Positions 1-64,000 of a stretch of 64,000 bases of DNA are shown in pieces. The position numbers were made by a program, and so were the translations under genes. The notes under the pieces were generated by a model. The model was not told the DNA's origin. It saw only the letters and a list, made by a program, of their open reading frames with translations, and made no database searches. The stretch is from contig BEHR01000004.1 of assembly GCA_002898555.1 (NCBI GenBank), positions 1-64,000 on the forward strand, in the 5' to 3' direction. Every line of letters begins with the position of its first letter. Positions within the stretch are counted from its first letter, which is position 1. This DNA is from a bacterium HR15. Its GTDB lineage: Bacteria > Armatimonadota > Fimbriimonadia > Fimbriimonadales > GBS-DC.

Positions 1-52
1 GAGATAAGTGACAATTAGGTATAGTCAATTGGGAGGCGCGAGAGGAGAGCCG

Positions 53-525
53 GTGGAGATTGCAAAAGAGATGCTGGACACGCTGGAACAACTCTTTCAC
101 CAAGCAAAGCGCTTTTTCCAGCGAAAAGGACTGAACGAGCAGGACGCGGAAGACTGCGCCGCCGAGGTGCGTCTGCACCTGCTAAAGTTAATCCTGCGTG
201 GCGGCACCCCCTCCAACACCTATTTTCAACGCGTGCTGCACGGTTGCCTGTCCGACTTTATCGAACAAACACAGTCGCTCTCCATTCTGCCATTAGAATA
301 TGCCGATTTGCACGGGGGGGGGACCCACCTTCGGTGCAGACACTGGCTCTCCTGGAGGCACTGGAACGCTTGTCTCCTGCCGATCGAGAGCTGCTCTGGA
401 AGCACGATGGGGAGGGCTATTCTCTCGGTGAGTTGGCGCAGCAGTTAGGGGTTCGTGAGGATTGCCTGCGCCAGCGGTTGCATCGTGCCCGAAAGCGGTT
501 GCGCAAACTGCTGGAATTAGAATAA
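53..525 (+). pseudogene. ECF-type RNA polymerase sigma factor, frame broken at a G9 tract
   Basis: The first half (to about base 313) encodes a sigma region-2-like helical segment (LFHQAKRFFQRKGL ... DAEDCAAEVRLHLL). The second half, in another frame, encodes a sigma region-4 helix-turn-helix (LSPADRELLWKHDGEGYSL then LGELAQQLGVREDCLRQRLH). The two frames meet at a run of nine G at 314-322; one extra G would give a continuous reading through DLHGGGDPPSVQ. I start the gene at GTG 53 because GAGGAG at 42-47 precedes it; a TATAGT sits at 20-25. It is an extracytoplasmic-function-like factor. The frameshift may be a sequencing error, phase-variable slippage or true decay; the sequence alone cannot decide. 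Confidence 0.7.
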
Positions 526-649
526 AGGGGTGCGCCTCCTTGTGCCTGAAATAAAGAAATTCCTCGAAATTGCTCTCCCCCCTGTCACATTTTGCTTGTG
601 GGGAGCGATTCAAATAATAGCGATTTCGCGGAACAGGAGGTTGTGAATC

Positions 650-793
650 ATGCGCACTGTTCGATGGCTTTGGGCGGTAGGATTGGTAGCGTGGACGCTT
701 GGGGTTAGCCTTGCCCAGATCCCAACTTTGGTGCTGGTCAACGGTGATGTGAACGGCGATAATGTGGTGGACGATACAGACCTATTAAGATAA
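650..793 (+). pseudogene. Signal peptide plus truncated dockerin-type repeat
   Basis: A 47-codon frame with a good ribosome site (CAGGAGG, 634-640) opens with a hydrophobic signal peptide (MRTVRWLWAVGLVAWTLG, probable cleavage after SLAQ). It then enters a dockerin-like Ca-binding loop, DVNGDNVVDDTDLLR, and stops. Elsewhere in the window complete versions continue as DLLxVLFxFG and either end a secreted protein or, at 40056-40910, sit directly behind the signal peptide. This is therefore probably the 5' stump of a secreted dockerin protein whose remainder was lost when the downstream cassette array formed. It could still be translated as a short secreted peptide. Confidence 0.55.
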
Positions 794-831
794 TGCTATA
801 TGCAACCAATCCGTTCGTGGAGGGTGCAACA

Positions 832-1788
832 ATGTTGCAAGACCGAATACCACCTATAGGATTCATCGCTTCACGCCCTGCCTGGCGTGAGCCTTATTGG
901 GACGAATATCTTGTCCGTTTTGATAATGGGCAGTGGCACTTTAGAAAAATCTTTGTCATCGGCATTATTTCTATGTATGCTCAACTCTCGCGCGATAGAC
1001 GCTGGTACTATATCAGTTCGATGCGGGATGGAACCCTCCTTGGCAGGGTGGGTCAACCCAAGATGCGCAAGGTAGATAGTCGCCTATTGAATGCTCGTTT
1101 CTCACCTAACAATCGTTATCTGTTGGGCACCCATCACTTTGGCGGTGGATTAGTGTTGTTTGACCTTCAGCGTGGCACGAAGCGGGAACTGGTGCCGGAG
1201 ATAGAGATGGGTGAGTTGTCTTATTACTTTTATCATTTTGGTTGGTATCCTGACAGTCGCTATATCTGGTATAGCGTGCCTTCCAAATATGTGGATCCTG
1301 ATTATGTGGAGCCGTTCTATCAGATAGACATTCGCACGGGGAGGCGGTGGCATCTTTCGGCTCAAGAGGCTCAAGCGTTGCGTGCCGCGTGGGGTGTGAT
1401 AGAGGAGCGCTATGCCGTGTTTCCTTGGTCGTGGTACGAAGAATCTCGTTGGGTATATTCGCGAGATCGTCAGGTGCGTTTGCGTGTAGTGGGGCCGCTC
1501 TGGCAACCGGATCCCCAACCGGGTAGCCATAAGTTGGTTCTTGAGTGGCGGAATGGGCGGTCTGAAGTGCTGTTAGAGAGAGACGACCACAACTGGACGG
1601 ATATCAAGCCGATAGATGTGACTTCTAACGGTCGGTGGGCATTGTGCGTGGCGTATTATAGCTGGAACAATCCCGTGGTCATTATCGTGGATGCCCGTAC
1701 CAAACGGGTTGAGCTGAGCTTCTCAGAAGCACCAGGGGTGCCCTATATTCACTGGTACAGTTTGTGGTTTGAGGAAGTAGAGAAGTAG
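832..1788 (+). CDS. Beta-propeller (PD40/TolB-like) paralog A
   Basis: A 318-residue protein with repeated propeller-blade motifs: SRDRRWYYISS, ARFSPNNRYLLG, GWYPDSRYIWY, TSNGRWALC. These resemble WD40-like PD40/TolB blades, but the repeats are few and I cannot name a specific family or substrate. The start at ATG 832 is chosen because GGAGGG lies about 7 nt upstream; the frame is open from 793. No signal peptide is visible, so it is probably cytoplasmic. It is the first of four paralogs (also at 3400, 6637 and 8110). Its N-terminus (SRPAWREPYWDEYLVRF) closely matches the copy at 8110 (GRPAAREPYEETYLLRF). Base composition is more AT-rich than the housekeeping genes. Confidence 0.7.
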   Translation: MLQDRIPPIGFIASRPAWREPYWDEYLVRFDNGQWHFRKIFVIGIISMYAQLSRDRRWYYISSMRDGTLLGRVGQPKMRKVDSRLLNARFSPNNRYLLGTHHFGGGLVLFDLQRGTKRELVPEIEMGELSYYFYHFGWYPDSRYIWYSVPSKYVDPDYVEPFYQIDIRTGRRWHLSAQEAQALRAAWGVIEERYAVFPWSWYEESRWVYSRDRQVRLRVVGPLWQPDPQPGSHKLVLEWRNGRSEVLLERDDHNWTDIKPIDVTSNGRWALCVAYYSWNNPVVIIVDARTKRVELSFSEAPGVPYIHWYSLWFEEVEK

Positions 1789-1894
1789 CAGCGTTGGTGA
1801 ACAGCATACCGTACGCTGAGAGTGCCCGAATGTACATGAGTACGCCTTCTCGGTTGAAGGCGTAGACACGCAGGTAGAGCTAACCAATCTCCCC

Positions 1895-3391
1895 GTGGGG
1901 GTGTACACGGTGCGGGCATTTCCCGCCGTGGCGGGTCGCTGGCTGCGGACGAATGGTACAATAATCACGGAGGTGCCGTGGATTTTCGCGGTGCCGACAG
2001 GAGCGGATAAAGTGACGGTCTACTGGGATCCTGTGCCGGGAGCGACGGGTTATCGGGTGCGTTGGGGCATGGAAAGCGGGGTGTATCCGAATACTTTAGT
2101 GGTGGCTACCACGCCTCCCTATCGGGTGAATATTGAGGGGCTGACATCGGAGCAAGAGTATTACTTTGTGGTAGAGGCGGCGTATAACGGATTGTGGGGA
2201 CCGCCTTCGGATGAGGACAGTGCCGTGCCCCACGCAGGAGCGATCCCGTGGGATACGGAGGATGTCAATCGAATCATCCCCGCAATTCGCTCAGCAATTG
2301 GCATAAATGACGGAGATATCAACGCCCTATCCCCTGATGGATGGTATTACTCAGAAGTGAACCGAGTCCGCACAAGTGAAAAAGCGCTGTATCTACTTTC
2401 CCCGAATGCCTCTGAAGCTGTTACTAACGATGGCAGAGTACTTCAACCCATGCCCCAGCGGAGAGAGCGACATCCACAGTGTACTCACACTGGGCCTTAT
2501 CGCCGAGTAAGAACACTTGAAAGTCTGAACGCGACTCGAGCGATGGGAGAGTTTTATCTACCACCGCGGCGGAACCCTTCGGCGAACGTGTTTTATTTTG
2601 ATTTGCCTCAGAGTATGTGGGCTCCTACAGGAGCAGGCGGGACCCGTGATACACCGCATATCTATTTTGGGATGAACTATCAAGCCCAAGGTGGGCAGGA
2701 AGTTGATATAGAGGGAATATTAGCCTTACATCCTGCAGGACGAGGGCACTACAACCCTCAAACAGGTTCCGAAGAGGGAAAAACACCTGGATCTGCGCCA
2801 CCAAACTTTGACCGATGGCTTATCATGCTGAATATTCCCAAGCAAAACGGAGGGCGAAGCGACCTTGCTATCGGAGAACCTCTCTCTTATGGTGTGAATG
2901 GGGCAGAGGCACCGTATGGCTTCGTAGTCTGGATGATGTTTGGCACAGAAGGCACTGATGATAAACTGGTGAGCGTTCATGTTCACGCTTGGAAGTATTT
3001 GATCGAGGATCGGTGGTCGGACCCGCCATCCTATAAGCAAGTAGTCGTCGGATGCGCCTATCGGCGAGCACCTGTGCCGCCTCCTGGTGGTGGCGCGCGT
3101 ATGCGAAGAAACATCACTATAGCTCAGCGTGAGGAGGCAGTTAGGGATTCTGGCGGCTGGAAACGAACTGGTTCTTTCTTCCTCAAGTGCGGGGTCGGTC
3201 ACGCACCACTCTTTGCACAAGAGGATTTGCAAGAGATCTCGGTATACCTTGAACCTGGTGGGTGGCAGAACTGGATCAACGATGTTTCGGAAACGCCTGT
3301 AAACTGCCCCCCAACGGGTGTCATAACGGTGGAGCAACCAGTCCAACAGTGGTACCGAGAGGTAGTTAGTATAGACTTGCGGAGGAGGTAA
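1895..3391 (+). CDS. Fibronectin-III fragment fused to an unrecognised domain
   Basis: The frame is open from 1820 without a convincing start; GTG 1895 is only a nominal start with no ribosome site. Roughly the first 45 residues look like an end-of-domain beta segment (VELTNLPVGVYTVRAF upstream and into the frame). Next comes an FN3 domain (VPWIFAVPTGADKVTVYWD ... EYYFVVEAAYNG) that is repeated almost unchanged at 4652 and 7888. The remaining roughly 380 residues match nothing I recognise. They are rich in W, G and P and include GFVVWMMFGTEG and a WQNWINDVSETP segment. The stop overlaps the ribosome site of the next propeller gene. It is probably a recombined remnant of a larger secreted protein. 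Confidence 0.45.
   Translation: MGVYTVRAFPAVAGRWLRTNGTIITEVPWIFAVPTGADKVTVYWDPVPGATGYRVRWGMESGVYPNTLVVATTPPYRVNIEGLTSEQEYYFVVEAAYNGLWGPPSDEDSAVPHAGAIPWDTEDVNRIIPAIRSAIGINDGDINALSPDGWYYSEVNRVRTSEKALYLLSPNASEAVTNDGRVLQPMPQRRERHPQCTHTGPYRRVRTLESLNATRAMGEFYLPPRRNPSANVFYFDLPQSMWAPTGAGGTRDTPHIYFGMNYQAQGGQEVDIEGILALHPAGRGHYNPQTGSEEGKTPGSAPPNFDRWLIMLNIPKQNGGRSDLAIGEPLSYGVNGAEAPYGFVVWMMFGTEGTDDKLVSVHVHAWKYLIEDRWSDPPSYKQVVVGCAYRRAPVPPPGGGARMRRNITIAQREEAVRDSGGWKRTGSFFLKCGVGHAPLFAQEDLQEISVYLEPGGWQNWINDVSETPVNCPPTGVITVEQPVQQWYREVVSIDLRRR
1975..2254 (+). repeat. FN3 cassette repeat, copy 1
   Basis: This is the longest shared block among three copies of an FN3-encoding sequence. It begins at GCCGTGGATTTTCGCGGTGC and runs to the codons for SAVPHAGAIPW. 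Copies 2 (4629 onward) and 3 (7866-8052) are nearly identical at DNA level, which indicates recent duplication. The sequence upstream of each copy differs. Confidence 0.85.
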
Positions 3392-3399
3392 GATTACAA

Positions 3400-4449
3400 A
3401 TGTGGTGGCATATGAACAGTCAGGAGGAAGCTTTTCCTCTTCTCGAGTGCATGTGTGAATATGATGACAAGTTACCTGCGCCTAAGGGGTTTATTTGGCT
3501 TCTTCACTGTATAAGAAACTCAGAGCGCATCGTCAAGAAAGAACCGCTCTTTTTAGTCCCCCGACTAAGTCTAGATGAGGGACATCGCGCCCTTTCCCCT
3601 AACGGGAGGTACTATTATCACTCCGACTTCATCGCTTCCCCTGATAACCCCCAAGATTACACCTCTACAACGTTATTCTGGGAGCGTGGGCAACCCATGC
3701 CACACAAACTTCCTATCCCATCGCTATTCTATGCAGTTTTTTCCCCCGATAGTCGATTCCTGTGCGGGTTCACTAAGGATGGTGCTTATCGCGGGGGAAG
3801 CGACAGCTTTTATGTAGTAGAGTGTACTACTCGTAAAGTACGCCGATTGTTTCATCTCAGATCGCTCGAAGATTTCACTTACAAATGGGGTTGGTACCCC
3901 GACAGTCGACATATTTGGTACGCATTCGGTGAAGTCTTCGAGGAAAAGAAAGTAACAATCTACAGATGCGATATCTCCTCAGGTACGCAGGTGCTGCTGC
4001 AAGGGAGAGAGCGCGAGGTGGTGTTCAAGGACTGGGACCTTTTAGACCCACTTTATCGCTACAACTCGTTAACGGAAAATGCGCGCGCTTTTGCGTATGC
4101 ACGCAACCATCAAATACGAGTCCGTGTGGAGCCGATACGTGAGTGGGAGGAGGCAAAGCCGGGAGAGTCCGAAGTCTACATCGAGAGGCGCAATGGGCAA
4201 TCACGCCGATTGATACGCAGGGGCGAACACCAGTGGATGCGAATTCAACCGCTCGATGTCTCCGAAGAAGGGCAGTGGATATTACTGAAGTGCGAACGAA
4301 TGTGTAAAGTACAAGAGGCGAACCAAACAACGGAATCCATTCGCTTTGAACTCACCGTATGGCACGTGCCGACGAAGCAGCATCGTGTGTATGCTCGCGC
4401 AGAGTATCCCCCCGTGGGGATGCCGACCTGGTGGTTTGCGCGTGGGTAA
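3400..4449 (+). CDS. Beta-propeller (PD40/TolB-like) paralog B
   Basis: A 349-residue protein with blade motifs ALSPNGRYYYHS, AVFSPDSRFLCG, GWYPDSRHIWYA and VSEEGQWILLK in the same order as in paralogs A and C. The C-terminal half contains SEVYIERRNGQSR and HQWMRIQPLDV, equivalent to the RSEVLLERDDHNW and DIKPIDV of A. GGAGGAGGT at 3381-3389 precedes ATG 3400 and overlaps the stop codon of the upstream frame, so translation may be coupled. No signal peptide or membrane segment is visible. Function unknown. Confidence 0.7.
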   Translation: MWWHMNSQEEAFPLLECMCEYDDKLPAPKGFIWLLHCIRNSERIVKKEPLFLVPRLSLDEGHRALSPNGRYYYHSDFIASPDNPQDYTSTTLFWERGQPMPHKLPIPSLFYAVFSPDSRFLCGFTKDGAYRGGSDSFYVVECTTRKVRRLFHLRSLEDFTYKWGWYPDSRHIWYAFGEVFEEKKVTIYRCDISSGTQVLLQGREREVVFKDWDLLDPLYRYNSLTENARAFAYARNHQIRVRVEPIREWEEAKPGESEVYIERRNGQSRRLIRRGEHQWMRIQPLDVSEEGQWILLKCERMCKVQEANQTTESIRFELTVWHVPTKQHRVYARAEYPPVGMPTWWFARG

Positions 4450-4461
4450 GGCGACGTGGGA

Positions 4462-4562
4462 GAGCGCATCATCAAGCGTGTTCACGCAATAGCCCAAAAG
4501 CTGAACTCGCTGTAGAGTAGTGCTCTCCATTGAGCCGGATTTGCTAAACCGATGATGCGCTC
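4462..4562. repeat. 101-bp element bounded by 12-bp inverted repeats
   Basis: GAGCGCATCATC at 4462-4473 is the exact reverse complement of GATGATGCGCTC at 4551-4562. The right end belongs to the promoter block duplicated near 6561; the left end does not recur there. It could be a MITE-like relic or a long-range hairpin. No transposase is nearby. Confidence 0.5.
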
Positions 4563-4627
4563 TTGGCATAGCAGGAAGAGCGCGAGGGATGGGGTAGAAT
4601 ATCGGAGGTGGTGCAAAAATGATGCGT
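4544..4627 (+). promoter_or_regulatory. Duplicated promoter/RBS block, copy 1 (now driving only MMR-stop)
   Basis: The block from CTAAACCGATGATGCGCTC through GGGGTAGAATATCGGAGG to ATGATGCGT is repeated at 6561-6645, where it drives the 6637 propeller gene. Here ATG ATG CGT is followed immediately by TAG and then by an FN3 fragment. The original gene body has therefore been replaced. TAGAAT at 4595-4600 is the likely -10 element and GGAGG at 4604-4608 the ribosome site. Confidence 0.65.
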
Positions 4628-4628
4628 T

Positions 4629-5197
4629 AGGCGAGCGTTTGGTTAAGAGGCGTGGCTTTGACTTCCGTGTTGTGGATTTTCGCGGTGCCGACAGGAGCGG
4701 ATAAAGTGACGGTCTACTGGGATCTTGTGCCGGGAGCGACGGGTTATCGGGTGCGCTGGGGCACGGCAAGTGGGGTGTATCCGAATGTATCGAGCGTGCT
4801 GCCCGCAGAGGCGCGGAAGCTAAGCATCACGGGTTTAGCTCCTGAGCAAGAGTATTATTTTGTGGTAGAGGCGGCGTATAACGGAGTGTGGGGACCGCCT
4901 TCGGAGGAGGACAGTGCCGTGCCTCACGTAGGAGCGATACCGCATTGGCAGACTGTGGTACCGTGGGATATTACGAACGATGGTCGGTGGGTGCTTTTAG
5001 GTTGCAACAAAGTGTGCCCCGCTGGTGCGAAGCAGTCGGCGTACCGAGAGATTGTGCTGATTGCAGTTCCTACAGGACGCCGATATGTGTACATAGGAGC
5101 TCAGTGCAACGCCGCTGAATCGAGGCTAATACCATCTGGCAAGGGAGAAGATTGGGGTGGATATATAGTGGGCGGCTCTACAAGCAGGGGTAAATAA
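4629..5197 (+). pseudogene. FN3 cassette (copy 2) joined to a propeller C-terminal tail
   Basis: The frame has no usable start; a TAG at 4628-4630 lies just upstream. It encodes KASVWLRG-like residues, the shared FN3 domain (to about SAVPHVGAIPHW) and then about 70 residues similar to the C-terminal blade of paralog B (VVPWDITNDGRWVLLGCNK against IQPLDVSEEGQWILLKCER). It is a chimera of two modules found separately elsewhere in the array, best explained by recombination between cassettes. Confidence 0.65.
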
Positions 5198-5248
5198 TGC
5201 CTGCCGTTTCAATCTCGTGAAAGTTTCCTCCGCCCGTTTGGATGGTAG

Positions 5249-5827
5249 CACGATGCAACTTGGGGGTATACTTCTGCAGACCCTTCTGCCAGCGAAGGCG
5301 AGCGGTTTCTTGCGGGTTTGGACGCGCTGGGTCGCCTGTTGGCGGTGGGGAGCGAGTGGGGCAGTTATGCGACGCCGGTATCCGGCTCTGGGGCACGGGC
5401 AGCCCTGCGCGAAGCTGCCGAAGAAGCTGGCGAAAAACTGGCACGGCAAACCGCACGGCGGGCGGCAAGGGAACTCCCGCCCGTGGTGATAGGTGAGAAT
5501 ATGGACTGAGTGAAACAGTACGCACGGAAAATAGGGGCGGAGACAATTGATGACTGGCTGCAACAGCAAGGGGTTAGATGGTCGCCTGCAGTTAATGAAG
5601 AATGGATCCGCCGGATGATGCAACAAGGACGCCGTGTGATTGATATTGGACCTGATTTTGTCCGTCGTGCTGGCGGCATAGAACCATCTCCCTACTATGG
5701 ATTGGAGCGCCGCCTGCTCAAAGGCTATCCACAATACCAGCGACGCTTCTTCCGATGGCACAAGTTGCGTGGCGGCAACCCAGATGTCGATCCTGGACCT
5801 TGGCTCTACATTCTTGATGAGTTTTAG
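5249..5827 (+). pseudogene. Orphan polymorphic-toxin (Rhs-type) C-terminal tip interrupted by TGA
   Basis: A single open phase runs from 5249 to the stop at 5825-5827 except for one TGA at 5507-5509. Read through, it gives VVIGENMD-stop-VKQYARKIGAETI, then NEEWIRRMM, GRRVIDIGPDFVRRAGG, SPYYGLERRLLKGYPQY. The order VIGENM..V, GRxVIDIGPDFxRR and SPxYxxERxxLxGY is what I know from C-terminal toxin domains of RHS-repeat proteins. No RHS core or start codon precedes it, so it looks like a displaced toxin tip. CGA to TGA is the simplest origin of the stop. A GTG immediately after the stop (5510) could restart translation of a 105-residue toxin domain. Confidence 0.6.
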
Positions 5828-5897
5828 CTTTGGCAAACCGTACGGTGGGAGGTTTCTCCCACTGTACGGCTTCCCTCTATGATGGAGGTGGCTGTTC

Positions 5898-6419
5898 GTG
5901 AGCGAGAAACACGAAATTATCCAGATATTTCTGGACGAGTATCCTGCTCATCTTGATTTTTTGGTGGCAGAGCAAGTGTGCGACGAACCTTGGATACAGA
6001 CTTCGCCAACTACGGGTATGATACTCTACAAAGTTCGAGGAGTAGATGTTGCCCTTGAGCTGAGCCTTGATGTGCGTGATGCGGTAGTCACCGCATATAT
6101 TTCGTTGTTTTCAGAGGCAGTAAAGCCAGACGTAGGGAGGGTCAGTGGCGGTCGCGTGGTGAGGTTACTTTTATGGGACATTTTGCCCGTCCTTGCCCAG
6201 CAAATACCCGATTTGGCGGAAGATTTCCAGCAGTGGAAAGCTACTTGGAAACAATATTACAACAGAGTGTATCGTTTTCTAAAGGCTCTCAGAGAGCCAG
6301 AGCCAGAGGTAGTGCGGGACTTGTTTCGCGCTGATGCTCAGCATTTGGCTTTGATAATGCGTAGATATGGATCTTCGGTGATTGAATATGGGCAAAGATA
6401 TTGGCACTTGACGGGGTAA
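5898..6419 (+). CDS. Candidate immunity protein for the upstream toxin tip
   Basis: A 173-residue soluble protein starting at GTG 5898 with GGAGG at 5884-5888. It has no signal peptide and is rich in helix-forming acidic segments (DILPVLAQQIPDLAEDF, LKALREPEPEVVRDLF). I recognise no family. The assignment rests on position: it lies 71 bp behind a polymorphic-toxin C-terminal module on the same strand, where immunity genes normally lie, and it is small and acidic. It stays intact although the toxin is interrupted, which fits a retained protective gene. An unrelated cassette protein is the alternative. Confidence 0.45.
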   Translation: MSEKHEIIQIFLDEYPAHLDFLVAEQVCDEPWIQTSPTTGMILYKVRGVDVALELSLDVRDAVVTAYISLFSEAVKPDVGRVSGGRVVRLLLWDILPVLAQQIPDLAEDFQQWKATWKQYYNRVYRFLKALREPEPEVVRDLFRADAQHLALIMRRYGSSVIEYGQRYWHLTG

Positions 6420-6560
6420 GACAGGTATAATCGGGTATCAAGTCCTTGCGCAAGCGAGCAGTTTAGTGTGGCTTAGACGCGCTCACTCGTTTGCTGCTCG
6501 TTCCATCATCCGAGTAGAGCAGCGTTCTCCGTTTAGCCGAGAGGTCATCGACATAGATCT

Positions 6561-6645
6561 CTAAACCGATGATGCGCTCTGGGCATAGCAGGAAGAGCGC
6601 GAGGGATGGGGTAGAATATCGGAGGGGGTGCAAAAAATGATGCGT
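6561..6645 (+). promoter_or_regulatory. Duplicated promoter/RBS block, copy 2 (drives the 6637 gene)
   Basis: Near-identical to 4544-4627. TAGAAT lies at about 6612-6617 and GGAGG at 6621-6625, with tandem ATG codons at 6637 and 6640. It contains the same GATGATGCGCTC motif and the run GCATAGCAGGAAGAGCGCGA. Confidence 0.65.
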
Positions 6646-7860
6646 TTCAGTCAATCATCGGCACCGACAATCGAAGCAATCGCTGTCCCTTCCGTTGTAG
6701 AAATACGCCTGAATGTTGAAAATATTCGCAACAAGGAGGGCTACCCATTCGTACGCTTCCTGTACAAATACAAAAACAATCCGTGGGAAGAGCAAGATGG
6801 ACTCTATATCGCCCAGTTATTTCCCGTGAAAGACATACAAATCTCTCACGATGACAAATATCTTTTGATTGTATCGGATTATCATGTCTATCTGATTGAC
6901 CTCACGAGACCGTTCGCACAGCGTCGGCAACGCATCCTGACCGAAGATCCACACGACTGTGCTTTTTCCCCCAACACACGCATGCTGTGGGCGTACAACT
7001 GTGTCAAACATCACTTAGCCGTGTTCCATCTGGACACAGGCCGGCGTCAAATCATCGCCCGTGACGGAGCCTTCTTCGGCGGTTGGTATCCCGACAGTCG
7101 GCACATTTGGTATCTCCGTACTTCGCCGCCAGGCGAGGCATTTGATCGGGACAGGGGGGCTTCGCGTCGCACTGCGTGGGTGGTGCCCCCCCAAGGGTAT
7201 CGACAGGATCGCTCGTGGCGGCTCTTGGCTCGGTTGCCTGCGCATAGGTGGGCACAAAGGTCTGAGACGCAGACGCCCGAAGGCACGGTGGATGAGTTGT
7301 ATGAATACAATGTGTTGACGGGCAGGCGTCGTGTTCTCTCGTACGAAGAATTAGCGAGCCGCTGGGACTTGCTGAACTCACGCTTCCGCTATGGTTCCTC
7401 TCTGCTTAATAGAGACGGCTCTTGGTACGGCTCCTGTGCCTATTCTCAGGGGGGAACCACACGCTTAGTCGCAACGGAGCTACTTGACCGCAAAATATCA
7501 GGCTCTCCTTGGTCGTTGAAGGTGGAGTGGCGGGATGGGCGGACGCGCTCGGTATGGCAAGCGGGTAGTCACGACTGGCAAGTGGTGGAGCCAGTGGATG
7601 TGTCGGATGATGGAGAGTGGGCGTTGGTGAAGGCGTATAAATTTAAGCCTGTGGAAACGGAGTTTGGATTAGACTGGAGTTATGATTTTCATGCCTATCT
7701 ATTGGTCAACACGCGCACTCGCCAAGAGGAGATACTGATTCGAGATGACCTTGAGGTTTTCGAGAATAAAGGGTGGTATTTTGTGGATGGTCCGTCGGGC
7801 GTTTGGTTTTGGAAGGTAGTTCGGCTCAGGTTTGTATATCCTACGGGTGCAAGGAGATGA
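6637..7860 (+). CDS. Beta-propeller (PD40/TolB-like) paralog C
   Basis: A 407-residue protein, the longest of the four paralogs. Blade motifs: IQISHDDKYLLIVSD, CAFSPNTRMLWAY, GGWYPDSRHIWYL, VSDDGEWALVKAY. Between blades it has an insertion rich in R and W (about residues 170-215) that A and B lack. ATG 6637 (or 6640) follows GGAGG at good spacing and is preferred to an upstream GTG at 6628. No export signal is visible. The FN3 fragment begins right after its stop. Function unknown; the family resemblance is structural only. Confidence 0.7.
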   Translation: MMRFSQSSAPTIEAIAVPSVVEIRLNVENIRNKEGYPFVRFLYKYKNNPWEEQDGLYIAQLFPVKDIQISHDDKYLLIVSDYHVYLIDLTRPFAQRRQRILTEDPHDCAFSPNTRMLWAYNCVKHHLAVFHLDTGRRQIIARDGAFFGGWYPDSRHIWYLRTSPPGEAFDRDRGASRRTAWVVPPQGYRQDRSWRLLARLPAHRWAQRSETQTPEGTVDELYEYNVLTGRRRVLSYEELASRWDLLNSRFRYGSSLLNRDGSWYGSCAYSQGGTTRLVATELLDRKISGSPWSLKVEWRDGRTRSVWQAGSHDWQVVEPVDVSDDGEWALVKAYKFKPVETEFGLDWSYDFHAYLLVNTRTRQEEILIRDDLEVFENKGWYFVDGPSGVWFWKVVRLRFVYPTGARR

Positions 7861-7865
7861 GCAGA

Positions 7866-8052
7866 AGGCGAGCGTTTGGCTAAGAGGCGTGGCTTTGACT
7901 TCCGTGCCGTGGATTTTCACGGTGCCGACAGGAGCGGATAAAGTGACGGTCTACTGGGATCCTGTGCCGGGAGCGACGGGGTATCGGGTGCGTTGGGGCA
8001 CGGCAAGCGGGGTGTATCCGAATGTATCGAGCGTGCTGCCCGCAGAGGCGCG
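7866..8052 (+). pseudogene. FN3 cassette fragment (copy 3), truncated
   Basis: The same 187 bp as at 4629-4815 (KASVWLRGVALTSVPWIF ... SGVYPNVSSVLPAEAR) recurs with few changes. It is cut off before the second half of the FN3 domain and runs into a 21-bp tandem repeat. It has no start codon of its own. Confidence 0.75.
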
Positions 8053-8056
8053 CCGG

Positions 8057-8098
8057 TTCATGGGAAATAGATCTGAGTTCATGGGAAATAGATCTGAG
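8057..8098. repeat. Two exact tandem copies of a 21-bp repeat
   Basis: TTCATGGGAAATAGATCTGAG occurs twice in succession (8057-8077, 8078-8098), at the junction between the truncated FN3 fragment and the next propeller gene. The end of the second copy contributes to the ribosome site of the gene at 8110. Confidence 0.9.
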
Positions 8099-8109
8099 GA
8101 GGTAAGAAG

Positions 8110-8745
8110 ATGTTGAGGAACGCCGAATGGCCACCTATCGAGCTGTATGCTGGTCGCCCAGCTGCAAGAGAGCCTTATGAGGAAACTTATCTCTTACGCT
8201 TTCATCGGGGTCAATGGAGCCTGCGCAAGCTCTTCGTGATAGGAATCATCGCGAATTGGAGCGCGTTCTCTCCCGACAGACGCTGGTACTATATGAGTGC
8301 AGTAAACAACGGGACTTTTCTGGGCGAGGTGGGCAAGCCCAAGTTCAAAAAGTTAGATGAAGAACTGTACTGCGCCTACTTCTCGCCCAATAGTCGCTAC
8401 CTGCTCGGTTTGGAAGAGGAGACTGGGGGCGTACGCTATCGCTGTTTACTGTGCCCGACGGAAAAAAGAAGGTGCTGTACGAAATCCCAGAGAACATAGA
8501 GGCAGATGGGAGCGGCTTTTTTATGTGTTTCGGATGGTATCCAGACAGCCGTAGCATCTGGTTGAACCCGAACATTGAAGGCAAGAGCGATGTGCCTTTG
8601 TATTGGATGGATGTGCAGTCGGGCAGGCGGCAGTGGCTCTCTACGGAACAGGTACCCCCTATTTGCTGGGAAGAGATGTCGGCAATTCGCAACTGGGGCT
8701 ACTGCTATACTACGGCGCAGTCCGTCCCATCAGGTATCCTCTGGG
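8110..8745 (+). pseudogene. Beta-propeller paralog D, frameshifted and 3'-truncated
   Basis: ATG 8110 follows GAGGAGGT. The first frame encodes a close relative of paralog A (GRPAAREPYEETYLLRFH, SAFSPDRRWYYMS, AYFSPNSRYLLG) and is lost near a GGGGG run at about 8425-8430. The continuation in the next frame reads TLSLFTVPDGKKKVLYEIP, GWYPDSRSIWLN and SGRRQWLSTEQVP. The protein then ends at the start of the lptF/G-like gene, well short of the 318 residues of A. A one-base change would restore the frame, so a sequencing error is possible for the shift. The truncation marks the right edge of the array. Confidence 0.7.
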
Positions 8746-8748
8746 TGA

Positions 8749-9858
8749 ATGCGTCTGGTGGATCGGCTGATTGTGCGCGAGCTGCTGCCACCCCTGCTGT
8801 TTGGCGTGGGCTTGTTCACCACGCTCATCTTTGCAGGGGGCTATGTGTTCATGATTACTGAATATGCCGTCAAGGGTATCCCGCTGCGGCAGGTGGTGGA
8901 ATTAGCTGCGCTTTACTTCCCTCAGATTGCGGTCAAGACGCTGCCGATGGGCATGCTGCTGGCGGTGCTGCTGGGCTTTGGGCGATTGTCGTCCGATTGG
9001 GAGATTACCGCGCTGCGGGCAGCGGGCGTGAGCATTCGTCGCCTGATGGCGCCCGTGTTCTGGATGGGACTGGCGGTGAGCTTGCTCGCAATTGGCTTCA
9101 ACGAGACGCTCGTGCCCTGGGCGACTGCGCGTGCCAGTGCGATTCGCGCCCGAATCTTGGAGCAATTGCAGCTGACCGAACAGCAGGCGTTCGGCTTTCC
9201 CCAGTGGAGCAACGGACGGCTCGATTCTTATGTGATTGTGGCGGGCGGGCGCGACCCGCAAACGCAGGAGCTGTTTCAGGTGACGATTATCAAGTATCGT
9301 GCGGGCGCGTTGCGCGAGCCAGAGGTCATCGCCTTCGCCCAACGGGCGAAATGGGGCGCGACGAACGAATGGGTGCTGTACGACGGCTGGTGGCGTACCG
9401 CAGAGGGGCAATACGGCACATTTCACGAGTTTCGTGCCGAGCCCCTTCCAGGGATACAGATACGGCGTACTCCGCTACAGATCGAAGCGCTGCTGACGGA
9501 AGTGGACGCGCGCTCCTTCCGCCAGCTGCGCCAGCAGATTGCTTTCTATCAGCGGGAAGGCGTGGAGCCGGCGATGGTGCGCCAGCTAACCGTGGAACTG
9601 TATAACAAGCTGGCTGTACCCCTGGCGAGCCTGATTTTTGCGCTGGTGGGCGCGCCGCTGGGAATCCGCTCGCAGCGCAGCAGTCCCGCTGTGGGCTTCG
9701 CGCTCAGCATCGCGATTATCTTTCTGTACTGGGTGCTGGCACGCTATCTGGTCATCTTGGGGCGCAGCGCTGTTCCGCCTCTGCTTGCCAGCTTCTTGCC
9801 CAATCTCATTGGTCTGGCGCTTGCCCTCTGGCTCATTGCCCGCCGCGAGCGGGTTTAG
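8749..9858 (+). CDS. LptF/LptG-family lipopolysaccharide export permease
   Basis: A 369-residue inner-membrane protein with the LptF/G layout: three N-terminal membrane helices ([20 protein letters not shown], and around [16 protein letters not shown]), a periplasmic beta-rich domain (about residues 125-260: [25 protein letters not shown]), then three C-terminal helices ([19 protein letters not shown]). The segment [20 protein letters not shown] after helix 2 is a family hallmark. The family works with an LptB ATPase to move lipopolysaccharide to the LptC-LptA bridge, implying an outer membrane. F and G cannot be told apart here. The gene starts at ATG 8749 inside the residual propeller frame. 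Confidence 0.85.
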
Positions 9859-9895
9859 ATAGCCATCTTGACTTCCCCTTAACCAAGGGCTGGGG

Positions 9896-9901
9896 TATAA
9901 T
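9896..9901 (+). promoter_or_regulatory. TATAAT -10 of the pilin-like gene
   Basis: GGGGTATAAT ends 22 nt before the ATG, with AGGAGG (9912-9917) in between. No clear -35 hexamer is visible. Confidence 0.6.
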
Positions 9902-9923
9902 TTTATTGCACAGGAGGTTCTCT

Positions 9924-10817
9924 ATGATGCGAAAAGGTTTTACATTGATTGAGCTGCTGGTCGTAATCGCGATCATCGCCATTCTGGCGGCGATCCTGTT
10001 CCCTGTGTTCGCTCAGGCACGCGATAAGGCGCGGCAAACTCAATGTGTCTCGAACTGTCGCCAGATCGGAATGGGGATTCAGATGTACCTTAGTGACTGG
10101 GACGAGACCTTTCCACGCATGGATGACTGTATCGCACCAAACCGCATCCCGTATCAACCAAACGCCACCGGGTGCAGTGGTCCCTATGGGCAACGAGTAA
10201 ACCACTATAAGTGGCAGTATTGGATCTGGCCTTATGTCAAGAATATCCAAATCTTTTTCTGTCCCAGCCGTCAATATGACCGGCAGGCATGGGAACAAAA
10301 TGCCGAGATCTTCGACGGCGGCTATGCCCTTGCCCTGCACATTACAGGAGCGACCAACACCTGGGGTGGTGCGAATGACTGGCGCAACTCGTTTCTGGGT
10401 GGTACGATGGCGGGCATCAAATGGCCTGCTGAAACGATGCTCATCATGGAAGATCGGTTTCCTGGCGTGCGGCACTATGTGACGGGGCAATTGCCCAACC
10501 GAACAGCTTATCCGATGGCGCATCAACACCTGTGGCGCCGCTGGTTCTTTTTCAATACCGACGATACCAGCCGTGCCCCCGACAAAAAATCGGTACCGCA
10601 TATGGAGGGGTTGGTGCTTGTCTTTGTGGATGGGCATGCTAAGTGGATGAACGCGCGAGAGTTTCTCGCGAAATCCCCACCTGCAGGTGTTGGCACAGGG
10701 GGCTGTGATCCCAATCCGTTGCAGTTCTTTCCCAGCGGCATGGCATGGACTATCCCCTCCGGGCTGGTATGTGGCAAAGATTGGCCCCTGTGGGGGTTAT
10801 CCGCTGGGGCGAATTGA
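9924..10817 (+). CDS. Prepilin-type N-terminal methylation domain protein with H-X9-DG motif
   Basis: A 297-residue protein with a textbook type IV/II pseudopilin leader: MMRKG followed by [20 protein letters not shown] (cleavage before F, Glu at +5). After it comes [19 protein letters not shown] and a C-terminal [16 protein letters not shown] that fits the H-X9-DG motif common in large Planctomycetes and Armatimonadota families. Cysteines C127/C131-like pairs may form disulfides. It is processed by a prepilin peptidase and assembled into, or secreted by, a type II/IV machine. The gene stands alone with its own promoter and a terminator hairpin. Confidence 0.9.
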
Positions 10818-10856
10818 CAGGGGATTCATCTACCTGTTATTGGACAAACAAACATT

Positions 10857-10881
10857 AGGGGCAGACATAAGGTCTGCCCCT
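10857..10881. terminator. Bidirectional terminator-like hairpin
   Basis: AGGGGCAGAC (10857-10866) pairs with GTCTGCCCCT (10872-10881) around a 5-nt loop. It lies between convergent genes. The same stem sequence recurs at 40007-40028. Confidence 0.75.
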
Positions 10882-10967
10882 GATGGAACAGGGTTCTCTG
10901 TTGGGCGCATCGATGTGTGCGCTCCGTTTTTTTGAACCACCCCTACATAACGCCATGCGCGGAGACA

Positions 10968-11861
10968 TCAAATATCCGCCGTCTCGTAAAACACGCGCCT
11001 TAGCGAAACACGCCAAATCAGCCAGGTCGCCAGCAGCGTAATCAGGAAGAGAATCCATGCCATCGCGCACGCATGCCCCATCCGAAAGAACTGAAAAGCG
11101 TTCTGGAACAGATAGAGTGCGTAAAAAAGGGTGCTGTTCTCTGGACCGCCTTGAGTGGCAATAAAGGTTTGCGTGAAATATTGGAAAGTACCTATCACTC
11201 CGATAATCACCATATAGAGGATTACAGGCGAAATCTGAGGGAGGGTGATATGGCGAATGAGTTGCCATGCCTTCGCACCATCCAGTAGCGCTGCTTCGTA
11301 CAGATGCGCAGGCACGCCTTGCAACGCTGCCAAGTAGATAATCATCACGCCACCAATCGCCCATAAGTCCATCACGATAAAGCCCCATTTCGCTGTCGCG
11401 GGGTCAGTGAACCAGTTAATTGGCTCCAGCCCAATACGCACCAAGGCACTATTGAGAGGCGATGCCAACCCGTTCTGTGGGTTCAGTACCCAGAGCCACA
11501 AAAACGCCGTCGCGACGGCGGGCACCATGCTCGGCAGATAGAACAGCGTGCGATACAACGCTTGCCCACGCAAACGCAAATTAAGCAGCAGCGCCAGTCC
11601 AATCCCCAGCACCACGCTCAGGGGCACCTCGATCATGATAAACAGGGTGTTGACCATCGAACGCCAGAAGTAATCGGGGTCCGCAAGCAGGCTCCGATAA
11701 TTGTCCAGCCCCACCCAGCGCGGCGGGCTAAGCACCCGATAATCACAAAAACTGAGATAGAGCGTTGCCAGAATGGGATAGAAGGTGAACAGCATGAATC
11801 CCAGCAACCACGGGAACACGAACAGATAGCCCCACAGCGTGCGTTGTGCCTCGCGACTCAT
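10968..11861 (-). CDS. Sugar ABC transporter permease (MalF/UgpA type)
   Basis: A 297-residue membrane protein with six helices: GYLFVFPWLLGFMLFTFYPI at the N-terminus, then VVLGIGLALLLNL, LWAIGGVMIIYLAALQG and others. The EAA loop, EAALLDGAKAWQLIRHITLP, docks the ATPase. The PRWVGLDNYRSLLADPDYFW segment after helix 1 is typical of carbohydrate-uptake permeases. Its ATG overlaps the stop of the upstream Uma2 gene (ATGA). No partner MalG-type permease, binding protein or ATPase is adjacent, so it must work with components encoded elsewhere or belongs to a broken operon. Confidence 0.88.
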   Translation of the reverse strand: MSREAQRTLWGYLFVFPWLLGFMLFTFYPILATLYLSFCDYRVLSPPRWVGLDNYRSLLADPDYFWRSMVNTLFIMIEVPLSVVLGIGLALLLNLRLRGQALYRTLFYLPSMVPAVATAFLWLWVLNPQNGLASPLNSALVRIGLEPINWFTDPATAKWGFIVMDLWAIGGVMIIYLAALQGVPAHLYEAALLDGAKAWQLIRHITLPQISPVILYMVIIGVIGTFQYFTQTFIATQGGPENSTLFYALYLFQNAFQFFRMGHACAMAWILFLITLLATWLIWRVSLRRVFYETADI

Positions 11862-12517
11862 TCCTCACCCTCAAACAGCACACGCACAGGAATCTCTATC
11901 GAGGGGGCGAACAGCGGGCAGACCACCTCGTCCAGCGAGTAATAACGCAACGACTTATAACGCGCATTAAAGGGGGTTCCTTCGGCAGGCGACGCCGGCT
12001 CCCGATAAACCTCCAAACAACGCTCGTTCAGGTTCACAATCCAATATTCGGGGATGCCCGCGGAGGCATAAAGGCTCATCTTTTCAGTGCGGTCATATTC
12101 CAGCGAGGTATCGGCAATCTCGATCACCAGGAGTGCCGTGGTCGGATGTTGCTGGCGGTAATCGCTGGGTTTGCCGGGCACGATGGCAATATCGGGCAGT
12201 GGCTCGCTGTCACCTATGCGCAGCGGATTTTGAACGCGAATATAGCAGCCTTTCGTGGGCAGTCGTCGCCCAATGCCCAACGCGGATTGATCCACGGTGC
12301 TTCCATGTTCTGGTCCAACGGGTGCCATGTGAACGATTTCACCTCCTATCAGTTCCACGCGTTGGTCATCAAAAAAGCCCAGCTCGCCCAATCGGTGAAA
12401 CTCTTCAGGTGTGAATTTATGCCGCGTAATCCCTGTTGCCGGCAAACGCGGCACAGCTGCCTCACGCATCTTCTTTGCAGAGCGATGTTTCGCCTTCGGT
12501 GCAGTAACCGTTGTCAT
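11858..12517 (-). CDS. Uma2-family putative nuclease (DUF820)
   Basis: 219 residues with the Uma2 core: VELIGGEIVHM, HGSTVDQSALGIGRRL, PDIAIVPGKPSDY, LLVIEIADTSLEYDRTEKM and GIPEYWIVNLNERCLEVY. The conserved E (VIEIADTS), D and K resemble a PD-(D/E)XK active site, so a restriction-like endonuclease fold is expected, but the family's role is unproven. A TATCTT and GAGGG lie before ATG 12517. Translation is coupled to the sugar permease by a 4-nt overlap. Confidence 0.88.
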   Translation of the reverse strand: MTTVTAPKAKHRSAKKMREAAVPRLPATGITRHKFTPEEFHRLGELGFFDDQRVELIGGEIVHMAPVGPEHGSTVDQSALGIGRRLPTKGCYIRVQNPLRIGDSEPLPDIAIVPGKPSDYRQQHPTTALLVIEIADTSLEYDRTEKMSLYASAGIPEYWIVNLNERCLEVYREPASPAEGTPFNARYKSLRYYSLDEVVCPLFAPSIEIPVRVLFEGEE

Positions 12518-12541
12518 ACTCTCACCCTCTGAAAAGATACC

Positions 12542-13615
12542 CTATAGCCAGCCGCGGCGTCGGAAGTAATAAAGCAAGCCGCCTGCTACAATTAGCATCA
12601 GCAGCAGCGTTGCCGGATAGCCCCATCGCCAGCCTAACTCAGGCATGTACTCGAAGTTCATGCCATAAATGCTCGCAATAAAGCTTAGTGGCATAAACAC
12701 CGTCGCGATAATGGTCAGCATTTTCATCACTTCGTTGAGCCGGTTGCTGGTTGCGGAGAGGTGCAGTTCCACGAGGTTGCTTAGCATTTCGCGATAAGTA
12801 GTTAAATTCTCAATCACATACATGAGATGGTCATACACATCGCGCAGGTAGAGGCGCGTGGCTTCCTGAATAGAGGGTGTTTCACCGCGGGCAAGCCAAC
12901 CAATCGCTTCACGCAGCGGCCAGGCGGCGTGGCTAAACTCCATCAGCGCGTGTCGCCACATCTGGATCGCCTGCAGCAGCGCCCCATCCGCCTGCGCCAT
13001 TAACTGCCCCTCCAGCTTCTCAATCTGGTCGCCCACATGTTCCAGCACCACGAAGTAGTGGTCGACGATGGCGTCGATCAGGGAATACGCCAGGAAGTCG
13101 GCGCCTCGGGTGCGTAGCCGGCTGTGTGCCGAGCGCAATCGTTCACGCACTGGCTCAAACACATCTCCTTCGCGTTCTTGAAAGGATAACACGAAGTCTG
13201 CGCCAATGATAAGGCTCACCTGTTCCGATTCGATACATTGCGAACCCAGGTCAAAGGTGAGCATGCGCATCACAAGGTACAGATAGCCCTCGTACTCCTC
13301 TGCTTTGGGGCGCTGGTGCGTGTTGAGGATGTCCTCCACGGTGAGTGGGTGCAGTTGGAACGCTTCTGCGAGGGTGCGAATGGCATCCACATCGTGCAGC
13401 CCCACCACATCAAGCCAGAGAGTCATGCCTTCCTGTCGTAGGTTCCCGCATTCGGCGGGATGGAGTGAGCGTTCCTCAAGAGTGGTCGGGCTGTAGAGGT
13501 ACGCGCGGCAGTGAACTTTCTCCACCTTCGGCTGCCCAATATAGACAGGCGTGCCCGGTGGCAGTCCTGCTTTTTGCGCACGCCCCGCAGGTCGTTTTGG
13601 AACCTTCGCGCTCAT
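12542..13615 (-). CDS. corA: CorA-family divalent metal transporter
   Basis: 357 residues, normal for CorA. A long cytoplasmic N-terminal domain (HPLTVEDILNTHQRPKAEEY is a family signature) leads into the long stalk helix (DHLMYVIENLTTYREMLSNL). Two C-terminal transmembrane helices follow, with the diagnostic pore motif YGMNF (IASIYGMNFEYMPELGWRWG). The protein forms a pentameric Mg2+/Co2+/Ni2+ channel in the cytoplasmic membrane. It lies 22 nt behind rimI on the same strand. A TATCCT (13630-13635) upstream suggests it also has its own promoter. Confidence 0.93.
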   Translation of the reverse strand: MSAKVPKRPAGRAQKAGLPPGTPVYIGQPKVEKVHCRAYLYSPTTLEERSLHPAECGNLRQEGMTLWLDVVGLHDVDAIRTLAEAFQLHPLTVEDILNTHQRPKAEEYEGYLYLVMRMLTFDLGSQCIESEQVSLIIGADFVLSFQEREGDVFEPVRERLRSAHSRLRTRGADFLAYSLIDAIVDHYFVVLEHVGDQIEKLEGQLMAQADGALLQAIQMWRHALMEFSHAAWPLREAIGWLARGETPSIQEATRLYLRDVYDHLMYVIENLTTYREMLSNLVELHLSATSNRLNEVMKMLTIIATVFMPLSFIASIYGMNFEYMPELGWRWGYPATLLLMLIVAGGLLYYFRRRGWL

Positions 13616-13637
13616 CGGTTGCGCACCTGAGGATACC

Positions 13638-14126
13638 CTATCCCGTAGACCCCATTTGCTTCAGGAACGCGCCATATTCGGGCGTGTCCATATCTTCCAG
13701 CCACATAATTAGCGCGTCTTCGCCGTCGTCGTAGTAGCGCTTGCGTACGCCCACTGGGCGAAACCCGAACTTTTTGTAAAGGTTCTGCGCAGGGATATTG
13801 CCGATACGCACTTCCAAAGTGGCGCGTCGCATCCCGCGCTCACGCGCGATGGAGAGCAGCCGATGCAACAGCCGCCTGCCCAATCCCTGCTCGCGATACT
13901 CCGGCACGATGGCGATATTGGTGATATGAATCTCATCCACCACGAACCATCCACCAGCATAGCCCACAATTTTGCCGTCCACGCGTAGGACGAGATAGAA
14001 GGCAGCCGAATTACGCAGGTCTCGGCGGAACGCCTCCTCGGACCAGCCAGGTTGGAAGACCCTGCGCTCGATCTGCATCACTTCGGGCAGGTGTTCCTCA
14101 CGCATCGGCTCGATGGTGATGGTCAT
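13638..14126 (-). CDS. rimI: Ribosomal-protein-S18-alanine N-acetyltransferase type GNAT
   Basis: A 162-residue GNAT protein: IEPMREEHLPEVMQIERRVF at the N-terminus; acetyl-CoA loop AIVPEYREQGLGRRLLHRLL (Q/RxxGxG/A); C-terminal ATLEVRIGNIPAQNLYKKFG and GVRKRYYDDGEDALIMWL, the latter being the RimI hallmark (R-x-x-Y-Y-x-x-x-x-D-A). It acetylates the N-terminus of a ribosomal protein. I use ATG 14126 rather than an upstream TTG. TACAAT at 14134-14139 lies only 7 nt upstream, so the mRNA may be leaderless. Confidence 0.9.
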   Translation of the reverse strand: MTITIEPMREEHLPEVMQIERRVFQPGWSEEAFRRDLRNSAAFYLVLRVDGKIVGYAGGWFVVDEIHITNIAIVPEYREQGLGRRLLHRLLSIARERGMRRATLEVRIGNIPAQNLYKKFGFRPVGVRKRYYDDGEDALIMWLEDMDTPEYGAFLKQMGSTG

Positions 14127-14133
14127 CGGCAAA

Positions 14134-14206
14134 ATTGTACCTTCTTTGGAAGTCGCGATTGCATTGCAGAAGCCAAGAGAGAAAGGAGCTATCTGTCAGG
14201 TATAAT
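14134..14206. promoter_or_regulatory. Divergent promoter region between rimI and the coiled-coil gene
   Basis: TACAAT on the minus strand (14134-14139) faces rimI. TATAAT on the plus strand (14201-14206, in the context AGGTATAATC) lies 12 nt before ATG 14219. Confidence 0.65.
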
Positions 14207-14218
14207 CTTGATTCGGTT

Positions 14219-15223
14219 ATGCCAGTCACGGTGGACGACTTGAACGACCTGGTGCGCTTGCTGGATGAGCATCCCGATTGGCGAGAAGCGTTAGCCAGCA
14301 GGCTTCTTACTGAGCAGACGCTGCAGCGATTGCTTCAGGCAAACCCTGAGCTGCGGGCATCCTTACGTCGCATGATTCTGGATGAGGAGTTCCTGCAGCT
14401 ACCCGCAATTGTGCGCGAGTTAGTGGAGGTCGCTCGCCAGGGGATGGAGCGTCTGGGGCGGGTGGAAGAGCGTCTGGAGCGGGTGGAAGAGCGCACCGAG
14501 CGTATGGAAGAGCGTCTGGAGCGGGTGGAAGAGCGCACCGAGCGTATGGAAGAGCGTCTGGAGCGGGTGGAAGAGCGCACCGAGCGTATGGAAGAGCGTC
14601 TGGAGCGGGTGGAAGAGCGCACCGAGCGTATGGAAGAGCGTCTGGAGCGGGTGGAAGAGCGCACCGAGCGTATGGAAGAGCGTCTGGAGCGGGTGGAAGA
14701 GCGCACCGAGCGTATGGAAGAGCGTCTGGAGCGGGTGGAAGAGGGGGTTGATGACTGGAAGCAGTGGCGGCGTGGTGAGGAGGGACGGCGCGAAGGCGAG
14801 CGATATGAGCGCAAAATCCTGCGTCAGATAAGTCGCCTGCTCAGGGGCGGTTCAGGAGGGTCTCCTGACCATGAGCGGGTGCACCATCGCCTCCAGAGCT
14901 GGCTTGCCCCACTCATGGGCGAGACCATCGAGGATGATGCGGACCCTGCCCTTGCCGATATTATCTGGTGGAAGGGTGATCGAGTGGTGGTGATCGAAGT
15001 CTCGCGGAAGGTGAATGGGCGTGATGTGTTGCGCGTAAAGCGGCGTGCCGAGACCCTGCGCCGGGGAGGGGTAGATGCGATGCCGCTGGTCATCGGCGAG
15101 GAATGGGCACATCCAGAGTCGCAGCAAATCGCTCAGCAGGAAGGGGTGGAGTGGTTGGTTGCCAACGAGGCGTCAGATGGGCTAACGAAGTTCCGCGAGA
15201 TTCCTGTGGAGACTGCCGAGTAG
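14219..15223 (+). CDS. Coiled-coil protein with C-terminal nuclease-like domain
   Basis: 334 residues in three parts. An N-terminal helical part (PVTVDDLNDLVRLLDEHPDW ... PAIVRELVEVARQ) is followed by a coiled coil built from six perfect 14-residue units (TERMEERLERVEER). The C-terminal globular domain contains DPALADIIWWKGDRVVVIEVS, where the D...(E)x(S/K) pattern resembles a PD-(D/E)XK core, then RVKRRAETLRRGGVDAMPLV. Similar coiled-coil/nuclease-like proteins (DUF3782-type) are common in cyanobacteria and thermophiles; activity is unproven. ATG 14219 is preferred because TATAAT lies 12 nt upstream. Confidence 0.75.
   Translation: MPVTVDDLNDLVRLLDEHPDWREALASRLLTEQTLQRLLQANPELRASLRRMILDEEFLQLPAIVRELVEVARQGMERLGRVEERLERVEERTERMEERLERVEERTERMEERLERVEERTERMEERLERVEERTERMEERLERVEERTERMEERLERVEERTERMEERLERVEEGVDDWKQWRRGEEGRREGERYERKILRQISRLLRGGSGGSPDHERVHHRLQSWLAPLMGETIEDDADPALADIIWWKGDRVVVIEVSRKVNGRDVLRVKRRAETLRRGGVDAMPLVIGEEWAHPESQQIAQQEGVEWLVANEASDGLTKFREIPVETAE
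14491..14742. repeat. Six exact tandem 42-bp units in a coiled-coil gene
   Basis: Units start at 14491, 14533, 14575, 14617, 14659 and 14701, each beginning GCGCACCGAG. A related partial unit precedes them. 42 bp equals 14 residues (two heptads), so copy-number change keeps the frame and the coiled-coil register. Confidence 0.95.
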
Positions 15224-15246
15224 CCCGCGCGGGTTCCGCTTAAGCG

Positions 15247-16284
15247 TTAGCGACGCGGATTGGCGTCCACAATGACGCCATCAAAAATCGCCACATTCGA
15301 TTTCACCTTGCAGCCATGCCCAACCACGCAGCGCACCAGCATCGTATCGCGCATGACCACCGCACTATCCCACAGGATGCTTTCCTGCACCACCGCGCCC
15401 TTCTCCACCACGCAGTTCTCGCCCAGCACACAATTTTCCAGCACACGCGCACCCGACTCGATGCGCGTGCCGGAGCCAATCAGCACTGGGTAGCCCACTT
15501 CGGCATCTTTGGCAATCTCCACCCCATCGCCCATCCATACATATTTCCGCCGCTCCGGGTAGGGCATCTGCAGGTTCACCCTCCCTGCCAGAGCGTCCCA
15601 ATGCGCTTGCTGATAGGTCTTCAGGTTGCCCACATCTTTCCAGTAGCTGGAGGTGAGAAAGCCATATAGAGGGAGTTTGCGCTCGATGAGCAGAGGCAGT
15701 AGGTTCGCGCCGAAGCCATAGGGCTTGCCTTTCGGAATAAGCTCCAGTGCCTCTGGTTCCAGCACATAGATGCCGATGTTTGCCGCGTTGGAGAAAATCA
15801 TTTCGCCTTTCGGCTTTTCCAGAAAGCGGGTGATGCGTCCGCGCTCGTTCAGCAGGGCGATGCCGTACTCCGATGGATCCTCCACCAGCGAGAGCGCAAT
15901 GGTGCAGAGCGATTTTTTCTCTTTGTGGAAGCGGATCAGGCGAGTGAGGTCCAGGTCAGTAAGGTCATCACCTCCGATCACAAGGAAAGTGTCATCAAAA
16001 AACGCTTCGCACCGCTTGACACTACCTGCATCGCCCCACAGTTGCTCTTCCTCCGAGTAGTGTATTCGCACGCCCCAGCGCGAACCGTCGCTAAAATAGT
16101 CTTTAATCTGGTCGCCCAGATAGTAGAGATTGACCATGATCTCGTTGAAGCCATGCTTTTTGAGCAGGTTCACCAGGTGCTCCATTACTGGGCGGTTCAC
16201 GATGGGTACCATCGGCTTTGGGATGGCACGGGTGAGAGGATCTAAGCGCGAGCCAACGCCTGCCGCCAGAATCATCGCCTTCAT
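15247..16284 (-). CDS. NDP-sugar pyrophosphorylase (nucleotidyltransferase with hexapeptide repeats)
   Basis: 345 residues. The N-terminal Rossmann-like nucleotidyltransferase has MKAMILAAGVGSRLDPLT, IPKPMVPIVNRPVMEHLV, LVIGGDDLTDLDL and ITRFLEKPKGEMIFSNAANI. The C-terminal left-handed beta-helix carries repeats IGSGTRIESGARVLENCVLG and similar. It converts a sugar-1-phosphate and NTP to an NDP-sugar plus PPi; GDP-mannose or dTDP/UDP-glucose types share this layout, so the sugar is unassigned. It overlaps the upstream aminotransferase gene by 4 nt (ATGA), suggesting a common glycan-precursor operon. Confidence 0.9.
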   Translation of the reverse strand: MKAMILAAGVGSRLDPLTRAIPKPMVPIVNRPVMEHLVNLLKKHGFNEIMVNLYYLGDQIKDYFSDGSRWGVRIHYSEEEQLWGDAGSVKRCEAFFDDTFLVIGGDDLTDLDLTRLIRFHKEKKSLCTIALSLVEDPSEYGIALLNERGRITRFLEKPKGEMIFSNAANIGIYVLEPEALELIPKGKPYGFGANLLPLLIERKLPLYGFLTSSYWKDVGNLKTYQQAHWDALAGRVNLQMPYPERRKYVWMGDGVEIAKDAEVGYPVLIGSGTRIESGARVLENCVLGENCVVEKGAVVQESILWDSAVVMRDTMLVRCVVGHGCKVKSNVAIFDGVIVDANPRR

Positions 16285-17399
16285 CGGATGGCTACCTCCG
16301 CGTGAGCAAATGCTTGGATAACTTCCGACACAAAGGCAATCTGGTCCTCAGTCAGCTCAGAATGGATCGGGATGGACAGTACCTCCTGTGCAGCGCGCTC
16401 CGCATGCGGGAATGCTCCTCGCTCATAGCCCAGAAATTGGTAGGCAGGCTGAAGGTGCAAAGGCAGTGGGTAATACACCGCACTTTCGATGCCTCGCTCG
16501 CACAGGTATTCGCGCAGCAGGTCACGCTGCGGGTGGCGTATTGTAAACTGGTGATACACATGGTAATTATGAGGTGCAACGGTGGGCAGCTGAAGGTCGG
16601 TCTCAGCGAGCAGAGTGCGGTAGAGCGCGGCGTGATAGCGGCGGCGCTCCGTCCATTCATGCAGGTAGCGCAGCTTCACCCGTAAAATCGCGGCTTGGAT
16701 CTCGTCCAGGCGGCTGGTGTAGCCGATGTCCTCGTAATAGTAGCCCCCGTTCATGCCGTGCACGCGCAAGCTGCGCACGCGGCGAGCAATCTCGCTGTCG
16801 TTGGTGATGACCATGCCGCCATCGCCTGCCCCCCCGATGTTCTTGGTGGGAAAGAAACTGAGTGTGGCAGCGTGGGCAAACGCGCCAATTGGCTGATCGT
16901 GATGCCTTGCGCCAATCGCTTGCGCTGCATCTTCAATCAGCCATAAGCCGTACCGATCAGCAATCTCGCGCAAGACGCGCATCTCCGCGGACTGCCCATA
17001 CAGATCGACGGGCAAGATGGCGCGTGTGCGCGGCGTGATGGCACGCTCCACCTGATCGGGGTCGATGTTATAGGTGTAGGGGTCGATATCCACAAACACA
17101 GGCTTCGCGCCCAGCAGCACCACCACTTCCGCCGTCGAGACGAAGGTGAAGGGCGTGGTAATCACCTCGTCGCCCGGTCGAATATCGATAGCCCGCAAGG
17201 TGAGTTTGAGCGCGTCCGTGCCTGAGTTCACCCCAACGGCATGCTGGGCATGGCACAGCGCAGCGATCTCCTCTTCCAACGCCGCCACATGCTTGCCCAG
17301 CACATAGCGTCCACTTTCCAGCACCTCGTGGAGCAGTGGTTCCACTTCCGCTCTGATACGGCGGTACTGGCTGCCTAAATCCGCCATCCTGACTTCCAA
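16281..17399 (-). CDS. DegT/DnrJ/EryC1 (ArnB-type) PLP-dependent sugar aminotransferase
   Basis: About 372 residues. Family motifs: HAVGVNSGTDALKLTLRAI, PGDEVITTPFTFVSTAEVV, GLWLIEDAAQAIGARH, ATLSFFPTKNIGGAGDGGMV (the Lys forms the PLP Schiff base) and GYTSRLDEIQAAILRVKL. It transfers an amino group to a keto-sugar nucleotide for surface-glycan synthesis. I choose TTG 17399 because AAGGAGGG is ideally spaced from it; ATG 17387 four codons later is the alternative. A TATACT on the minus strand near 17433-17438 is the likely promoter, back to back with the vapB promoter. Confidence 0.9.
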   Translation of the reverse strand: MEVRMADLGSQYRRIRAEVEPLLHEVLESGRYVLGKHVAALEEEIAALCHAQHAVGVNSGTDALKLTLRAIDIRPGDEVITTPFTFVSTAEVVVLLGAKPVFVDIDPYTYNIDPDQVERAITPRTRAILPVDLYGQSAEMRVLREIADRYGLWLIEDAAQAIGARHHDQPIGAFAHAATLSFFPTKNIGGAGDGGMVITNDSEIARRVRSLRVHGMNGGYYYEDIGYTSRLDEIQAAILRVKLRYLHEWTERRRYHAALYRTLLAETDLQLPTVAPHNYHVYHQFTIRHPQRDLLREYLCERGIESAVYYPLPLHLQPAYQFLGYERGAFPHAERAAQEVLSIPIHSELTEDQIAFVSEVIQAFAHAEVAIR

Positions 17400-17441
17400 A
17401 TCGGTTTCCCTCCTTGTTCTTCCATCAGGCATAGTATACCC

Positions 17442-17568
17442 GCTCATGGTACAATCATTTTGGTGAGAGGATGTTGACCATTCGTGGGGTGTATGATGGC
17501 AAGACGATTCGTCCGCTGCCAGGCGAGCCACTGCCCAAAGTGGAGGGCGAAGTCGAGGTGCAGATTGT
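17442..17568 (+). repeat. VapBC duplication, 5' block copy 1 (promoter and antitoxin N-terminus)
   Basis: 110 nt identical to 18263 onward (offset 821), then near-identical to about 17568. It covers TACAAT (17450-17455), the leader and the first 27 or so antitoxin codons. Confidence 0.92.
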
Positions 17569-17692
17569 GTTTTGCGGAATAGAACCTGAGCAGGCAGCGA
17601 ATCTGGCTCAGACGCTTTTCCAATTGCGCGACTCACATCCCCCTCTGCCTTTCCCTGTGTGGGAACTCATCGAGTATGAACGCGAACACTAA
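17471..17692 (+). CDS. VapB-like antitoxin (copy 1)
   Basis: A 73-residue protein beginning MLTIRGVYDGKTIRPLPGEP and continuing LPKVEGEVEVQIVF. This is the short beta-rich N-terminus common in antitoxins paired with PIN toxins in cyanobacteria and thermophiles. The C-terminal 40 residues are helical and should bind the toxin. It overlaps the toxin start by 17 nt. TACAAT at 17450-17455 gives a very short leader. Confidence 0.8.
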   Translation: MLTIRGVYDGKTIRPLPGEPLPKVEGEVEVQIVFCGIEPEQAANLAQTLFQLRDSHPPLPFPVWELIEYEREH

Positions 17693-18146
17693 AATCGTGG
17701 TGATCGATGCTTCCGTGGCCCTGAAATGGGTCTTCAACGATGAAGAAGCCGTTGAGCAGGCCGCCCAGATTCTGAACGATCACCTAACAGGGCGACTGGC
17801 ATTCCATGTGCCGGATCTGCTGGGGTATGAGTGCAGTAATGCACTCTGGGCAGCGGTGCGACAAGGGTGCCTGGATGAAAACGAGGCACGAACAGCCCTC
17901 CATGCGATGCGGCAAATTCAGTTCTACTGGCACTCCCTTCCAGCAATATGGGATATGGCGTTCAAGATATCGATTCAGCACCAACGCTCCTTTTACGACA
18001 GCACCTATCTGGCGTTGGCACAGCAGTTAGGTGTCTGGTGTTTTACTGGCGATCGGCGGCTGTATAATGCGTTGGGTACACAGCTGCCTTGGCTGCGCTG
18101 GGTGGGCGATTACGACTGGGTTGCAATCCCCACAACCTCCCTGTAG
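17676..18146 (+). CDS. PIN-domain toxin, VapC type (copy 1)
   Basis: 156 residues. Acidic PIN residues are visible: IVVIDASVALKWVFNDEEA (first Asp), LLGYECSNALWAA (Glu), SFYDSTYLALAQQL (Asp) and CFTGDRRLYNAL (Asp). This Mg2+-dependent ribonuclease fold normally cleaves RNA (tRNA or rRNA) when the antitoxin is lost. The C-terminal 50 residues are DNA-identical to the second copy, whereas the N-terminal two thirds differ. Confidence 0.88.
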   Translation: MNANTKIVVIDASVALKWVFNDEEAVEQAAQILNDHLTGRLAFHVPDLLGYECSNALWAAVRQGCLDENEARTALHAMRQIQFYWHSLPAIWDMAFKISIQHQRSFYDSTYLALAQQLGVWCFTGDRRLYNALGTQLPWLRWVGDYDWVAIPTTSL

Positions 18147-18155
18147 GAAGCGTGA
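17994..18155 (+). repeat. VapBC duplication, 3' block copy 1
   Basis: 127 nt (17994-18120) identical to 18824-18950 (offset 830), followed by a highly similar tail through CTGTAGGAAGCGTG past the stop. Confidence 0.92.
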
Positions 18156-18291
18156 CTTCTCGCTGACACCATGAATGATACTTTTACAGTGAGGGCTCTC
18201 TATAGGTATACGGGTTATTATCCACAGACATAGGCTTCGCAATCATCAACACCATTATTCCTGCTCATGGTACAATCATTTTGGTGAGAGG
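18147..18291 (+). other. Spacer with a relic of the GH130 gene start
   Basis: After the first toxin stop, the sequence resembles the start of the GH130 gene that follows the second toxin (ATGATACTTTTACAGTGAG against ATGCCTTTACAGCGAGTGG). The duplication therefore copied the beginning of the downstream gene. The rest is AT-rich with no gene, ending in the second vapB promoter (TACAAT, 18271-18276). Confidence 0.6.
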
Positions 18292-18522
18292 ATGTTGACC
18301 ATTCGTGGGGTGTATGATGGCAAGACGATTCGTCCGCTGCCAGGCGAGCCACTGCCCAAAGTGGAGGGCGAAATCGAGGTGCAAATCGTATTCTTGCAGC
18401 CTAATCCTGAAATGCTGCGGCAGTGGCATGAGGCTTTAGGACAGCTACATCGCATGCGTGAACAAATGGCTCCACTCCAGGAGACCATCAAGGATTTGAT
18501 CGAGGCGGATCGTGTTCACTAA
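18292..18522 (+). CDS. VapB-like antitoxin (copy 2)
   Basis: 76 residues. The N-terminal 27 residues are identical to copy 1 except V to I, while the C-terminal half (QWHEALGQLHRMREQMAPLQ) is unrelated in sequence. Overlap with its toxin is 11 nt. Its own TACAAT lies 16 nt upstream of the ATG. The conserved part probably handles DNA or dimer contacts and the divergent helix should define toxin specificity. Confidence 0.8.
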   Translation: MLTIRGVYDGKTIRPLPGEPLPKVEGEIEVQIVFLQPNPEMLRQWHEALGQLHRMREQMAPLQETIKDLIEADRVH

Positions 18523-18976
18523 ACTGGTCGTTGTGGACGCTTCGGTGCTGCTTAAGTCATGCCTGCGCGACGAGGAGGCTGTGCAACAGGTGGATGAACT
18601 ATTGAACGATTTTACAGTGGGACGCCTTGTACTCGCTGCGCCGTTTTTGCTGAAGTATGAGGTGAACAACGCCTTGCGCACAGCCGTTGTCCGCGGCCGC
18701 ATCGATGCGGAAAATGCGCACGCCGCGTTGCGCCTGCTCCTACAAGCACCTCTCCTGTACTATGAAAGCGATGAGCTGGCAGAGCAAGCCTTGACATTAT
18801 CGCTGCGGTACGGGCGCTCTGCCTACGACAGCACCTATCTGGCGTTGGCACAGCAGTTAGGTGTCTGGTGTTTTACTGGCGATCGGCGGCTGTATAATGC
18901 GTTGGGTACACAGCTGCCTTGGCTGCGCTGGGTGGGCGATTACGACTGGGCTGCAATCCCTGCCACCTCCCTGTAG
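18512..18976 (+). CDS. PIN-domain toxin, VapC type (copy 2)
   Basis: 154 residues with PIN acids in LVVVDASVLLKS, LLKYEVNNALRTAV, SAYDSTYLALAQQL and CFTGDRRLYNAL. The C-terminal half is identical to copy 1 up to a few changes at the very end; the N-terminal half keeps only scattered identity. Expected to be an Mg2+-dependent RNase neutralised by the antitoxin encoded just upstream. Confidence 0.88.
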   Translation: MFTKLVVVDASVLLKSCLRDEEAVQQVDELLNDFTVGRLVLAAPFLLKYEVNNALRTAVVRGRIDAENAHAALRLLLQAPLLYYESDELAEQALTLSLRYGRSAYDSTYLALAQQLGVWCFTGDRRLYNALGTQLPWLRWVGDYDWAAIPATSL

Positions 18977-18985
18977 GAAGCGTGG
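18824..18985 (+). repeat. VapBC duplication, 3' block copy 2
   Basis: Partner of 17994-18155. The matching 5' block copy 2 is 18263-18389. Confidence 0.92.
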
Positions 18986-19007
18986 CTTTTTACCGACATC
19001 GTTAACG

Positions 19008-20072
19008 ATGCCTTTACAGCGAGTGGATACGGTCTGTCTGATACGCCCGGAGGATGTGCCACCTTCGCATGAGAGCCTGCGCGTATTGAGCGCGTTCAAT
19101 CCGGGGGTGGCGCAGGTAGGCGACGAAGTGTGGTTGCTGGTGCGCATCGCCGAAACCCCGCGTGAGCAGCGACCCGGCTGGGTGGGCTTGCCACGCTATG
19201 CCCCAGACAAACCAGAGCCTGTCATCGACTGGCTGCCTGAAAGCGAGGTGGAGTGGATTGACCCGCGCGTGGTGCGTTTGCGTGCCACTGGACACACCCG
19301 CCTGACCTTTGTGTCGCACTTGAGGCTGGTCAAACTCGATTCGTCGGGCAAGCGTGTTCAAGCAATTGCCTCCACACCCACGATGCGCCCCGAAACAGAA
19401 TGGGAAACCTACGGCATCGAGGACCCAAGAATCACTTTTCTGGAGGGACGCTACTTCTTCACTTATGTGACTGTTTCGCCTCATGGAGCGTGCACTGCGC
19501 TCGCCTCCACCGTGGATTTTCAGGCGATTACCCGGCATGGGATTATCTTCCCTCCTGAAAACAAGGATGTGCTCCTGTTCCCGGAGCGTATTCGGGACGA
19601 GTATGCCGCGCTGCATCGCCCCAACCCGAACACCCACTTTCATGCGCCCGAAATGTGGATTGCCTACTCACCCGATTTGATTCGCTGGGGGCGCCATCAG
19701 CCGTTGTATGGAGGCGGACGGGAATGGGAGAACGACCGAGTTGGGGGGAGTGTACCGCCTATGCGCGTGCCAGAGGGCTGGCTGGAAATCTACCATGCGA
19801 CACGCCGCTTGCCGGGCGAACGCGGCGTAGGCGTCTACACCGCTGCTACGATGTTGTTGCATCCCGACGAACCGGAGCGCATTCTGAAGATTGGAACCGA
19901 GCCTATCCTTGTGCCCGAAGCCGATTTTGAGCGTGAAGGCTTCGTGCCCGATGTGATTTTCCCAACAGGAGCCGTGGTGCGCGACGACCGCCTGCTAATC
20001 TACTACGGCGCTGCCGATACCTGCACCGGAGTGTCAGAACTCTCCTTGCAAGCGGTGCTGGAGGGACTATAG
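19008..20072 (+). CDS. GH130-family beta-mannoside phosphorylase-like protein
   Basis: About 354 residues. GH130 features: [20 protein letters not shown] (substrate loop), [20 protein letters not shown] (the Asp is the expected catalytic acid), [40 protein letters not shown] and [20 protein letters not shown]. The family phosphorolyses beta-1,4- or beta-1,2-mannosides to mannose-1-phosphate; subfamily is unassigned. ATG 19008 is chosen because the sequence upstream is the vapC copy-2 end in another frame. There is no clear ribosome site, so it may be read from the toxin transcript. Confidence 0.85.
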
Positions 20073-20074
20073 GG

Positions 20075-20080
20075 TACAAT
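20075..20080 (+). promoter_or_regulatory. TACAAT -10 of sucD
   Basis: AGGGTACAAT ends 7 nt before ATG 20088, so the transcript would begin at or next to the start codon. Confidence 0.6.
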
Positions 20081-20087
20081 TGGGAGC

Positions 20088-20972
20088 ATGGCGATCTTGG
20101 TGAACGCAAACTCAAAGGTGCTGGTGCAAGGCATCACGGGGCGCGAAGGCGAGTTCCACACGCGCCAGATGCTGGAGTATGGCACGAAGGTGGTCGCAGG
20201 TGTCACGCCGGGTAAGGGCGGTCAGCAGATACTGGGCGTGCCCGTGTATGATACAGTGAAGCAGGCGGTCGCTGAGACGGGCGCGAATGTCTCCTGTATC
20301 TTTGTGCCCGCGCCTTTCGCTCCCGATGCCATTCTCGAAGCCGCCGATGCCGGCATCGAAGTGATTGTCTGTATTACCGAAGGAATCCCCGTGCAAGATA
20401 TGATTCGGGTGGTGAACTATCTGAAGCGCTGCACCCAAAGCCGCCTCATTGGCCCTAACTGCCCTGGCATCACGACGGCAGGTGAGTGCAAGGTTGGGAT
20501 TATGCCGGGCAACCTGTTCCGTAAGGGCAATATCGGGCTGGTGTCGCGCAGCGGCACCCTGACCTATGAGATTGTGCATGAGTTGACCCGGGCTGGGTTT
20601 GGACAATCGACCTGCGTGGGCATCGGAGGCGACCCAATCATTGGCACCACTTTTATGGATGTATTACCGATGTTCGAAGCGGATCCTCAGACGGAGGCGA
20701 TCGTGCTGGTGGGAGAAATCGGTGGCTCGGACGAGGAGATAGCGGCTGAATATATCAAGCATCACATGACCAAACCGGTGATTGGGTTTATTTCGGGGCG
20801 TACCGCGCCACCGGGCAAGCGAATGGGGCATGCAGGCGCGATTATCTCCGGAGGCAAAGGCAGTGCACAGTCCAAAGTGCAGGCACTCAGTGAGGCAGGC
20901 GTGCCGATTGCTGATACTCCTGCCGAGATACCCCAGCTGGTGCGCGCTCGTCTAAGAAGTTGCTTAGGGTGA
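20088..20972 (+). CDS. sucD: Succinyl-CoA synthetase alpha subunit
   Basis: 294 residues, full length. CoA-binding Rossmann domain: [60 protein letters not shown]. Ligase domain: [36 protein letters not shown], and the phosphohistidine loop [10 protein letters not shown] with H248. It converts succinyl-CoA to succinate with NTP formation in the TCA cycle, together with a beta subunit. No sucC is adjacent, which is unusual because the two are normally paired. Confidence 0.95.
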
Positions 20973-21284
20973 TTTGTGCGTGCAATCTGACGCATCAGCA
21001 GCTGCACGCTCACCCACAAAATTCCACACCCCCACATCCCATAACCCCTCATCACGGCGACCTAAGCGACAATCACAGAGCCACCATGCAAAACGACGCT
21101 CCGCCAGCCAACACCGCGGCAACATCCGAACGCTTAGCAGGCCAGGATGATGAGTTGGGCATGGAGGGGCTTACCCATTGCAGAATGGTTCGAACATCTT
21201 CCAATCCGAATGGGACAGGGAGCTATCCTCTGTGGTATACTCTAAGTGAACGGCAAATAGCAAGTAGCAAGTGGAGGATAAAAG
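20973..21284. other. Intergenic 312 bp, no gene seen
   Basis: Nothing recognisable except TATACT at 21236-21241 (GTGGTATACT) and a purine-rich stretch before the apt start. An in-phase open frame exists but has low-complexity H/P/T content and no ribosome site. Confidence 0.6.
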
Positions 21285-21806
21285 ATGGCAGAGCTGCTGG
21301 CGGCACAACTGGTGCGGGATATACCGAATTTTCCGGAGCCGGGCATTATCTTCAAAGATATTACGCCCGTGCTGAAGCATCCGCAAGCACTGCGCGAAGT
21401 CATTGACCTTATGACCGAGCATGCCCGCTCGCTGAAACCCGATGTGATTGCTGGCATCGAATCGCGCGGGTTCGTGTTTGGGCTGCCCATCGCGGTCAAT
21501 CTGGGGCTGGGCTTCGTGCCGATTCGCAAGCTGGGCAAGCTCCCCGGTGAAAAAATCGCGGAAGAGTATGCCCTGGAGTACGGCACGAACACCGTCGAAA
21601 TCCATACGGACGCGATTGAACCGGGTCAGCGCGTGGTTGTGGTGGACGACCTGTTGGCAACAGGCGGCACCGCCGCCGCCTCGGCACGGCTGATTGAACG
21701 ACTGAAAGGCACCGTGGCGGGCTTCGTGTTCCTCATCGAGCTGACCTTCCTTGGAGGACGCAAAAACCTGCGCGGCTATGATGTCCATACCCTGATCCAG
21801 TATTGA
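21285..21806 (+). CDS. apt: Adenine phosphoribosyltransferase
   Basis: 173 residues. Family signatures: LVRDIPNFPEPGIIFKDITP at the N-terminus; AGIESRGFVFGLPIAVNLGL; and the PRPP-binding loop VVVVDDLLATGGTAAASARL. It salvages adenine to AMP in the cytoplasm. The dGTPase-like gene starts 3 nt downstream, so the two form a purine-salvage/nucleotide-pool operon. Confidence 0.95.
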   Translation: MAELLAAQLVRDIPNFPEPGIIFKDITPVLKHPQALREVIDLMTEHARSLKPDVIAGIESRGFVFGLPIAVNLGLGFVPIRKLGKLPGEKIAEEYALEYGTNTVEIHTDAIEPGQRVVVVDDLLATGGTAAASARLIERLKGTVAGFVFLIELTFLGGRKNLRGYDVHTLIQY

Positions 21807-21809
21807 GCG

Positions 21810-22856
21810 ATGACCATTCGCGAACGATTGGAGCAGCTGGAACGCGAAACACTCGCCCCTTATGCCGCGAAAAGTAGTCAATCACGCGGGCGACCTGTGC
21901 CTGAACCACCCGACCCAGTGCGCACCGCCTTTCAACGCGACCGGGACCGCATCATCCACTGTAAAGCGTTCCGCCGACTAAAGCACAAAACGCAGGTCTT
22001 CTTAGACCCCGAAGAGGACCATTACCGCACGCGTCTGACCCATACCTTAGAGGTGGCGCAAATCGCGCGCACCATTAGCCGCGCCCTGCGACTGAACGAA
22101 GACCTGACGGAAGCGATTGCCCTGGCGCATGACTTGGGGCATCCCCCCTTCGGACACACGGGCGAGGAAGCGCTGGACGCCATCGTGCGTCACTATGTGC
22201 CGCATGGAGGCTTCCGCCACTATGAACAGAGCCTGCGCGTGGTCGATGTGCTGGAGAAAGACGGGCAGGGGCTGAACCTGACCCACGAGGTTCGTGAGGG
22301 TATCGTTGGACATTCCAAAGGGCGCGCAGACCTCAGCCAGGCAGAAAGCGAAAAGACCACCACGCTCGAAGCGACCGTCGTGCGTATTGCAGACCGCATC
22401 GCCTATCTCAATCACGACCTGGACGACGGCATGCGGGCAGGTTTGCTAACCTCCGACGATCTACCACGCGACCTGATCGAATTTCTGGGGCACACGCACA
22501 GCCAACGCATCGCCCGCATGGTGATGGATGTGGTGGAACAAAGCGACGGCAAACCCATCGTACAGCTGAGCCCCGCTATGCTCGAAGCGATGAACCGCAT
22601 GAAGGAGTTCATGTTCGAACGGCTCTATCACCATCCGCGTGTGCTGGCGGAGCGTGAAAAGATGCGCACGATCATCTCTCAGCTGTTCGAATATTACATG
22701 GAGCATCCCGATGCGCTGCCCACCAACTTCCGCCCGCGTGAGCCAAGCACCGAAGCCCATGCCCAATCGGTGTGCGACTATATCGCCGGCATGACCGACC
22801 GCTACGCCATCCAACGCTATATCCAGCTCTTCCTGCCGCGCAACTGGGGTGGGTGA
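21810..22856 (+). CDS. dgt: dGTP triphosphohydrolase-like HD protein
   Basis: 348 residues. HD-domain metal ligands: HYRTRLTHTLEVAQIARTIS (His), AIALAHDLGHPPFGHTGEEA (HD) and a later Asp in VVRIADRIAYLNHDLDDGMR. FRRLKHKTQVFLDPEEDHYR is a hallmark of the bacterial dGTPase-like clade. It hydrolyses dNTP to deoxynucleoside and triphosphate. Length and motifs suggest the shorter (type 2) form. Co-transcribed with apt. Confidence 0.92.
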   Translation: MTIRERLEQLERETLAPYAAKSSQSRGRPVPEPPDPVRTAFQRDRDRIIHCKAFRRLKHKTQVFLDPEEDHYRTRLTHTLEVAQIARTISRALRLNEDLTEAIALAHDLGHPPFGHTGEEALDAIVRHYVPHGGFRHYEQSLRVVDVLEKDGQGLNLTHEVREGIVGHSKGRADLSQAESEKTTTLEATVVRIADRIAYLNHDLDDGMRAGLLTSDDLPRDLIEFLGHTHSQRIARMVMDVVEQSDGKPIVQLSPAMLEAMNRMKEFMFERLYHHPRVLAEREKMRTIISQLFEYYMEHPDALPTNFRPREPSTEAHAQSVCDYIAGMTDRYAIQRYIQLFLPRNWGG

Positions 22857-22860
22857 AAGG

Positions 22861-22866
22861 TATAAT
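22861..22866 (+). promoter_or_regulatory. TATAAT -10 of a (broken) Uma2 gene
   Basis: AAGGTATAAT lies 20 nt before ATG 22887, overlapping the end of dgt, with GGAGG in between. Confidence 0.6.
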
Positions 22867-22886
22867 TCCAACGGAGGTGCTGCACA

Positions 22887-23461
22887 ATGGCAGCTACCGA
22901 CACGATTCAGCAAACGCGGCAAGTCACCTGGGAGCAATTTGTCCAGCTACCACCGTCTAACACGCGCCAAGAGATTATCGATGGGGAGGTGCGTGAGTGG
23001 CCTGCGCCCACTGTACGCCACCAGCGCACTATAGGACGACTGTATCAACGGATTGTGAACGAGATGGAAACCCACCAGAAAGGTTATGTGGTTCTTTCGC
23101 CAATCGATGTAGTCATTCAGCGCAGCCCCCTGCGCGTGCGCCAGCCCGATCTCATCTTTATCCGAGCAGAGCGCGTGAAATCGCTTGAGGACCTGGAGAG
23201 CGCGCCGCGTATCGAGTTCGCACCCGATTTGGTGGTGGAGGTGCTTTCGCCCTCCGATGAACTGGCAGACCTCAACAGTAAGCTGGATGACTACCATGCC
23301 TTGGGCTGCCGGAGGTCTGGCTGGTGGGACTGCCCTCAAATCACATCTCGGTGCTGAGCCGTACAGAAACGGGTTGGCACTGGCGCTCTTTCGCGGAGGC
23401 AGAACCTATTCAGAGCACCGTTTTGCCAGACCTGTCCCTCACTCCCAGCTCGGTTATATGA
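22887..23461 (+). pseudogene. Uma2-family putative nuclease, frameshifted
   Basis: The first 140 codons give a normal Uma2 N-terminus ([60 protein letters not shown]). At about 23305-23312 the frame is lost. The expected continuation lies in the next frame ([20 protein letters not shown] ... [12 protein letters not shown]) and ends at TGA 23459. A single-base indel explains it. The catalytic half is still encoded, so a truncated product is possible. Confidence 0.8.
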
Positions 23462-23502
23462 AGCAGGCGCACAGGGAACGCTTTCAGGTAAAATGCTCTC
23501 AT

Positions 23503-24894
23503 ATGGAACCGAAGCTGGTCTGTGTGAAGCAAGCGTATCAGATGCCTGTGGGCAGTCGGCTGACAGTGCGCGGCTGGGTGCGTTCACGGCGCGACTCAAA
23601 AGGCATCTCCTTTATTGAGCTTAACGACGGCTCACGCTTCAAAAGCCTGCAGCTGGTCGTGAACGAAGGGGTCATTCCGGAAGAGCTTTTGAAACGCATT
23701 ACGACGGGTGCCTGCATCGCCGCGACGGGCGAGCTGGTCGAATCGCCCGCGCCTGGTCAGCCTGTGGAGCTGCGCGTGGAGCATATCCACCTATACGGTG
23801 AGGCAGACCCCGCCACCTACCCCATGCAGAAAAAAGGGCACTCGTTCGAATTTCTGCGCGAGATTGCCCATCTGCGCGTGCGGGGCAACACCTTCGGTGC
23901 GGTGTTCCGCGTGCGCAACACGCTCGCCTACGCCATCCACAAGTTCTTTCAGGAACGCGACTTCCTCTATGTGCATACACCCATCATCACGCCCTCTGAC
24001 TGTGAAGGTGCAGGCGCGCTGTTCCGTGTCACCACGCTTGATTTAGAGAACCCGCCGCGCACGCCCGACGGGCGCATCGATTGGAGCCAAGACTTCTTCG
24101 GCAGACCCACCTATCTCACCGTGAGCGGTCAGCTGGAGGCGGAGGTGTTCGCGCTGGCGTTCGGTAAGGTCTACACCTTCGGGCCCACTTTCCGCGCCGA
24201 GAACAGCAACACGCCACGCCACCTCGCCGAGTTCTGGATGGTGGAACCCGAAATGGCGTTCTACGAGCTACCCGACAATATGCGCCTCGCCGAGGAGTTC
24301 CTGAAATATATCATTCAATATGTGCTGGACAACTGCCGCGAGGACATGGAGTTCTTTCATCAACGCATTGACAACACCGTGTTGTCCACACTGGAGCATG
24401 TGGCGACCGCCTCGTTTGAACATATCACCTACACCGAGGCAATCCAAATCTTGCAGAAGGCGGAGCGCGACTGGGAGTTCCCACCTGTGTGGGGCAACGA
24501 TTTGCAGACCGAACATGAGCGTTATTTGACGGAGGAGGCGTTCAAAAAGCCCGTCATCGTGACCGACTACCCGAAGGAGATTAAGGCGTTCTATATGCGC
24601 CTAAACGACGATGGGCGCACCGTGCGGGCGATGGATGTGTTGGTGCCGCGTGTGGGTGAGATTATCGGAGGCAGCCAGCGCGAGGAACGGTACGATGTGC
24701 TGTTGCAACGCATCCGCGAATCGGGGCTGAACGAGCAAGACTACTGGTGGTACCTTGATTTGCGCAAATATGGCTCCGCGCCCCATTCAGGCTTTGGACT
24801 GGGCTTCGAGCGCATGCTCATGTATATCACGGGCATGAAAAACATCCGGGATGTTATCCCCTTCCCGCGCACACCGGGAAACGCCGAGTTCTGA
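23503..24894 (+). CDS. asnS: Asparaginyl-tRNA synthetase
   Basis: 463 residues. N-terminal OB-fold anticodon domain ([20 protein letters not shown]). Class II core: [20 protein letters not shown] (motif 1), [20 protein letters not shown] (motif 2), [20 protein letters not shown] (motif 3). [16 protein letters not shown] is typical of AsnRS rather than AspRS. Charges tRNA-Asn with asparagine. ATG 23503 is used because the OB fold begins there; the frame is open much further upstream only because it shadows the Uma2 gene. TAAAAT at 23489-23494 sits 8 nt before the start. Confidence 0.95.
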
Positions 24895-24944
24895 CAAATC
24901 GTCTAACGGAAGCAGTAAGGCGGTAGGCGAGAGGTAGGACACGC

Positions 24945-25538
24945 ATGCAAGGAACAGGACACGGGCTGAGAATCGTGTTGGGCGCACTGATATTGCTCCT
25001 CTTGTGGGCGTGCTCAGGCGGTGGCGGCGGTGGTGTCAACACCCGCACGCTGCGCGTGGTGGGTACGCCCGCCGGCGCGCGCGTATTCGTCAACGGCGTC
25101 GAACGGGGCACTGCACCCCTTGACCTAAGCGACTTGCCCCCAGGCACGCATCACATCCGCGTCGAAATCACCCTCGACAACGGGCAGATTATCGCGCAGG
25201 AGTTTAATGTGGTCATCGGCTCACAACCCGAAGTGCGCTATGACCTCAACCGCTACCGCATCGAGACGAACCCGGTGCAGGTGGAAGTATGGGCTGGACA
25301 ACGGCAGCAAATCGTTGCCACTATGCGCGATGTGAACGGCACAATTGTTGAGGCGAACTTTGTCTGGTCCATCGAGAACCCCAATGTGGCAACCTTGGCG
25401 GGCAGCGAGAACAACACCCGCTTCCTCCAGGGCATTGCCCGCGGCAGCACCTACCTCATTATCACCGACACACGCACGGGAGTCAGTCTGCGCGTGCCCG
25501 TCACCGTGCTGGACTTCCCACCGCCGCCCGGCGGCTGA
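24945..25538 (+). CDS. Lipoprotein with PEGA-like and Ig-like domains
   Basis: 197 residues. The signal peptide ends in a lipobox (LLLLWACSGGGGGG), so Cys is lipidated. A PEGA-like domain follows (LRVVGTPAGARVFVNGVERG, PLDLSDLPPGTHHIRVEIT), then a bacterial Ig-like (BIG2-type) domain (VEVWAGQRQQIVATMRDVNG, ANFVWSIENPNVATLA). It is exposed at a membrane surface; the binding partner is unknown. It lies between asnS and galT without obvious operon linkage. Confidence 0.8.
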   Translation: MQGTGHGLRIVLGALILLLLWACSGGGGGGVNTRTLRVVGTPAGARVFVNGVERGTAPLDLSDLPPGTHHIRVEITLDNGQIIAQEFNVVIGSQPEVRYDLNRYRIETNPVQVEVWAGQRQQIVATMRDVNGTIVEANFVWSIENPNVATLAGSENNTRFLQGIARGSTYLIITDTRTGVSLRVPVTVLDFPPPPGG

Positions 25539-25571
25539 AACGCTAAGGGCAATCATGGCATAATCTTCTCC

Positions 25572-26594
25572 ATGCCAGAACTGAGACGCGACCCCGTCAG
25601 TGGGGAATGGGTGATTATCGCGACGGAACGCAGCCGTCGCCCGCACGATTTTCGCAAAAGCGAGGAGAGCGATTCGCCTAAACCCGAACGGCTGGACACC
25701 TGCCCCTTTTGCCCGGGCAACGAGGGACTAACTCCCCCCGAAATCTGCGCCTTCCGTGAAGCGGACAGCTTGCCCAATACGCCCGGCTGGTGGGTGCGTA
25801 CGGTGCCGAACAAATATCCCGCGCTAACAGAGGCGGGTGATTTAAACCCACGCCGCGTGGGTATCTACACAGCGATGCATGCCCTCGGCACGCACGAGGT
25901 GATTATCGAAACGCCTCTGCACAATCAACATCCTGCCACGATGCCTCCTGACCAATGGCAGGAGGCTATCCGAATGTACCGAGAACGCGCCCTGTCGCTG
26001 CAGCGTGATCCACACTTCCAATATGTGCTACTCTTTCGCAACCATGGCAAACCTGCAGGCGCGTCCTTAGAGCATCCCCATTCACAACTTACGGCCCTGC
26101 CATTCGTGCCAGAGGTGGTACAGCGCAAAATCGATGGCATTATGCGCTACGCGGATCAGCGTGGAGGCTGCCTTTACTGCGACATGCTCGCCCAAGAGAG
26201 GGATTCGGGCACGCGTGTGATACTGGAGAACACCCACTTCATGGTGTTTGCCCCCTTCGCTTCACGCTACCCATTTGAAGTGTGCATTCTGCCAAAGCAC
26301 CATGCAGCGCATTTCGCACAGGAGCCACCTGATGTGCATCGAGTGTTCGCGGCAACGCTCCAGGAAGTGCTGCAACGGCTCGCTCGCATTCTGGATGACC
26401 CACCCTATAACTACATGATTTACACTGCGCCGGTCAATCTGGAACATGAGCCGCTCTTCCACTGGCACCTGACGCTGGCGCCGCGCCTTGCCGTCCCAGC
26501 GGGCTTTGAAATGGGCACAGGCGTTTACATCAATATTGTTGCGCCTGAAGAGGCAGCAGAGTATCTCCGCAACACAGCCACAAAGCGTGAATGA
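25572..26594 (+). CDS. galT: Galactose-1-phosphate uridylyltransferase
   Basis: 340 residues. Diagnostic motifs: LRRDPVSGEWVIIATERSRR, zinc ligands in CPFCPGNE and a later CLYCDML, and the active-site H-P-H-S-Q (LEHPHSQLTALPFVP; the first His after P-H accepts UMP). The C-terminal half has LPKHHAAHFAQEP and EPLFHWHLTLAPRL. Leloir-pathway enzyme exchanging UMP between UDP-glucose and Gal-1-P. CATAAT at 25559-25564 ends 7 nt before ATG. Confidence 0.93.
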   Translation: MPELRRDPVSGEWVIIATERSRRPHDFRKSEESDSPKPERLDTCPFCPGNEGLTPPEICAFREADSLPNTPGWWVRTVPNKYPALTEAGDLNPRRVGIYTAMHALGTHEVIIETPLHNQHPATMPPDQWQEAIRMYRERALSLQRDPHFQYVLLFRNHGKPAGASLEHPHSQLTALPFVPEVVQRKIDGIMRYADQRGGCLYCDMLAQERDSGTRVILENTHFMVFAPFASRYPFEVCILPKHHAAHFAQEPPDVHRVFAATLQEVLQRLARILDDPPYNYMIYTAPVNLEHEPLFHWHLTLAPRLAVPAGFEMGTGVYINIVAPEEAAEYLRNTATKRE

Positions 26595-26619
26595 AGCGCA
26601 GGGGGGATCCGCATCGCGG

Positions 26620-26625
26620 TATAAT
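26620..26625 (+). promoter_or_regulatory. TATAAT -10 of the DUF4058 gene
   Basis: CGGTATAATT lies 21 nt before ATG 26647, with GGAGGG as ribosome site. Confidence 0.6.
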
Positions 26626-26646
26626 TTCTCTGGAGGGCGAGGCGAC

Positions 26647-27444
26647 ATGGCAAGCCCATTTCCCGGCATGGACCCCTATCTGGAGGACAGGGCGTTCTGG
26701 AGCGATGTGCATCACAGCCTGATAACTTATATTCGAAACGCCCTGCAGCCCCAGGTGCGCCCACGCTACAGTGTGCGCATCGAGGAACGCATCTATGTGG
26801 AGGAGGCGAAGCGCGAAATCGTGCCCGATGTCACCCTCCTAAAACCTGCCACCTCTCGCACGGGCACAACGGCCGTGCTGGAACCCGAATGTGATACGCC
26901 CGTTGTGCTCCATATCGAGGAGAGATTACACACCGAAGGGGTCATCCATATTTTGGACCGCGCCCACGATATGCGCGTCGTGACAGTCATCGAGGTGCTT
27001 AGCCCCAGCAATAAGGAGCCACGCACCAAGGGGTGGGAATTGTATCGCCAGAAGCAGAGCGAGATTCTCAAAAGCGATGTTCACTTGATCGAAATCGACC
27101 TGCTACGCGGCGGGGAATATATGCTTGCGCCCCCTTATTCCCGGCTGATAGAAAGAGTGGGAGACCACTGGCATTATATGATTAGCATTAGCCGCGCGGA
27201 TGACCCCGAAAGCTTCTGGCTCTATCCGCGCACGGTGCGGGAACGACTGCCACGTATCCCTGTGCCACTGGCAATCGGAGATCGTGATGTAAGCCTCGAT
27301 GTGCAAGCGGTACTGAACCAGTGCTATGACGATGGAGCCTATGAGGATCTTATTGACTATCGGCGCGACCCGCCACCTCCACCCTTCCGCCCAGAGGATA
27401 TGGAATGGATCGATCAGCTGCTGCGAGCTAAAGGGCGGCGATAA
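26647..27444 (+). CDS. DUF4058-family protein
   Basis: 265 residues. The family opening is MASPFPGMDPYLEDRAFWSD followed by VHHSLITYIRNALQPQVRPR. Next come VVTVIEVLSPSNKEPRTKGW, VHLIEIDLLRGG and the end DYRRDPPPPPFRPEDMEWID. The IEVLSPSNK segment resembles the core of PD-(D/E)XK-like Uma2 proteins; the family is otherwise uncharacterised. It is frequent in cyanobacteria, Planctomycetes and Armatimonadota. Start fixed by GGAGGG and the conserved MASPFPGMDP. Confidence 0.88.
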   Translation: MASPFPGMDPYLEDRAFWSDVHHSLITYIRNALQPQVRPRYSVRIEERIYVEEAKREIVPDVTLLKPATSRTGTTAVLEPECDTPVVLHIEERLHTEGVIHILDRAHDMRVVTVIEVLSPSNKEPRTKGWELYRQKQSEILKSDVHLIEIDLLRGGEYMLAPPYSRLIERVGDHWHYMISISRADDPESFWLYPRTVRERLPRIPVPLAIGDRDVSLDVQAVLNQCYDDGAYEDLIDYRRDPPPPPFRPEDMEWIDQLLRAKGRR

Positions 27445-27498
27445 ATCCTGCAGGATTTAGAGTGCTCCAGTAGAACCCTCAACCAGGGGTGATATCAA

Positions 27499-29733
27499 GT
27501 GCAACGAGCATGGTCAAGATATACTGTCGCTTGCATAGGCATCCTATGGGTGCTGGGATATGGGGATGACCCTCTGACGCAGCCCGTCACTTATGACCAA
27601 CCCGCCCAGGCCATGAAGCAAGTGCTGGAAGCGCTTTCGCGTCAGACCGGCGTGCGCCTATTCGCTCCCAGCCCCATCGACGCGGAAATCGTGCTGGTGA
27701 GCGTGCACGAAATGCCTCTCAAAGAACTCATGGACCATCTGGCAGTCGTGAGCGATGGTGAATGGTTCAAGCAACCCGACGGCAGCTACCACCTCGTGCG
27801 CACGCCCAAAATCGTGAAGGAGCGCAGGCAACAGGATGACGAGCGAATTCTTCAGGGTCTGAAGCGCACCTTCGAGCGGAAAGAGATAAAGTCCCTGTTG
27901 GAACCACTCACGGAGCAGCAAGCGCGCCAGCACCGCGACAAAATCAAAGCGCTGATGCGCGAGATGGAAGCACAGGATAGCAACACAACGCCCTGGGACA
28001 TGCCCCAATACCAATCGATACGCGAGCAGACAGATGCGCTCCTTGCCGGCAAGCGATTGGTGATGCGCCTGATCCAAAAAATGGGTCTACAGCGGCTGCT
28101 GGAGATCCCGGTAGGCGAACAGCATGTGTTCAGCAATGTGTCGGGGCGATTCCTGTTGCCTCTTGGCTTCTCGGTGCAACCCCTGTTGCAACAGTATTTT
28201 CAGGAGCATCGGCTGGTTTATGACCTATGGACCCATCCGACCGAGGGGATTAGCAAAGAGCAGCTGGAGAACTTCAACCGTCGCTATGGCTATGTTATAG
28301 GAGATTACTGGCTGCGTCAGGCGCCGCCGAGCCAACTGCCCACGCGCGTCTACCTTGCGGTGTGGCGTCAATCACCCGCTTCGTTCCTTTTCACCGTCAC
28401 CGTCGCTTCCGAGGATATGCGTGAGTTTGCTGGCGGTGATGCGGCTCAGGGGTATCTGTGGGCGTCATTGTGGGAGGAGGAGGAACAGGCATCTGAATCG
28501 CCTGCACCAGCACCCCAATCACCACAAACACCCGCACAACCTGTGGAGCGGATAGAATGGAGCGAACGCTCCCGCCAGTTCATCGAAGCCTACCGTGCGA
28601 TGGAACGAACTACCGAATCGGTACCGCTCCCGGAGATTTTGGACCCCGCGCGGGTGGAGCCATTGAGTCTTATTCCCTCTGATGTGCTGCGAACCATCGC
28701 CCGAAAGAAAGGCAAATCGATCGTGGCGATGCTTTCCGACAGTGCCCACACATGGGGGTTTTCTCGCGCGATTGCGGGACGCGACGAGCTAAAACCCTTC
28801 CTCGACGAGATCCTCGAACGCCCCTATTTTTACGAATTATATGAAACAGAAACCCTCCTGCGGCTCAAGCCACAATTGTCATCTTACACTTGGGGGCAGC
28901 GCGTCCAGCGACAGCCGCTGAGCGACTGGATGCGCCATATTCTGCAGCAGAAATATCTGCGGTTAGAGGATTACCTCTCGCTGAAACGGATTGTGGGGCA
29001 TCAGCATATATGGAATGGGCTGGAATCGCTTTATCTGAGCTTGCTCTTGGGTGGGCAGGCGAGCGTATGGTGGCTGTATAACGCCGATATGCGGTTCTTG
29101 CTTAGTTTAACCGCCGATCAGATGGCTCGATTGCGTGCTGGTCAGGAATTGCCACTGTCTGCCTTCACACCTGCCCAGCGGGAGCAGTTAATACGGGATC
29201 TCTACTTTGGCAGAACGCGACTTGAAAGGCGAGTGTGGGACGAAGATATGCCGTGGGCAGGGATGTATAGTATCCTCATCCACTGCATCTATCCCAACGG
29301 CTTGCCTTCGGACACCGCCATTAGTTTGCAAAGGTCGGAGCCAGATCTGGGCGTGTTCACCGAGCGCAGAGTGGGTGTCTGGAGTGGCTACCGCAATCTT
29401 TTCAATCTGGCATACGCCTTTCATCAGGCACAGAGCGAGCAAAGCGCGTCGTGGATCGAGGAATATTCCCTGCGCTATTTCCGCGAGCAGGTTGAACGCT
29501 ACCGGTCGCTGCCGCTGATGCCAGCGAGTCGGCAGGTATTCATCATCGAAGTACGGCTGGGTGAACGCTATGTAGTGCGCTTGCCCTCTCAGTGGAGCGG
29601 TGATTTGGGCGACTATGAGTTACTCAACGATGGCAAGCCCGCCACCATCGATGCGTTGCCCAAAGAGTTTAAAGAGAGACTGGAGGAGTACCAGAAACAG
29701 CTCAAGCGTTCACCAGACTCGGAGGAGCCGTAA
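27499..29733 (+). CDS. Large exported protein with an STN-like N-terminal domain
   Basis: 744 residues. A weak signal peptide (YTVACIGILWVLGYG) is followed at about residues 30-103 by a fold like the secretin/TonB short N-terminal (STN) domain: VTYDQPAQAMKQVLEALSRQ, TGVRLFAPSPIDAEIVLVSV, LKELMDHLAVVSDGEWF. The remaining 640 residues are helical, rich in Q, R and E, with a P/Q-rich linker near 345-370, and match nothing I recognise. GTG 27499 follows AGGGGTGAT. No secretin domain follows, so it is not a secretin itself. Confidence 0.6.
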   Translation: MQRAWSRYTVACIGILWVLGYGDDPLTQPVTYDQPAQAMKQVLEALSRQTGVRLFAPSPIDAEIVLVSVHEMPLKELMDHLAVVSDGEWFKQPDGSYHLVRTPKIVKERRQQDDERILQGLKRTFERKEIKSLLEPLTEQQARQHRDKIKALMREMEAQDSNTTPWDMPQYQSIREQTDALLAGKRLVMRLIQKMGLQRLLEIPVGEQHVFSNVSGRFLLPLGFSVQPLLQQYFQEHRLVYDLWTHPTEGISKEQLENFNRRYGYVIGDYWLRQAPPSQLPTRVYLAVWRQSPASFLFTVTVASEDMREFAGGDAAQGYLWASLWEEEEQASESPAPAPQSPQTPAQPVERIEWSERSRQFIEAYRAMERTTESVPLPEILDPARVEPLSLIPSDVLRTIARKKGKSIVAMLSDSAHTWGFSRAIAGRDELKPFLDEILERPYFYELYETETLLRLKPQLSSYTWGQRVQRQPLSDWMRHILQQKYLRLEDYLSLKRIVGHQHIWNGLESLYLSLLLGGQASVWWLYNADMRFLLSLTADQMARLRAGQELPLSAFTPAQREQLIRDLYFGRTRLERRVWDEDMPWAGMYSILIHCIYPNGLPSDTAISLQRSEPDLGVFTERRVGVWSGYRNLFNLAYAFHQAQSEQSASWIEEYSLRYFREQVERYRSLPLMPASRQVFIIEVRLGERYVVRLPSQWSGDLGDYELLNDGKPATIDALPKEFKERLEEYQKQLKRSPDSEEP

Positions 29734-29773
29734 GCCCTTCCGATTCTGCTTTCCCCCGGACCGCCAGATGTGG

Positions 29774-29779
29774 TATGAT
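29774..29779 (+). promoter_or_regulatory. TATGAT -10 of the phosphatase gene
   Basis: TGGTATGATT ends 9 nt before ATG 29789. Confidence 0.5.
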
Positions 29780-29788
29780 TTACCAGGA

Positions 29789-31156
29789 ATGAACGCCCAT
29801 AGAAGATTTGCGTTGCTACTGGGCTGGATAGCCTGCTTGAGCCTTGCTCACGCGCAAGTGATGCCGCGACAGGTGAGGCTGTCTTTTGGCGACAGCCCGA
29901 CGAACAGCATCCGAATCATGTGGCAGACCGACCAGGCGACAGACACGTTAGTCGAATATGGGGAAACCCCTGCGCTTGGCTCCATTGCGTATGGACAACA
30001 AGTCACCTACTCCCTACAGACAGGCATCCTGCACGAAGCCACCCTGACGAACCTGCAACCTGATACCCTCTACTACTATCGTGTGGGGGACCCACAAAAT
30101 GGCTTCAGCCCCATCTACACCTTTCGCACCGCACCCGTGTATCCACGACCTTTCCTCTTTACGGCGTTTGGTGACCATGGCACCCGCTCCGTGTCGCGCC
30201 AAAATACGCAGAATGTAATTAACCTTAACCCTGATTTCCATCTGCACCTCGGCGACCTTTCCTATGCCAATGGTGTCCAGACCGTATGGGATACTTACCT
30301 GGATCAAGTCGAGCCTTTAACTCGTCAGATACCGATGATGATTACGCTCGGCAACCATGAATGGGAAGACGAGGTAGGAATCGGCTATGAGGCCGCTATA
30401 GCACGCTTTGCCATGCCGGGGGAAAATACCTATAATGTTAATTATATGTTTGATTATGGAAATGTAAGGTTTATTGCTTTTAATTCGGACTGGTATCAGC
30501 GTGCTAACAGCGTTGTGCGGAACGAAATGCAACAATGGCTTCAGAACAGGCTGGCGGAAGCACGCGCCAATCCCTGTGTTCGCTGGCTAATAGTGTTCCA
30601 ACACCATCCCCTGTTTGGCTCCGTAGCGCGGCGGGGATACAACCAGTTTCTCATCGATAGATTACAGCCGCTTTTTGATCAATACAAGGTGGACTTAGTT
30701 TTGCAAGGGCACGACCATATATACGAGCGCACTTATCCCCTGCGAAATAGCACACCAGTCAGCACCGCCACCGGCGAGTACCTCCAGGGTGAAGGCACAA
30801 TCTATATCACTTGCGGTGGAGGTGGTGTCGGGCTTTACACCTTCGGGACGATGCCACCCACCACTGCGTACCGCGAGTCTACCTATTGTTATCTGGTGAT
30901 TTCGCTACAGCCGGGCGGCTCGCTCACGGTGGAAGCGAGGCGTGTGGATAATTCGCTTATCGAACACTTTTCGATTCTACCCACTTTTAATGCCGATTTA
31001 AATCGTGACGGTTGTGTGGATGATAACGACCTACTCGCTGTGCTTTTCGACTTTGGCGCAACAGGAAACTGCATGGCAACCGATATCAATGGCGATGGTT
31101 TCGTTAGCGACGATGACCTGTTGCTGGTACTCTTTAGCTTTGGAGGAGGATGCTGA
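29789..31156 (+). CDS. Secreted purple-acid-phosphatase-like metallophosphoesterase with C-terminal dockerin
   Basis: 455 residues. Signal peptide 1-22 (ALLLGWIACLSLAHA). FN3-like N-terminal PAP domain (VRLSFGDSPTNSIRIMWQTD ... PDTLYYYRVGD). The metallophosphoesterase core has its metal ligands in FGDHG, HLGDLSYANG, TLGNHEWEDE, FQHHPLFG and LVLQGHDHIYERT. Two dockerin-type Ca-binding repeats close the protein (DLNRDGCVDDNDLLAVLF and DINGDGFVSDDDLLLVLF). It probably hydrolyses phosphomonoesters outside the cell or in the periplasm. Confidence 0.9.
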   Translation: MNAHRRFALLLGWIACLSLAHAQVMPRQVRLSFGDSPTNSIRIMWQTDQATDTLVEYGETPALGSIAYGQQVTYSLQTGILHEATLTNLQPDTLYYYRVGDPQNGFSPIYTFRTAPVYPRPFLFTAFGDHGTRSVSRQNTQNVINLNPDFHLHLGDLSYANGVQTVWDTYLDQVEPLTRQIPMMITLGNHEWEDEVGIGYEAAIARFAMPGENTYNVNYMFDYGNVRFIAFNSDWYQRANSVVRNEMQQWLQNRLAEARANPCVRWLIVFQHHPLFGSVARRGYNQFLIDRLQPLFDQYKVDLVLQGHDHIYERTYPLRNSTPVSTATGEYLQGEGTIYITCGGGGVGLYTFGTMPPTTAYRESTYCYLVISLQPGGSLTVEARRVDNSLIEHFSILPTFNADLNRDGCVDDNDLLAVLFDFGATGNCMATDINGDGFVSDDDLLLVLFSFGGGC

Positions 31157-31157
31157 A

Positions 31158-31262
31158 GTGCGTTACTGGCTCTTGGGAGTCTTCATAGGGCTATTCTGGA
31201 CGCTCACATGGGGTCAATTACCGGGCTACGAGCCAGTTATCTTCACGGGTTCGTTCTGGTAA
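31158..31262 (+). CDS. Short exported peptide or 5' stump of a lost secreted protein
   Basis: A 34-codon frame (GTG 31158 to TAA 31260) starts right after the phosphatase stop. It encodes a signal-peptide-like segment (MRYWLLGVFIGLFWTLTWGQ) plus 14 residues ending GSFW. It resembles the 650-793 fragment in being a signal peptide without a body. Probably translationally coupled or a relic; low support. Confidence 0.35.
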   Translation: MRYWLLGVFIGLFWTLTWGQLPGYEPVIFTGSFW

Positions 31263-31368
31263 TGTAATCTGAATCAGCGCGAGATAAGGCTTGCAGTCTA
31301 CAATCGAACGGGTGAAAAAAATCTGTGGGTTTATTATCAGTATTACCGAACCGGATTTTGCCTCTATC

Positions 31369-32610
31369 TTATCCCTCAAACGCTCCAAACACCAGCGCGG
31401 TGTTGTGCCCGCCGAAGCCGAAAGAGTTCGTCATGGCGTAGCGCACTTGTGCCGGGCGCGGCTTGTTCGGCACATAATCTAAGTCGCACTCGGGGTCGGG
31501 ATGCTCGTAGTTGATGGTGGGCGGAAGCATCTGATGCTGAATGGCGAGAATGGTCGCTGCTGCTTCTACCGCGCCCGCCGCGCCCAGCAGATGTCCCGTC
31601 ACCGACTTGGTGGAACTAATGGGCAGTTGATAGGCGTAGTCCCCGAAGAGCCGCTTGATGGCGAGCGTCTCTTTGGCATCGTTGTAGCGGGTGGAGGTGC
31701 CGTGCGCATTAATGTAGTGAATATCGGTGGGTTGCAGTCCCGCGTCGCGGATGGCGTTGCGCATGCAACGCAGTGCGCCATCGCCTTCCGGGTCGGGTTG
31801 AGTGATGTGATAGGCGTCGGCGGACATGCCGTAGCCGAGCAGCTCCGCGTAGATCCGCGCCCCGCGCGCCTGCGCATGCTCCAGCGACTCTAAAATCAGC
31901 ACACCGGCCCCTTCACCCATCACGAATCCGTCGCGTTCGGCATCGAAGGGGCGGCTGGCGTGTTCCGGATCATCGTTGCGAGTGGACATCGCTCGTGCTG
32001 CGCAGAACGCCGCCACGCCAATCGGCACAATCGCTGCCTCACTGCCACCCGCGATCATAACTTCTGCCTCGCCGCGCTCAATCAGCCGTGCTGCCTGACC
32101 GAGCGCATCGGCGCCGGTGGAGCAGGCGGTGACCACGCAAAGATTCGGGCCCTTCGCCCCGAAGGTAATCGAGACGATGCCCGACGCCATATCGGCAATC
32201 ATCATCGGGGCGAGGAACGGAGTGATACGGTCGGGTCCTTGCGAAAGCAGCACGCGCATTTGACTGTCCATATAGTCCACACCCCCGATGCCGGAGCCAA
32301 TCAGCACGCCGACCTGCTCGGCGTTGTCGGGGGTAATGGTCAGCTGAGCATCGTCCAGCGCGAGGCGGGTCGCCGCAACGGCAAACTGAATGAAGCGGGA
32401 GGCGCGTCGGGCGTCCTTGCGATCCATGAACTGGGTGGGGTCGAACTCCTTGACCTCCGCCGCGATGCGCGTGGAGAGATTGCTTGCATCAAAGTGGGTG
32501 ATGGGTCCAATCACCCGCCGCCCTTGCAGCAGCCCCTGCCAGAACGGCTCGATGCCGATGCCCAGCGGGGTGATTAGCCCCATCCCCGTCACGACGACGC
32601 GACGCCGCAT
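31369..32610 (-). CDS. fabF: 3-oxoacyl-[acyl-carrier-protein] synthase II
   Basis: 413 residues. Thiolase-fold condensing enzyme with catalytic Cys in VVTACSTGADALGQA, His in YINAHGTSTRYNDAKE and His in STKSVTGHLLGAAGAVEAAA; N-terminus RRRVVVTGMGLITPLGIGIE. Elongates acyl-ACP with malonyl-ACP. Last gene of the fabD-fabG-acpP-fabF operon, 3 nt behind acpP. Confidence 0.96.
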   Translation of the reverse strand: MRRRVVVTGMGLITPLGIGIEPFWQGLLQGRRVIGPITHFDASNLSTRIAAEVKEFDPTQFMDRKDARRASRFIQFAVAATRLALDDAQLTITPDNAEQVGVLIGSGIGGVDYMDSQMRVLLSQGPDRITPFLAPMMIADMASGIVSITFGAKGPNLCVVTACSTGADALGQAARLIERGEAEVMIAGGSEAAIVPIGVAAFCAARAMSTRNDDPEHASRPFDAERDGFVMGEGAGVLILESLEHAQARGARIYAELLGYGMSADAYHITQPDPEGDGALRCMRNAIRDAGLQPTDIHYINAHGTSTRYNDAKETLAIKRLFGDYAYQLPISSTKSVTGHLLGAAGAVEAAATILAIQHQMLPPTINYEHPDPECDLDYVPNKPRPAQVRYAMTNSFGFGGHNTALVFGAFEG

Positions 32611-32613
32611 GGT

Positions 32614-32862
32614 TTAGACTTCCGCCTGTAGTTTCTCGGCGAGCAGGCGCACCGCGTCCGCCACCGTGCGCACCTGCTCCGCTTCCTCCTCGGAGATGCT
32701 GACATCGAACTCCTGTTCGAATGCCATCACTAACTCCACCAGGTCCAGAGAGTCGGCGCCCAGATCATCGGTGAAGGTCGCGTCGGGCGTGACCTCCTCC
32801 TCACGCACATCCAGCTGTTCCACGATGACCTTCCGCACACGATCGAACAGTTCCTGATCCAT
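32614..32862 (-). CDS. acpP: Acyl carrier protein
   Basis: 82 residues from [19 protein letters not shown], the normal ACP start, with GGAGG upstream. The frame is open 12 codons further but without the conserved sequence. The 4'-phosphopantetheine attachment Ser is in [20 protein letters not shown]. Acidic four-helix protein that carries acyl intermediates between the neighbouring Fab enzymes. Confidence 0.96.
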
Positions 32863-32913
32863 TCCTTTAACCTCCTCTGTGTTTTGGTACGGCAGCATCG
32901 CTACCGTGGTACT

Positions 32914-33666
32914 TCACAGTCCGACGGTGAGACCGCCGTCGATAATAAATACCTGCCCCGTGATGTACGAGGCAAGCTCGCTGCATAAAAAGAGTACCCC
33001 AAACGCCACCTCTTCTGGGGTGCCGAATCGCCCCAGCGGGATGCGTTGCAGTGCGTACTCGCGCAAATTGTCGGGCAACGCGCGTGTCATGTCGGTTTCG
33101 ATGAGACCTGGGGCAATCGCATTACAGGTGATGTTGCGGCTGCCCACCTCGAGGGCAACGGTGCGGGTGAAGCCGATCAGCGCGGCTTTGGACGCGACAT
33201 AGTTCGCTTGCCCCGCATTCCCCATCAAGCCGACGACCGAGCTGATATTGATAATGCGTCCCCATCGCTGGCGCAGCATCGGTTTGAGGGCGGCGCGGGT
33301 TGCGACAAACGCCCCTCGCAGGTTCACCTGCAGCACCTGGTCCCAGTCCTCGTCTTTCATGCGCAACAGCAGCATGTCGCGCGTGATGCCCGCGTTGTTC
33401 ACCAGAATATCGAGCCGCTCATAGCGGTTGAGAATCGTGTTGACAGCGTTCTCGATGGCGGTGGCATCCGCCACATCAGCAGCGATAGGTATCGCCTCGC
33501 CACCCGCTTGCGCAATGTGTTGGGCGACCTGCTGGGCGTTGGCTTCGGTACGGCTCAAAACAGCCACGCATGCGCCCGCTTCGGCGAGTGTACGCGCGAT
33601 AGCCGCTCCAATGCCACGCCCTGCGCCCGTCACCAACGCGACGCGCCCTTCCAGCGATAGGGTCAT
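32914..33666 (-). CDS. fabG: 3-oxoacyl-[acyl-carrier-protein] reductase
   Basis: 250 residues, short-chain dehydrogenase. NADPH loop [24 protein letters not shown] motif in [19 protein letters not shown]; catalytic Ser/Tyr/Lys in [20 protein letters not shown] then SKAALIGF. Reduces beta-ketoacyl-ACP. Its start overlaps the end of fabD by 4 nt. Confidence 0.95.
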
Positions 33667-34613
33667 GTCTCACCTCGCAAAGCGGACATCGTTTCCTCCA
33701 GCGTCTTCAAGTCTACCACACGCAGGCAGCGTGCGTTGGGCACGATGCGCTTAATAAGACCCGTTAACACATCCCCCACGCCCGCCTCGATAAAGGTGTC
33801 GACGCCGTTTGCGTACATCCATTCCACGCTTTCCTGCCAACGCACAGGGCTGGCAATCTGGCGGCTCATGAGAGCGCGGATCTCTTCGGGATCGGTCATT
33901 GGGCGAGCGGTGACATTGGAGACGATGGGGATAGTGGGTTTACGGAAGGTGGCGTCGCGGTAAGCATTCGCGATGACCGCGGCGGCTTCGCTCATCAAGG
34001 GGGAATGGAACGCGCCGGCGACCGCGAGCGGAATGGCGCGTCGCGCCCCCATCGCTTTGGCATGTTCAACTGCGCGTTCCAGCGCCGCGGGCGTGCCGGA
34101 GATGACCACTTGCCCCGGCGCGTTATAATTGGCGGGCGTGACGATTTCGCCCGTCTCTTGCTGTGCCCGCCGACACGCCTCTTCCACCTTCTCGGCCTCC
34201 AGCCCAATGAGGGCAACCATCGAGCCAACGATGCGGTCTGCTACCTTGCGCATCGCTTTCGCGCGCTCCTCCACCCAGTAAAAGGTTTCCTCGAAACTCC
34301 ACACACCACCTGCTGCCAGCGCGGTATATTCGCCCATGCTATGCCCTGCCAGATAGTTGGGTGTGAAGTCAGGCAGCGATTCGCGCAAGGCTTCCCACGC
34401 CGCATAACAGACTGTGAGCAGCGCAGGTTGCGCGTTCTCGGTGCGTTTGAGCGTCTCTTCGTCCGATTCGAAGCAGAGTTGCATGAACGAACGTCCCGCC
34501 TGCTCACTGGCGATTTCGAACACACGCCGCGCCGCGGGACTATGCTGATACAGCTCGCGTCCCATCCCTGGACGCTGCGAACCCTGCCCTGGAAACACGA
34601 CCGCTATACCCAT
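33663..34613 (-). CDS. fabD: Malonyl-CoA:ACP transacylase
   Basis: 316 residues. N-terminal [20 protein letters not shown]; nucleophile Ser in the [14 protein letters not shown] elbow; C-terminal [19 protein letters not shown]. Loads malonate on ACP. First gene of the operon. TATAAT (minus strand, 34625-34630) ends 11 nt before the ATG. Confidence 0.95.
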
Positions 34614-34624
34614 GATTAGCGGAG

Positions 34625-34630
34625 ATTATA
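34625..34630 (-). promoter_or_regulatory. TATAAT -10 of the fab operon
   Basis: Read on the minus strand as AGGTATAATC; 11 nt separate it from the fabD ATG. Confidence 0.6.
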
Positions 34631-34703
34631 CCTATATGAGTCCCCGAACCCGAAATTTTTCTCTGACCCAGCCGCGCTCACAATTTTCTTTTCCGATCCC
34701 AGC

Positions 34704-34841
34704 ACGGCGTCGGTTGGAACGGCTCGGTGGGAGCCTCGCCCTCCAGATTCGGCTCGGCAGGAGCCTCGCCCTCCAAGGGTTTCGGCTCGGCGGGAGCCTC
34801 GCCCTCCAAAGTGCCCAAGCGTGGATGCCTGCCCATCTCCT
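34704..34841 (-). repeat. Dispersed intergenic repeat element ('EGEAPAEP' type), copy 1, three units
   Basis: Three about 25-bp units (34721-34745, 34751-34775, 34784-34808; GGCTCGG.GGGAGCCTCGCC then CTCCA). One side carries CGGCGTCGGTTGGAAC and the other GCGTGGATGCCTGCCCATCTC. The same element, inverted and with two units, lies at 62275-62377. Read on the minus strand the units spell EGEAPAEP, but no real gene is present. Confidence 0.85.
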
Positions 34842-34849
34842 TGACCTCC

Positions 34850-34954
34850 AGTAGGGGCAGGCACGGGGGGCTGTAGGGGCAGTATGAGCAGGCACGGGGG
34901 TTTGTAAGGGCAGGCACGGGGGTCTGTAAGGGCAGGCACGGGGGCCTGCCCCTA
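34850..34954. repeat. G-rich tandem repeats ending in a terminator-like hairpin behind hppA
   Basis: Four imperfect units containing GGGCAGGCACGGGGG or a shortened form. The last forms a hairpin, GGGCAGGC (34930-34937) with GCCTGCCC (34943-34950), directly downstream of hppA on the minus strand and so a plausible terminator. Confidence 0.7.
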
Positions 34955-34957
34955 CAG

Positions 34958-36970
34958 TCATGATTTCAACAGGGGAGCGAACACGAGGGCGACGATGCTC
35001 ATCAGCTTGATAAGGATATTCATGCTGGGTCCGGTGGTGTCTTTGAAGGGGTCACCCACGGTATCGCCCACCACGGCGGCTTTATGTGCCTCGCTGCCTT
35101 TGCCGCCCTCGTGCCCTTCCTCGATCCACTTTTTAGCGTTATCCCATGCGCCGCCCGCGTTCGCCATCATCAGCCCGATGACGACCCCCATGCCGAGCGC
35201 ACCCGCCAGAAACCCCCCTAATGCCTCCGCGCCCAAAAAGTAGCCGACCAGCAACGGCGCGATCACCGCAATCGCACCGGGCAGCAGCATCTCGCGCAGG
35301 GCAGCCGTCGTCACGATATCGATACAGCGGTTATAGTCGGGTTTGCCACGCCCCTCTAACAGCCCCAACTCGCGGAACTGGCGACGCACCTCCTCCACCA
35401 TCTGGTCAGAAGCCCGCGCCACCGCCTTCAGCGTGAGCGCAGCAAACAGATTCGGCATCGCGATGCCTATCAGCAAGCCAATCAGTGTCTGGGGCGTGGT
35501 GAGATTGATCGCTTTCAGCCCCGTCTGGCTCTGATAGGCAGCGAACAGAGCGAGTGCGGTGAGTGCCGCACTGCCAATGGCAAAGCCCTTGCCAATCGCA
35601 GCGGTCGTGTTGCCCAGCGCGTCCAACCGATCGGTGATTTTGCGCACGCTCTCGCCAAAGCCCGCCACTTCGGCAATGCCTCCTGCATTATCGGCAATCG
35701 GCCCGTAGCTGTCGGTGCTCATCACAACCCCAATCGTCGCCAACATGCCGACGCCTGCCAGCGCGATCCCATATAACCCATTTGTCTCATAGGCAAGCCA
35801 GATTGCTCCCGCAATGCCCAATAGTGGCAGCACCGTGCTAAGATAGCCGACCGCTACGCCCGATAGGATATTGGTCGCGGTGCCGTAGCGTGAGGAGCGG
35901 GCGATTTGACGAATGGGTGGACCACTGGTGTAATATTGGCTGATCACACCGATGAATACGCCCGCGAACAGTCCCGCCAGCACCGCCCAGTAGGGCGCGA
36001 GAGACGCGACCATCGCCTGCGTCAGCCACGCCGCGCCCACCAGAAAGAGCAGAATCGCCATCAGCGTCGCCCCATTGAGTGCCCACTGGGGATCCATCTG
36101 CCGAAAGAGCCGGATGGAGAAGACGCCAATCACCGAGGCGATAAGCCCCAGCGCAATCAACGCCAGAGGCAGCATCACATAGGCCATTGACTTGCCCCCG
36201 GTTGCCGCCAGCATCGCACCAATCACCGCTGCCGCGACCACCGAGCCGACATAACTCTCGAAGAGGTCTGCCCCCATGCCCGCTGTGTCGCCCACATTAT
36301 CGCCCACATTATCAGCCAGCACGGCGGGGTTGCGTGGGTCATCTTCTGGAATACCCGCTTCTACCTTGCCCACCAGGTCTGCACCCACATCGGCGGCTTT
36401 GGTGTAAATGCCACCGCCTACCCGCGCGAACAATGCAACCGACGACGCGCCCATCGAATAGCCCGTCAGATACTGCACCAATATTTTTGTATCCAGCCCA
36501 TGCCCCAGCAGCACAATGAGTCCGATGCCAAGCAAGCCGAGCGCGGCGACAGCAAGCCCCATCACTGAGCCGCCCGTGAACGCCACCACGAGCGCCGCGC
36601 CCATCCCGCCCTGACGGGCTGCCTCCGTGGAGCGCACCCCACTGCGCGTCGACGCCTTCATGCCAATATAGCCCGCCAGCATCGAGCTGAACGCACCGAA
36701 CAGGTAGGCAACCCCCATCCAAGGCGCCTGCTGATAAAACGCCACTGTCAAAACCCCAAACAGCACGAGCGCAAAAAGGCTTATCGCCCTATATTCGCGT
36801 CGCAAAAAGGTCATCGCGCCGTCGTGAATGGCTTGCGCATAGGTGCGCATCGCCTCTGTGCCCTCTGGATGGCGCATGACCGCATAATAGTTCAGCCCTG
36901 CCAGCAGAATGCCCGCACCGCCCAACACAGGGGCTAAATAGGGAACAAGATGGACCAGCTCCATATCCAC
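34958..36970 (-). CDS. hppA: Membrane-bound ion-translocating pyrophosphatase, K+-dependent type
   Basis: 670 residues with about 16 membrane helices. PPi-binding motifs: [59 protein letters not shown] and the C-terminal [20 protein letters not shown]. In [20 protein letters not shown] the two positions that hold Lys and Thr in K+-independent enzymes are Ala and Gly, which marks the K+-dependent subfamily; H+ versus Na+ as pumped ion is not decided. It couples PPi hydrolysis to ion export. GTG 36970 is well spaced from GGAGG; ATG 36964 is the alternative. Confidence 0.95.
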
Positions 36971-37080
36971 TCTAACCTCCTTGCTTAGTGATTGTTAGAT
37001 GTCTTGTTGCATTCACTGACTATAGGAAGTATACCCCGTTAGAGGCTATCGATACATGCCCGATTACGCCCCATTTGGGG

Positions 37081-37086
37081 TATAAT
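37081..37086 (+). promoter_or_regulatory. TATAAT -10 with a 77-nt leader before the HAF-repeat gene
   Basis: GGGGTATAAT, followed by a leader containing AAGGAGG (37148-37154). This is one of the few long leaders in the window. Confidence 0.55.
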
Positions 37087-37163
37087 AAAATGTCGCTCCG
37101 TGGTGGGTATCCCTCCACTTATGCGAGCGGCTTAGATAGAAATGACCAAGGAGGAACCAACCC

Positions 37164-38429
37164 ATGAGAAGCCTAATGATAATGAAGATAAGAGTGATGA
37201 CACAAGCAGCGAGGCGGTTGCTTATTCGGTTGGCAATCGCGCTGAGCGTTGGGCTTGGTGTGATGCACGAGGTGAGTGCGCAGAGTCTAACATGGCTTGG
37301 CTCACTTGGCGGTGGCTGCTATTGGGCGAGTCAGGCATTTGATGTGTCGGCGGATGGCGGCGTGGTGGTTGGAGGAGCATGCACCATTAATGGCGAATGG
37401 CACGCCTTTCGTTGGACAGTGTCTGGGGGTATGCAGGACCTTGGCACGCTGGGTGGTAATTATAGCGAGGCACACGGTGTGTCGGCGAATGGGGGCGTGG
37501 TGGTTGGAGTAGCATGGACCACCAATGAGACGCACGCCTTTCGTTGGACAACGTCTGGAGGTATGCAGGATCTTGGCACGCTGGGCGGTAGTTATAGTGA
37601 GGCATTTGATGTGTCGGCGGATGGTAGCGTGGTGGTCGGCGAGTCAACAGAGGATCGCGCGGGATTAGAGACGCGTGCTTTTCTTTGGACAGCGGTGCAA
37701 ATGCGAAGCCTTGGCACACTGGGTGGTCACTTTAGCGCGGCGTTCGCTGTGTCGGCAGATGGCAGCGTGGTGGTTGGGTCATCGAAGAACAGCACCAATC
37801 GGCTTCGCCCCTTTCGTTGGACAGCATCGGGCGGAATGCAGGATCTCGGATCGCTGCCAGGTGGTGAAAACGGTGAAGCGTCTGGCGTGTCCGCAGACGG
37901 CAATGTGGTGGTCGGTACTGGCGAGATACCTGGCTATCCAACTCGCCCCTTTCGCTGGACAGTGTCGGATGGGATGCAAGCGCTTGGACTACCCCCAGGT
38001 TACGTTGAAGCTGCAGCATACGCTGTGTCAGCGGACGGTAATGTTGCGGTCGGAATATTATCAAGTCAATATGCCTGTCGTTGGAAGGTGCCCGCGAATG
38101 CAGAAGATCTGAACGATGTCTACCGTTACCTGTTGCCACACGGTTCAATCTTGATCTCTGCCTATGCCATTTCGCCCGATGGTCGCTACATCGTGGGGTG
38201 GGGCAGGAACGCGGTGAGAGGGCGCTATGAGGCGTTCCTGCTGGACACTTGGCGCACGGGCGACACGAACGGCGATGGCTGCATCGACGATAGCGACCTC
38301 TTAGCCGTGCTGTTTGCGTTTGGCACGCCCGGCACAGGATTGACCCGCCATGAAGACATCAACAAAGACGGCATCGTGGATGATGCGGATCTGCTACAGG
38401 TGCTGTTCAACTTCGGCAGCGGGTGTTGA
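37164..38429 (+). CDS. Secreted HAF-repeat protein with C-terminal dockerin repeats
   Basis: 421 residues. The long signal peptide ends near HEVSAQS (about residue 40). Six or seven HAF-type repeats follow (GVSADGNVVVG ... PFRWT ... GMQDLGTLGG), predicted to form a beta-propeller or solenoid, and the protein ends in two dockerin-like Ca loops (DTNGDGCIDDSDLLAVLF, DINKDGIVDDADLLQVLF). Secreted or surface-bound; function unknown. AAGGAGG sits 9 nt upstream of ATG 37164. Confidence 0.85.
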   Translation: MRSLMIMKIRVMTQAARRLLIRLAIALSVGLGVMHEVSAQSLTWLGSLGGGCYWASQAFDVSADGGVVVGGACTINGEWHAFRWTVSGGMQDLGTLGGNYSEAHGVSANGGVVVGVAWTTNETHAFRWTTSGGMQDLGTLGGSYSEAFDVSADGSVVVGESTEDRAGLETRAFLWTAVQMRSLGTLGGHFSAAFAVSADGSVVVGSSKNSTNRLRPFRWTASGGMQDLGSLPGGENGEASGVSADGNVVVGTGEIPGYPTRPFRWTVSDGMQALGLPPGYVEAAAYAVSADGNVAVGILSSQYACRWKVPANAEDLNDVYRYLLPHGSILISAYAISPDGRYIVGWGRNAVRGRYEAFLLDTWRTGDTNGDGCIDDSDLLAVLFAFGTPGTGLTRHEDINKDGIVDDADLLQVLFNFGSGC

Positions 38430-38440
38430 GTGTGTGTATA

Positions 38441-38479
38441 ACCCTCAAGGGCACAGAGATTCTCTGTGCCCTTGAGGGT
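38441..38479 (+). terminator. Perfect 18-bp hairpin
   Basis: 38441-38458 (ACCCTCAAGGGCACAGAG) is exactly complementary to 38462-38479 around the loop ATT, 11 nt after the stop of the HAF-repeat gene. There is no T-tract, so it may also act as an mRNA-stabilising or bidirectional structure. Confidence 0.75.
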
Positions 38480-38661
38480 TTGAAGGGCAGAAGCGAGGGT
38501 GTTTCAATTTTCTGCAAAATTGCTCAGTCGGTTGGCATGTCTCCTCTCGGCGGCGCACGACGGACAGATTCTGCTTTTGCGGTCTGCGGCGGAATCGCTG
38601 AAGAACAGCCTGACTCAGCAAGCAGGAGCTTGGCACCGTGGCGCGAAGTAAGTAGTCTGCG

Positions 38662-39966
38662 ATGGAAGCGCAAAAGACGACACGGCGAGAGTTTCTGAAG
38701 CAGACCCTAACGGCAGGCATGGGGTTGCTCTTCCTCAAGAGCGGCTTGGGTAAGGGGCAATCGCCCAATGACAAGCTCAATATTGCCATCATCGGTACGG
38801 GTGGGCGCGGCTGGGATAACCTGCAGGCGGTCAGTAGTGAGAACATCGTCGCCCTGTGCGATGTGGATCTGGAACGCCTCGCACCCGCCGCGCAAGCCTT
38901 CCCACGCGCTGCCCTCTATGTGGACTATCGGCGTATGTTGGAGCGTCAGCGCGATATCGACGCGGTGGTCATCAGCACACCCGATCATTCCCACGCGCTG
39001 CCCACACTCATCGCGCTGCAGCTGGGCAAGCATGTCTACTGCGAGAAGCCCCTGGTGCATTCCGTGTGGGAAGCACGCATGGTGCGTGAGGCGGCGCGTC
39101 GTGCTCGAGTCGCCACGCAGATGGGCAACCAGGCACACGCCAGCAACAACCTGCGTCAGGCAGTGGAGATCGTGCGTTCGGGCGTGATTGGCGCGATTCG
39201 TGAAGTGCACTGCTGGACCGACCGCCCCATCTGGCCACAGGGCATCGACCGCCCGCAAGATACGCCACCTGTGCCCAGCACGCTGTTTTGGGACTTGTGG
39301 TTGGGACCTGCCCCAGCACGCCCTTATCATCCTGCTTACCATCCCTTTGCGTGGCGTGGCTGGTGGGACTTCGGCACAGGCGCGTTAGGGGATATGGGCT
39401 GCCATATCATCGACACGGCCTACTGGGCATTAGAGCTGGGGCTACCGACCAGCGTGGAGGCAGAAGGCGAACCACACCATCCCGAAACGGGTCCGAAGTG
39501 GAGCATCGTTCGCTACGAATTCCCTGCCCGCAAGGGAATGCCGCCTGTACGCCTGACCTGGTACGACGGCGGGCGCAAACCCAGTAATGAGCTGGTGGAA
39601 GGTCGCCCACTGGCTCCGAATGGTACGCTGTTCGTGGGCGAGAAGGGCGTGATTTACTTCCCCCATGCCGACCGCTGTTTCCTGTTCCCACAGGCGAAAT
39701 TTGCCGACTTCCAACCCCCTATGCCCAGCATCCCGCGCTCGCCCGGACACCACGCCGAGTGGATTCAAGCGTGCAAAACGGGCAGTCCCACCTTCAGCCA
39801 CTTCGAGTATGCGACGATGCTTACCGAGGCGGTGCTGCTGGGTAATGTGGCGTTCCGTGTGGGGCAAAAGATAAATTATGACGCACGGCATGGGCGCGTG
39901 ACGAACGTGCCTGAAGCGGAACGCTATATCCGCCCGCCCTACCGCAAAGGCTGGGGCTGGTGGTAG
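38662..39966 (+). CDS. Tat-exported Gfo/Idh/MocA-family oxidoreductase
   Basis: 434 residues. Twin-arginine signal (TTRREFLKQTLTAGMGLLFL). Rossmann domain: LNIAIIGTGGRGWDNLQAVS, then VVISTPDHSHALPTLIALQL and GKHVYCEKPLVHSVWEARMV (EKP is the family's conserved Lys-containing motif). The C-terminal alpha/beta domain has WWDFGTGALGDMGCHIIDTA. Periplasmic sugar or inositol dehydrogenase-like enzymes of this type are common in Planctomycetes and relatives; substrate unknown. No sugar operon surrounds it. Confidence 0.9.
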   Translation: MEAQKTTRREFLKQTLTAGMGLLFLKSGLGKGQSPNDKLNIAIIGTGGRGWDNLQAVSSENIVALCDVDLERLAPAAQAFPRAALYVDYRRMLERQRDIDAVVISTPDHSHALPTLIALQLGKHVYCEKPLVHSVWEARMVREAARRARVATQMGNQAHASNNLRQAVEIVRSGVIGAIREVHCWTDRPIWPQGIDRPQDTPPVPSTLFWDLWLGPAPARPYHPAYHPFAWRGWWDFGTGALGDMGCHIIDTAYWALELGLPTSVEAEGEPHHPETGPKWSIVRYEFPARKGMPPVRLTWYDGGRKPSNELVEGRPLAPNGTLFVGEKGVIYFPHADRCFLFPQAKFADFQPPMPSIPRSPGHHAEWIQACKTGSPTFSHFEYATMLTEAVLLGNVAFRVGQKINYDARHGRVTNVPEAERYIRPPYRKGWGWW

Positions 39967-40006
39967 CAGGGCTTCCTCTTGAACCTAATTAATCGATGAA
40001 AAACGG

Positions 40007-40028
40007 GGGCAGACAACCGGGTCTGCCC
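40007..40028. terminator. Bidirectional terminator-like hairpin
   Basis: GGGCAGAC (40007-40014) pairs with GTCTGCCC (40021-40028) between convergent genes. Same stem core as at 10857-10881. Confidence 0.7.
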
Positions 40029-40055
40029 TCTTGTCAGGCTATGCTACGGAGGTCT

Positions 40056-40910
40056 TTACGGGAAGCAGCGCTGCCAGATAAGCACCTGATCCAGCCAGAG
40101 ACCATTCGGGCACAGGTAGCTTAGCCAGATCTGGACGCAGAACCCGTTCGGATTGGCGGGGTTCGGATGGATCTTGATGGCGATGTCGTTGCGTGTGCCC
40201 GGGATGGGGATTCGGATAACGCGCTGAGCAGCCGCAGGCAGATTTGCGGCAATCACGACCCCCGTGCGTGCATCCAGCAGGTCAGCTCGCCAGTCTTCCA
40301 TATCGCGTGAGCGCATCCGCACCAGATAGAAGCCTTCTTGGATAGGTTCCCCAGTTGGTGCAAAACCATTAGGGAGATACACCGCCCCCACGATCAGCCC
40401 CGGCGCAATCTGCTCCACGCCAAACTGATGGAAGTCCGCGCGTGTATCCCACGCGACAAACACATCGAAGAACGAATCGGCGGTTGTCGGGCGGGTGCTG
40501 GCAAACGCAGCGTTCTGTGGATCGAACGGAACATCGGGCGCAGCAGGGAATCGCCGTGGGAACGCGCCCGGCAAGCGCATCCGCAGGGCATGATTGAGTT
40601 CGGGAATGGTCAGTCGCGTTTCAGTGCCGAAGCAGAACAGCACCTGCAACAGGTCGGCATCATCCACAACCCCGTCGCCGTTCACATCCGCGAAGGCACA
40701 CTCTGTCTGTGCCGACAGTGTGCCGGTGATGATGGTAAAGCACAGGGTAAAAGCCATCGCCAGCCAGAGCAGGCGGCGAGTCCAGAGACGCGATGAACCA
40801 TGCGGGTTCATCCTTGTTTCAACGAATTGGGGGTTCCTCGCGGAACCGATGCTGCCGTCATGCAGCGCGCCTGTGCGCGCTTCAAACTGCTCAGTTGCTT
40901 CGGGTCGCAT
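40056..40910 (-). CDS. Exported protein with a dockerin repeat right behind the signal peptide
   Basis: 284 residues from ATG 40910, set by GGAGGT 8 nt upstream. It has an unusually long charged n-region, then a membrane-spanning signal (LLWLAMAFTLCFTIITGTLS, cleavage near AQT). Next comes one dockerin-like loop (FADVNGDGVVDDADLLQVLF) and then a domain of about 180 residues (TIPELNHALRMRLPGAFPRR, WDTRADFHQFGVEQIAPGLI) with four C-terminal cysteines. I do not recognise that domain. MNPHGSS at 40811 is an alternative start. Confidence 0.7.
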   Translation of the reverse strand: MRPEATEQFEARTGALHDGSIGSARNPQFVETRMNPHGSSRLWTRRLLWLAMAFTLCFTIITGTLSAQTECAFADVNGDGVVDDADLLQVLFCFGTETRLTIPELNHALRMRLPGAFPRRFPAAPDVPFDPQNAAFASTRPTTADSFFDVFVAWDTRADFHQFGVEQIAPGLIVGAVYLPNGFAPTGEPIQEGFYLVRMRSRDMEDWRADLLDARTGVVIAANLPAAAQRVIRIPIPGTRNDIAIKIHPNPANPNGFCVQIWLSYLCPNGLWLDQVLIWQRCFP

Positions 40911-41018
40911 CGTCATTTACCTCCATGCATATAATACATGGAATCGCAAAATGTACCCTCCCTTTAATGGCAAATAGTCTTTTTTCAGCCTGTGTGCAGC
41001 AAAAAACAGATGCCCTTG

Positions 41019-41483
41019 TCAACCTCCAAGCCCGACCTTTCTCAGGATGAGCAGCAGTGCTACATAGTCATCATAGGGTTCAGGGGGGATGCGTAAGCCC
41101 ATCGGCAGCAGGCGTCGCCAGCCGCGCGGCGGATGAAAATGAAAATAGAGCCGTCGCGCCTGCAGTGTCGTATCGCGTTCCTCGACCAGCTCCCAATGCA
41201 GATGGGGGAACCGTTCCTTCAAGCGGGCGAGCAGCGCTTTACTCCCTGTGCCTGCACCCAGCAGAAGCCGCTGCGGGGCATACTGCTCCAGCCACACAGG
41301 CAGGCGTTCCAGCAGCTCTTCGAGGGGTAGCACTGCCCGATGCAAAATCTGAACCGTGTTCAGCAGTTCGTCGAAGCGGTTCGGCTCAGTGGGCGACTTG
41401 TCTTCCATGCGGGACTGGTCGGGCAGCTCGGCGATCGCTACCCCCGCCTTTTGTGTGCCTGGATCGATTGCCAAATAACGCAT
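41019..41483 (-). CDS. YqgF/RuvX-like RNase-H-fold protein
   Basis: 154 residues from MRYLAIDPGTQKAGVAIAEL, the first strand of the RNase H fold with its catalytic-type Asp. Later come LLLGAGTGSKALLARL and VEERDTTLQARRLYF, and the C-terminal PYDDYVALLLILRKVG carries a second Asp. This pattern resembles YqgF (pre-16S rRNA nuclease/Holliday-junction resolvase-like) but the sequence is diverged, so I give no gene symbol. It begins 2 nt after the thrC stop, so the two are co-translated. Confidence 0.65.
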   Translation of the reverse strand: MRYLAIDPGTQKAGVAIAELPDQSRMEDKSPTEPNRFDELLNTVQILHRAVLPLEELLERLPVWLEQYAPQRLLLGAGTGSKALLARLKERFPHLHWELVEERDTTLQARRLYFHFHPPRGWRRLLPMGLRIPPEPYDDYVALLLILRKVGLGG

Positions 41484-41485
41484 CG

Positions 41486-42556
41486 TCACGCTTTCAGCCC
41501 CAGCGCGCGTATCACTTCTTGGTAGCGTGCGGGCACGCGCATCGGTTCGCACGCACTGGCGAGCAGGGCGGTGTCGGGGTCTTTCAGCCCGTGCCCCGTC
41601 AGCGTGACGGTGATAGTGGCAGGCTGCGTGAAATAGCCTGTTCGCGCCAACTTGAGCAGCCCGGCAATCGGGGCGGCGCTGGCAGGCTCGGCAAAGACAC
41701 CCTCCATGCTCGCCAGCAAACGATACGCCTCCAGTATCTCCTCGTCGCTCACCTTTTCAAACAGCCCGCCCGATTGCTGTTGTGCCTGCACCGCCTCCTG
41801 CCAGCCCGCCGGGTTGCCGATTCGGATAGCGGTCGCCAGCGTTTCAGGCGATTCGATCACGCGATTCTCCACCAGAGGTGCGGCGCCCGCCGCCTGAAAA
41901 CCCAACATCTTGGGCAGGCGTGTGGTCTTACCCAGCGCGTGATATTCGCAGAAACCTTGCCAATACGCCGCGATGTTGCGCGCATTGCCCACAGGAATCG
42001 CATGATAGTCGGGCGCGTCGCCCAATTCATCGCAAATCTCGAAGGCTGCCGTTTTCTGACCCTCTGCCCGATAGGGATTGATGGAGTTGACCAGGGTGAT
42101 GGGATACTGCTCGCTGATGGTGCGTACCAGCTTCAGTGCCTCGTCGAAGTTGCCCTCAATTTGCAACACCTGCGCGCCATGCATCAATGCCTGAATCAAT
42201 TTGCCCAGCGCCACCTTGCCGTGTGGCAATAGCACGAAGCACTGTAGTCCCGCTCGTGCTGCATAAGCTGCTGCCGATGCAGAGGTATTGCCCGTCGAGG
42301 CACAGATAATCGCACGGGAACCCTCTTCCAGCGCTTTGGATACGGCGACGGTCATCCCCCGATCTTTGAAAGAGCCGGTGGGGTTGGCTCCTTCCAGCTT
42401 CAGAAAGAGGCGTGCTTCAGGGTGAAGCAGGCTTGCCAGACGCGGCGCTTCGATAAGGGGAGTGTTCCCCTCGTTCAGTGTCACGATGGGCGTACGCTCG
42501 GTGACGGGCAGATACGCCCGATACCGCGCAATCACCCCGTTGCCTCGCATAAACAT
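41486..42556 (-). CDS. thrC: Threonine synthase
   Basis: 356 residues, PLP fold type [25 protein letters not shown]-Lys in [20 protein letters not shown]; phosphate loop [40 protein letters not shown]. Converts O-phosphohomoserine to threonine. TATCCT on the minus strand (42558-42563) almost touches ATG 42556, so the real start may be the third codon, ATG 42550, as a leaderless mRNA. Confidence 0.93.
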
Positions 42557-42576
42557 GAGGATACCCCTTCGACGGC

Positions 42577-42611
42577 GGGCGGAGCGGACCGCCCCTCGTA
42601 TAGGGTATGCT
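42577..42611 (+). promoter_or_regulatory. Divergent thrC/cyclodeaminase control region
   Basis: GGGCGG/CCGCCC hairpin (42577-42594) followed by AGGGTATGCT, whose TATGCT (42606-42611) ends 11 nt before ATG 42623. The thrC -10 (TATCCT) lies at 42558-42563 on the other strand. Confidence 0.45.
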
Positions 42612-42622
42612 CAGTAAAGCGT

Positions 42623-43645
42623 ATGGCGGAACAGATTGTGCTGAACGGCGCGTCGGTGTGGCTTATCCGGGAGCATGAAGTGGCGCAGGTGCTGACGATG
42701 GAGCGGGCGATGCAAGCGGTGGAAGCCGCGTTCCGCGATTGGGCCCATGGACGCGCCACGAACCAGCCTCGCCAGCGTGTCCATACTCCCCAAGGCACGC
42801 TCCACTTGATGGGCGCGGCATGGCACAGCAAAGGCTATCTCGGCTATAAGGCCTATCTCTCTTTCCCAACGGGCACGCGCTTCCATATGCTGTTGGCATC
42901 GGCAACAGGTGGGCAACCGCTCGCCCTGATCGAAGCCGATACACTGGGACGCATTCGCACGGGGGCGGCGACGGGGGTCGCCACCCGTTATCTGGCACGC
43001 GAGGATGCCACGCGGGTTGCCCTCATCGGCACCGGTCACCAAGCTGCCACGCAACTGCAGGCGGTGTGTGCGGCGCGCCCCATCCAGCAGATATATGCCT
43101 TCAGTCGCACATCCGAACGCCTACACGCTTTCTGCCAGCAGATGAGTGAGCAACTCGGCATCCCGGTTCAACCGAAAAACAGCGTGGAGGAAGCGGTGCA
43201 GAACGCCGACATCATCATCACCGTCACGAACGCGCGCGAGCCATTTCTGACGGGCGCGATGCTCCGACCGGGTATGCACCTCAACGCGGTGGGGGCAAAT
43301 TCGCTGGCACGACGCGAGCTGGATACTTATGCCGTGGGGCGATGCGACCGTATCTTCGTGGACGACCCGGAGCAAGCACGCCTCGAAGCCGCTGAGCTGA
43401 TCCTGCCCATCGAAATGCGCCGCCTCAGCTGGGAGCGTGTGCATCCGCTGGCGCATCTTGTGGGCGGACAACTGCCAGGGCGCCAATCGCCGGAGGAGAT
43501 CACGCTCTTTAAATCGCTGGGCATCGCCCTGGAGGATGTGGCAGCCGCCGTGATGGTGTATGAGGCGCTGCAAAGCGGGGAAAATAAAAAGGAGGGTGGC
43601 AGTGAAAGGAGAGCAAAGCCTGCCACCCCCAAGGAAGGAAGGTGA
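42623..43645 (+). CDS. Ornithine cyclodeaminase/mu-crystallin family NAD(P)-dependent enzyme
   Basis: 340 residues. VLTMERAMQAVEAAFRDWAH; substrate loop LGYKAYLSFPTGTRF; GRIRTGAATGVATRYLARED; Rossmann loop RVALIGTGHQAATQLQAVCA; ADIIITVTNAREPFL; GMHLNAVGANSLARRELDTY; EDVAAAVMVYE at the end. The family includes ornithine cyclodeaminase, alanine dehydrogenase and imine reductases; the substrate cannot be read from sequence. The last 20 residues are a charged K/R/E tail. Confidence 0.88.
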   Translation: MAEQIVLNGASVWLIREHEVAQVLTMERAMQAVEAAFRDWAHGRATNQPRQRVHTPQGTLHLMGAAWHSKGYLGYKAYLSFPTGTRFHMLLASATGGQPLALIEADTLGRIRTGAATGVATRYLAREDATRVALIGTGHQAATQLQAVCAARPIQQIYAFSRTSERLHAFCQQMSEQLGIPVQPKNSVEEAVQNADIIITVTNAREPFLTGAMLRPGMHLNAVGANSLARRELDTYAVGRCDRIFVDDPEQARLEAAELILPIEMRRLSWERVHPLAHLVGGQLPGRQSPEEITLFKSLGIALEDVAAAVMVYEALQSGENKKEGGSERRAKPATPKEGR

Positions 43646-43730
43646 ACTCGTTCCCACTCTATATTATGGCACATCGAGGTCTTTTCTGGAGTCAAGTCCA
43701 CCTTCCTGCTTAATATTACGGGCGGATGGC

Positions 43731-44930
43731 ATGAAAAGTTTCCACGCGGCGTTAGAGTCGATCTGGTTGACCCCACGGCGCACCCTGCTGAGCGGGCTGG
43801 GCATGACGGTCGGCGTCGCTGCCATCGTGATGCTCATTTCGTTAGGCAAGGGCGTGCAACAGGATGTGAAACAGCAAGTCGAATCGTTGGGGGTCAACCT
43901 GGTGATTGTGTTGCCTGGGCGAATCAGTCCCGAAAACCCGTTTAATCCGATGAGCTTTATTGGGCTAAGCACATTGCGCGAGAGCGACCTGGAAGTGGTG
44001 CGCCAGATAGAGGGTGTGCGTCGGGTCGCTCCCATTATGTTTGTGGCGGGCGGCGCGAACCGAGGTAATCGCTGGGCAGACGCTTCCCTGATTTTGGGCA
44101 CAACACCCGACTGGTTCAAGATGCGCCCTCATGCGCTGGCGAAAGGGCGATTGTTCACGGTGCAGGAGCGCAACGCGCGAGTCTGCATTCTGGGGCCAGA
44201 GCCTGCTCGCCAGCTGTTTGGCGATGAGAACCCTCTGGGCAAAACGGTGCGCCTGAATGGCGTGCCATTCCGTGTGGTTGGCGTGACGGCGGAGGCGAGC
44301 CAGCGTTCCCTGTTCGGAGGCGGCGGCTTCGAGTTCGCTATCTACGCGCCTATCCACAGCCTGCAACAAGCCATGGGCAGCCACCAGATCCATCGCATTA
44401 TCGCCCAGACGGTGCCCGAGAGGGAGCCACGCCAGCTGGTCGAGCGCATCCGGGCAGCCGTGCGACGCAATCACGGCGGCAGCGAGGACTTCTCTGTGCT
44501 GACTCAGGAAGACCTGCTCGAACGCCTCTTCAGCCTGCTGCGTATCGTGTCGGTCGCACTGGCGGGCATCACCTCCATCGCGCTGATCGTGGGCGGGATT
44601 GGAGTGATGAATGTGATGCTGATGAGCGTGACGGAGCGCGTGCGCGAGATCGGCATTCGCAAGACGGTGGGCGCATGTCAGCGCGATATTTTCTGGCAGT
44701 TCCTGCTGGAAGCAACCTTGATTGCCCTTACAGGCGGTGCCATCGGTGTTGCCCTCGCTTGGCTTGCCTGCTGGTTCATCGACCGCTACACGGTGCTGAA
44801 ACCCTTGATAGAGCTGGATACAATTGGGCTGGCGTTGGGTGTCTGCGGGCTGGTCGGGTTGATTTTCGGCACCCTTCCCGCCTATCGCGCCGCGACGCGC
44901 GACCCTGTCGAAGCATTGCGCCACGAATAA
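43731..44930 (+). CDS. MacB/FtsX-type ABC transporter permease
   Basis: 399 residues. N-terminal helix (TLLSGLGMTVGVAAIVMLIS) preceded by AALESIWLTPRRT, a periplasmic MacB_PCD domain (about residues 45-270: GVNLVIVLPGRISPENPFNP, GRLFTVQERNARVCILGPEP) and three C-terminal helices with the MacB motif NVMLMSVTERVREIGIRKTV. Ends TRDPVEALRHE as usual. The family exports peptides or lipoproteins with a MacA-type adaptor and a MacB ATPase; neither is adjacent. Confidence 0.9.
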   Translation: MKSFHAALESIWLTPRRTLLSGLGMTVGVAAIVMLISLGKGVQQDVKQQVESLGVNLVIVLPGRISPENPFNPMSFIGLSTLRESDLEVVRQIEGVRRVAPIMFVAGGANRGNRWADASLILGTTPDWFKMRPHALAKGRLFTVQERNARVCILGPEPARQLFGDENPLGKTVRLNGVPFRVVGVTAEASQRSLFGGGGFEFAIYAPIHSLQQAMGSHQIHRIIAQTVPEREPRQLVERIRAAVRRNHGGSEDFSVLTQEDLLERLFSLLRIVSVALAGITSIALIVGGIGVMNVMLMSVTERVREIGIRKTVGACQRDIFWQFLLEATLIALTGGAIGVALAWLACWFIDRYTVLKPLIELDTIGLALGVCGLVGLIFGTLPAYRAATRDPVEALRHE

Positions 44931-44935
44931 GTTCC

Positions 44936-45358
44936 TTACAGCCCGCGCAGAATCATCTCGATCGACTCCTTGTGCTGTGTCTCCTCTGAGATAATTTGCT
45001 GCAGGTCGTTCGCCAGCCCATAATCGCCCAGCTCCTCCGCCTGACGCAGTCGCTGCTTATAGCGTTCGATAGTGTCCACTTCGGCACGGAGCACATTCTC
45101 CAGCATCTGCCTCAGGTCGCCCGCAGTGGGCACAGGGGCAGGTGTGGTGGTCGGGGTGCCGCCCAGCGCTGCCACCTTGCTTGCCAGAAACTGGGCGTGG
45201 CGCAGCTCGTCAGGCACTTCGCGCAGGAAAAACTCCTTCATCTCCTCGCGATAGATGCCCGTGACGGTCGCGGCGTAGGTGATGTAAGTGATAATCGCCT
45301 GATACTCGTTCGCCAAATCCACATTCAGCCCTTCGATCAATGCTTCCTTCGTCGCCAT
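44936..45358 (-). CDS. Ferritin-like diiron protein
   Basis: 140 residues, four-helix bundle. Probable metal ligands: Glu in DLANEYQAIITYITYA, E..H in REVPDELRHAQFLASKVAAL, Glu in RAEVDTIERYKQR, and E..H in ISEETQHKESIEMIL. A T/P-rich linker separates helices 2 and 3. Bacterioferritin/Dps-like proteins of this type store or oxidise iron and protect DNA; the subfamily is unclear. It is divergent from the ubiquitin-like operon, with its ribosome site (CTGGAGG) inside the shared spacer. Confidence 0.8.
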   Translation of the reverse strand: MATKEALIEGLNVDLANEYQAIITYITYAATVTGIYREEMKEFFLREVPDELRHAQFLASKVAALGGTPTTTPAPVPTAGDLRQMLENVLRAEVDTIERYKQRLRQAEELGDYGLANDLQQIISEETQHKESIEMILRGL

Positions 45359-45474
45359 CTCACACCTCCAGGAGGGTCTATTCCATACCCCACTTGGGAT
45401 TCCTGCAAGATAGATATCCTGCCAAACGAGGATTTTTCGAACACCTCGCGGGAACTCTTGACAGCGATTTAGGG

Positions 45475-45480
45475 TATTAT
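45475..45480 (+). promoter_or_regulatory. TATTAT -10 of the ubiquitin-like conjugation operon
   Basis: AGGGTATTAT, 22 nt before ATG 45503, with AAGGAGGG as ribosome site. It is the only promoter-like element seen ahead of the five same-strand genes. Confidence 0.55.
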
Positions 45481-45502
45481 GAAAGCAAGGAGGGTTCTAA
45501 CG

Positions 45503-45712
45503 ATGAAGAACCAGAGTGCAGTTAAGGAAAAAGTCAAGCTGAACGGCGTCGAGTACGAGATCTCGCTCGCACCTGTTCTGCCTGAGACCACGAACGAGCC
45601 GTCTCGGAACCCAGCCATCATGCCTGCGGCACCGTCCACGCCCCAAGAGATCGTACGCCAAGCTCCTTCGGTGACGCAGCTCCCGCGTTGGGAAGACGGT
45701 GGCCTTCGCTAA
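45503..45712 (+). CDS. Candidate ubiquitin-like/tag protein ending Gly-Gly-Leu-Arg
   Basis: 69 residues from ATG 45503 (AAGGAGGG upstream). Residues 8-23 (KEKVKLNGVEYEISLA) could form a beta hairpin. Residues 25-60 are Pro/Ala/Thr-rich and look disordered. The C-terminus is PRWEDGGLR, with the di-glycine (G66-G67) followed by two residues, as in ubiquitin-like precursors that a JAMM or other peptidase must trim. The first-gene position before an E2, a JAMM-E1 fusion and accessory genes supports a modifier role. Against it: the chain is short and only half looks like a beta-grasp fold. It could instead be a disordered tag or an adaptor. Confidence 0.5.
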   Translation: MKNQSAVKEKVKLNGVEYEISLAPVLPETTNEPSRNPAIMPAAPSTPQEIVRQAPSVTQLPRWEDGGLR

Positions 45713-45744
45713 AGGCATGCCGCTGGGTCTTGAAGGTGGTCGGA

Positions 45745-46191
45745 ATGAACGCGCGTTTGCAACGCATCGCGACGGAGGCAGCCCTTGCTGCCGTTCACTA
45801 TTCACAGACGAAGCAAGCCTCCTTTGATGACGAGGCAGGCTGCTGGGTCATTATCCACGACTTCCCTCTCCCACGCGGATATAACTACTCCTCGACCGAT
45901 GTGTTGATTCTGCTACCGCCCAGCTATCCTCAGACCCCACCCGACTGGTTCTATGTGGATTACAACCTGCGATTGGCGAACGGGCAGCGCCCGCCCCATG
46001 TGTTCTATGGCGACACCTCCTACGATCCCAACCGGCACCAGTTCCAGGAGGAACCGCCCTCGCTGAAAGGCTGGACCGCCTGTTGCCTACATATTCACTC
46101 GTGGAAACCTGCTGCGAACCCGCTGGCAGGACACTCCCTGCTTAGTGTCTGCGAACTGATTCAGAAAGCGTTTGAACGCTGGCGACGCTAA
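45745..46191 (+). CDS. E2-like ubiquitin-conjugating-fold protein (prokaryotic E2 family E type)
   Basis: 148 residues. Features of the prokaryotic E2 family E: GCWVIIHDFPLPRGYNYSST, the strand DVLILLPPSYPQTPPDWFYV with its P-x-x-Y-P-x-x-P-P motif, and NLRLANGQRPP. The C-terminal half is KGWTACCLHIHSWKP with candidate catalytic C113/C114 next to H116 and H118, then NPLAGHSLLSVCELIQKAFE. In this family an E2-like protein receives the modifier from a ThiF-type E1. Start ATG 45745 with AAGGTGGT upstream, 32 nt after the previous stop. Confidence 0.8.
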   Translation: MNARLQRIATEAALAAVHYSQTKQASFDDEAGCWVIIHDFPLPRGYNYSSTDVLILLPPSYPQTPPDWFYVDYNLRLANGQRPPHVFYGDTSYDPNRHQFQEEPPSLKGWTACCLHIHSWKPAANPLAGHSLLSVCELIQKAFERWRR

Positions 46192-46192
46192 C

Positions 46193-46238
46193 GGGAGACA
46201 TCAGGCATTAGGAACGGCTCCCTGATGCCTGATCTCCC
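46193..46238 (+). promoter_or_regulatory. Imperfect hairpin between the E2 and E1 genes
   Basis: GGGAG-AC-ATCAGGCAT (46193-46208) pairs with ATGCCTGAT-CTCCC (46225-46238), with a 2-nt bulge and a 16-nt loop. No T-run follows, so processing or attenuation is more likely than full termination. Confidence 0.6.
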
Positions 46239-46251
46239 TCCCTGAAAGCCC

Positions 46252-47751
46252 ATGATGCAGCCATGGGGTGAAGTGCGAATCACGCGCTCGCTTTGGGCGC
46301 GGCTGGATGAGGTGCTTCTAACCGACCGAACGGTGGAGACGAAGTGCTTCATGCTCTGTCGCGTGCTGGAGCTACCGGGGCGAACGGTGTTCCTGGTGCG
46401 CGAGCTGATCGAAGTGCCGCCCGAGGGGTATGAAGAGCGCTCTGCCAGCCGGGTTATTACCCGGCGTGAATTCGTGCATCAGTTGCTGACACGCTGCGCC
46501 AACGAGGGTCTCTCCCTTTTGGAAGCTCACTCGCACCCCTGGGCGCCCCGACCACGGTTCTCTGCGATTGACCATCGCAGTGACTATCAGAAGTTCCTCG
46601 CTACCGAGAGGCTCTCGCCCCCCTTTCGGCACGGCACGCTTGTGTTCGGCTCCGACATGAGCTTCGACGGGCACATGTGGGACTATCTCCACCAGCAGAT
46701 CGTGCCGATTGAGCGAATTTGCATCGTGGGGATACCGTATGAGGCACGCTACATCGTCGGTGGTGCGCCTCCCGAACTGGACAAGGCGCAGCAGGAGCTG
46801 TACGACCGTCAGGTGCGCGCGCTGGGGGCAGCAGGGCAGGCGATCTTGAGCAACCTGCGCGTGGCGCTGGTGGGCGCAGGCGGGCTTGGCTCCCAGATGG
46901 CGCAAGCGTTGACCCTGTTAGGCGTTGGCGAGATTGTGTTGATTGACCCTGATCGGCTGGAACTTAGCAATCTGAATCGGGTGGTGGGAGCCACCTGGGC
47001 GCGTGCCTGCCGCCGATGGCGCAAGGTCAAAGCGCTGGCGCAGAGCCTTAATCGCACACGCCCACCCGATTCACCCGCGATTATCCCGCTGGCACAAGAT
47101 GCCCGCGTGCCCGACTTGTTGCCGGTGTTGCTGGAATGCGACCTGCTGATTGGCGCGGTGGATAGCGCGACGGTGCGCCAATACCTGAACCTCGTCGCGG
47201 TGTGTGCCCTGAAACCCTATCTGGATGCAGGAGTCGGTATTCGTGCCGAATCGGGGCGCATTGTGCAGGGCGGCGGGCAAGTACAAGTGGTGCTGCCGGG
47301 CGAGACCGCCTGCCTCGCCTGCGTCGGACACCTCGTGCGCCAGAGCGTGGAAGAGCAACTCACACCCGAACAGCGCGCGATGTCCATCCAACATGGCTAC
47401 ATTCAAGGCGAGCGGATACCGAACCCGCAAGTAGTGTTTCTGAACGGTGTTGTGGCGAACCTGCTGGCGTGGGAGTTCGTTAAACTCTGCACAGGTTGCT
47501 TGCCCGTGCAGCCCTATGTGTACTACGACCTGGTGAATCAGCAAGTGTTTCCTGCCCTTGCGGAGCGCCACCCGGACTGCTTTCTGTGCTCGGAGCAGGA
47601 GGGCAGCCTGCTGGCGACCGGTCTGGAGGGCATTTGCGGTTTCCTGACACCTGCACGACGCAGCCCGCCACCTGCTCCACGCCCAAGGAGCCAGCCGGTC
47701 CCACCTGACTCGTTTAACCCGTCGGACATGTCTGACCCGTCTAACTGTTAG
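46252..47751 (+). CDS. JAMM (JAB) peptidase fused to a ThiF-type E1 adenylyltransferase
   Basis: 499 residues. N-terminal JAB domain (1-170): candidate Glu at 29 and the JAMM zinc motif AHSHPWAPRPRFSAID (H93, H95, S104, D107). C-terminal E1 domain (185-450): nucleotide loop RVALVGAGGLGSQMAQAL (G208-G213), VLIDPDRLELSNLNR, DLLIGAVDSATVRQYL, zinc ligands C354/C357 and C443/C446 (CLAC, CFLC). A Pro/Ser-rich tail of about 30 residues follows. In related operons the peptidase trims or removes the modifier and the E1 adenylates its C-terminal Gly with ATP. It lies between the E2 and zinc-module genes. Confidence 0.88.
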   Translation: MMQPWGEVRITRSLWARLDEVLLTDRTVETKCFMLCRVLELPGRTVFLVRELIEVPPEGYEERSASRVITRREFVHQLLTRCANEGLSLLEAHSHPWAPRPRFSAIDHRSDYQKFLATERLSPPFRHGTLVFGSDMSFDGHMWDYLHQQIVPIERICIVGIPYEARYIVGGAPPELDKAQQELYDRQVRALGAAGQAILSNLRVALVGAGGLGSQMAQALTLLGVGEIVLIDPDRLELSNLNRVVGATWARACRRWRKVKALAQSLNRTRPPDSPAIIPLAQDARVPDLLPVLLECDLLIGAVDSATVRQYLNLVAVCALKPYLDAGVGIRAESGRIVQGGGQVQVVLPGETACLACVGHLVRQSVEEQLTPEQRAMSIQHGYIQGERIPNPQVVFLNGVVANLLAWEFVKLCTGCLPVQPYVYYDLVNQQVFPALAERHPDCFLCSEQEGSLLATGLEGICGFLTPARRSPPPAPRPRSQPVPPDSFNPSDMSDPSNC

Positions 47752-47759
47752 AAACTACA

Positions 47760-48239
47760 ATGAAACCTATTCCGCCGAATCGTCGCTGGGAAGAACACAA
47801 GGTACAGCACCCGGAAGCGAGGCTTCCTGCACCATCGGACGAAATCTGCGTGATGGGGGCGCTCGCGGAGCCACCTATTATTCTCGCACGTTACGCGGGC
47901 ACATGCCCGGCTTGCCGTCATGTCATCCTGCCCGGCATGCCCATTACGCGCCATGCCCACGCCCATCGCTGGGTGCATGCCGAGTGTCGCAACGCCCCCC
48001 TCGCCCCCAGTTTCCCCGCGCGCTACCACGGTGTCTGCCGTGCCTGCCAACAGCCGATCCATGTGGGTGAGTTCATCGCTCGCGATGCCGATTACGGCTG
48101 GGTACATCACCAGTGCCTGCGCAACCATCACCTCTCTATCGATAGAGAGGCAGTGCTGGCGGAAATCGACGCTATTATCCGCGAGCTGATGAACATGCTT
48201 GAGGAGGTTGAGGGGGGGAGTGAGTTCAATGGCAGGTAG
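47760..48239 (+). CDS. Protein with two tandem CCHC zinc modules and N-terminal PIPPNRRW motif
   Basis: 159 residues. The N-terminus MKPIPPNRRW is shared with the next protein. Two similar modules: YAGTCPACRHVILPGMPI ... WVHAEC (C49, C52, H73, C76) and YHGVCRACQQPIHVGEFI ... WVHHQC (C93, C96, H116, C119). The layout Y-x-G-x-C-x2-C-x3-I-x2-G-x-x-I ... W-V-H-x2-C is a treble-clef-like zinc finger. A C-terminal acidic helix (AVLAEIDAIIRELMNMLEEV) follows. It starts 8 nt after the E1 stop. It could be a substrate adaptor or E3-like factor of the conjugation system; that is inference, and it is not a recognisable RING. Confidence 0.65.
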   Translation: MKPIPPNRRWEEHKVQHPEARLPAPSDEICVMGALAEPPIILARYAGTCPACRHVILPGMPITRHAHAHRWVHAECRNAPLAPSFPARYHGVCRACQQPIHVGEFIARDADYGWVHHQCLRNHHLSIDREAVLAEIDAIIRELMNMLEEVEGGSEFNGR

Positions 48240-48720
48240 ACCCATCCCCCCAAACCGCCGCTGGAGGCAGAATCGGTTGCCTCGAACCCCACCGCCTGAG
48301 CCGAGCACGCGAGAAGTCCCACCAGATGATCTGCTCTGGAACTACATCCTCATTTCATCGCATCGCCGCCCTGCACGCCGAAGATCATGGGCACAAAGTA
48401 TCCTCTGGGGCATCCTCCAGATCGCGCTCATCTTCGCGCTCTCTTGGAGCATCGGCGAATTGCTGGGGTTTCTATCGCCCCATAAAGATTCGCCTCCTAT
48501 CCTCACGATACATCCATCCGCACCGAGCACGGATGACCCTGCTCTCCATGAAGATTCGCCCCAGGCAACGGACGACCCCACTCTTCATGAAGATTCGCCC
48601 CAGGCAACGGATGACCCTGCTCTCCACGAAGATTCGCCCCAGGCAACGGATGACCCCGCTCTCCATGAAGATTCGCCCCAGGTAACGGAAGCGCCATCAA
48701 ACACGGAGACAACGCCATAG
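48229..48720 (+). CDS. Single-pass membrane protein with PIPPNRRW motif and four 13-residue repeats
   Basis: 163 residues from ATG 48229 (GGGGGAG upstream), overlapping the previous gene by 11 nt. Order: MAGRPIPPNRRW, a basic Pro-rich segment, one transmembrane helix at about 56-82 (SILWGILQIALIFALSWSIG), then an acidic tail with four repeats (DDPALHEDSPQAT and variants) at about 102-153. The positive N-terminal side suggests N-in, so the repeats would face outward. No lysine-rich acceptor region is evident. Possible roles: membrane anchor for the conjugation machinery, or its substrate. Confidence 0.65.
   Translation: MAGRPIPPNRRWRQNRLPRTPPPEPSTREVPPDDLLWNYILISSHRRPARRRSWAQSILWGILQIALIFALSWSIGELLGFLSPHKDSPPILTIHPSAPSTDDPALHEDSPQATDDPTLHEDSPQATDDPALHEDSPQATDDPALHEDSPQVTEAPSNTETTP
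48532..48687. repeat. Four tandem 39-bp units
   Basis: GAYGACCCYRCTCTYCAYGA followed by AGATTCGCCCCAGGYAACG, four times in frame. Third-position differences between units show that the repeats are not freshly amplified. Confidence 0.9.
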
Positions 48721-48757
48721 TTTCAGGAACGCTGTGCATTTTATCCACACCTTGCCC

Positions 48758-50632
48758 TCATACTTCCTGGAGAAGCGAACGGGCGACCCGCGCTGCCAGC
48801 ATCATAATGGTGATCTGTGGATTGACCACTGTCGGCGTGGGGATAAGGGAGGCGTCCGCGACCCAGAGATGTGTTTGCCCGCGCACCCGACCGAAGCTAT
48901 CCACCGGGCAGCGGTTCGCATCCTCGCCCAGACAGCAGGTGCCGCCCGGATGATACGCGCTTAGGTTCAAATAACGAGCATCGCTGGTAAGCAACGAGTT
49001 GAGATCGTTGGGGGTTTCAAGCTGCTCCGCGCCGGGCAGATCGGTATAGACGCACTCAGCGCCTGCCGCAAAGAAAATCTGCGCCGCGCGTGCGATTCCA
49101 TGCAGTATCCGCTGCGCATCTGCCTGATGCAATCGGTAGACGATGAGCGGTTCGCTCGCGCCCGGCAGGCACACGATGCGTCCCTCACTGTGTTCATCGG
49201 CGGTCAGCACGCCCACCCCAGCCAGATGAGCAACTGATTCCAGCAAACGCTGGTGATCGGGGCCCCATCCTGGCAAGGGATGTAGCCCATATCCGATTGC
49301 CAGTGGGGGAAAAGTCGCCTCTATCAAAGTGCCCTGCTCAATCCATTCGGTGACCCCGTACGATTGCATCACTCCGCTCCAGCCGTTGACCGCCTCAGGC
49401 ATCCGGGAAAACACGCTCACGGAGGGGTGAATGTGCAGATTACGCCCGATGCGAGGATGGCGCACACCCGATCGGCGCAGGATCCACGGCGTGTAGATGG
49501 CGCCCGCACTCAATACCACATGGTTCGCCAGCAGGCGAAAATGCCCTCCTGCAGGGGTCAACACCACGCCCTCCACACCCACCGCCCGCTCGCCCTCAAA
49601 GAGCACACGCTCCACACGGCAACAGGTGAAGATGGTCGCGTCATGTCTCTGTGCAGGCTGCAACATGCTGAAGCGCATATCCAGTTTTGCGTCGCGCGGG
49701 CAGATGAGAGCGCACACTCCCGTGCCATGGCAGTCGCGTTGCGGGCGATTCAGGGGCTGATGACGCACGCTTAGTCGCTCGGCTCCACGCCGAACCACCT
49801 GCCCGTTTCCGCCCAGCACTTCGTCCGCAACGGGTGCAATGCACAGTTCCTGCTCGATCCAGTCAAACAGTGGCTCCACTTCCGCAGGCGCCATGCCTTG
49901 CACACCAAACTCGTTCCTCCATCGCTCCAGCACAAAATGTGGGGTGCGGAAGCATGTGCCCGAGTTGACCACCGTCGTACCGCCCACCGTTCGCCCCATC
50001 GGCATCATCACGGGTGGCATGCCGAACGCAAGCGTGAAGCCGTTTTGCCGATAGAAGCGTCGTGCCCGCTCCAGCAGAGGGAGCTGGGTATGGGTGCGCG
50101 TGGCTAATTCACCTTCCTCCACCAGCGCGACGCGCAGCCCCGCTTCGCTCAGGCAACGCGCTACGGTTGCCCCACCTGCGCCTGTACCAACCACGACCAC
50201 ATCATAGCGCGCTTCGAAGCCCCCCGACGGCACTTCCACGCAGAGCGACGCCTCCGGTGGTGGCGGCGCTGAGGGTTGTTTATAGGCACGAATGCCATAC
50301 CCCAGACGCCGGGTCAGCCCCTCCGAGGAGAGATAGACCACACCACAAAGCCCTTTCACGAGCCGCAGTATCATCATCCCATAGGGATGGCGCACTGTTT
50401 GCACAAAGCGCGTCAACGATTTCTCTGGCAGCCCACTCAGCGGCTTCAACGATCGGGAGAGCAGGGGCAGGGCATCGCAAGCCGTTATCAGCGCGCCTAA
50501 CATCCGCTGCACATTGGGATCCAACTGGGAGAACCACTGTTCAAACACGGCGCGTGCTTCTGCCTCCACCTGCTCATCCTGCCCAAACAGGTCCTGCCCC
50601 AGCCTTGAGAGCACACGATAGAGACGCGACAT
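48758..50632 (-). CDS. GMC-family FAD oxidoreductase
   Basis: 624 residues. An N-terminal helical extension of about 110 residues precedes the FAD loop VVVVGTGAGGATVARCLSEA (residues 146 onward). Next come GRTVGGTTVVNSGTCFRTP (flavin-attachment loop region), CHGTGVCALICPRDAK, LSAGAIYTPWILRRSG and the C-terminal active-site/FAD block YHPGGTCCLGED ... DASLIPTPTVVNPQITIMML. Layout and size resemble long-chain alcohol oxidases and cholesterol-oxidase-like enzymes; the substrate is unknown. It is 3 nt behind the CrtC-like gene. Confidence 0.88.
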   Translation of the reverse strand: MSRLYRVLSRLGQDLFGQDEQVEAEARAVFEQWFSQLDPNVQRMLGALITACDALPLLSRSLKPLSGLPEKSLTRFVQTVRHPYGMMILRLVKGLCGVVYLSSEGLTRRLGYGIRAYKQPSAPPPPEASLCVEVPSGGFEARYDVVVVGTGAGGATVARCLSEAGLRVALVEEGELATRTHTQLPLLERARRFYRQNGFTLAFGMPPVMMPMGRTVGGTTVVNSGTCFRTPHFVLERWRNEFGVQGMAPAEVEPLFDWIEQELCIAPVADEVLGGNGQVVRRGAERLSVRHQPLNRPQRDCHGTGVCALICPRDAKLDMRFSMLQPAQRHDATIFTCCRVERVLFEGERAVGVEGVVLTPAGGHFRLLANHVVLSAGAIYTPWILRRSGVRHPRIGRNLHIHPSVSVFSRMPEAVNGWSGVMQSYGVTEWIEQGTLIEATFPPLAIGYGLHPLPGWGPDHQRLLESVAHLAGVGVLTADEHSEGRIVCLPGASEPLIVYRLHQADAQRILHGIARAAQIFFAAGAECVYTDLPGAEQLETPNDLNSLLTSDARYLNLSAYHPGGTCCLGEDANRCPVDSFGRVRGQTHLWVADASLIPTPTVVNPQITIMMLAARVARSLLQEV

Positions 50633-50635
50633 CGC

Positions 50636-51694
50636 TTAGACCCACCTTTCGATTCGTGCGTCGGGCACAGGCTCTACCCATTCGATGGCACAGGTATCGC
50701 GGGCTTGCAGGCTGAGCACTATCTGCCAGTGATCGCCCGACCATTTGGCGAGCTGGAGCGTAGCGCGCCCGATTTTGGTGTTGTGGCACCAGCGGTGCGA
50801 ACCGTCGGGATCGGTGTAGCACGCGCCCAGAATCTGATCGGGATGCGCATGGCACTCGCCGACCAGACGCCAGTCGCCCTCTATGGCTTCAAATCGCCAG
50901 CTGCCGACCTGCTGCGCAACATTCTGCTGCGGAACAAGCGTGCGCCAGCGGTGGGTGAAGAAACAGGTCTCCGCAGTACGCAGATAGAGCATGCGCAACG
51001 GCGGAGTTAACCAGCGTCCAAAGCGCACCTGCACCTCCAGCCCTTCAAAAACGGCGTCGGGCGCTTTATCAAAGGCGTTGCAGTGCGCCCAGATCCATCG
51101 TTCAGCATAGCGCGTGCCCCAGATATGGGCTTGCTGCGCCGGTGCTTCTCGAACCTGCCAGCAGTGTTCACCCCAGCTCAGCGTGCCACTCACCCGCACA
51201 TTCCAGTGGGGTGACACATACTTGGTGCGTGGAAAGCGCGTTCGATACATCCAGCGCATCGGAAACAGCCCAACTGCCGAATCGCCCGGCTCCCACTGCA
51301 ACGCCCACTGCAAAGGCTGTCCATCCACTATCAGACTGCCCGACGCTGTGGTGTGCGTAAGCTCGCCAGCGTCGCCGATTCGTATCGGGAACCCCTTGCA
51401 CCAGCGTACCGTGGAGATAGGCGCCGCCCACTTTGCCCCCCGGCTGCGGGCAGGAGCATCGGCACAAAAAATAAATGCCCACACCTCACCGATGGGCGAT
51501 GCCCTGGCAGGCGCAGTCAAAGTATAGCGGATCCAAAGAGCAGAGGGTCGTGATGTACCCCATGCATCGATCGCCTCATCCTGCACGGACCGCTTTGCAT
51601 TCAATTTGAGGAAGTAGACCTCGTAAAAAGGCGACTGCCCATGCCAGCGAGGCAGATTCCAGAAAAGCGAGTCTCCCAACTCAGGCAGGTTCAT
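50636..51694 (-). CDS. CrtC/AttH-like lipocalin-fold protein (putative hydratase or cyclase)
   Basis: About 352 residues from [20 protein letters not shown]; this ATG overlaps the stop of the upstream gene (ATGA). The pattern W-N-x-P ... FYEVYFLKLN ... WALQWEPGD ... HIWGTRYAERWIWAHCNAFD resembles carotenoid 1,2-hydratase/AttH-type and tocopherol-cyclase-like proteins, two linked lipocalin barrels acting on isoprenoid lipids. No signal peptide. With the membrane protein upstream and the GMC oxidoreductase downstream it suggests a small lipid-modification operon. The family call is by pattern only. Confidence 0.55.
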   Translation of the reverse strand: MNLPELGDSLFWNLPRWHGQSPFYEVYFLKLNAKRSVQDEAIDAWGTSRPSALWIRYTLTAPARASPIGEVWAFIFCADAPARSRGAKWAAPISTVRWCKGFPIRIGDAGELTHTTASGSLIVDGQPLQWALQWEPGDSAVGLFPMRWMYRTRFPRTKYVSPHWNVRVSGTLSWGEHCWQVREAPAQQAHIWGTRYAERWIWAHCNAFDKAPDAVFEGLEVQVRFGRWLTPPLRMLYLRTAETCFFTHRWRTLVPQQNVAQQVGSWRFEAIEGDWRLVGECHAHPDQILGACYTDPDGSHRWCHNTKIGRATLQLAKWSGDHWQIVLSLQARDTCAIEWVEPVPDARIERWV

Positions 51695-52128
51695 CGGGCC
51701 CGCCCTCCCGATGAAGCCTCCTGCACCAACACCTGCCGGCACCCGAACACCACCAGCGCGATAATCCCATCTACGATGAAGTTAAGCAGGTAGATGAAGT
51801 AGGGAGCAACTTGCCAGTAAAACAGCAGCGCCAACAGCGAGGAGCTGAGCTTGCCAACGGCGAGCACCATCAGCAGCGCGGGACGCGCAGGCGTAGGCTG
51901 GGCGCCCCAAAACGCTAACACAGTCACCATCACCATAAAAGCGACCGCCAACACACGCCAGAAGCCATCCTCCCCTTCGGACGGCAGTTGGGTCCAGCCC
52001 AGCGCAACACCCCACTGGCTGAAATAGCCCACCGTTGCCGATGGCGCAAAGGCGAACAGCAGTCCGAACGCCAGAAAGCCTGCACCAAGTAATCGCAATA
52101 TCCAGACTGCAACCGTTGCCGACCGCAT
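51691..52128 (-). CDS. Small four-helix membrane protein
   Basis: 145 residues with four hydrophobic segments ([76 protein letters not shown]). Family not recognised; the layout is DoxX-like or DUF4345-like. First gene of the three-gene minus-strand operon with the CrtC-like and GMC genes, and divergent from pdxS. Confidence 0.65.
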
Positions 52129-52181
52129 CGCACGATAATCTTCTCGTGCGGGGGCGCGATTCCTGCCCTCGCACCAAGGGG

Positions 52182-52187
52182 TATAAT
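52182..52187 (+). promoter_or_regulatory. TATAAT -10 of pdxS
   Basis: AGGGGTATAAT, ending 10 nt before ATG 52198. Confidence 0.65.
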
Positions 52188-52197
52188 CCTAATTGCT

Positions 52198-53130
52198 ATG
52201 GAGATGCCCATTCAGAGCCTGCATGAGCCAGAGAAAAGTCGCTATGAGGTGCAGAAAGCCACTTGGCGCGTGAAGGTCGGATTGGCAGAGATGCTGCGCG
52301 GTGGCGTGATTATGGATGTGACGAACGCCGAGCAAGCGCAGATCGCAGAAGAGGCAGGCGCGGTCGCGGTAATGGCATTAGAGCGCGTGCCTGCCGATAT
52401 CCGACGCGAGGGCGGCGTCGCCCGCATGGCAGACCCAGTGAAAATTTTAGAGATTAAAGAAGCCGTCACCATTCCCGTCATGGCAAAATGTCGCATCGGG
52501 CATTTCGCGGAGGCGATGATTCTGGAAGCGCTGGGCGTCGATTTCATCGACGAGAGCGAGGTGCTGACCCCTGCCGACGAGGAGCATCACATCCACAAGC
52601 ACGCCTTCAAAGTGCCCTTTGTGTGCGGAGCGCGCGATCTGGGCGAGGCGCTGCGCCGAATCGGGGAGGGCGCCGCCATGATCCGCACCAAAGGGGAGGC
52701 GGGCACGGGCAATATCGTGGAAGCCGTGCGCCACATGCGAGCGATTATGCGCGATATTCGCCGCATTAAAAGCGCCCCCGAAGACGAACTGATGGCAATT
52801 GCCAAGCAGCTGCAAGCACCCTATGACCTGGTGGTGGAGATTCATCAAACAGGGCGACTGCCCGTGCCGAACTTCTCCGCAGGGGGCATCGCGACGCCAG
52901 CCGACGCCGCGCTGATGATGTGGCTTGGAGCGGAAGCGGTGTTCGTCGGGTCAGGCATCTTCAAATCGTCCGACCCCGTGAAGCGAGCGCGCGCCATCGT
53001 CGATGCCGTGACCTACTATCGCGAGCCAGAGATTCTCGCGGAAATCTCCAAAGGGCTGGGCGAGGCGATGCCCGGCATCGATGTGCGCAAACTGGCGGAA
53101 GAGGAACTGCTCGCCGTGCGCGGCTGGTAA
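52198..53130 (+). CDS. pdxS: Pyridoxal 5'-phosphate synthase, lyase subunit
   Basis: 310 residues. [20 protein letters not shown] (catalytic-type Asp 40), [20 protein letters not shown], Schiff-base Lys 97 in [20 protein letters not shown], and the phosphate loop [20 protein letters not shown]. Makes PLP from ribose-5-phosphate, glyceraldehyde-3-phosphate and ammonia delivered by PdxT. Part of a pdxS-Uma2-pdxT transcription unit. Confidence 0.97.
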
Positions 53131-53145
53131 GGAGGTACGAGAGCT

Positions 53146-53727
53146 ATGGCAACCGTTCAGACGAAAAAGATGACCACCGCCGAGTTCACCGCAAAGTACG
53201 CCAACAGTGAGGTGCGTGCTGAGCTGATATGGGGAGAGGTGCATGAGATGTCACCAGCTACACCCCCTCATGGCAGACAGGTAATTCGCGTCACGCTGCC
53301 ACTGGCGCAATTCGTTGAGGAATATGGGCTGGGTGAATTATTTGGGGCAGAAACAGGCTTCACCATCCGTCATCCCGACGGTCAGGAATCGGTACTCGCT
53401 CCAGATATCGCCTTTATTGCCGCCGAGCGGCTGCCTGCTGAGCTGCCGGATGAGTTCTGGGAGCTAGCCCCTGACCTCGTGGTAGAAGTAATCTCCCCCA
53501 GCGACAGTCAGCGGCAGGTGCTTCGCAAGACGGCTATCTGGCTGGAAGCTGGCGTGCGACTGGTGTGGAATGTGGATCCTTACAAGCAGACCGTCACCGT
53601 GCATCGCGCTGATGGCTCTGTGCAGACCCTTAGACCGGGCGACATCCTCTCTGGCGAGGATGTGCTGCCAGGCTTCGAACTGCCCGTCAGCGAGATATTC
53701 CGACCTGTAAAGCGTTCGGGGCTTTAG
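53146..53727 (+). CDS. Uma2-family putative nuclease, inserted between pdxS and pdxT
   Basis: 193 residues. RAELIWGEVHEMSPATPPHG, LAPDIAFIAAERLPAELPDE, PDLVVEVISPSDSQRQVLRK, AGVRLVWNVDPYKQTVTVHR. AAGGAGG 10 nt upstream. Its TAG is immediately followed by the ATG of pdxT, so the three genes are tightly coupled. No role in vitamin B6 synthesis is known for the family; insertion into a running operon is the simplest reading. Confidence 0.9.
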   Translation: MATVQTKKMTTAEFTAKYANSEVRAELIWGEVHEMSPATPPHGRQVIRVTLPLAQFVEEYGLGELFGAETGFTIRHPDGQESVLAPDIAFIAAERLPAELPDEFWELAPDLVVEVISPSDSQRQVLRKTAIWLEAGVRLVWNVDPYKQTVTVHRADGSVQTLRPGDILSGEDVLPGFELPVSEIFRPVKRSGL

Positions 53728-54303
53728 ATGACCGTCGGCATCCTGGCACTACAAGGTGATTTTGAGAAGCATGCAGCGATGCTGGAGCGCATCGGCACCC
53801 CCTATCGTGAGGTGCGCAAAGTCGCCGATCTGGCAAGCGTCGACGCGCTGATTATCCCCGGGGGCGAAAGCACCACCATCGGGCGCCTCATGGCACGCTA
53901 CGGGCTGGATGTCGCCATTCGCGAGCGAGCGCAACAAGGCATGCCCATCTACGGAACCTGCGCAGGCATGATTTTGCTTGCCAAAGAGATTGCAGGCAGC
54001 TCACAAGAACGATTGGGATTGATGGACATCGCGGTCATCCGAAACGCCTTCGGCAGCCAGATCGAGAGCTTCGAAGCCGACCTGCCCTTCAAACCCTTTG
54101 CCGACCGCCCCGTGCGAGCCGTGTTCATTCGCGCACCGATTGTGAGCCGCGTGGGAGTAGAGGTGGAAATACTCAGTGAGTTCAACGGGAAGGTGGTTGC
54201 CGTGCAACAAGGCAAGCTGTTGGCAACCGCCTTCCACCCGGAACTGACCGACGACGAGCGCGTGCACCGCTACTTTCTGAGCCTTATCGAGCAGCGGGTA
54301 TAA
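53728..54303 (+). CDS. pdxT: Pyridoxal 5'-phosphate synthase, glutaminase subunit
   Basis: 191 residues. MTVGILALQGDFEKHAAMLE; IIPGGESTTIGRLM; nucleophile Cys 78 in PIYGTCAGMILLAKEI; FIRAPIVSRVG; His/Glu of the triad in ATAFHPELTDD. Releases ammonia from glutamine for PdxS. Its stop codon TAA lies inside the TATAAT of the next gene. Confidence 0.96.
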   Translation: MTVGILALQGDFEKHAAMLERIGTPYREVRKVADLASVDALIIPGGESTTIGRLMARYGLDVAIRERAQQGMPIYGTCAGMILLAKEIAGSSQERLGLMDIAVIRNAFGSQIESFEADLPFKPFADRPVRAVFIRAPIVSRVGVEVEILSEFNGKVVAVQQGKLLATAFHPELTDDERVHRYFLSLIEQRV

Positions 54304-54304
54304 T
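54299..54304 (+). promoter_or_regulatory. TATAAT overlapping the pdxT stop codon
   Basis: CGGGTATAATAG. Ends 10 nt before ATG 54315. The same arrangement occurs at 60116-60121 before the tRNA. Confidence 0.65.
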
Positions 54305-54314
54305 AGTCAACGCT

Positions 54315-55079
54315 ATGATCGAGGCGCCGATACCGACTCTGCCGCCACTGGAGCTGCCGACCGAGGACGACATCCCAATGGAGAACGCTTGGCATCGGAT
54401 GCAGATGGACCTGCTCATCGAGTCGCTACTTTATTATTGGCGCGACCGCAACGACTTCTTCGTTGGCGGCAACATGTTCATCTACTACAGCCTCGAGCAA
54501 GCCCAAAGCGTGGTCGAAGGACGCCCCCTCTATCGCGGACCCGACTTTTTCGTGGTCAAGGGGGTCGATGGCAGCAAGCCACGCGATTGCTGGATTGTAT
54601 GGGCAGAAGGGGGACGCTATCCCGATGTGATTATTGAGTTCCTCTCGCCCACCACGGCAGAGAATGACCGCACGGTCAAGAAAGCGTTATATGAGCAGGT
54701 GTTCGGCACGGAAGAGTATTTCTGGTATGACCCACTGACACAAGAGCTAAAAGGTTTTGAGCTGGTACGGGGGCATTACAAACCGAAGCGGGCGAATCGT
54801 CAGGGCTGGCTGTGGAGCGAGATGTTAGAGGCGTGGCTGGGCGTGTGGGAAGGCGAGTATCAGCGTCGCCAATTGGCGTGGCTGCGGATGTATGACCGGG
54901 AAGGACAACTGATACCCACCTATGCGGAAGCTGCTGTTCAGCAAGCGGAAGCCGAACGCCTGCGAGCAGAAGCCGAACGCCTGCGAGCAGAGCGTGCCGA
55001 AGCAGAACTGCAACGCCTGAAAGCCATGCTGCGCGAGCATGGTATCGAGCAGGAATCGTCCACGAACGGAGGAATCTAA
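54315..55079 (+). CDS. Uma2-family putative nuclease with C-terminal coiled coil
   Basis: 254 residues. Uma2 core: FVGGNMFIYYSLEQAQ, YRGPDFFVVKGVDG, YPDVIIEFLSPTTAENDRTV, EEYFWYDPLTQELKGFELV. A tail of about 60 residues with EAERLRAEAERLRAERAEAE and LQRLKAMLREHGI follows, as often seen in cyanobacterial members. Separate promoter; deoC starts 6 nt after its stop. Confidence 0.88.
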   Translation: MIEAPIPTLPPLELPTEDDIPMENAWHRMQMDLLIESLLYYWRDRNDFFVGGNMFIYYSLEQAQSVVEGRPLYRGPDFFVVKGVDGSKPRDCWIVWAEGGRYPDVIIEFLSPTTAENDRTVKKALYEQVFGTEEYFWYDPLTQELKGFELVRGHYKPKRANRQGWLWSEMLEAWLGVWEGEYQRRQLAWLRMYDREGQLIPTYAEAAVQQAEAERLRAEAERLRAERAEAELQRLKAMLREHGIEQESSTNGGI

Positions 55080-55085
55080 TCGAAG

Positions 55086-56138
55086 ATGCCAGCAGTCTTG
55101 GAGCAACCGATACAAACGGCTGTGCAGGCGACCGCGCCTGCTACCCTCGCCTTTCGCGAGCTGATCGGGGTGAACCTGCGGGATCGGGCACAAGTGCGCC
55201 GCTTGATCCCGCCGCGCGGCAAGCCGTGGCGGTCGGTGCCGCCCGTTAATGCCTATGAGCTGGAGTCCCGTTGCGAGTGGCTGAGCCGGCGCAGCATCAA
55301 AAAAGAGAGCAAACTGTTCGCGCTGCGCCTCGCGGTCGCCATGTGCGACCTGACCACGCTGGAGGGACAAGACACTGTGGAAAAGGTGCGCCGCCTGTGC
55401 GCCCGTGCCGTGAACCCCTACACCCCGCGCGAAGGCATGCCACCACGCGAGGTTGCCCAAGTGCCCCATGTCGCCGCGGTGTGCGTCTATCCGCAGTTTA
55501 TCGCCGTTGCCAAAGAGGCATTACAAGGCACTGGTGTCAAGGTTGCTGCCGTCGGCACCGCCTTCCCATCAGGGCAGTACCCCTTCCATCTGCGCCTCGC
55601 CGATGTCAAGTGGGCGGTTCGCGAGGGCGCGGACGAAGTGGATATGGTCATCAATCGCGGGTTGTTCCTACAGGGTGAGTACCGGCGCGTGTTCGACGAG
55701 ATCGCCCGCGTGAAGGATGTGTGTGGCGACCAGGTTCACCTGAAGGTGATTTTGGAAACAGGCGAGCTGGGCAGCTACGATCATATCCGTAAAGCGGCGC
55801 ATATCGCGCTGATGGCGGGTGCCGACTTCATCAAAACCAGCACGGGCAAGATTCAGCCCGCCGCCACCTTGCCCGCCACCCTCGTGATGCTGGAAGCTAT
55901 CCGCGATTTCTATGACGCCACAGGGCGCGCCGTCGGCATGAAGCCCGCAGGCGGCATCCGCACCGCCAAAGACGCCATCCGCTACCTCGTGCTGCTGCAC
56001 GAAACGCTCGGACCCGAGTGGCTAACCCCCGAACGGTTCCGCTTCGGCGCAAGTTCACTACTGAACGACCTGCTGGCACAAATCGTCAAGCAGATAACAG
56101 GCGCCTATCGCGCCATCGATGAATTCTCCTATGACTGA
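55086..56138 (+). CDS. deoC: Deoxyribose-phosphate aldolase, long form
   Basis: 350 residues against about 220 for the short bacterial enzyme; the extra length is mostly an N-terminal extension of about 80 residues, as in the longer (animal-like) class. Active site: AVGTAFPSGQYPFHLRL, EVDMVINRGLFLQGEY, K220 in HLKVILETGELGS, Schiff-base K250 in GADFIKTSTGK, and GMKPAGGIRTAKDA. Cleaves deoxyribose-5-phosphate to acetaldehyde and glyceraldehyde-3-phosphate. The following ALDH-like gene fits acetaldehyde handling. Confidence 0.93.
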   Translation: MPAVLEQPIQTAVQATAPATLAFRELIGVNLRDRAQVRRLIPPRGKPWRSVPPVNAYELESRCEWLSRRSIKKESKLFALRLAVAMCDLTTLEGQDTVEKVRRLCARAVNPYTPREGMPPREVAQVPHVAAVCVYPQFIAVAKEALQGTGVKVAAVGTAFPSGQYPFHLRLADVKWAVREGADEVDMVINRGLFLQGEYRRVFDEIARVKDVCGDQVHLKVILETGELGSYDHIRKAAHIALMAGADFIKTSTGKIQPAATLPATLVMLEAIRDFYDATGRAVGMKPAGGIRTAKDAIRYLVLLHETLGPEWLTPERFRFGASSLLNDLLAQIVKQITGAYRAIDEFSYD

Positions 56139-56151
56139 AAAGAAGTAGGCG

Positions 56152-57027
56152 ATGCGTATGCGTACGGGAGTGCTGAAAACCTATAAACTGCTCATTAATG
56201 GGCAGTTTGTGCGCAGCGAGTCGGGGCGGGCGTTCGAGGTGCGTACCGCCAGCGGCGCGTTTCTGGCAAATGTGGCACAAGCCTCGCGCAAAGACCTGCG
56301 CGACGCCGTTCAGGCTGCCCGTAAAGCCCAATTCGGCTGGGCACAGCGCACCGCCTACAACCGCGGGCAGATTCTCTATCGCATCGCCGAGATGCTGGAG
56401 AGCCGACGCGAAGCCTTCGAACACGAAATCACCCTCGCCACAGGCGTTCCCAGCGCGGAGGCAGCACGCGAGGTGGACACTGCTATCGACCGCTGGGTCT
56501 ACTACGCCGGCTGGAGCGATAAATGGAGCGCGCTGCTCTCCAGTTTGAACCCCGTCGCGATGCCGATGCACAACTTCACCCTGCCCGAACCGATGGGCGT
56601 GGTCGGATTGGTCTGCCCCGACGAGGCGCCACTAATAAGCCTCACCAGCCTACTGGCACCCGTGATGGTTAGCGGCAACACCGCCGTTGTCATCCTCTCT
56701 GAGCGCTATCCGACCGTCGGGCTGTCCTTTGGCGAGGTGCTGGAGACCTCCGACCTGCCCGCAGGCGTGGTGAACCTGCTAACGGGCTTCCGCGACGAAC
56801 TGCTGCCGCACCTATGCGCCCATGTGGAGGTGGACGCGCTGAACCTGTGCGGCGTGCCAGAGGAACAACGCGCCCCCTACGAAATCACCGCTGCCGAGAC
56901 GGTCAAACGGCTGCACCACAGCCCGCGCCTGAACCGTGCTGAATGGTGCAGCGAGCAGGCGCAGGGGCTGGACTGGATCGAGCCGTTCGTGGAGATGAAG
57001 ACCGTCTGGCACCCGCTGGGATGGTGA
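56152..57027 (+). CDS. Short aldehyde-dehydrogenase-like protein lacking the catalytic domain
   Basis: 291 residues against about 480 for a full ALDH. The N-terminal NAD-domain features are present (LLINGQFVRSESGRAFEVRT, AVQAARKAQFGWAQRTAYNR, PEPMGVVGLVCPDEAPLISL, SGNTAVVILSERYPTVGLSF, LPAGVVNLLTGFRDELLPHL). The catalytic Glu/Cys half is absent and replaced by a short W-rich end. Placed between deoC and an NTF2-like gene. Similar short ALDH-like proteins next to deoC occur in Actinobacteria, so it may be a regulatory or scaffolding partner rather than a broken gene. Confidence 0.75.
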   Translation: MRMRTGVLKTYKLLINGQFVRSESGRAFEVRTASGAFLANVAQASRKDLRDAVQAARKAQFGWAQRTAYNRGQILYRIAEMLESRREAFEHEITLATGVPSAEAAREVDTAIDRWVYYAGWSDKWSALLSSLNPVAMPMHNFTLPEPMGVVGLVCPDEAPLISLTSLLAPVMVSGNTAVVILSERYPTVGLSFGEVLETSDLPAGVVNLLTGFRDELLPHLCAHVEVDALNLCGVPEEQRAPYEITAAETVKRLHHSPRLNRAEWCSEQAQGLDWIEPFVEMKTVWHPLGW

Positions 57028-57031
57028 GGCG

Positions 57032-57517
57032 ATGCGGGCAAAATTACCCTGGCTCGTGGGCGGGATCGTACTGGTGCTGATTGCCCTGCGCCTCCTCATC
57101 AGCATCGCCACCCCACCCCCCATCAACCCAACAGAGCGCATTCAGCAGATGTTCGTCGAGGGAAAACAGGCTTTTGAACGCGAAGATGTGGACGCGCTGA
57201 TGGCGATGGTCGCAGACGACTTCGAATGGAGCGGCATGAACAAAGAGCAACTACGCTATCAACTGGCGAACTTTTTCAAAAACGCGCAAGCGTTGCGTGC
57301 CGAATACACGCCCCCAATGATTGAAGTGCGGGGCGACCGCGCCACCGCGCGCACCGAGGTGAAGGTGGTCTGGAACGACGCGGGACCCGAATCGCAGAAC
57401 GCGGGTCCGCTGGAGATCGAATTTCGCAAAGAGCGCAAACGCAAATGGCTGATTATTCCTTACGAGGAGTGGAAAGTGGTTAAAATCAATGGGTTGGAAC
57501 CGGTATGGATGGAATAG
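57032..57517 (+). CDS. Membrane-anchored NTF2/SnoaL-like protein
   Basis: 161 residues. One N-terminal membrane helix (LPWLVGGIVLVLIALRLLIS), then an NTF2-like cone fold (IQQMFVEGKQAFEREDVDAL, MVADDFEWSGMN, ARTEVKVVWND, RKRKWLIIPYEEWKVVKING). Starts 4 nt after the ALDH-like stop and overlaps larE by 13 nt. Function unknown. Confidence 0.65.
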   Translation: MRAKLPWLVGGIVLVLIALRLLISIATPPPINPTERIQQMFVEGKQAFEREDVDALMAMVADDFEWSGMNKEQLRYQLANFFKNAQALRAEYTPPMIEVRGDRATARTEVKVVWNDAGPESQNAGPLEIEFRKERKRKWLIIPYEEWKVVKINGLEPVWME

Positions 57518-58329
57518 CGCATGAGCTTCAGGCGAAGTATGACCACCTGCGGGCGATCCTGCAGGAGATGGGCAGCGTGGTGATTGGACTATCGGGAGGC
57601 GTGGACAGCACGCTGCTGGTCAAAGTCGCTTATGAGGTGCTGGGCGACCGCTGCCTCGCCGTGATTGGCGAATCGGAGGCATTCCCCGAAGGCGAAATCG
57701 AGGAGGCAAAGCGTCTCGCCGAGCAAATCGGCGTGCGCATCCGCCTCGTGCGCACCCACGAGCTGAACAACCCCCTCTTTCAAGTCAATCGCCCCGACCG
57801 CTGCTACCATTGCAAAACGGAGCTGTTCACAGTGTTGCGTCGCGTGGCAGACGAAGAGGGCATCGAATGGATTGCGGACGGCTCCCATGTAGACGACCTG
57901 GGCGACTACCGCCCCGGCATGCGCGCAGCGCAGGAGTTCGGTGTGCGCTCCCCGCTGTTGGAAGCGGGACTCCGCAAAGCCGAGATTCGGGAGCTGGCCC
58001 ATGCGCTGGGGCTGCCTATCTGGGATAAGCCCTCCTTCGCCTGCCTCTCCAGCCGATTCCCCTATGGCATGCCCATCACGCGCGAACGGCTGCTGCAGGT
58101 GGATCGGGCGGAACGGTTCCTGCGTGAACTGGGCTTCCGACAGGTGCGCGTGCGCCACCATCAGACCATCGCCCGCATCGAAGTGCCACCTGACGACTTC
58201 CCACGCCTGCTCCAGCACGCGCCAGCAATTGTCGACCACCTCAAATCACTGGGCTATACCTATGTCGCGCTGGATCTGGAGGGCTATCGCAGCGGCAAAA
58301 TGAACGACACCCTGCGCACCACCTCATAA
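57505..58329 (+). CDS. larE: ATP-dependent sacrificial sulfur transferase, LarE family
   Basis: 274 residues. N-type ATP pyrophosphatase loop VVIGLSGGVDSTLLVKVAYE; RPDRCYHCKTELFTVL; ADGSHVDDLGDYRPGMRAAQ; PSFACLSSRFPYGMPITRER, whose Cys corresponds to the sacrificed cysteine; RVRHHQTIARIEVPPDDF. Builds the nickel-pincer cofactor by donating sulfur. No larB, larC or lactate racemase is adjacent. Confidence 0.92.
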   Translation: MDGIAHELQAKYDHLRAILQEMGSVVIGLSGGVDSTLLVKVAYEVLGDRCLAVIGESEAFPEGEIEEAKRLAEQIGVRIRLVRTHELNNPLFQVNRPDRCYHCKTELFTVLRRVADEEGIEWIADGSHVDDLGDYRPGMRAAQEFGVRSPLLEAGLRKAEIRELAHALGLPIWDKPSFACLSSRFPYGMPITRERLLQVDRAERFLRELGFRQVRVRHHQTIARIEVPPDDFPRLLQHAPAIVDHLKSLGYTYVALDLEGYRSGKMNDTLRTTS

Positions 58330-58465
58330 GAGATACGACGGACACCATCACCGTCGCTCGCCCAGAATGCAGACCTGCGTGTCTGTCCTAAGAACTCCTC
58401 TGCGCTGAGCTTGCGCTTCTGCTCAAGGGCAACCAGCGAGCCAAATCATAACCGTGTGGGTTCGA

Positions 58466-59035
58466 TTACTCCTCGATTTCGAACAGCTCGCGCACCTTGC
58501 ATCGGAAGCTGGGCAGCAGCGTGCCCCCGTCGATATCGTCTTCGGCGTGGAGCGTGCGCATTTCGAAGGGGTCTGTATAGACCTTCACCGTTTGCGTTTC
58601 GGGGAACAGCAGCCATACCTGCTTCGCGCCCGAAGCGAAATACTCACCGATTTTGCGCAGCAGGTCGGCTTTATCCTCGTTGGGGGAGATAATCTCTATC
58701 GCTAAATCGGGGGCAAAATCTTCAAAGCCCTCGGAGGGCTTGCCCTCGGGCAAACGCTCTTTGAGGGTAAACGAGACATCGGGGCATCGAATGTTGCCTG
58801 TCATCATGCGAAACCCTGCCTGCGAGCCAGCGATGTAGCCGCGCCCGCGAGCATGGGGAGCCAAACAAACAATAAGATGCGCACCAAGAACATCATGTCT
58901 ATGTCCTGCAGGCACCTCCTTAGCCTCCCCATCGACCAGTTCATACTTGCGCCCATCATCTGGCAAGCGCAGGAACTCCTCCTCTGTCAGCCGCGCCTTT
59001 TTCCGTACCGCTCGTACAGTGGCTGGGGTTGCCAT
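58466..59035 (-). CDS. Uma2-family putative nuclease
   Basis: 189 residues from MATPATVRAVRKKARLTEEE. Core: RKYELVDGEAKEVPAGHRHD, RCPDVSFTLKERLPEGKPSE, PDLAIEIISPNEDKADLLRK, AKQVWLLFPETQTVKVYTD. TATCAT on the minus strand (59045-59050) ends 9 nt before ATG 59035; the frame is open 21 codons further but without conserved sequence. Confidence 0.9.
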   Translation of the reverse strand: MATPATVRAVRKKARLTEEEFLRLPDDGRKYELVDGEAKEVPAGHRHDVLGAHLIVCLAPHARGRGYIAGSQAGFRMMTGNIRCPDVSFTLKERLPEGKPSEGFEDFAPDLAIEIISPNEDKADLLRKIGEYFASGAKQVWLLFPETQTVKVYTDPFEMRTLHAEDDIDGGTLLPSFRCKVRELFEIEE

Positions 59036-59121
59036 CGCATCGAAATGATACCTCACGAATGCACCGAACAGGGTTCGCGGCTCACCTTCGCGAAGCAATT
59101 ATCGGCTATACTATACGCTAT

Positions 59122-60120
59122 ATGCCTGCGATTGTGGTAGAGCATCTGTCCAAAACTTATGTGACCTACAAGCGTCCGCCTGGGCTATTAGGCGCGGTCA
59201 AGAGCCTGTTCCAGCGCGAGCGTCAATATATCGAGGCGGTGCGCGACATCTCCTTCACCATCGAGGAGGGGGAGCTGGTTGGCTTTCTGGGACCGAACGG
59301 CGCAGGCAAGACCACCACGCTCAAAATGCTTTCGGGCATCATCTTCCCAACTTCGGGCACGGCGCGCGTGCTGGGCTATATCCCGTGGGAGCGACGCCCC
59401 GAAATGCAACGCCAAATCGCGCTCGTGATGGGGCAAAAGATGCAGCTCTGGTGGGACCTGCCCGCCTACGAATCGTACCTTCTGCTCAAGTCGCTCTATG
59501 AAGTGCCCGACCACGAGTTCGAACGGCGCGTGCACGAACTGGCGGAGATGCTGGAGATCCGCCATGTGCTGCATGTACAGGTGCGGCGGCTGTCGCTCGG
59601 CGAGCGTATGAAGTGCGAGCTATTAGCCGCGCTGCTGCATCGCCCGCGCGTGCTCTTTCTGGATGAGCCGACCATCGGGCTGGATGTGGTCTCGCAAAAG
59701 CGCATCCGCGAATTTTTGAAGGAGTATAATCGCCGCGAACACACCACCATCCTGCTCACCAGCCACTATATGCAAGATGTGCAGGAGTTGGCGCAGCGCG
59801 TGCTGATCATCCACCATGGTCAACTGATTTTTGACGACACGCTACGGGCACTCGTGGAGCAATATAGCCCTTCCAAAGCGTTGCGCCTGCAGTTCGAGCG
59901 ACCTGTAGCGACCGAGCAGCTGGTACGATTCGGGCGGATTGTGCGTAACGAGGGGCTGGAAGCGGTGCTGGAAGTGCCACGCGAGCAGGTTAGTCGCATC
60001 GCCGCTGAAATCCTGCAAGCGCTGCCCGTGCACGATATCACCATCGAAGAGGTCGATATCGACGAGATTGTCCGCGATATCTTCGCGGGCAAACGCGCCG
60101 CCGTCGAGAGGCGGGTATAA
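59122..60120 (+). CDS. ABC transporter ATP-binding protein (multidrug/polysaccharide export type)
   Basis: 332 residues from MPAIVVEHLSKTYVTYKRPP; TATACT at 59107-59112. Walker A GFLGPNGAGKTTTLKMLSGI; signature RRLSLGERMKCELLAALLHR; Walker B RVLFLDEPTIGLDVVS; H-loop LLTSHYMQDV. The SLGERMKCEL signature and the preceding KSLFQRERQYIEAV are typical of an export subfamily whose two permeases normally follow. Here a tRNA follows instead, so the partners are elsewhere or lost. Confidence 0.9.
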   Translation: MPAIVVEHLSKTYVTYKRPPGLLGAVKSLFQRERQYIEAVRDISFTIEEGELVGFLGPNGAGKTTTLKMLSGIIFPTSGTARVLGYIPWERRPEMQRQIALVMGQKMQLWWDLPAYESYLLLKSLYEVPDHEFERRVHELAEMLEIRHVLHVQVRRLSLGERMKCELLAALLHRPRVLFLDEPTIGLDVVSQKRIREFLKEYNRREHTTILLTSHYMQDVQELAQRVLIIHHGQLIFDDTLRALVEQYSPSKALRLQFERPVATEQLVRFGRIVRNEGLEAVLEVPREQVSRIAAEILQALPVHDITIEEVDIDEIVRDIFAGKRAAVERRV

Positions 60121-60121
60121 T
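60116..60121 (+). promoter_or_regulatory. TATAAT promoter of tRNA-Leu overlapping the ABC gene stop
   Basis: CGGGTATAATAG. The TAA stop (60118-60120) is inside the hexamer, which ends 10 nt before the tRNA 5' end. Confidence 0.65.
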
Positions 60122-60131
60122 AGCAATGGGT

Positions 60132-60220
60132 GCCGGAGTGGCGGAACTGGTAGACGCGCCGGTCTCAAAAACCGGTCCGGGGGGACCCGGGTGTGGGTTC
60201 GATTCCCACCTCCGGCACCA
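60132..60220 (+). tRNA. tRNA-Leu (anticodon CAA)
   Basis: Acceptor stem GCCGGAG/CTCCGGC, discriminator A217 and encoded CCA (60218-60220). Anticodon stem CCGGT/ACCGG with loop CTCAAAA, anticodon CAA at 60166-60168 (reads UUG). The extra arm (about 60176-60191) is long, as in class II tRNAs. T-arm GTGGG-TTCGATT-CCCAC. Confidence 0.97.
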
Positions 60221-60231
60221 ACAAAACGGTG

Positions 60232-60237
60232 TATAAT
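60232..60237 (+). promoter_or_regulatory. TATAAT -10 of the subtilase gene
   Basis: GTGTATAATA, ending 9 nt before ATG 60247. Confidence 0.6.
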
Positions 60238-60246
60238 AACCCTGCT

Positions 60247-62247
60247 ATGGTCACCCTGTTGACAAGCCTTGCGCTGGCAAGCCTGTTCCGCATCAGTGAG
60301 CAGCCGATTCTCACCCGCCAATCGCATGTGCTGGCAGCACCCGATCGGGTGATTGTGCGCTTTACAAGCGAGGCTGCCCGCAAGGAGTGCGAGCAAGCGG
60401 GGTTCATCGTGCTGCGCGATATGCCAGAGATCGGCTATAGCGTCGTGCGCATTCCCTGGGGGCAGGTGGACGAGAGTATCAGGTGGTTGCACTCCAAGGG
60501 CTGGGCGAGCGAAGCCTATCCCGACCGTGCCTATCGACTGGCGTATGAGCCAAACGATCCCCTACTTCCCTCACAGTGGAACCTGTTTCGGATGCAGGTG
60601 CCTCAGGCATGGGACTGGACACGGGGCAGCCCGCAGATAGTGGTCGCGGTGCTGGATACAGGGGTGGATTATAACCACCCCGAACTGGCACCCAATCTCT
60701 GGGTGAACCCAGCTGAGATACCCAATAACGGCATCGATGACGACGGCAACGGATTGGTGGACGACTATCTGGGTTATGATTTCGCCTATAACGACCCCGA
60801 CCCGATGGACGACCATGGACACGGCACGGCATGCGCCGGCATCGTGGCAGCGGCAGGCGATAATCACTTGCAGATAGCGGGGGTGGCGTTCCAGTGCAAG
60901 ATTATGTGCGTCAAGATTGGGCTGTCAAACGGCTATAGCTACGATTCGATGTTTGCGCCCGGCGTGATTTATGCGGCGCGTATGGGGGCGAAGGTGCAGA
61001 GCATTAGCTACTTCAGTGACGATTTGACGCCTGCGCTGCGTGCTGCCACCGACTATGCATGGCAACTTGGCTCGCTGTTGGTCGTCGCGGCGGGCAACTA
61101 CAACGAGCCGTTGCCGCTCTATCCTGCAGGGTATGACCGCGCGGTGGGTGTGGCAGCAAGCACCTCGTCGGACCGCAAGGCGGGCTTTTCCAACATGGGC
61201 AGCTGGGTGGATGTGGCGGCGCCTGGAGTGGGCATTTACGCCACCACATGGGGCGGCGGCTACACCGATTCGTTCGCGGGCACTTCCGCTGCCGCGCCCA
61301 ACGCCGCCGGGGTCGCTGCCCTCCTCTGGTCCTGGATGCCGAATGCCCGCATCGAGACCATTCGCGAGGCGCTGGAATACTCCGCAGAGGTCATCCCCGA
61401 CCCGGCAGCAGGTGCTTATGTCAACTACGGGCGCGTGAACGCCGATCGGGCGTTGCGCTTCCTGCGCGAGGCAACCTTGCTACCCGACGGATTCGCCCTC
61501 TGGAACCCGATTCAACCTGCCATTCATTGGGTCAGTCCGCACCGTATCCCCTACGAAGGGGGACGCGTGACCATCGGAGGACGCTACTTCGGATGGAACC
61601 CACTGTGGGGGCGTGTGATGCTGAACAACCAGCGGTTGCAAGTGCTGGAGTGGACAGATGGCAAGCTCGTCGTCTGGGTTCCACGCGGTGCGCGATCGGG
61701 CTGGCTGCAGGTCGTGGTACGCGGCGTTCCGAGCAACCGCATCTGGCTGGAGTACCATTATTCGGCTCGCAGACGCGGCGCCGCTCCCACCGACCGCCAG
61801 ATTAAGGGCTACCTGTCCGGTGCCTCCGTATCGGGCGGATTTAACGAGCTGCGCGCGGCGGATGGGCAGGCGTTGATTGCCGATGCACGCGACGATAGTG
61901 GGGATCTGGTGCTGTACCTGCTTGTGCGCGGGCTGGAAAAGAATCGCATCCGGGGCGCCTTACGCCTGACCTATCGGCGCATGGGACAGAACCTGACGCC
62001 TGGCGCCACCGAACAGGTTCAACTCTATAACTTCGCCAGCGGCAGCTACCCTTATGGCACCTTCACCACCGTGTTGGACACTTCGCCACCCACCGATGGC
62101 TACCAGACCATCACGATTACCTTGCCTGGCGACCCGGCGCAATATGTGTCCTATGAGGGCGACCTGTTTGTGCGCGTGCTGATTTCGGGTGCGGGCGCGA
62201 ACGGGCAGCTCTGGATTGACCAGATGCTATTCGAGTGGGAGGAGTAA
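60247..62247 (+). CDS. Subtilisin-like (S8) serine protease with C-terminal beta domains
   Basis: 666 residues. Short signal-like N-terminus (MVTLLTSLALASL), an inhibitor-like propeptide (RVIVRFTSEAARKECEQAGF), then the catalytic domain. Asp is in VVAVLDTGVDYNHPELAPNL, His in DDHGHGTACAGIVAAAGD, oxyanion Asn in VVAAGNYNEP and Ser in SFAGTSAAAPNAAGVAALLW. An acidic stretch NNGIDDDGNGLVDD looks Ca-binding. From about residue 430 come an IPT/TIG-like domain (PYEGGRVTIGGRYFGWNPLW) and a carbohydrate-binding-like end. Probably a secreted protease; TATAAT lies 9 nt before ATG. Confidence 0.92.
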   Translation: MVTLLTSLALASLFRISEQPILTRQSHVLAAPDRVIVRFTSEAARKECEQAGFIVLRDMPEIGYSVVRIPWGQVDESIRWLHSKGWASEAYPDRAYRLAYEPNDPLLPSQWNLFRMQVPQAWDWTRGSPQIVVAVLDTGVDYNHPELAPNLWVNPAEIPNNGIDDDGNGLVDDYLGYDFAYNDPDPMDDHGHGTACAGIVAAAGDNHLQIAGVAFQCKIMCVKIGLSNGYSYDSMFAPGVIYAARMGAKVQSISYFSDDLTPALRAATDYAWQLGSLLVVAAGNYNEPLPLYPAGYDRAVGVAASTSSDRKAGFSNMGSWVDVAAPGVGIYATTWGGGYTDSFAGTSAAAPNAAGVAALLWSWMPNARIETIREALEYSAEVIPDPAAGAYVNYGRVNADRALRFLREATLLPDGFALWNPIQPAIHWVSPHRIPYEGGRVTIGGRYFGWNPLWGRVMLNNQRLQVLEWTDGKLVVWVPRGARSGWLQVVVRGVPSNRIWLEYHYSARRRGAAPTDRQIKGYLSGASVSGGFNELRAADGQALIADARDDSGDLVLYLLVRGLEKNRIRGALRLTYRRMGQNLTPGATEQVQLYNFASGSYPYGTFTTVLDTSPPTDGYQTITITLPGDPAQYVSYEGDLFVRVLISGAGANGQLWIDQMLFEWEE

Positions 62248-62596
62248 GAGGCTGTTTAAAAACTGGAGTTAAAGGAGATGGGCAGGCATTCACGCTGGAG
62301 CATTTTGGAGGGCGAGGCTCCCGCCGAGCCGAATCTGGAGGGCGAGGCTTCCGCCGAGCCGTTCCAACCGACGCCGCACTAAGACAGGATTGTCTTCGTC
62401 ACGCATGTCGGCTCGCGTGGACGCTCGCCCACTGTGAGTTTCGGGCAGATGCGCCAGCCTGTCCCTACCATTCTTAAACAGTCTCTAACACCTATTCTCA
62501 ACGGGCATTCACAGCAAAATTTCCGTAATGAATTGCTCAACCGTCTTTAAGCAGGAATCGCAGGGCAGATAGTGTATAATAAGCGTGGAGGCGGCG
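62248..62596 (+). other. Intergenic 349 bp holding repeat element copy 2 and a promoter
   Basis: The repeat element at 62275-62377 has two 25-bp units (62306-62330 and 62336-62360) in opposite orientation to copy 1 at 34704. TATAAT at 62575-62580 and GGAGG at 62588-62592 belong to the next gene. Nothing else seen. Confidence 0.8.
62275..62377 (+). repeat. Dispersed intergenic repeat element ('EGEAPAEP' type), copy 2, two units
   Basis: GAGATGGGCAGGCATTCACG, two units TGGAGGGCGAGGCT.CCGCCGAGCC and then GTTCCAACCGACGCCG. Each part is the reverse complement of the corresponding part of copy 1, which has three units. Confidence 0.85.
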
Positions 62597-64000
62597 ATGC
62601 GCTCACAGAAACTGGATCAGGAGACTTTGAAACTCATTACGCGCCGGCACTTCTTTCGGATGTGCGGCTATGGCATTGGTGCGCTTGCGCTCAATGCCCT
62701 GCTGAATGAGAAGCTGTTCGCTGCGATCGACCCGCTTGCACCCAAACCGCCCCATTTCAAGCCTCGGGCAAAACACATCATTTTCCTCTTTATGGCGGGC
62801 GCGCCTTCCCAGATCGATCTTTTTGATTACAAACCCACCTTGCAGCGCTATGACGGGCAGCCTTGCCCCGAAAGCCTCATTCAGGGGGAGCGGTTCGCCT
62901 TTATCAAAGGGCGTCCTATCTTGCTTGGCTCACCCTATCGATTCAGCAAGCATGGCAAATCGGGGCAGGAGATTTCCGAGCTGCTGCCCCATATCGCCAG
63001 TGTCGCGGACGACATTTGCATTATCCGTTCCATGCAAACGGATCAGTTCAACCATGCCCCTGCGCAAATCTATATGAACACAGGGCATCAGCTGCCTGGG
63101 CGCCCCAGCATGGGGTCCTGGCTCACTTATGGGCTGGGCACGGAGAATCGCGACCTGCCCGGCTTTATCGTGCTGATTTCGGGCGCGAATCGCCCCGACG
63201 GGGGGCACGCCTGCTGGAGCAGTGGCTTCTTGCCTACCGTCTATCAGGGCGTCGAACTGCGCAGTAAAGGCGACCCTGTGCTCTATGTGTCGAATCCCGA
63301 CGGCATCGACATCGAAACGCGCCGCGAGACCATCGAAGCCATCAGCGATCTGAACCGCATGAAGCTTGAAACGGTGGGCGACCCCGAAATAGAGACGCGC
63401 ATTAACGCCTACGAGCTGGCGTACCGCATGCAAAGCAGCGTGCCCGAACTGATGGACATCAGCAAGGAACCAGAGCATATCCACCAGCTCTACGGCACGA
63501 CGCCGGGCAAGCCCTCCTTCGCGAATAACTGTCTGTTGGCACGGCGGTTGGTGGAACGGGGCGTTCGGTTTGTACAGCTCTACCATCGTGGCTGGGATCA
63601 TCACGGCGCGTCGGAGGGTGACAGCATCTCGAAAGCTCTACCGCGCCTCTGCAGCGAAGTGGATCGCGCCTGCGCCGCGCTGATTATCGACCTCAAGCAG
63701 CGTGGCTTGCTGGATGAGACGCTCATTATCTGGGGCGGTGAGTTTGGGCGGACACCGATGAAAGAGGGGCGTGGCGGTTCCACTTATCTGGGGCGCGATC
63801 ATCACCCGCGCGCCTTCACTATCTGGATGGCAGGTGGCGGTATCAAGCCCGGCATCACCTACGGGGCAACCGACGAACTGGGCTATCATGTGGCGGAGAA
63901 CCCTGTCCATGTGCATGACCTGCACGCCACCATTCTGCACCTGATGGGCATCGACCACACACGGCTGACCTACTGGTATCAGGGGCGCAACTTCCGCCTG
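62597..64000 (+). CDS. DUF1501-family exported protein (3' end outside the window)
   Basis: 468 codons are visible and the frame is still open at 64000. Twin-arginine-like signal ([20 protein letters not shown]). Family motifs: [141 protein letters not shown]1501 proteins have a sulfatase/phosphatase-like fold, are abundant in Planctomycetes and relatives, and often follow a DUF1800/PSD1 gene. ATG 62597 with GGAGG; TATAAT at 62575-62580. Confidence 0.92.

Follow-up and report, generated by a model that had tools for sequence, protein, structure and literature searches.

A conserved four-gene conjugation system with a short candidate modifier in one Fimbriimonadales family

Introduction

To our knowledge, the ubiquitin-like modifiers (Ubls) that travel on E1-E2 cascades are beta-grasp proteins. 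In the window (the whole 64,000-nucleotide stretch of bacterium HR15 DNA that was analyzed), genes for an E2-like and an E1-like protein follow a gene for a protein of 69 amino acids, raising the question of what this small protein is and what the enzymes might do with it. A first-pass annotation had called the locus a ubiquitin-like conjugation operon with two accessory genes, in a layout unlike any described.

Results

Five open reading frames lie on the + strand with successive spacings of 32, 60, and 8 nt and then an 11-nt overlap, an arrangement that our ORF check found to be as first annotated. They encode the 69-amino-acid candidate modifier (45503..45712), which has the GGLR end reported for it and would reach 77 amino acids if translation began at the in-frame ATG at 45479; a 148-residue E2 (45745..46191); a 499-residue protein with an N-terminal JAB/JAMM domain fused to a ThiF-type E1 (46252..47751); a 159-residue zinc protein (47760..48239); and a 163-residue membrane protein (48229..48720). 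Since median dN/dS was 0.10 for the modifier (60 of 66 pairs with dS < 2), 0.14 for the E2 (54 of 66), 0.19 for the E1 (77 of 78), and 0.33 for the zinc gene (34 of 66), these four frames are not chance. The modifier value was the lowest of the four genes tested.

Across 18 genomes of one little-studied Fimbriimonadales (Armatimonadota) family, the E1 was found in 15 and the E2 and modifier in 14 each. The zinc gene was also present in 14, comprising 14 of the 15 genomes with an E1 and none of the three without, a survey result that supports its placement in the operon. The modifier lies directly 5′ of the E2, on the same strand, in 18/18 copies, which come from 14 family genomes including that of the window; four of these 18 modifier-E2 pairs are second cassettes with no E1 within the stretch read. 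The modifier, E2, JAB-E1, and zinc gene are a conserved four-gene conjugation system of this family. As all four genes are absent from three of the 18 genomes, two of which are at least 94% complete, the system is dispensable.

The E1 and E2 both match profiles significantly, in support of a ubiquitin-like conjugation operon. Pfam matches of the E1 were to ThiF (E 2.8e-38) and, below its cut-off, to Prok-JAB (E 0.03), and the family E1 profile aligned over both halves (profile positions 7-408) with solved Citrobacter BubCD (9ea4), a JAB-E1 fusion (E 5.6e-31). Residues E51, H93, H95, P96, S104, and D107 were invariant in all 10 aligned E1s, and H-x-H-P-x7-S-x-x-D at residues 93-107 (46528..46572) is the JAMM motif. 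The proposed JAMM/ThiF-E1 fusion thus holds, with the JAB profile alone sub-threshold. Adenylation-site residues were also invariant in the 10 E1s; the loop that holds a Cys in ThiF-type E1s lacks a conserved one in this set.

For the E2, the family-E pattern seen earlier was confirmed by Pfam Prok-E2_E (PF14462; E 2.6e-15), which matched residues 28-86 only, with the active-site part outside the match. The family E2 profile also matched solved Citrobacter BubB (E 2.8e-6). Cys114 (46084..46086) and its surroundings were invariant in 12/12 family E2s, and MAFFT and hhalign both aligned this residue with the Ser of WSRH-type E2s, of which BubB is one. In the Bub E2, Ser carries the intermediate. 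From these alignments, Cys114 is the predicted catalytic residue.

The candidate modifier consists of an N-terminal beta-hairpin (KVKLNGVEYEISL), a Pro-rich middle, and a C-terminal LPRWEDG followed by the tail GLR. Conservation at its C-terminus centers on LP-x-W-[EQ]-D-G, with W[EQ]DG in 18/18 copies; a variable tail of 2-4 residues follows. When we searched 291 genomes for the pattern LP-x-W-E-D-G (codons at 45680..45699 in the window), 17 sites fell in 14 family genomes and one in the distant relative G159; 10 further matches were not modifier-like (nine were read, and one did not encode the motif). The reversed pattern, used as a control, matched 21 genomes. The first tail residue was A in 12 copies, G in five, and T in one, such that Gly-Gly occurs in only 5/18 and the GGLR end is not conserved. 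At E ≤ 1, none of 12 modifier rows matched a ubiquitin-like Pfam family; an unrelated beta-barrel model was the top match for 10 of the 12 (best E 0.0045). In the low-confidence AF2 model, built from 12 similar sequences with no real Ubl folded as a control, only a hairpin (7-22) and a short helix (47-53) formed (mean pLDDT 67, pTM 0.26), and hhalign found no link to the one beta-grasp Ubl tried (prob 0.6). The Gly-Gly ubiquitin-like modifier implied by the first-pass annotation is therefore not borne out, and the modeling suggests that the protein is probably not a complete beta-grasp.

Such results could mean that the short protein is an accessory peptide or a substrate, and that the E1 and E2 act on a normal beta-grasp protein (e.g., MoaD/ThiS-like) encoded elsewhere; the missing Pfam match, the fold absent from the low-confidence model, and the negative hhalign comparison all fit this reading. 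We consider it unlikely, as the protein sits where the operon's modifier is expected in all 18 copies and in G159, and is also missing from the three genomes that lack the E1. It has the same terminal-Gly-plus-tail design as three aligned Bub-type Ubls (ATFG plus a variable tail), and there is no other Ubl gene among the operon genes read.

The zinc protein begins with MKPIPPNRRW (PIPPNRRW codons at 47766..47789) and, in a model with mean pLDDT 86, contains two treble-clef-like modules and a long C-terminal helix. Each module is C-x2-C...H-x2-C, and the ligands were invariant in 12/12 rows except that the second His was nearly so, bearing out the double CCHC protein first described. In a RING E3, a single domain holds two zincs in a cross-brace through eight ligands. 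The zinc protein does not have this arrangement: with its four conserved ligands (C, C, H, C), either module has enough for one zinc. In structure searches with the modules, the best VIA Z was 4.9 (ZNRF1); RING E3s were frequent among the highest-ranked rows, yet none reached Z 5, and Foldseek matches to RING E3s were weak (E 0.06). Pfam matches were to DUF2175 (8/12 rows, best E 1e-4), zf-Vps39_C (3/12, best E 5.3e-5), and Prok-RING_1 (3/12, best E 0.026).

PIPPNRRW occurs at only two sites in the window's genome assembly, the other being the start of the membrane protein (GRPIPPNRRW; codons at 48241..48264). The two sites agree in 8/8 residues and differ in 6/8 codons, all synonymously, which speaks for the membrane gene's frame being real as well. 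As the earlier reading of a one-helix protein with an acidic repeat tail had it, the membrane protein has a single hydrophobic segment from about residue 58, a net charge of +8 before this segment and −19 after it, and acidic 13-residue repeats encoded by a 39-nt tandem repeat (4.1 copies, 48529-48689). The idea that the membrane gene accompanies the system did not survive within the family: in the 17 other genomes we found no convincing homolog, self was the only strong match, and the other 10 matches in the 18 genomes had E of at least 0.013, two of them being merely the PIPPNRRW-type motif of zinc genes.

In G159, a 54-amino-acid protein at the modifier's place ends exactly at WEDG. We presume that it is a modifier homolog; the hhalign match was weak (prob 20) and covered the hairpin only. 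The G159 E2 carries Ser in place of Cys114, preceded directly by a Cys, and the thioester step is therefore not constant throughout the clade. In the 14.3-kb stretch of G159, we found no zinc module. Immediately after its E1 is a small ORF (50 amino acids) with IPNNR near the start and a hydrophobic end, which may be a faint lead toward a link between the membrane gene and the system.

Flanking genes that we tested were housekeeping. Of 10 flank proteins (six from the window and four from relatives), one, a MacB/FtsX permease, had PADLOC matches (E of at least 3.1e-6). None of the six scanned flank proteins of the window is a sulfurtransferase; one, a SOR/SNZ protein with a secondary match to ThiG, is biosynthetic and lies 3.5 kb away.

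Discussion

The layout is not without precedent. The available text of Iyer et al., 2006 (PMC1779556) describes operon type 6e, which consists of a Ubl, an E2, a JAB-E1, and a gene with a zinc signature, and the operon here has this order and content; thus, the view that it resembles nothing described was not upheld. We equate type 6e with the kind now represented by Bub. The E1 and E2 are BubCD-like and BubB-like, respectively, and the modifier shares with Bub a conserved Gly and a short variable tail. The system could accordingly be an ordinary Bub-like (type 6e) one, with a normal divergent beta-grasp misfolded by a shallow alignment and a role in phage or stress defense. Consistent with this, the ThiF part of the E1 matched PADLOC E1-E2 models (best E 2.9e-18), two PHROG families of unknown function (best E 7.9e-16), and, below its cut-off, the NCBIfam anti-phage model cap2_3.

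Several differences make this reading doubtful, more so than that of an accessory peptide. Bub has a multiubiquitin, whereas the short modifier has no detectable beta-grasp and no multiubiquitin match was found, and, at 54 residues, the G159 counterpart leaves no room for a full beta-grasp and flexible ends. The E2 has Cys (12/12) where BubB has Ser. The family E1s form a clade apart from the Bub rows (support 100/100), and are family-wide (15/18 genomes) rather than sporadic. The double CxxC-HxxC zinc protein differs from the C-x3-C-x(35-38)-H-x2-C gene given for type 6e in the available text of PMC1779556, and stands in place of the DUF6527 gene found beside plasmid relatives; no DUF6527 match occurred among the five operon proteins (Pfam) or in the scan of six flank proteins from the window. 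Because there is no multiubiquitin or DUF6527 match, the E2 has Cys for Ser, and the E1 clade is separate, the operon is, as judged from its sequence, not an ordinary Bub operon. With regard to defense, only one of the 10 flank proteins had PADLOC matches, and the available text of PMC13373217 states that phage protection by Bub operons has not been shown so far.

Cys-type Prok-E2_E operons (of a Microcystis plasmid, Armatimonadota G275, and haloarchaeal Natrinema and Natribaculum) have Cys in the same E2 column and a small gene ahead of the E2, and the Microcystis E2 has the element W-x-P-x-x-N-P-x-x-G-H in common with the family. Unlike the modifier, their small gene is beta-grasp-like by eye; their E1s branch elsewhere (Microcystis as a long branch), and no PIPxNRRW zinc gene was among the genes read beside them. 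The Microcystis and G275 operons contain an NYN gene together with the small beta-grasp-like gene.

The family also has a separate Pup-proteasome locus. Pup is a largely disordered protein of about 60 residues with a C-terminal conjugation end of the GGE/GGQ type, and is conjugated via PafA/Dop. The candidate modifier resembles Pup and UBact in its length, in being probably largely disordered, and in its presumed C-terminal conjugation end, but the enzymes here are an E1 and an E2, and the modifier, which ends in WEDG plus a tail, had no Pup family match in 12/12 rows. A ThiF fold that takes a short peptide has precedent in MccB, a ThiF-type enzyme, and in PaaA, both among the PDB matches of the E1 profile. 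The products of MccB and PaaA, by contrast, are peptides, and neither enzyme is known to work with an E2 or a JAMM protein.

Least probable is a sulfur-carrier or biosynthetic system in which the E1 makes a thiocarboxylate on a short carrier, with the E2-like domain serving as a scaffold: the ThiF/MoeB similarity, the lack of a conserved loop Cys in the E1, and the former view that type 6e E2-like domains are inactive (available text of PMC1779556) speak for it, but Cys114 and its surroundings are invariant, the flanks scanned contain no sulfurtransferase gene and the SOR/SNZ protein is 3.5 kb distant, and modifier-E2 cassettes without an adjacent E1 argue for specificity at the level of the E2.

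We favor, with somewhat better than even confidence, a ubiquitin-type conjugation pathway that is a diverged cousin of Bub, in which a JAMM-matured, E1/E2-conjugated modifier has lost most of the beta-grasp. Established here are the gene content, the co-occurrence and conservation of the genes, the homology of the E1 and E2 to Bub enzymes, and the identities of the key residues; the steps that follow are a proposal. The short modifier would be synthesized in precursor form; the JAMM domain on the E1 would trim the tail of 2-4 residues so that LP-x-W-E-D-G ends in a free Gly, and the ThiF domain would adenylate this Gly. Because the E1 has no conserved loop Cys, transfer of the modifier to Cys114 of the E2 is probably direct, and the E2 would attach the modifier to targets. 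The zinc protein may be an adaptor or E3-like factor held via its PIPxNRRW start. More speculatively, recruitment of the complex to the membrane in the window lineage may fall to the membrane protein, which carries this motif too.

A fuller picture, to which we give slightly less than even credence, is of a complete E1-E2-JAMM cascade that conjugates a beta-grasp-less, Pup-like peptide tag via a thioester E2 in bacteria with a true Pup-proteasome. Several genomes would pair two parallel modifier-E2 pairs with one E1, and the IPxNR-bearing zinc and membrane proteins would be interchangeable specificity or anchoring factors.

If true, a modifier of 54-70 residues that comprises a hairpin, a linker, and a terminal Gly would mean that enzymes, not fold, define the pathway; a tag without a beta-grasp would go against a basic principle of tag architecture and would give engineers a minimal tag to work with. 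The E2 active position (Ser in G159, Cys in the family, Ser in Bub) supplies a natural comparison through which the interconversion of oxyester and thioester E2s becomes testable. With this system beside the Pup-proteasome, two protein-tagging systems could be studied in one bacterium.

A conserved operon with JAB-E1 and E2 enzymes

We examined five ORFs on the forward strand at 45503-48720. As the first-pass annotation had described, they are separated by gaps of 32, 60 and 8 nt and end in an 11-nt overlap. Its calls for the two enzymes also held up in Pfam, where the 148-aa protein matched Prok-E2_E (2.6e-15) and the 499-aa protein matched ThiF (2.8e-38). The JAB part of the latter gave a weak match (0.03), under the cut-off. 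In this 3.04-Mb, 72-contig assembly, the only Prok-JAB match at E ≤ 0.001 was at G000:C29:29151-29507 (L001; E 6e-29), the JAB of the operon falling below that limit. The best PDB matches of the family profiles were Citrobacter BubB for the E2 (E 2.8e-6) and Citrobacter BubCD for the E1 (E 5.6e-31).

Ten of ten aligned E1s share Glu51, HxHP-x7-SxxD, the glycine loop, Asp232, Asn240, Arg243, Lys258, Asp304 and both CxxC pairs. For the region between these pairs, the sole conserved cysteine is Cys416, placed after the following hydrophobic segment. With no other conserved cysteine there, the E1 may transfer the modifier directly to the E2. A [KR]PIPxPR motif lies near the C-terminus in 12 of the 14 family E1s read to their end and is absent from the E1s of the window and of G001 (RIPPPR).

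The family E2s carry an invariant cysteine

Bub E2s use a serine-based mechanism. In the family, Cys114, within GWTACCLHI..WKPAANP, was invariant (12/12 E2s), while Bub-type E2s have Ser at that position (WSRH in BubB). Using hhalign, Cys114 was placed over the Ser of the plasmid pKAZ5 E2. A MAFFT alignment of 31 E2s gave Cys in this column for 16 sequences, Ser for 11 and a gap for four. Cys was found in the 12 family E2s and those of G275, Natrinema, Natribaculum and Microcystis; the gapped E2s are of the FSWH type, whose Ser would fit the column if the alignment were closed up at the conserved His. The E2 of G159, the nearest outgroup, has Ser in the column and Cys one residue before. By these alignments, the putative active-site cysteine is not unique to the family, yet it distinguishes the family from Bub.

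The family alignment leaves out second E2 copies and the E2s of G001 and G006. The CCLH site was read in four of these (G006, G009:C40, G011:C1 and G008:C54), G001's and the second of G003 excepted. The E2 set also leaves out G107 and G161. In G161, the Prok-E2_E gene (L144, about 6347-6965) encodes a protein with an altered C-terminus; a small ORF lies upstream, the stretch read contains no E1, and the gene is possibly a decayed copy.

The putative modifier is short and ends in LPxWEDG plus a tail

We considered a Gly-Gly end as the hallmark of the modifier. Since only five of 18 family copies end this way, the GGLR of the window among them, we ruled this out. The 18 copies have a hairpin, [KT]V-x-[LIV]-N-x-x-E-[FY]-E-I, a variable Pro-rich middle and LP-x-W-[EQ]-D-G, followed by a tail of 2-4 residues that begins with Ala (12), Gly (5) or Thr (1). 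Three aligned Bub-type Ubls also end in Gly plus a tail (ATFG + tail). Median dN/dS of the modifier was 0.10, the lowest of the four genes tested.

An AF2 model from 12 rows (mean pLDDT 67, pTM 0.26) contained a hairpin at residues 7-22, with a mean pLDDT of 87 over residues 11-20, and a short helix at 47-53. Foldseek with this model returned nothing below E 2.8, none of the 12 modifier rows matched a ubiquitin-like family in Pfam, and a PDB search with the modifier profile gave two unconvincing matches (E 0.4 and 1.2). G159 encodes, upstream of its E2, a 54-aa protein ending in LPVWEDG, which is linked to the modifier by position, this end motif and a weak hairpin alignment (hhalign probability 20, E 0.001). 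A search of 291 genomes for LPxWEDG gave 28 matches, 17 in the family and one in G159; the remaining 10 are apparently chance occurrences (nine read, one not encoding the motif). As a reversed control pattern occurred in 21 of the 291 genomes, isolated matches mean nothing. On the basis of a low-confidence model, the 54-aa length of the G159 counterpart, itself linked mostly by position, and the failure to find similarity, we propose that the modifier may have lost the beta-grasp. Among titles and abstract openings, we found neither a ubiquitin-type modifier lacking this fold nor such a system in Armatimonadota; the portion available of PMC11354881, despite many mentions of ubiquitin, names the phylum only for MOCS3 scores.

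Zinc and membrane proteins share a motif

The zinc protein begins with an invariant KPIPxNRR and has two four-ligand modules, which were modeled well (block means 87-97, residues 41-120). Its top structural matches were RING E3 domains, yet with Z ≤ 4.9 and Foldseek E ≥ 0.06. Because these scores are weak, we claim only that the modules are predicted to adopt a treble-clef-like fold. Weak Pfam matches were to DUF2175 (8/12 rows), zf-Vps39_C (3/12) and Prok-RING_1 (3/12), and searching PDB sequences with the profile of the zinc protein found no match. Separately, the zinc protein (window 47760-48239) matched PHROG 1581 (phrog_1581), a phage family listed with function not known, at E 1.1e-17.

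PIPPNRRW is common to the zinc and membrane proteins, the two sites of the motif in this assembly. The pattern PIPxNRRW gave 19 matches, of which 15, in 12 family genomes, were all at zinc or membrane genes and four were outside the family (three read, one not encoding the motif); a reversed control matched in 2 of 291 genomes. We infer that the shared motif could be a common docking site.

The membrane gene, proposed in the first-pass annotation as part of the system, was ruled out as a family-wide component by the family search; a small ORF of G159 is a lead in its favor. In a 14.3-kb stretch of G159 we found no zinc module. Preceded by AGGAG, an ORF of 50 aa (L143, reverse strand, 7147-7299) overlaps the end of E1; it encodes IPNNRIGGW close to the N-terminus, and the C-terminal half of its product is hydrophobic. 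Its codon-position G+C signal is less marked than in the neighboring genes. It is possibly a small membrane partner, but at such a length it may be chance.

The system is concentrated in one family

E1 was present in 15 of 18 family genomes and G159 (E ≤ 1.7e-159 for the top match in each genome; 291 genomes searched). The next Armatimonadota match was at 1.1e-74, and 23 of the 291 genomes matched at E ≤ 1e-40. E2 and modifier were found in 14/18 family genomes and were missing from E1-bearing G014 (65% complete). The zinc gene was also found in 14/18, with a single module in G001, and was missing from E1-bearing G013, whose contig stops inside E1. The E1-less genomes G002, G005 and G010 have none of these four genes. 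Prok-E2_E occurs in 14/18 family genomes versus, sporadically, 9/273 elsewhere in the phylum.

Of the 15 genomes, 12 have E2 beside E1; G001 and G006 encode the modifier and E2 on a contig other than that of E1. The zinc gene is directly 3′ of E1 in 13 of the 14 loci reaching that far; in G001, a protein of 117 aa that has PIPPNKRW and a single zinc module is encoded after E2 instead. Second modifier-E2 cassettes occur in G009 (L092), G003 (L093), G011 (L094) and G008 (L095); the stretches read there contain no E1, and those of G009 and G011 are accompanied by a second zinc gene. These cassettes are possibly parallel branches sharing one E1.

Scanning genome contigs with a single E1 sequence revealed no relative. 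With the family E1 alignment, we found 16 loci in 14 assemblies, all MAGs of Armatimonadota/Armatimonadetes/Fimbriimonadales; as these are the same assemblies as our genomes, they provide no independent support. From these loci we infer that the window, too, belongs to this family. In an IQ-TREE E1 tree of 32 rows, the family and G159 clustered with 100/100 support, separately from the Bub, NYN-associated and haloarchaeal types. Support for the grouping of the Bub rows, together with G033 and G069, was only 82/73, and Microcystis was a long branch of unsure placement. Both alignment and tree leave out five family E1s (fragments G009, G013 and G015, plus G014 and G017).

We rejected a phage-borne origin: among 50,697 phage records, tblastn found none matching E1, while PHROGs holds two E1-like families, function not known. 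Plasmid records matched E1 in 124 cases, all under 60% identity and, among those listed, at most 32%, and E2 in 38. None of the 12 plasmid regions examined showed a comparable short modifier, and plasmid-borne close relatives were also rejected.

Relationship to Bub systems

Excerpts of Iyer et al. (2006; PMC1779556) describe type 6e as a JAB-E1, a multi-beta-grasp Ubl, a Cys-less E2-like domain and a C-x3-C-x(35-38)-H-x2-C protein. In the available parts of two further papers, 544 Bub operons are identified and phage protection by them is not demonstrated (PMC13373217), and Bub is placed among bacterial UBL cascades apparently acting mainly in phage defense (PMC12687455). The window system has the same layout. 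Since it departs from Bub in its modifier, its E2 residue, its zinc protein and how it is inherited, we regard it as a cousin and not as a member of that group.

Probably, though by a modest measure, the operon encodes a reduced modifier that is matured by the JAMM peptidase and conjugated by E1 and E2. That it is instead an ordinary Bub-like (type 6e) system, with a divergent beta-grasp modifier and a role in phage or stress defense, we consider unlikely. The ThiF part of the E1 matches PADLOC models, and the link of G159 to the modifier is weak; both count slightly for this alternative and slightly against the reduced-modifier explanation and loss of the beta-grasp.

A Microcystis plasmid (p1; L151) and G275 (L145) each carry a NYN gene, a small beta-grasp-like gene, a Cys-type Prok-E2_E and a JAB-E1; a further gene of the Microcystis locus is coiled-coil-like and contains a single hydrophobic segment. 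On a Natrinema plasmid (L149), where the E2 is Cys-type, a predicted multi-helix membrane protein (4368-4796) is directly 3′ of JAB-E1.

The family also encodes a Pup-proteasome

Pup_ligase matched in 17/18 family genomes and PF00227, HslV-like matches included, in 16/18. In the genome of the window, locus L223 (G000:C1, about 133.7-138.6 kb) contains two Pup_ligase genes, a 62-aa Pup candidate ending in SGE and a PF00227 gene pair. The three Pup candidates read (L223, L226 and L227) have [RK]PIPQ near the N-terminus, like the [KR]PIP of zinc and membrane protein starts and E1 tails. This resemblance is possibly chance; two of the three genomes (G002 and G005) lack the E1 system. We dropped a functional pairing of operon and proteasome because E1-less G002, G005 and G010 keep the proteasome. 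With a Pup-proteasome alongside the ubiquitin-type operon, the family has, as predicted from its genes, two small-protein tagging systems.

Follow-up and report, generated by a model that had tools for sequence, protein, structure and literature searches.

Apparent loss of the compact ubiquitin fold in a short modifier candidate, reduced to a hairpin and a single-glycine tail, from a Bub-type operon of a hot-spring bacterium

RESULTS AND DISCUSSION

The presumed protein tag of a hot-spring bacterium, HR15, appears to have kept only a short β-hairpin and a reactive single-glycine tail, while the compact ubiquitin fold has seemingly been lost. The candidate is encoded by the first of five plus-strand genes (modifier, E2, JAB-E1, twin treble-clef protein, and a probable membrane protein) in the 64,000-nucleotide stretch of DNA that was analyzed, here called the window. 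We give a probability of roughly 70% to the reading that it is a reduced BubA equivalent of a Bub-type operon, made up of a hairpin, a disordered linker, and an adenylation tail and matured by the JAB domain after a single glycine. A β-grasp fold is what one expects of the modifiers in E1/E2 systems. The bolder proposal, that the β-grasp is wholly lost and that E1, E2, and JAMM enzymes activate a disordered, Pup-like tag read through LPxWEDG and the hairpin, we hold tentatively, at slightly under even odds.

Short modifier gene and its orthologs

The features of the modifier gene are as follows.
45487 to 45494, plus strand: Shine-Dalgarno-like sequence AAGGAGGG, 8 nt 5' of the modifier ATG, from sequence
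45503 to 45712, plus strand: modifier gene (P0001, proposed BubA equivalent), 69 amino acids (aa), stop included, from orthologs and dN/dS
45521 to 45568, plus strand: predicted β-hairpin, residues 7 to 22, the sole predicted structure, from AlphaFold2 and a conserved block in the ortholog alignment
45569 to 45679, plus strand: Pro/Ala/Thr-rich linker, residues 23 to 59, with no predicted secondary structure, from AlphaFold2 and composition
45680 to 45700, plus strand: tail LPRWEDG, residues 60 to 66, with L60, P61, W63, D65, and G66 invariant
45698 to 45700, plus strand: Gly66, invariant in the ortholog alignment and presumably adenylated
45701 to 45709, plus strand: variable end GLR, predicted to be trimmed by JAB, matching 0 to 4 variable residues in orthologs

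The modifier ORF is a real, conserved gene under purifying selection. Orthologs upstream of E2 in 18 other loci and a median pairwise dN/dS of 0.16 (159 pairs with usable dS) place it beyond chance. TTGACA and TATTAT sequences lie 5' of the gene, but their spacing is too close for a standard promoter, and a promoter scan found none there.

Orthologs were reached through the E2 gene, relatives of which were found in 22 of 291 genomes of the phylum. A short ORF was found immediately 5' of E2 in 17 further loci of the HR15 family and in one locus of another family (G059). When 201 genomes of the phylum were searched with P0001 alone, only weak matches were obtained (E values of at least 9e-4), those in G007 and G059 lying on contigs other than the ones that carry their E2 loci. 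The resulting alignment, A1, comprises 19 modifiers from 15 Armatimonadota genomes (the window, the 17 same-family loci, and G059), and M1, E9, V11, N14, P24, L60, P61, W63, D65, and G66 are invariant in all 19. The modifiers span 54 to 70 aa, the most distant member being that of G059, which is 54 aa long and ends exactly at LPVWEDG. The near relatives are metagenome-assembled genomes of Armatimonadota, several of them Fimbriimonadales.

A profile of the modifier found 18 copies in 18 HR15-family genomes, a single one at each E2 locus and no others, and the modifier is absent from all four HR15-family genomes without E2 (G163, G168, G173, and G174). Contigs searched with the E2 alignment yielded 17 loci, every one from an HR15-family genome. 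No relatives were found among viral contigs and no match among phages, and the plasmid matches examined were either canonical Bub operons or Bub-like ones whose modifiers are longer. Beyond Armatimonadota, taxonomic searches of limited breadth turned up no short modifier. It is known from two lineages of one phylum only.

Several loci depart from this arrangement. Second loci in G164 (L070) and G161 (L074) consist of modifier and E2 only, with no adjoining E1 or treble-clef gene, so that two modifier-E2 pairs apparently share a single E1. At L077 (G061; 6300 to 7000), a modifier ending LPVWESG and its E2 are apparently frameshifted, through either decay of the copy or an assembly error. In G007 (L078, from 5788 onward in the orientation of E2), a β-grasp-type modifier is fused in frame to E2, and the junction carries a single glycine (FRWG). 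The haloarchaeal plasmids of Natrinema (L123) and Salinigranum (L127) hold Bub-like operons with modifiers of 80 to 86 aa and a Cys-type E2.

Operon enzymes

45745 to 46191, plus strand: E2-like protein (Prok-E2_E, BubB-like), 148 aa, from PF14462 and Citrobacter BubB
46255 to 47751, plus strand: JAB-E1 fusion (BubCD-like), 498 aa, from ThiF (2.8e-38) and Citrobacter BubCD
46522 to 46572, plus strand: JAMM motif of JAB-E1, signature HSHP...S..D intact
46873 to 46893, plus strand: GxGGxG of JAB-E1, from sequence motif
47311 to 47322 and 47578 to 47589, plus strand: Zn CxxC pairs of JAB-E1, from sequence motif

The E2 matches PF14462 (2.5e-15; 56.7 bits against a cutoff of 25), and its closest solved structure by sequence is Citrobacter BubB (E value, 1.8e-6). 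It carries CCLH at residues 113 to 116. The motif is Cys-Cys-Leu-His in the short-modifier clade, except for Cys-Ser-Leu-His in G059, and at the same site many canonical Bub E2s have Ser-x-His, while the haloarchaea and G007 have Cys-x-His. This alternation beside a conserved histidine makes a Cys or Ser nucleophile plausible there.

JAB-E1 is closest among solved structures, by sequence, to Citrobacter BubCD (9ea4; E value, 1.5e-23; residues 9 to 416). Its JAB domain scores under the Pfam cutoff, yet the motif HSHPWAPRPRFSAID is complete, and both the JAMM and the adenylation motifs are conserved. The original prediction had proposed a modifier candidate in an operon encoding a JAMM peptidase, and both points hold: the adjoining JAB-E1 carries the intact signature, and the BubCD-like and BubB-like enzymes, together with the place of the ORF in the operon, support a modifier. 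In a tree of 20 JAB-E1s, the short-modifier loci form one clade (100/100), within which G059 branches first, and this clade sits among JAB-E1s that are partnered with β-grasp modifiers. The midpoint root serves for drawing only and support for the deeper branches is weak; a secondary loss of the fold is thus the probable, though unproven, direction.

JAB-E1 is present in 15 of the 18 HR15-family genomes, and the surroundings of the operon, from a reading of the ORFs, are varied and of housekeeping type. Together these point to a permanent role in the cell more than to a mobile defense cassette.

C-terminal glycine

The 69-aa product does end in LPRWEDGGLR, as had been noted, but the Gly-Gly on which the original prediction built is not conserved and is ruled out as a functional signature. 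Gly66 is invariant (19 of 19) within a C-terminal LPxW[E/Q]DG that is followed by 0 to 4 variable residues and the end of the protein. The next residue is Ala in 12 modifiers, Gly in 5, Thr in 1, and none in 1, and beyond Gly66 no sequence is conserved. Because the second glycine is missing from 14 of 19, the conserved processing point would fall after a single glycine (WEDG|GLR, not DGG|LR), and since the G059 protein stops at WEDG, what is conserved is a lone terminal glycine, to which a removable extension may be added. As judged from the alignment, the Gly-Gly of the window belongs among the variable tails. Thus, the trimmable end survives, as does the idea of a modifier with a C-terminal glycine, while the di-glycine itself is refuted by the orthologs.

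Canonical BubAs encoded on plasmids and in the same phylum have comparable tails (PPATFG|LR, PPATFG|RS, PPATFG|GGV, PPATFG|HGNH, and RVKG|GC), and others end at the glycine (KANFG, VFG, or TTEG). A proline five residues before the glycine (P-x4-G) is found in many single-domain BubAs and in all 19 short modifiers; the match is short and not universal, as the tails of haloarchaeal and TTEG-type BubAs differ.

Fold of the modifier

Described BubAs carry one to three β-grasp domains. In the modifier of the window, no β-grasp was found by either Pfam or AlphaFold2. P0001 matched 0 Pfam families, Multi_ubiq (PF14452) included, and a PDB profile search with it returned nothing meaningful (best E value, 0.027, to TyrR). 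AlphaFold2, run on the protein alone with A1 as input, predicted strands at residues 7 to 13 and 16 to 22 and nothing else (mean pLDDT, 66.5; pTM, 0.25); A1 is shallow and of low diversity, and on such an alignment AlphaFold2 can miss a fold. The earlier description of a mostly disordered protein with one hairpin and a Pro/Thr/Ala-rich middle agrees with this model and with the composition of residues 23 to 60 (8 P, 5 A, and 4 T of 38).

As a positive control we used the 70-aa BubA of G275, from the same phylum, with an alignment of 7 sequences. Its model (pLDDT, 81.5; pTM, 0.60) has the strand-strand-helix-strands order of a β-grasp and a floppy tail. Foldseek placed it best with the bacterial multi-ubiquitin proteins 9cd2, 9d5a, and 9d59 (probability, 1.00; TM by query length, 0.67 to 0.79; E values, only 0.017 to 0.08), with ThiS among the next matches. 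Length alone therefore permits the fold; the composition of the window modifier does not.

Profile comparison of short modifiers with canonical BubAs gave an alignment confined to the hairpin (14 columns; probability, 3%; E value, 0.015), and homology of the two is not demonstrable by sequence. The alignment fits a protein whose core was lost and whose hairpin and tail were kept, and is no proof of it.

Proposed mechanism

In the proposed scheme, the JAB domain of JAB-E1 would remove the 0 to 4 residues beyond Gly66 to give an end at WEDG, the ThiF/E1 domain would adenylate Gly66, and the E2-like protein would receive Gly66 or position it to be joined to an amine or hydroxyl on a target, from which the JAB domain might later be able to remove the modifier. 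The main handle for E1 would be the tail rather than a globular β-grasp face, and the hairpin would dock on E1 or E2. Processing, adenylation, conjugation, targets, and docking mode are all inferred from motifs, conservation, and gene context.

If the protein is truly conjugated and has no β-grasp, the fold is dispensable for adenylation by E1 and for transfer, and the pathway can be specified by the tail alone. The operon would then offer a minimal setting in which to ask what the enzymes require of a ubiquitin-like protein. It would also link disordered Pup-type tags with ubiquitin-type tags driven by E1 and E2, two kinds of modifier that are usually treated separately, within a genome encoding a UBact/Pup-type system as well.

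Alternative explanations

An ordinary Bub modifier, with a β-grasp that is very degenerate or is completed upon binding E1, E2, or a second copy of itself, would retain the fold expected of BubA. The predicted hairpin does sit at the place of β1-β2 in BubA and is the sole profile match, and AlphaFold2 was run without a partner and on a shallow alignment. Against this, the 70-aa control gave a β-grasp from an even shallower alignment, and about 37 proline-rich residues lie between hairpin and tail. With the G059 member only 54 residues long in total, little material is left for a helix and three more strands, and we regard such a hidden fold as unlikely. It is even less probable, although by little, that the protein is a small regulator or adaptor, such as an inhibitory or tethering peptide bound to E1 or E2, with LPxWEDG as a docking motif and the enzymes acting on the C terminus of another protein. 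Short linear motifs with a conserved tryptophan are common docking elements, and a conserved C terminus might, by itself, likewise be a binding motif. PIPxNRRW, common to the two downstream proteins and absent elsewhere in HR15-family genomes, suggests that motif-based assembly may operate in the operon. A regulator, however, would occupy exactly the place of the modifier in canonical Bub operons, and its last invariant residue would be a glycine ahead of a variable tail open to trimming, just as canonical BubAs have, in a set of 18 HR15-family genomes where the multiubiquitin family supplies no further modifier candidate.

That last result also bears on the suggestion, made in the original prediction, that another gene may encode the true ubiquitin-like protein, in which case the ORF of the window would be an accessory. 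The search covered PF14452, and ThiS/MoaD-type and some small β-grasp families lie outside that family. PF14452 was found in 0 of the 18 HR15-family genomes, and the ORF is paired strictly one to one with E2, even in the E1-less cassettes of G161 and G164. We consider this suggestion unsupported and very improbable.

Comparison with known systems

The Bub system consists of BubA, BubB, and BubCD (PDB entries 9ea4, 9ea5, 9eae, and 9eav; Ye et al. and Gong et al., as cited in PMC13373217 and PMC12687455), and its operons are described as putative immune pathways for which phage protection is not yet shown (PMC13373217). The window operon shares the order modifier-E2-JAB-E1, has in Bub proteins the best PDB sequence matches of its JAB-E1 and E2, and has, like Bub, a C-terminal single glycine with a short variable tail. 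In the window and in the 18 orthologous loci the modifier lies directly 5' of E2, as in canonical Bub operons. Unlike described BubAs, the window modifier has no predicted β-grasp; where many plasmid Bub operons have a DUF6527 gene, the window operon has the twin treble-clef protein instead; and, in contrast to Bub operons, it stands among housekeeping-type genes and is found in most HR15-family genomes.

Operon type 6e encodes a polyUbl, an E2/RWD-like protein, a JAB-E1 fusion, and a metal-binding protein Y (Iyer, Burroughs, and Aravind 2006; PMC1779556). The window operon is of a similar kind and has equivalents of the four components, that of protein Y being a probable one; the polyUbl is replaced by the 54- to 70-aa hairpin-plus-tail protein, and the E2, unlike that of type 6e, has a cysteine two positions before the conserved histidine. 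With PF14452 the modifier shares its place in the operon, the N-terminal hairpin, and, for single-domain members, the P-x4-G tail, whereas the family match, the helix, and strands 3 to 5 are absent.

Pup and UBact are likewise small, largely disordered protein modifiers, but they use PafA/Dop and end in Glu or Gln, in contrast to the E1/E2/JAMM enzymes and the glycine with a variable tail in the window. Identity of the ORF with Pup or UBact is ruled out by WEDG with its variable tail and by the Pup-ligase genes lying on another contig. There (C1 of HR15, G000; L200; 133771 to 138599), two Pup-ligase-family proteins accompany a 62-aa UBact-like ORF (136915 to 137103, ending RSGE), which gives HR15 a Pup/UBact-type system in addition to its Bub-type operon. 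Pup-ligase-type genes occur in 17 of 18 HR15-family genomes. This system is separate and does not account for the ORF of the window.

Bil and type II CBASS (Cap2/Cap3) rely on E1, E2, and JAB enzymes acting on a C-terminal glycine, the chemistry proposed for the window operon. Their E1/E2 architectures differ from that of the window, in which the PADLOC E1-E2 models match the adenylation domain only.

Downstream genes

47760 to 48239, plus strand: twin treble-clef-type protein P0004, with Cys/His pairs and an N-terminal PIPPNRRW, from sequence motifs
48229 to 48720, plus strand: 163-aa protein with an N-terminal PIPPNRRW and one transmembrane-like stretch, read from sequence

P0004, which has only weak Pfam matches and no match to DUF6527, is probably the counterpart of the type 6e metal-binding protein, and the 163-aa product is probably a membrane protein. 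PIPPNRRW is encoded at 47766 to 47789 and at 48241 to 48264. Across HR15-family genomes, PIPxNRRW was found in the downstream proteins of the operon only, which rules it out as a mark of genome-wide clients. The downstream protein bearing this motif may be an adaptor or E3-like factor, although this is a guess. A similar KPIPxPRG is borne by the C termini of E1s in relatives. Within the gene of the probable membrane protein lies a 39-bp tandem repeat in 4.1 copies, in which DPALHEDSPQAT recurs (48529 to 48689).
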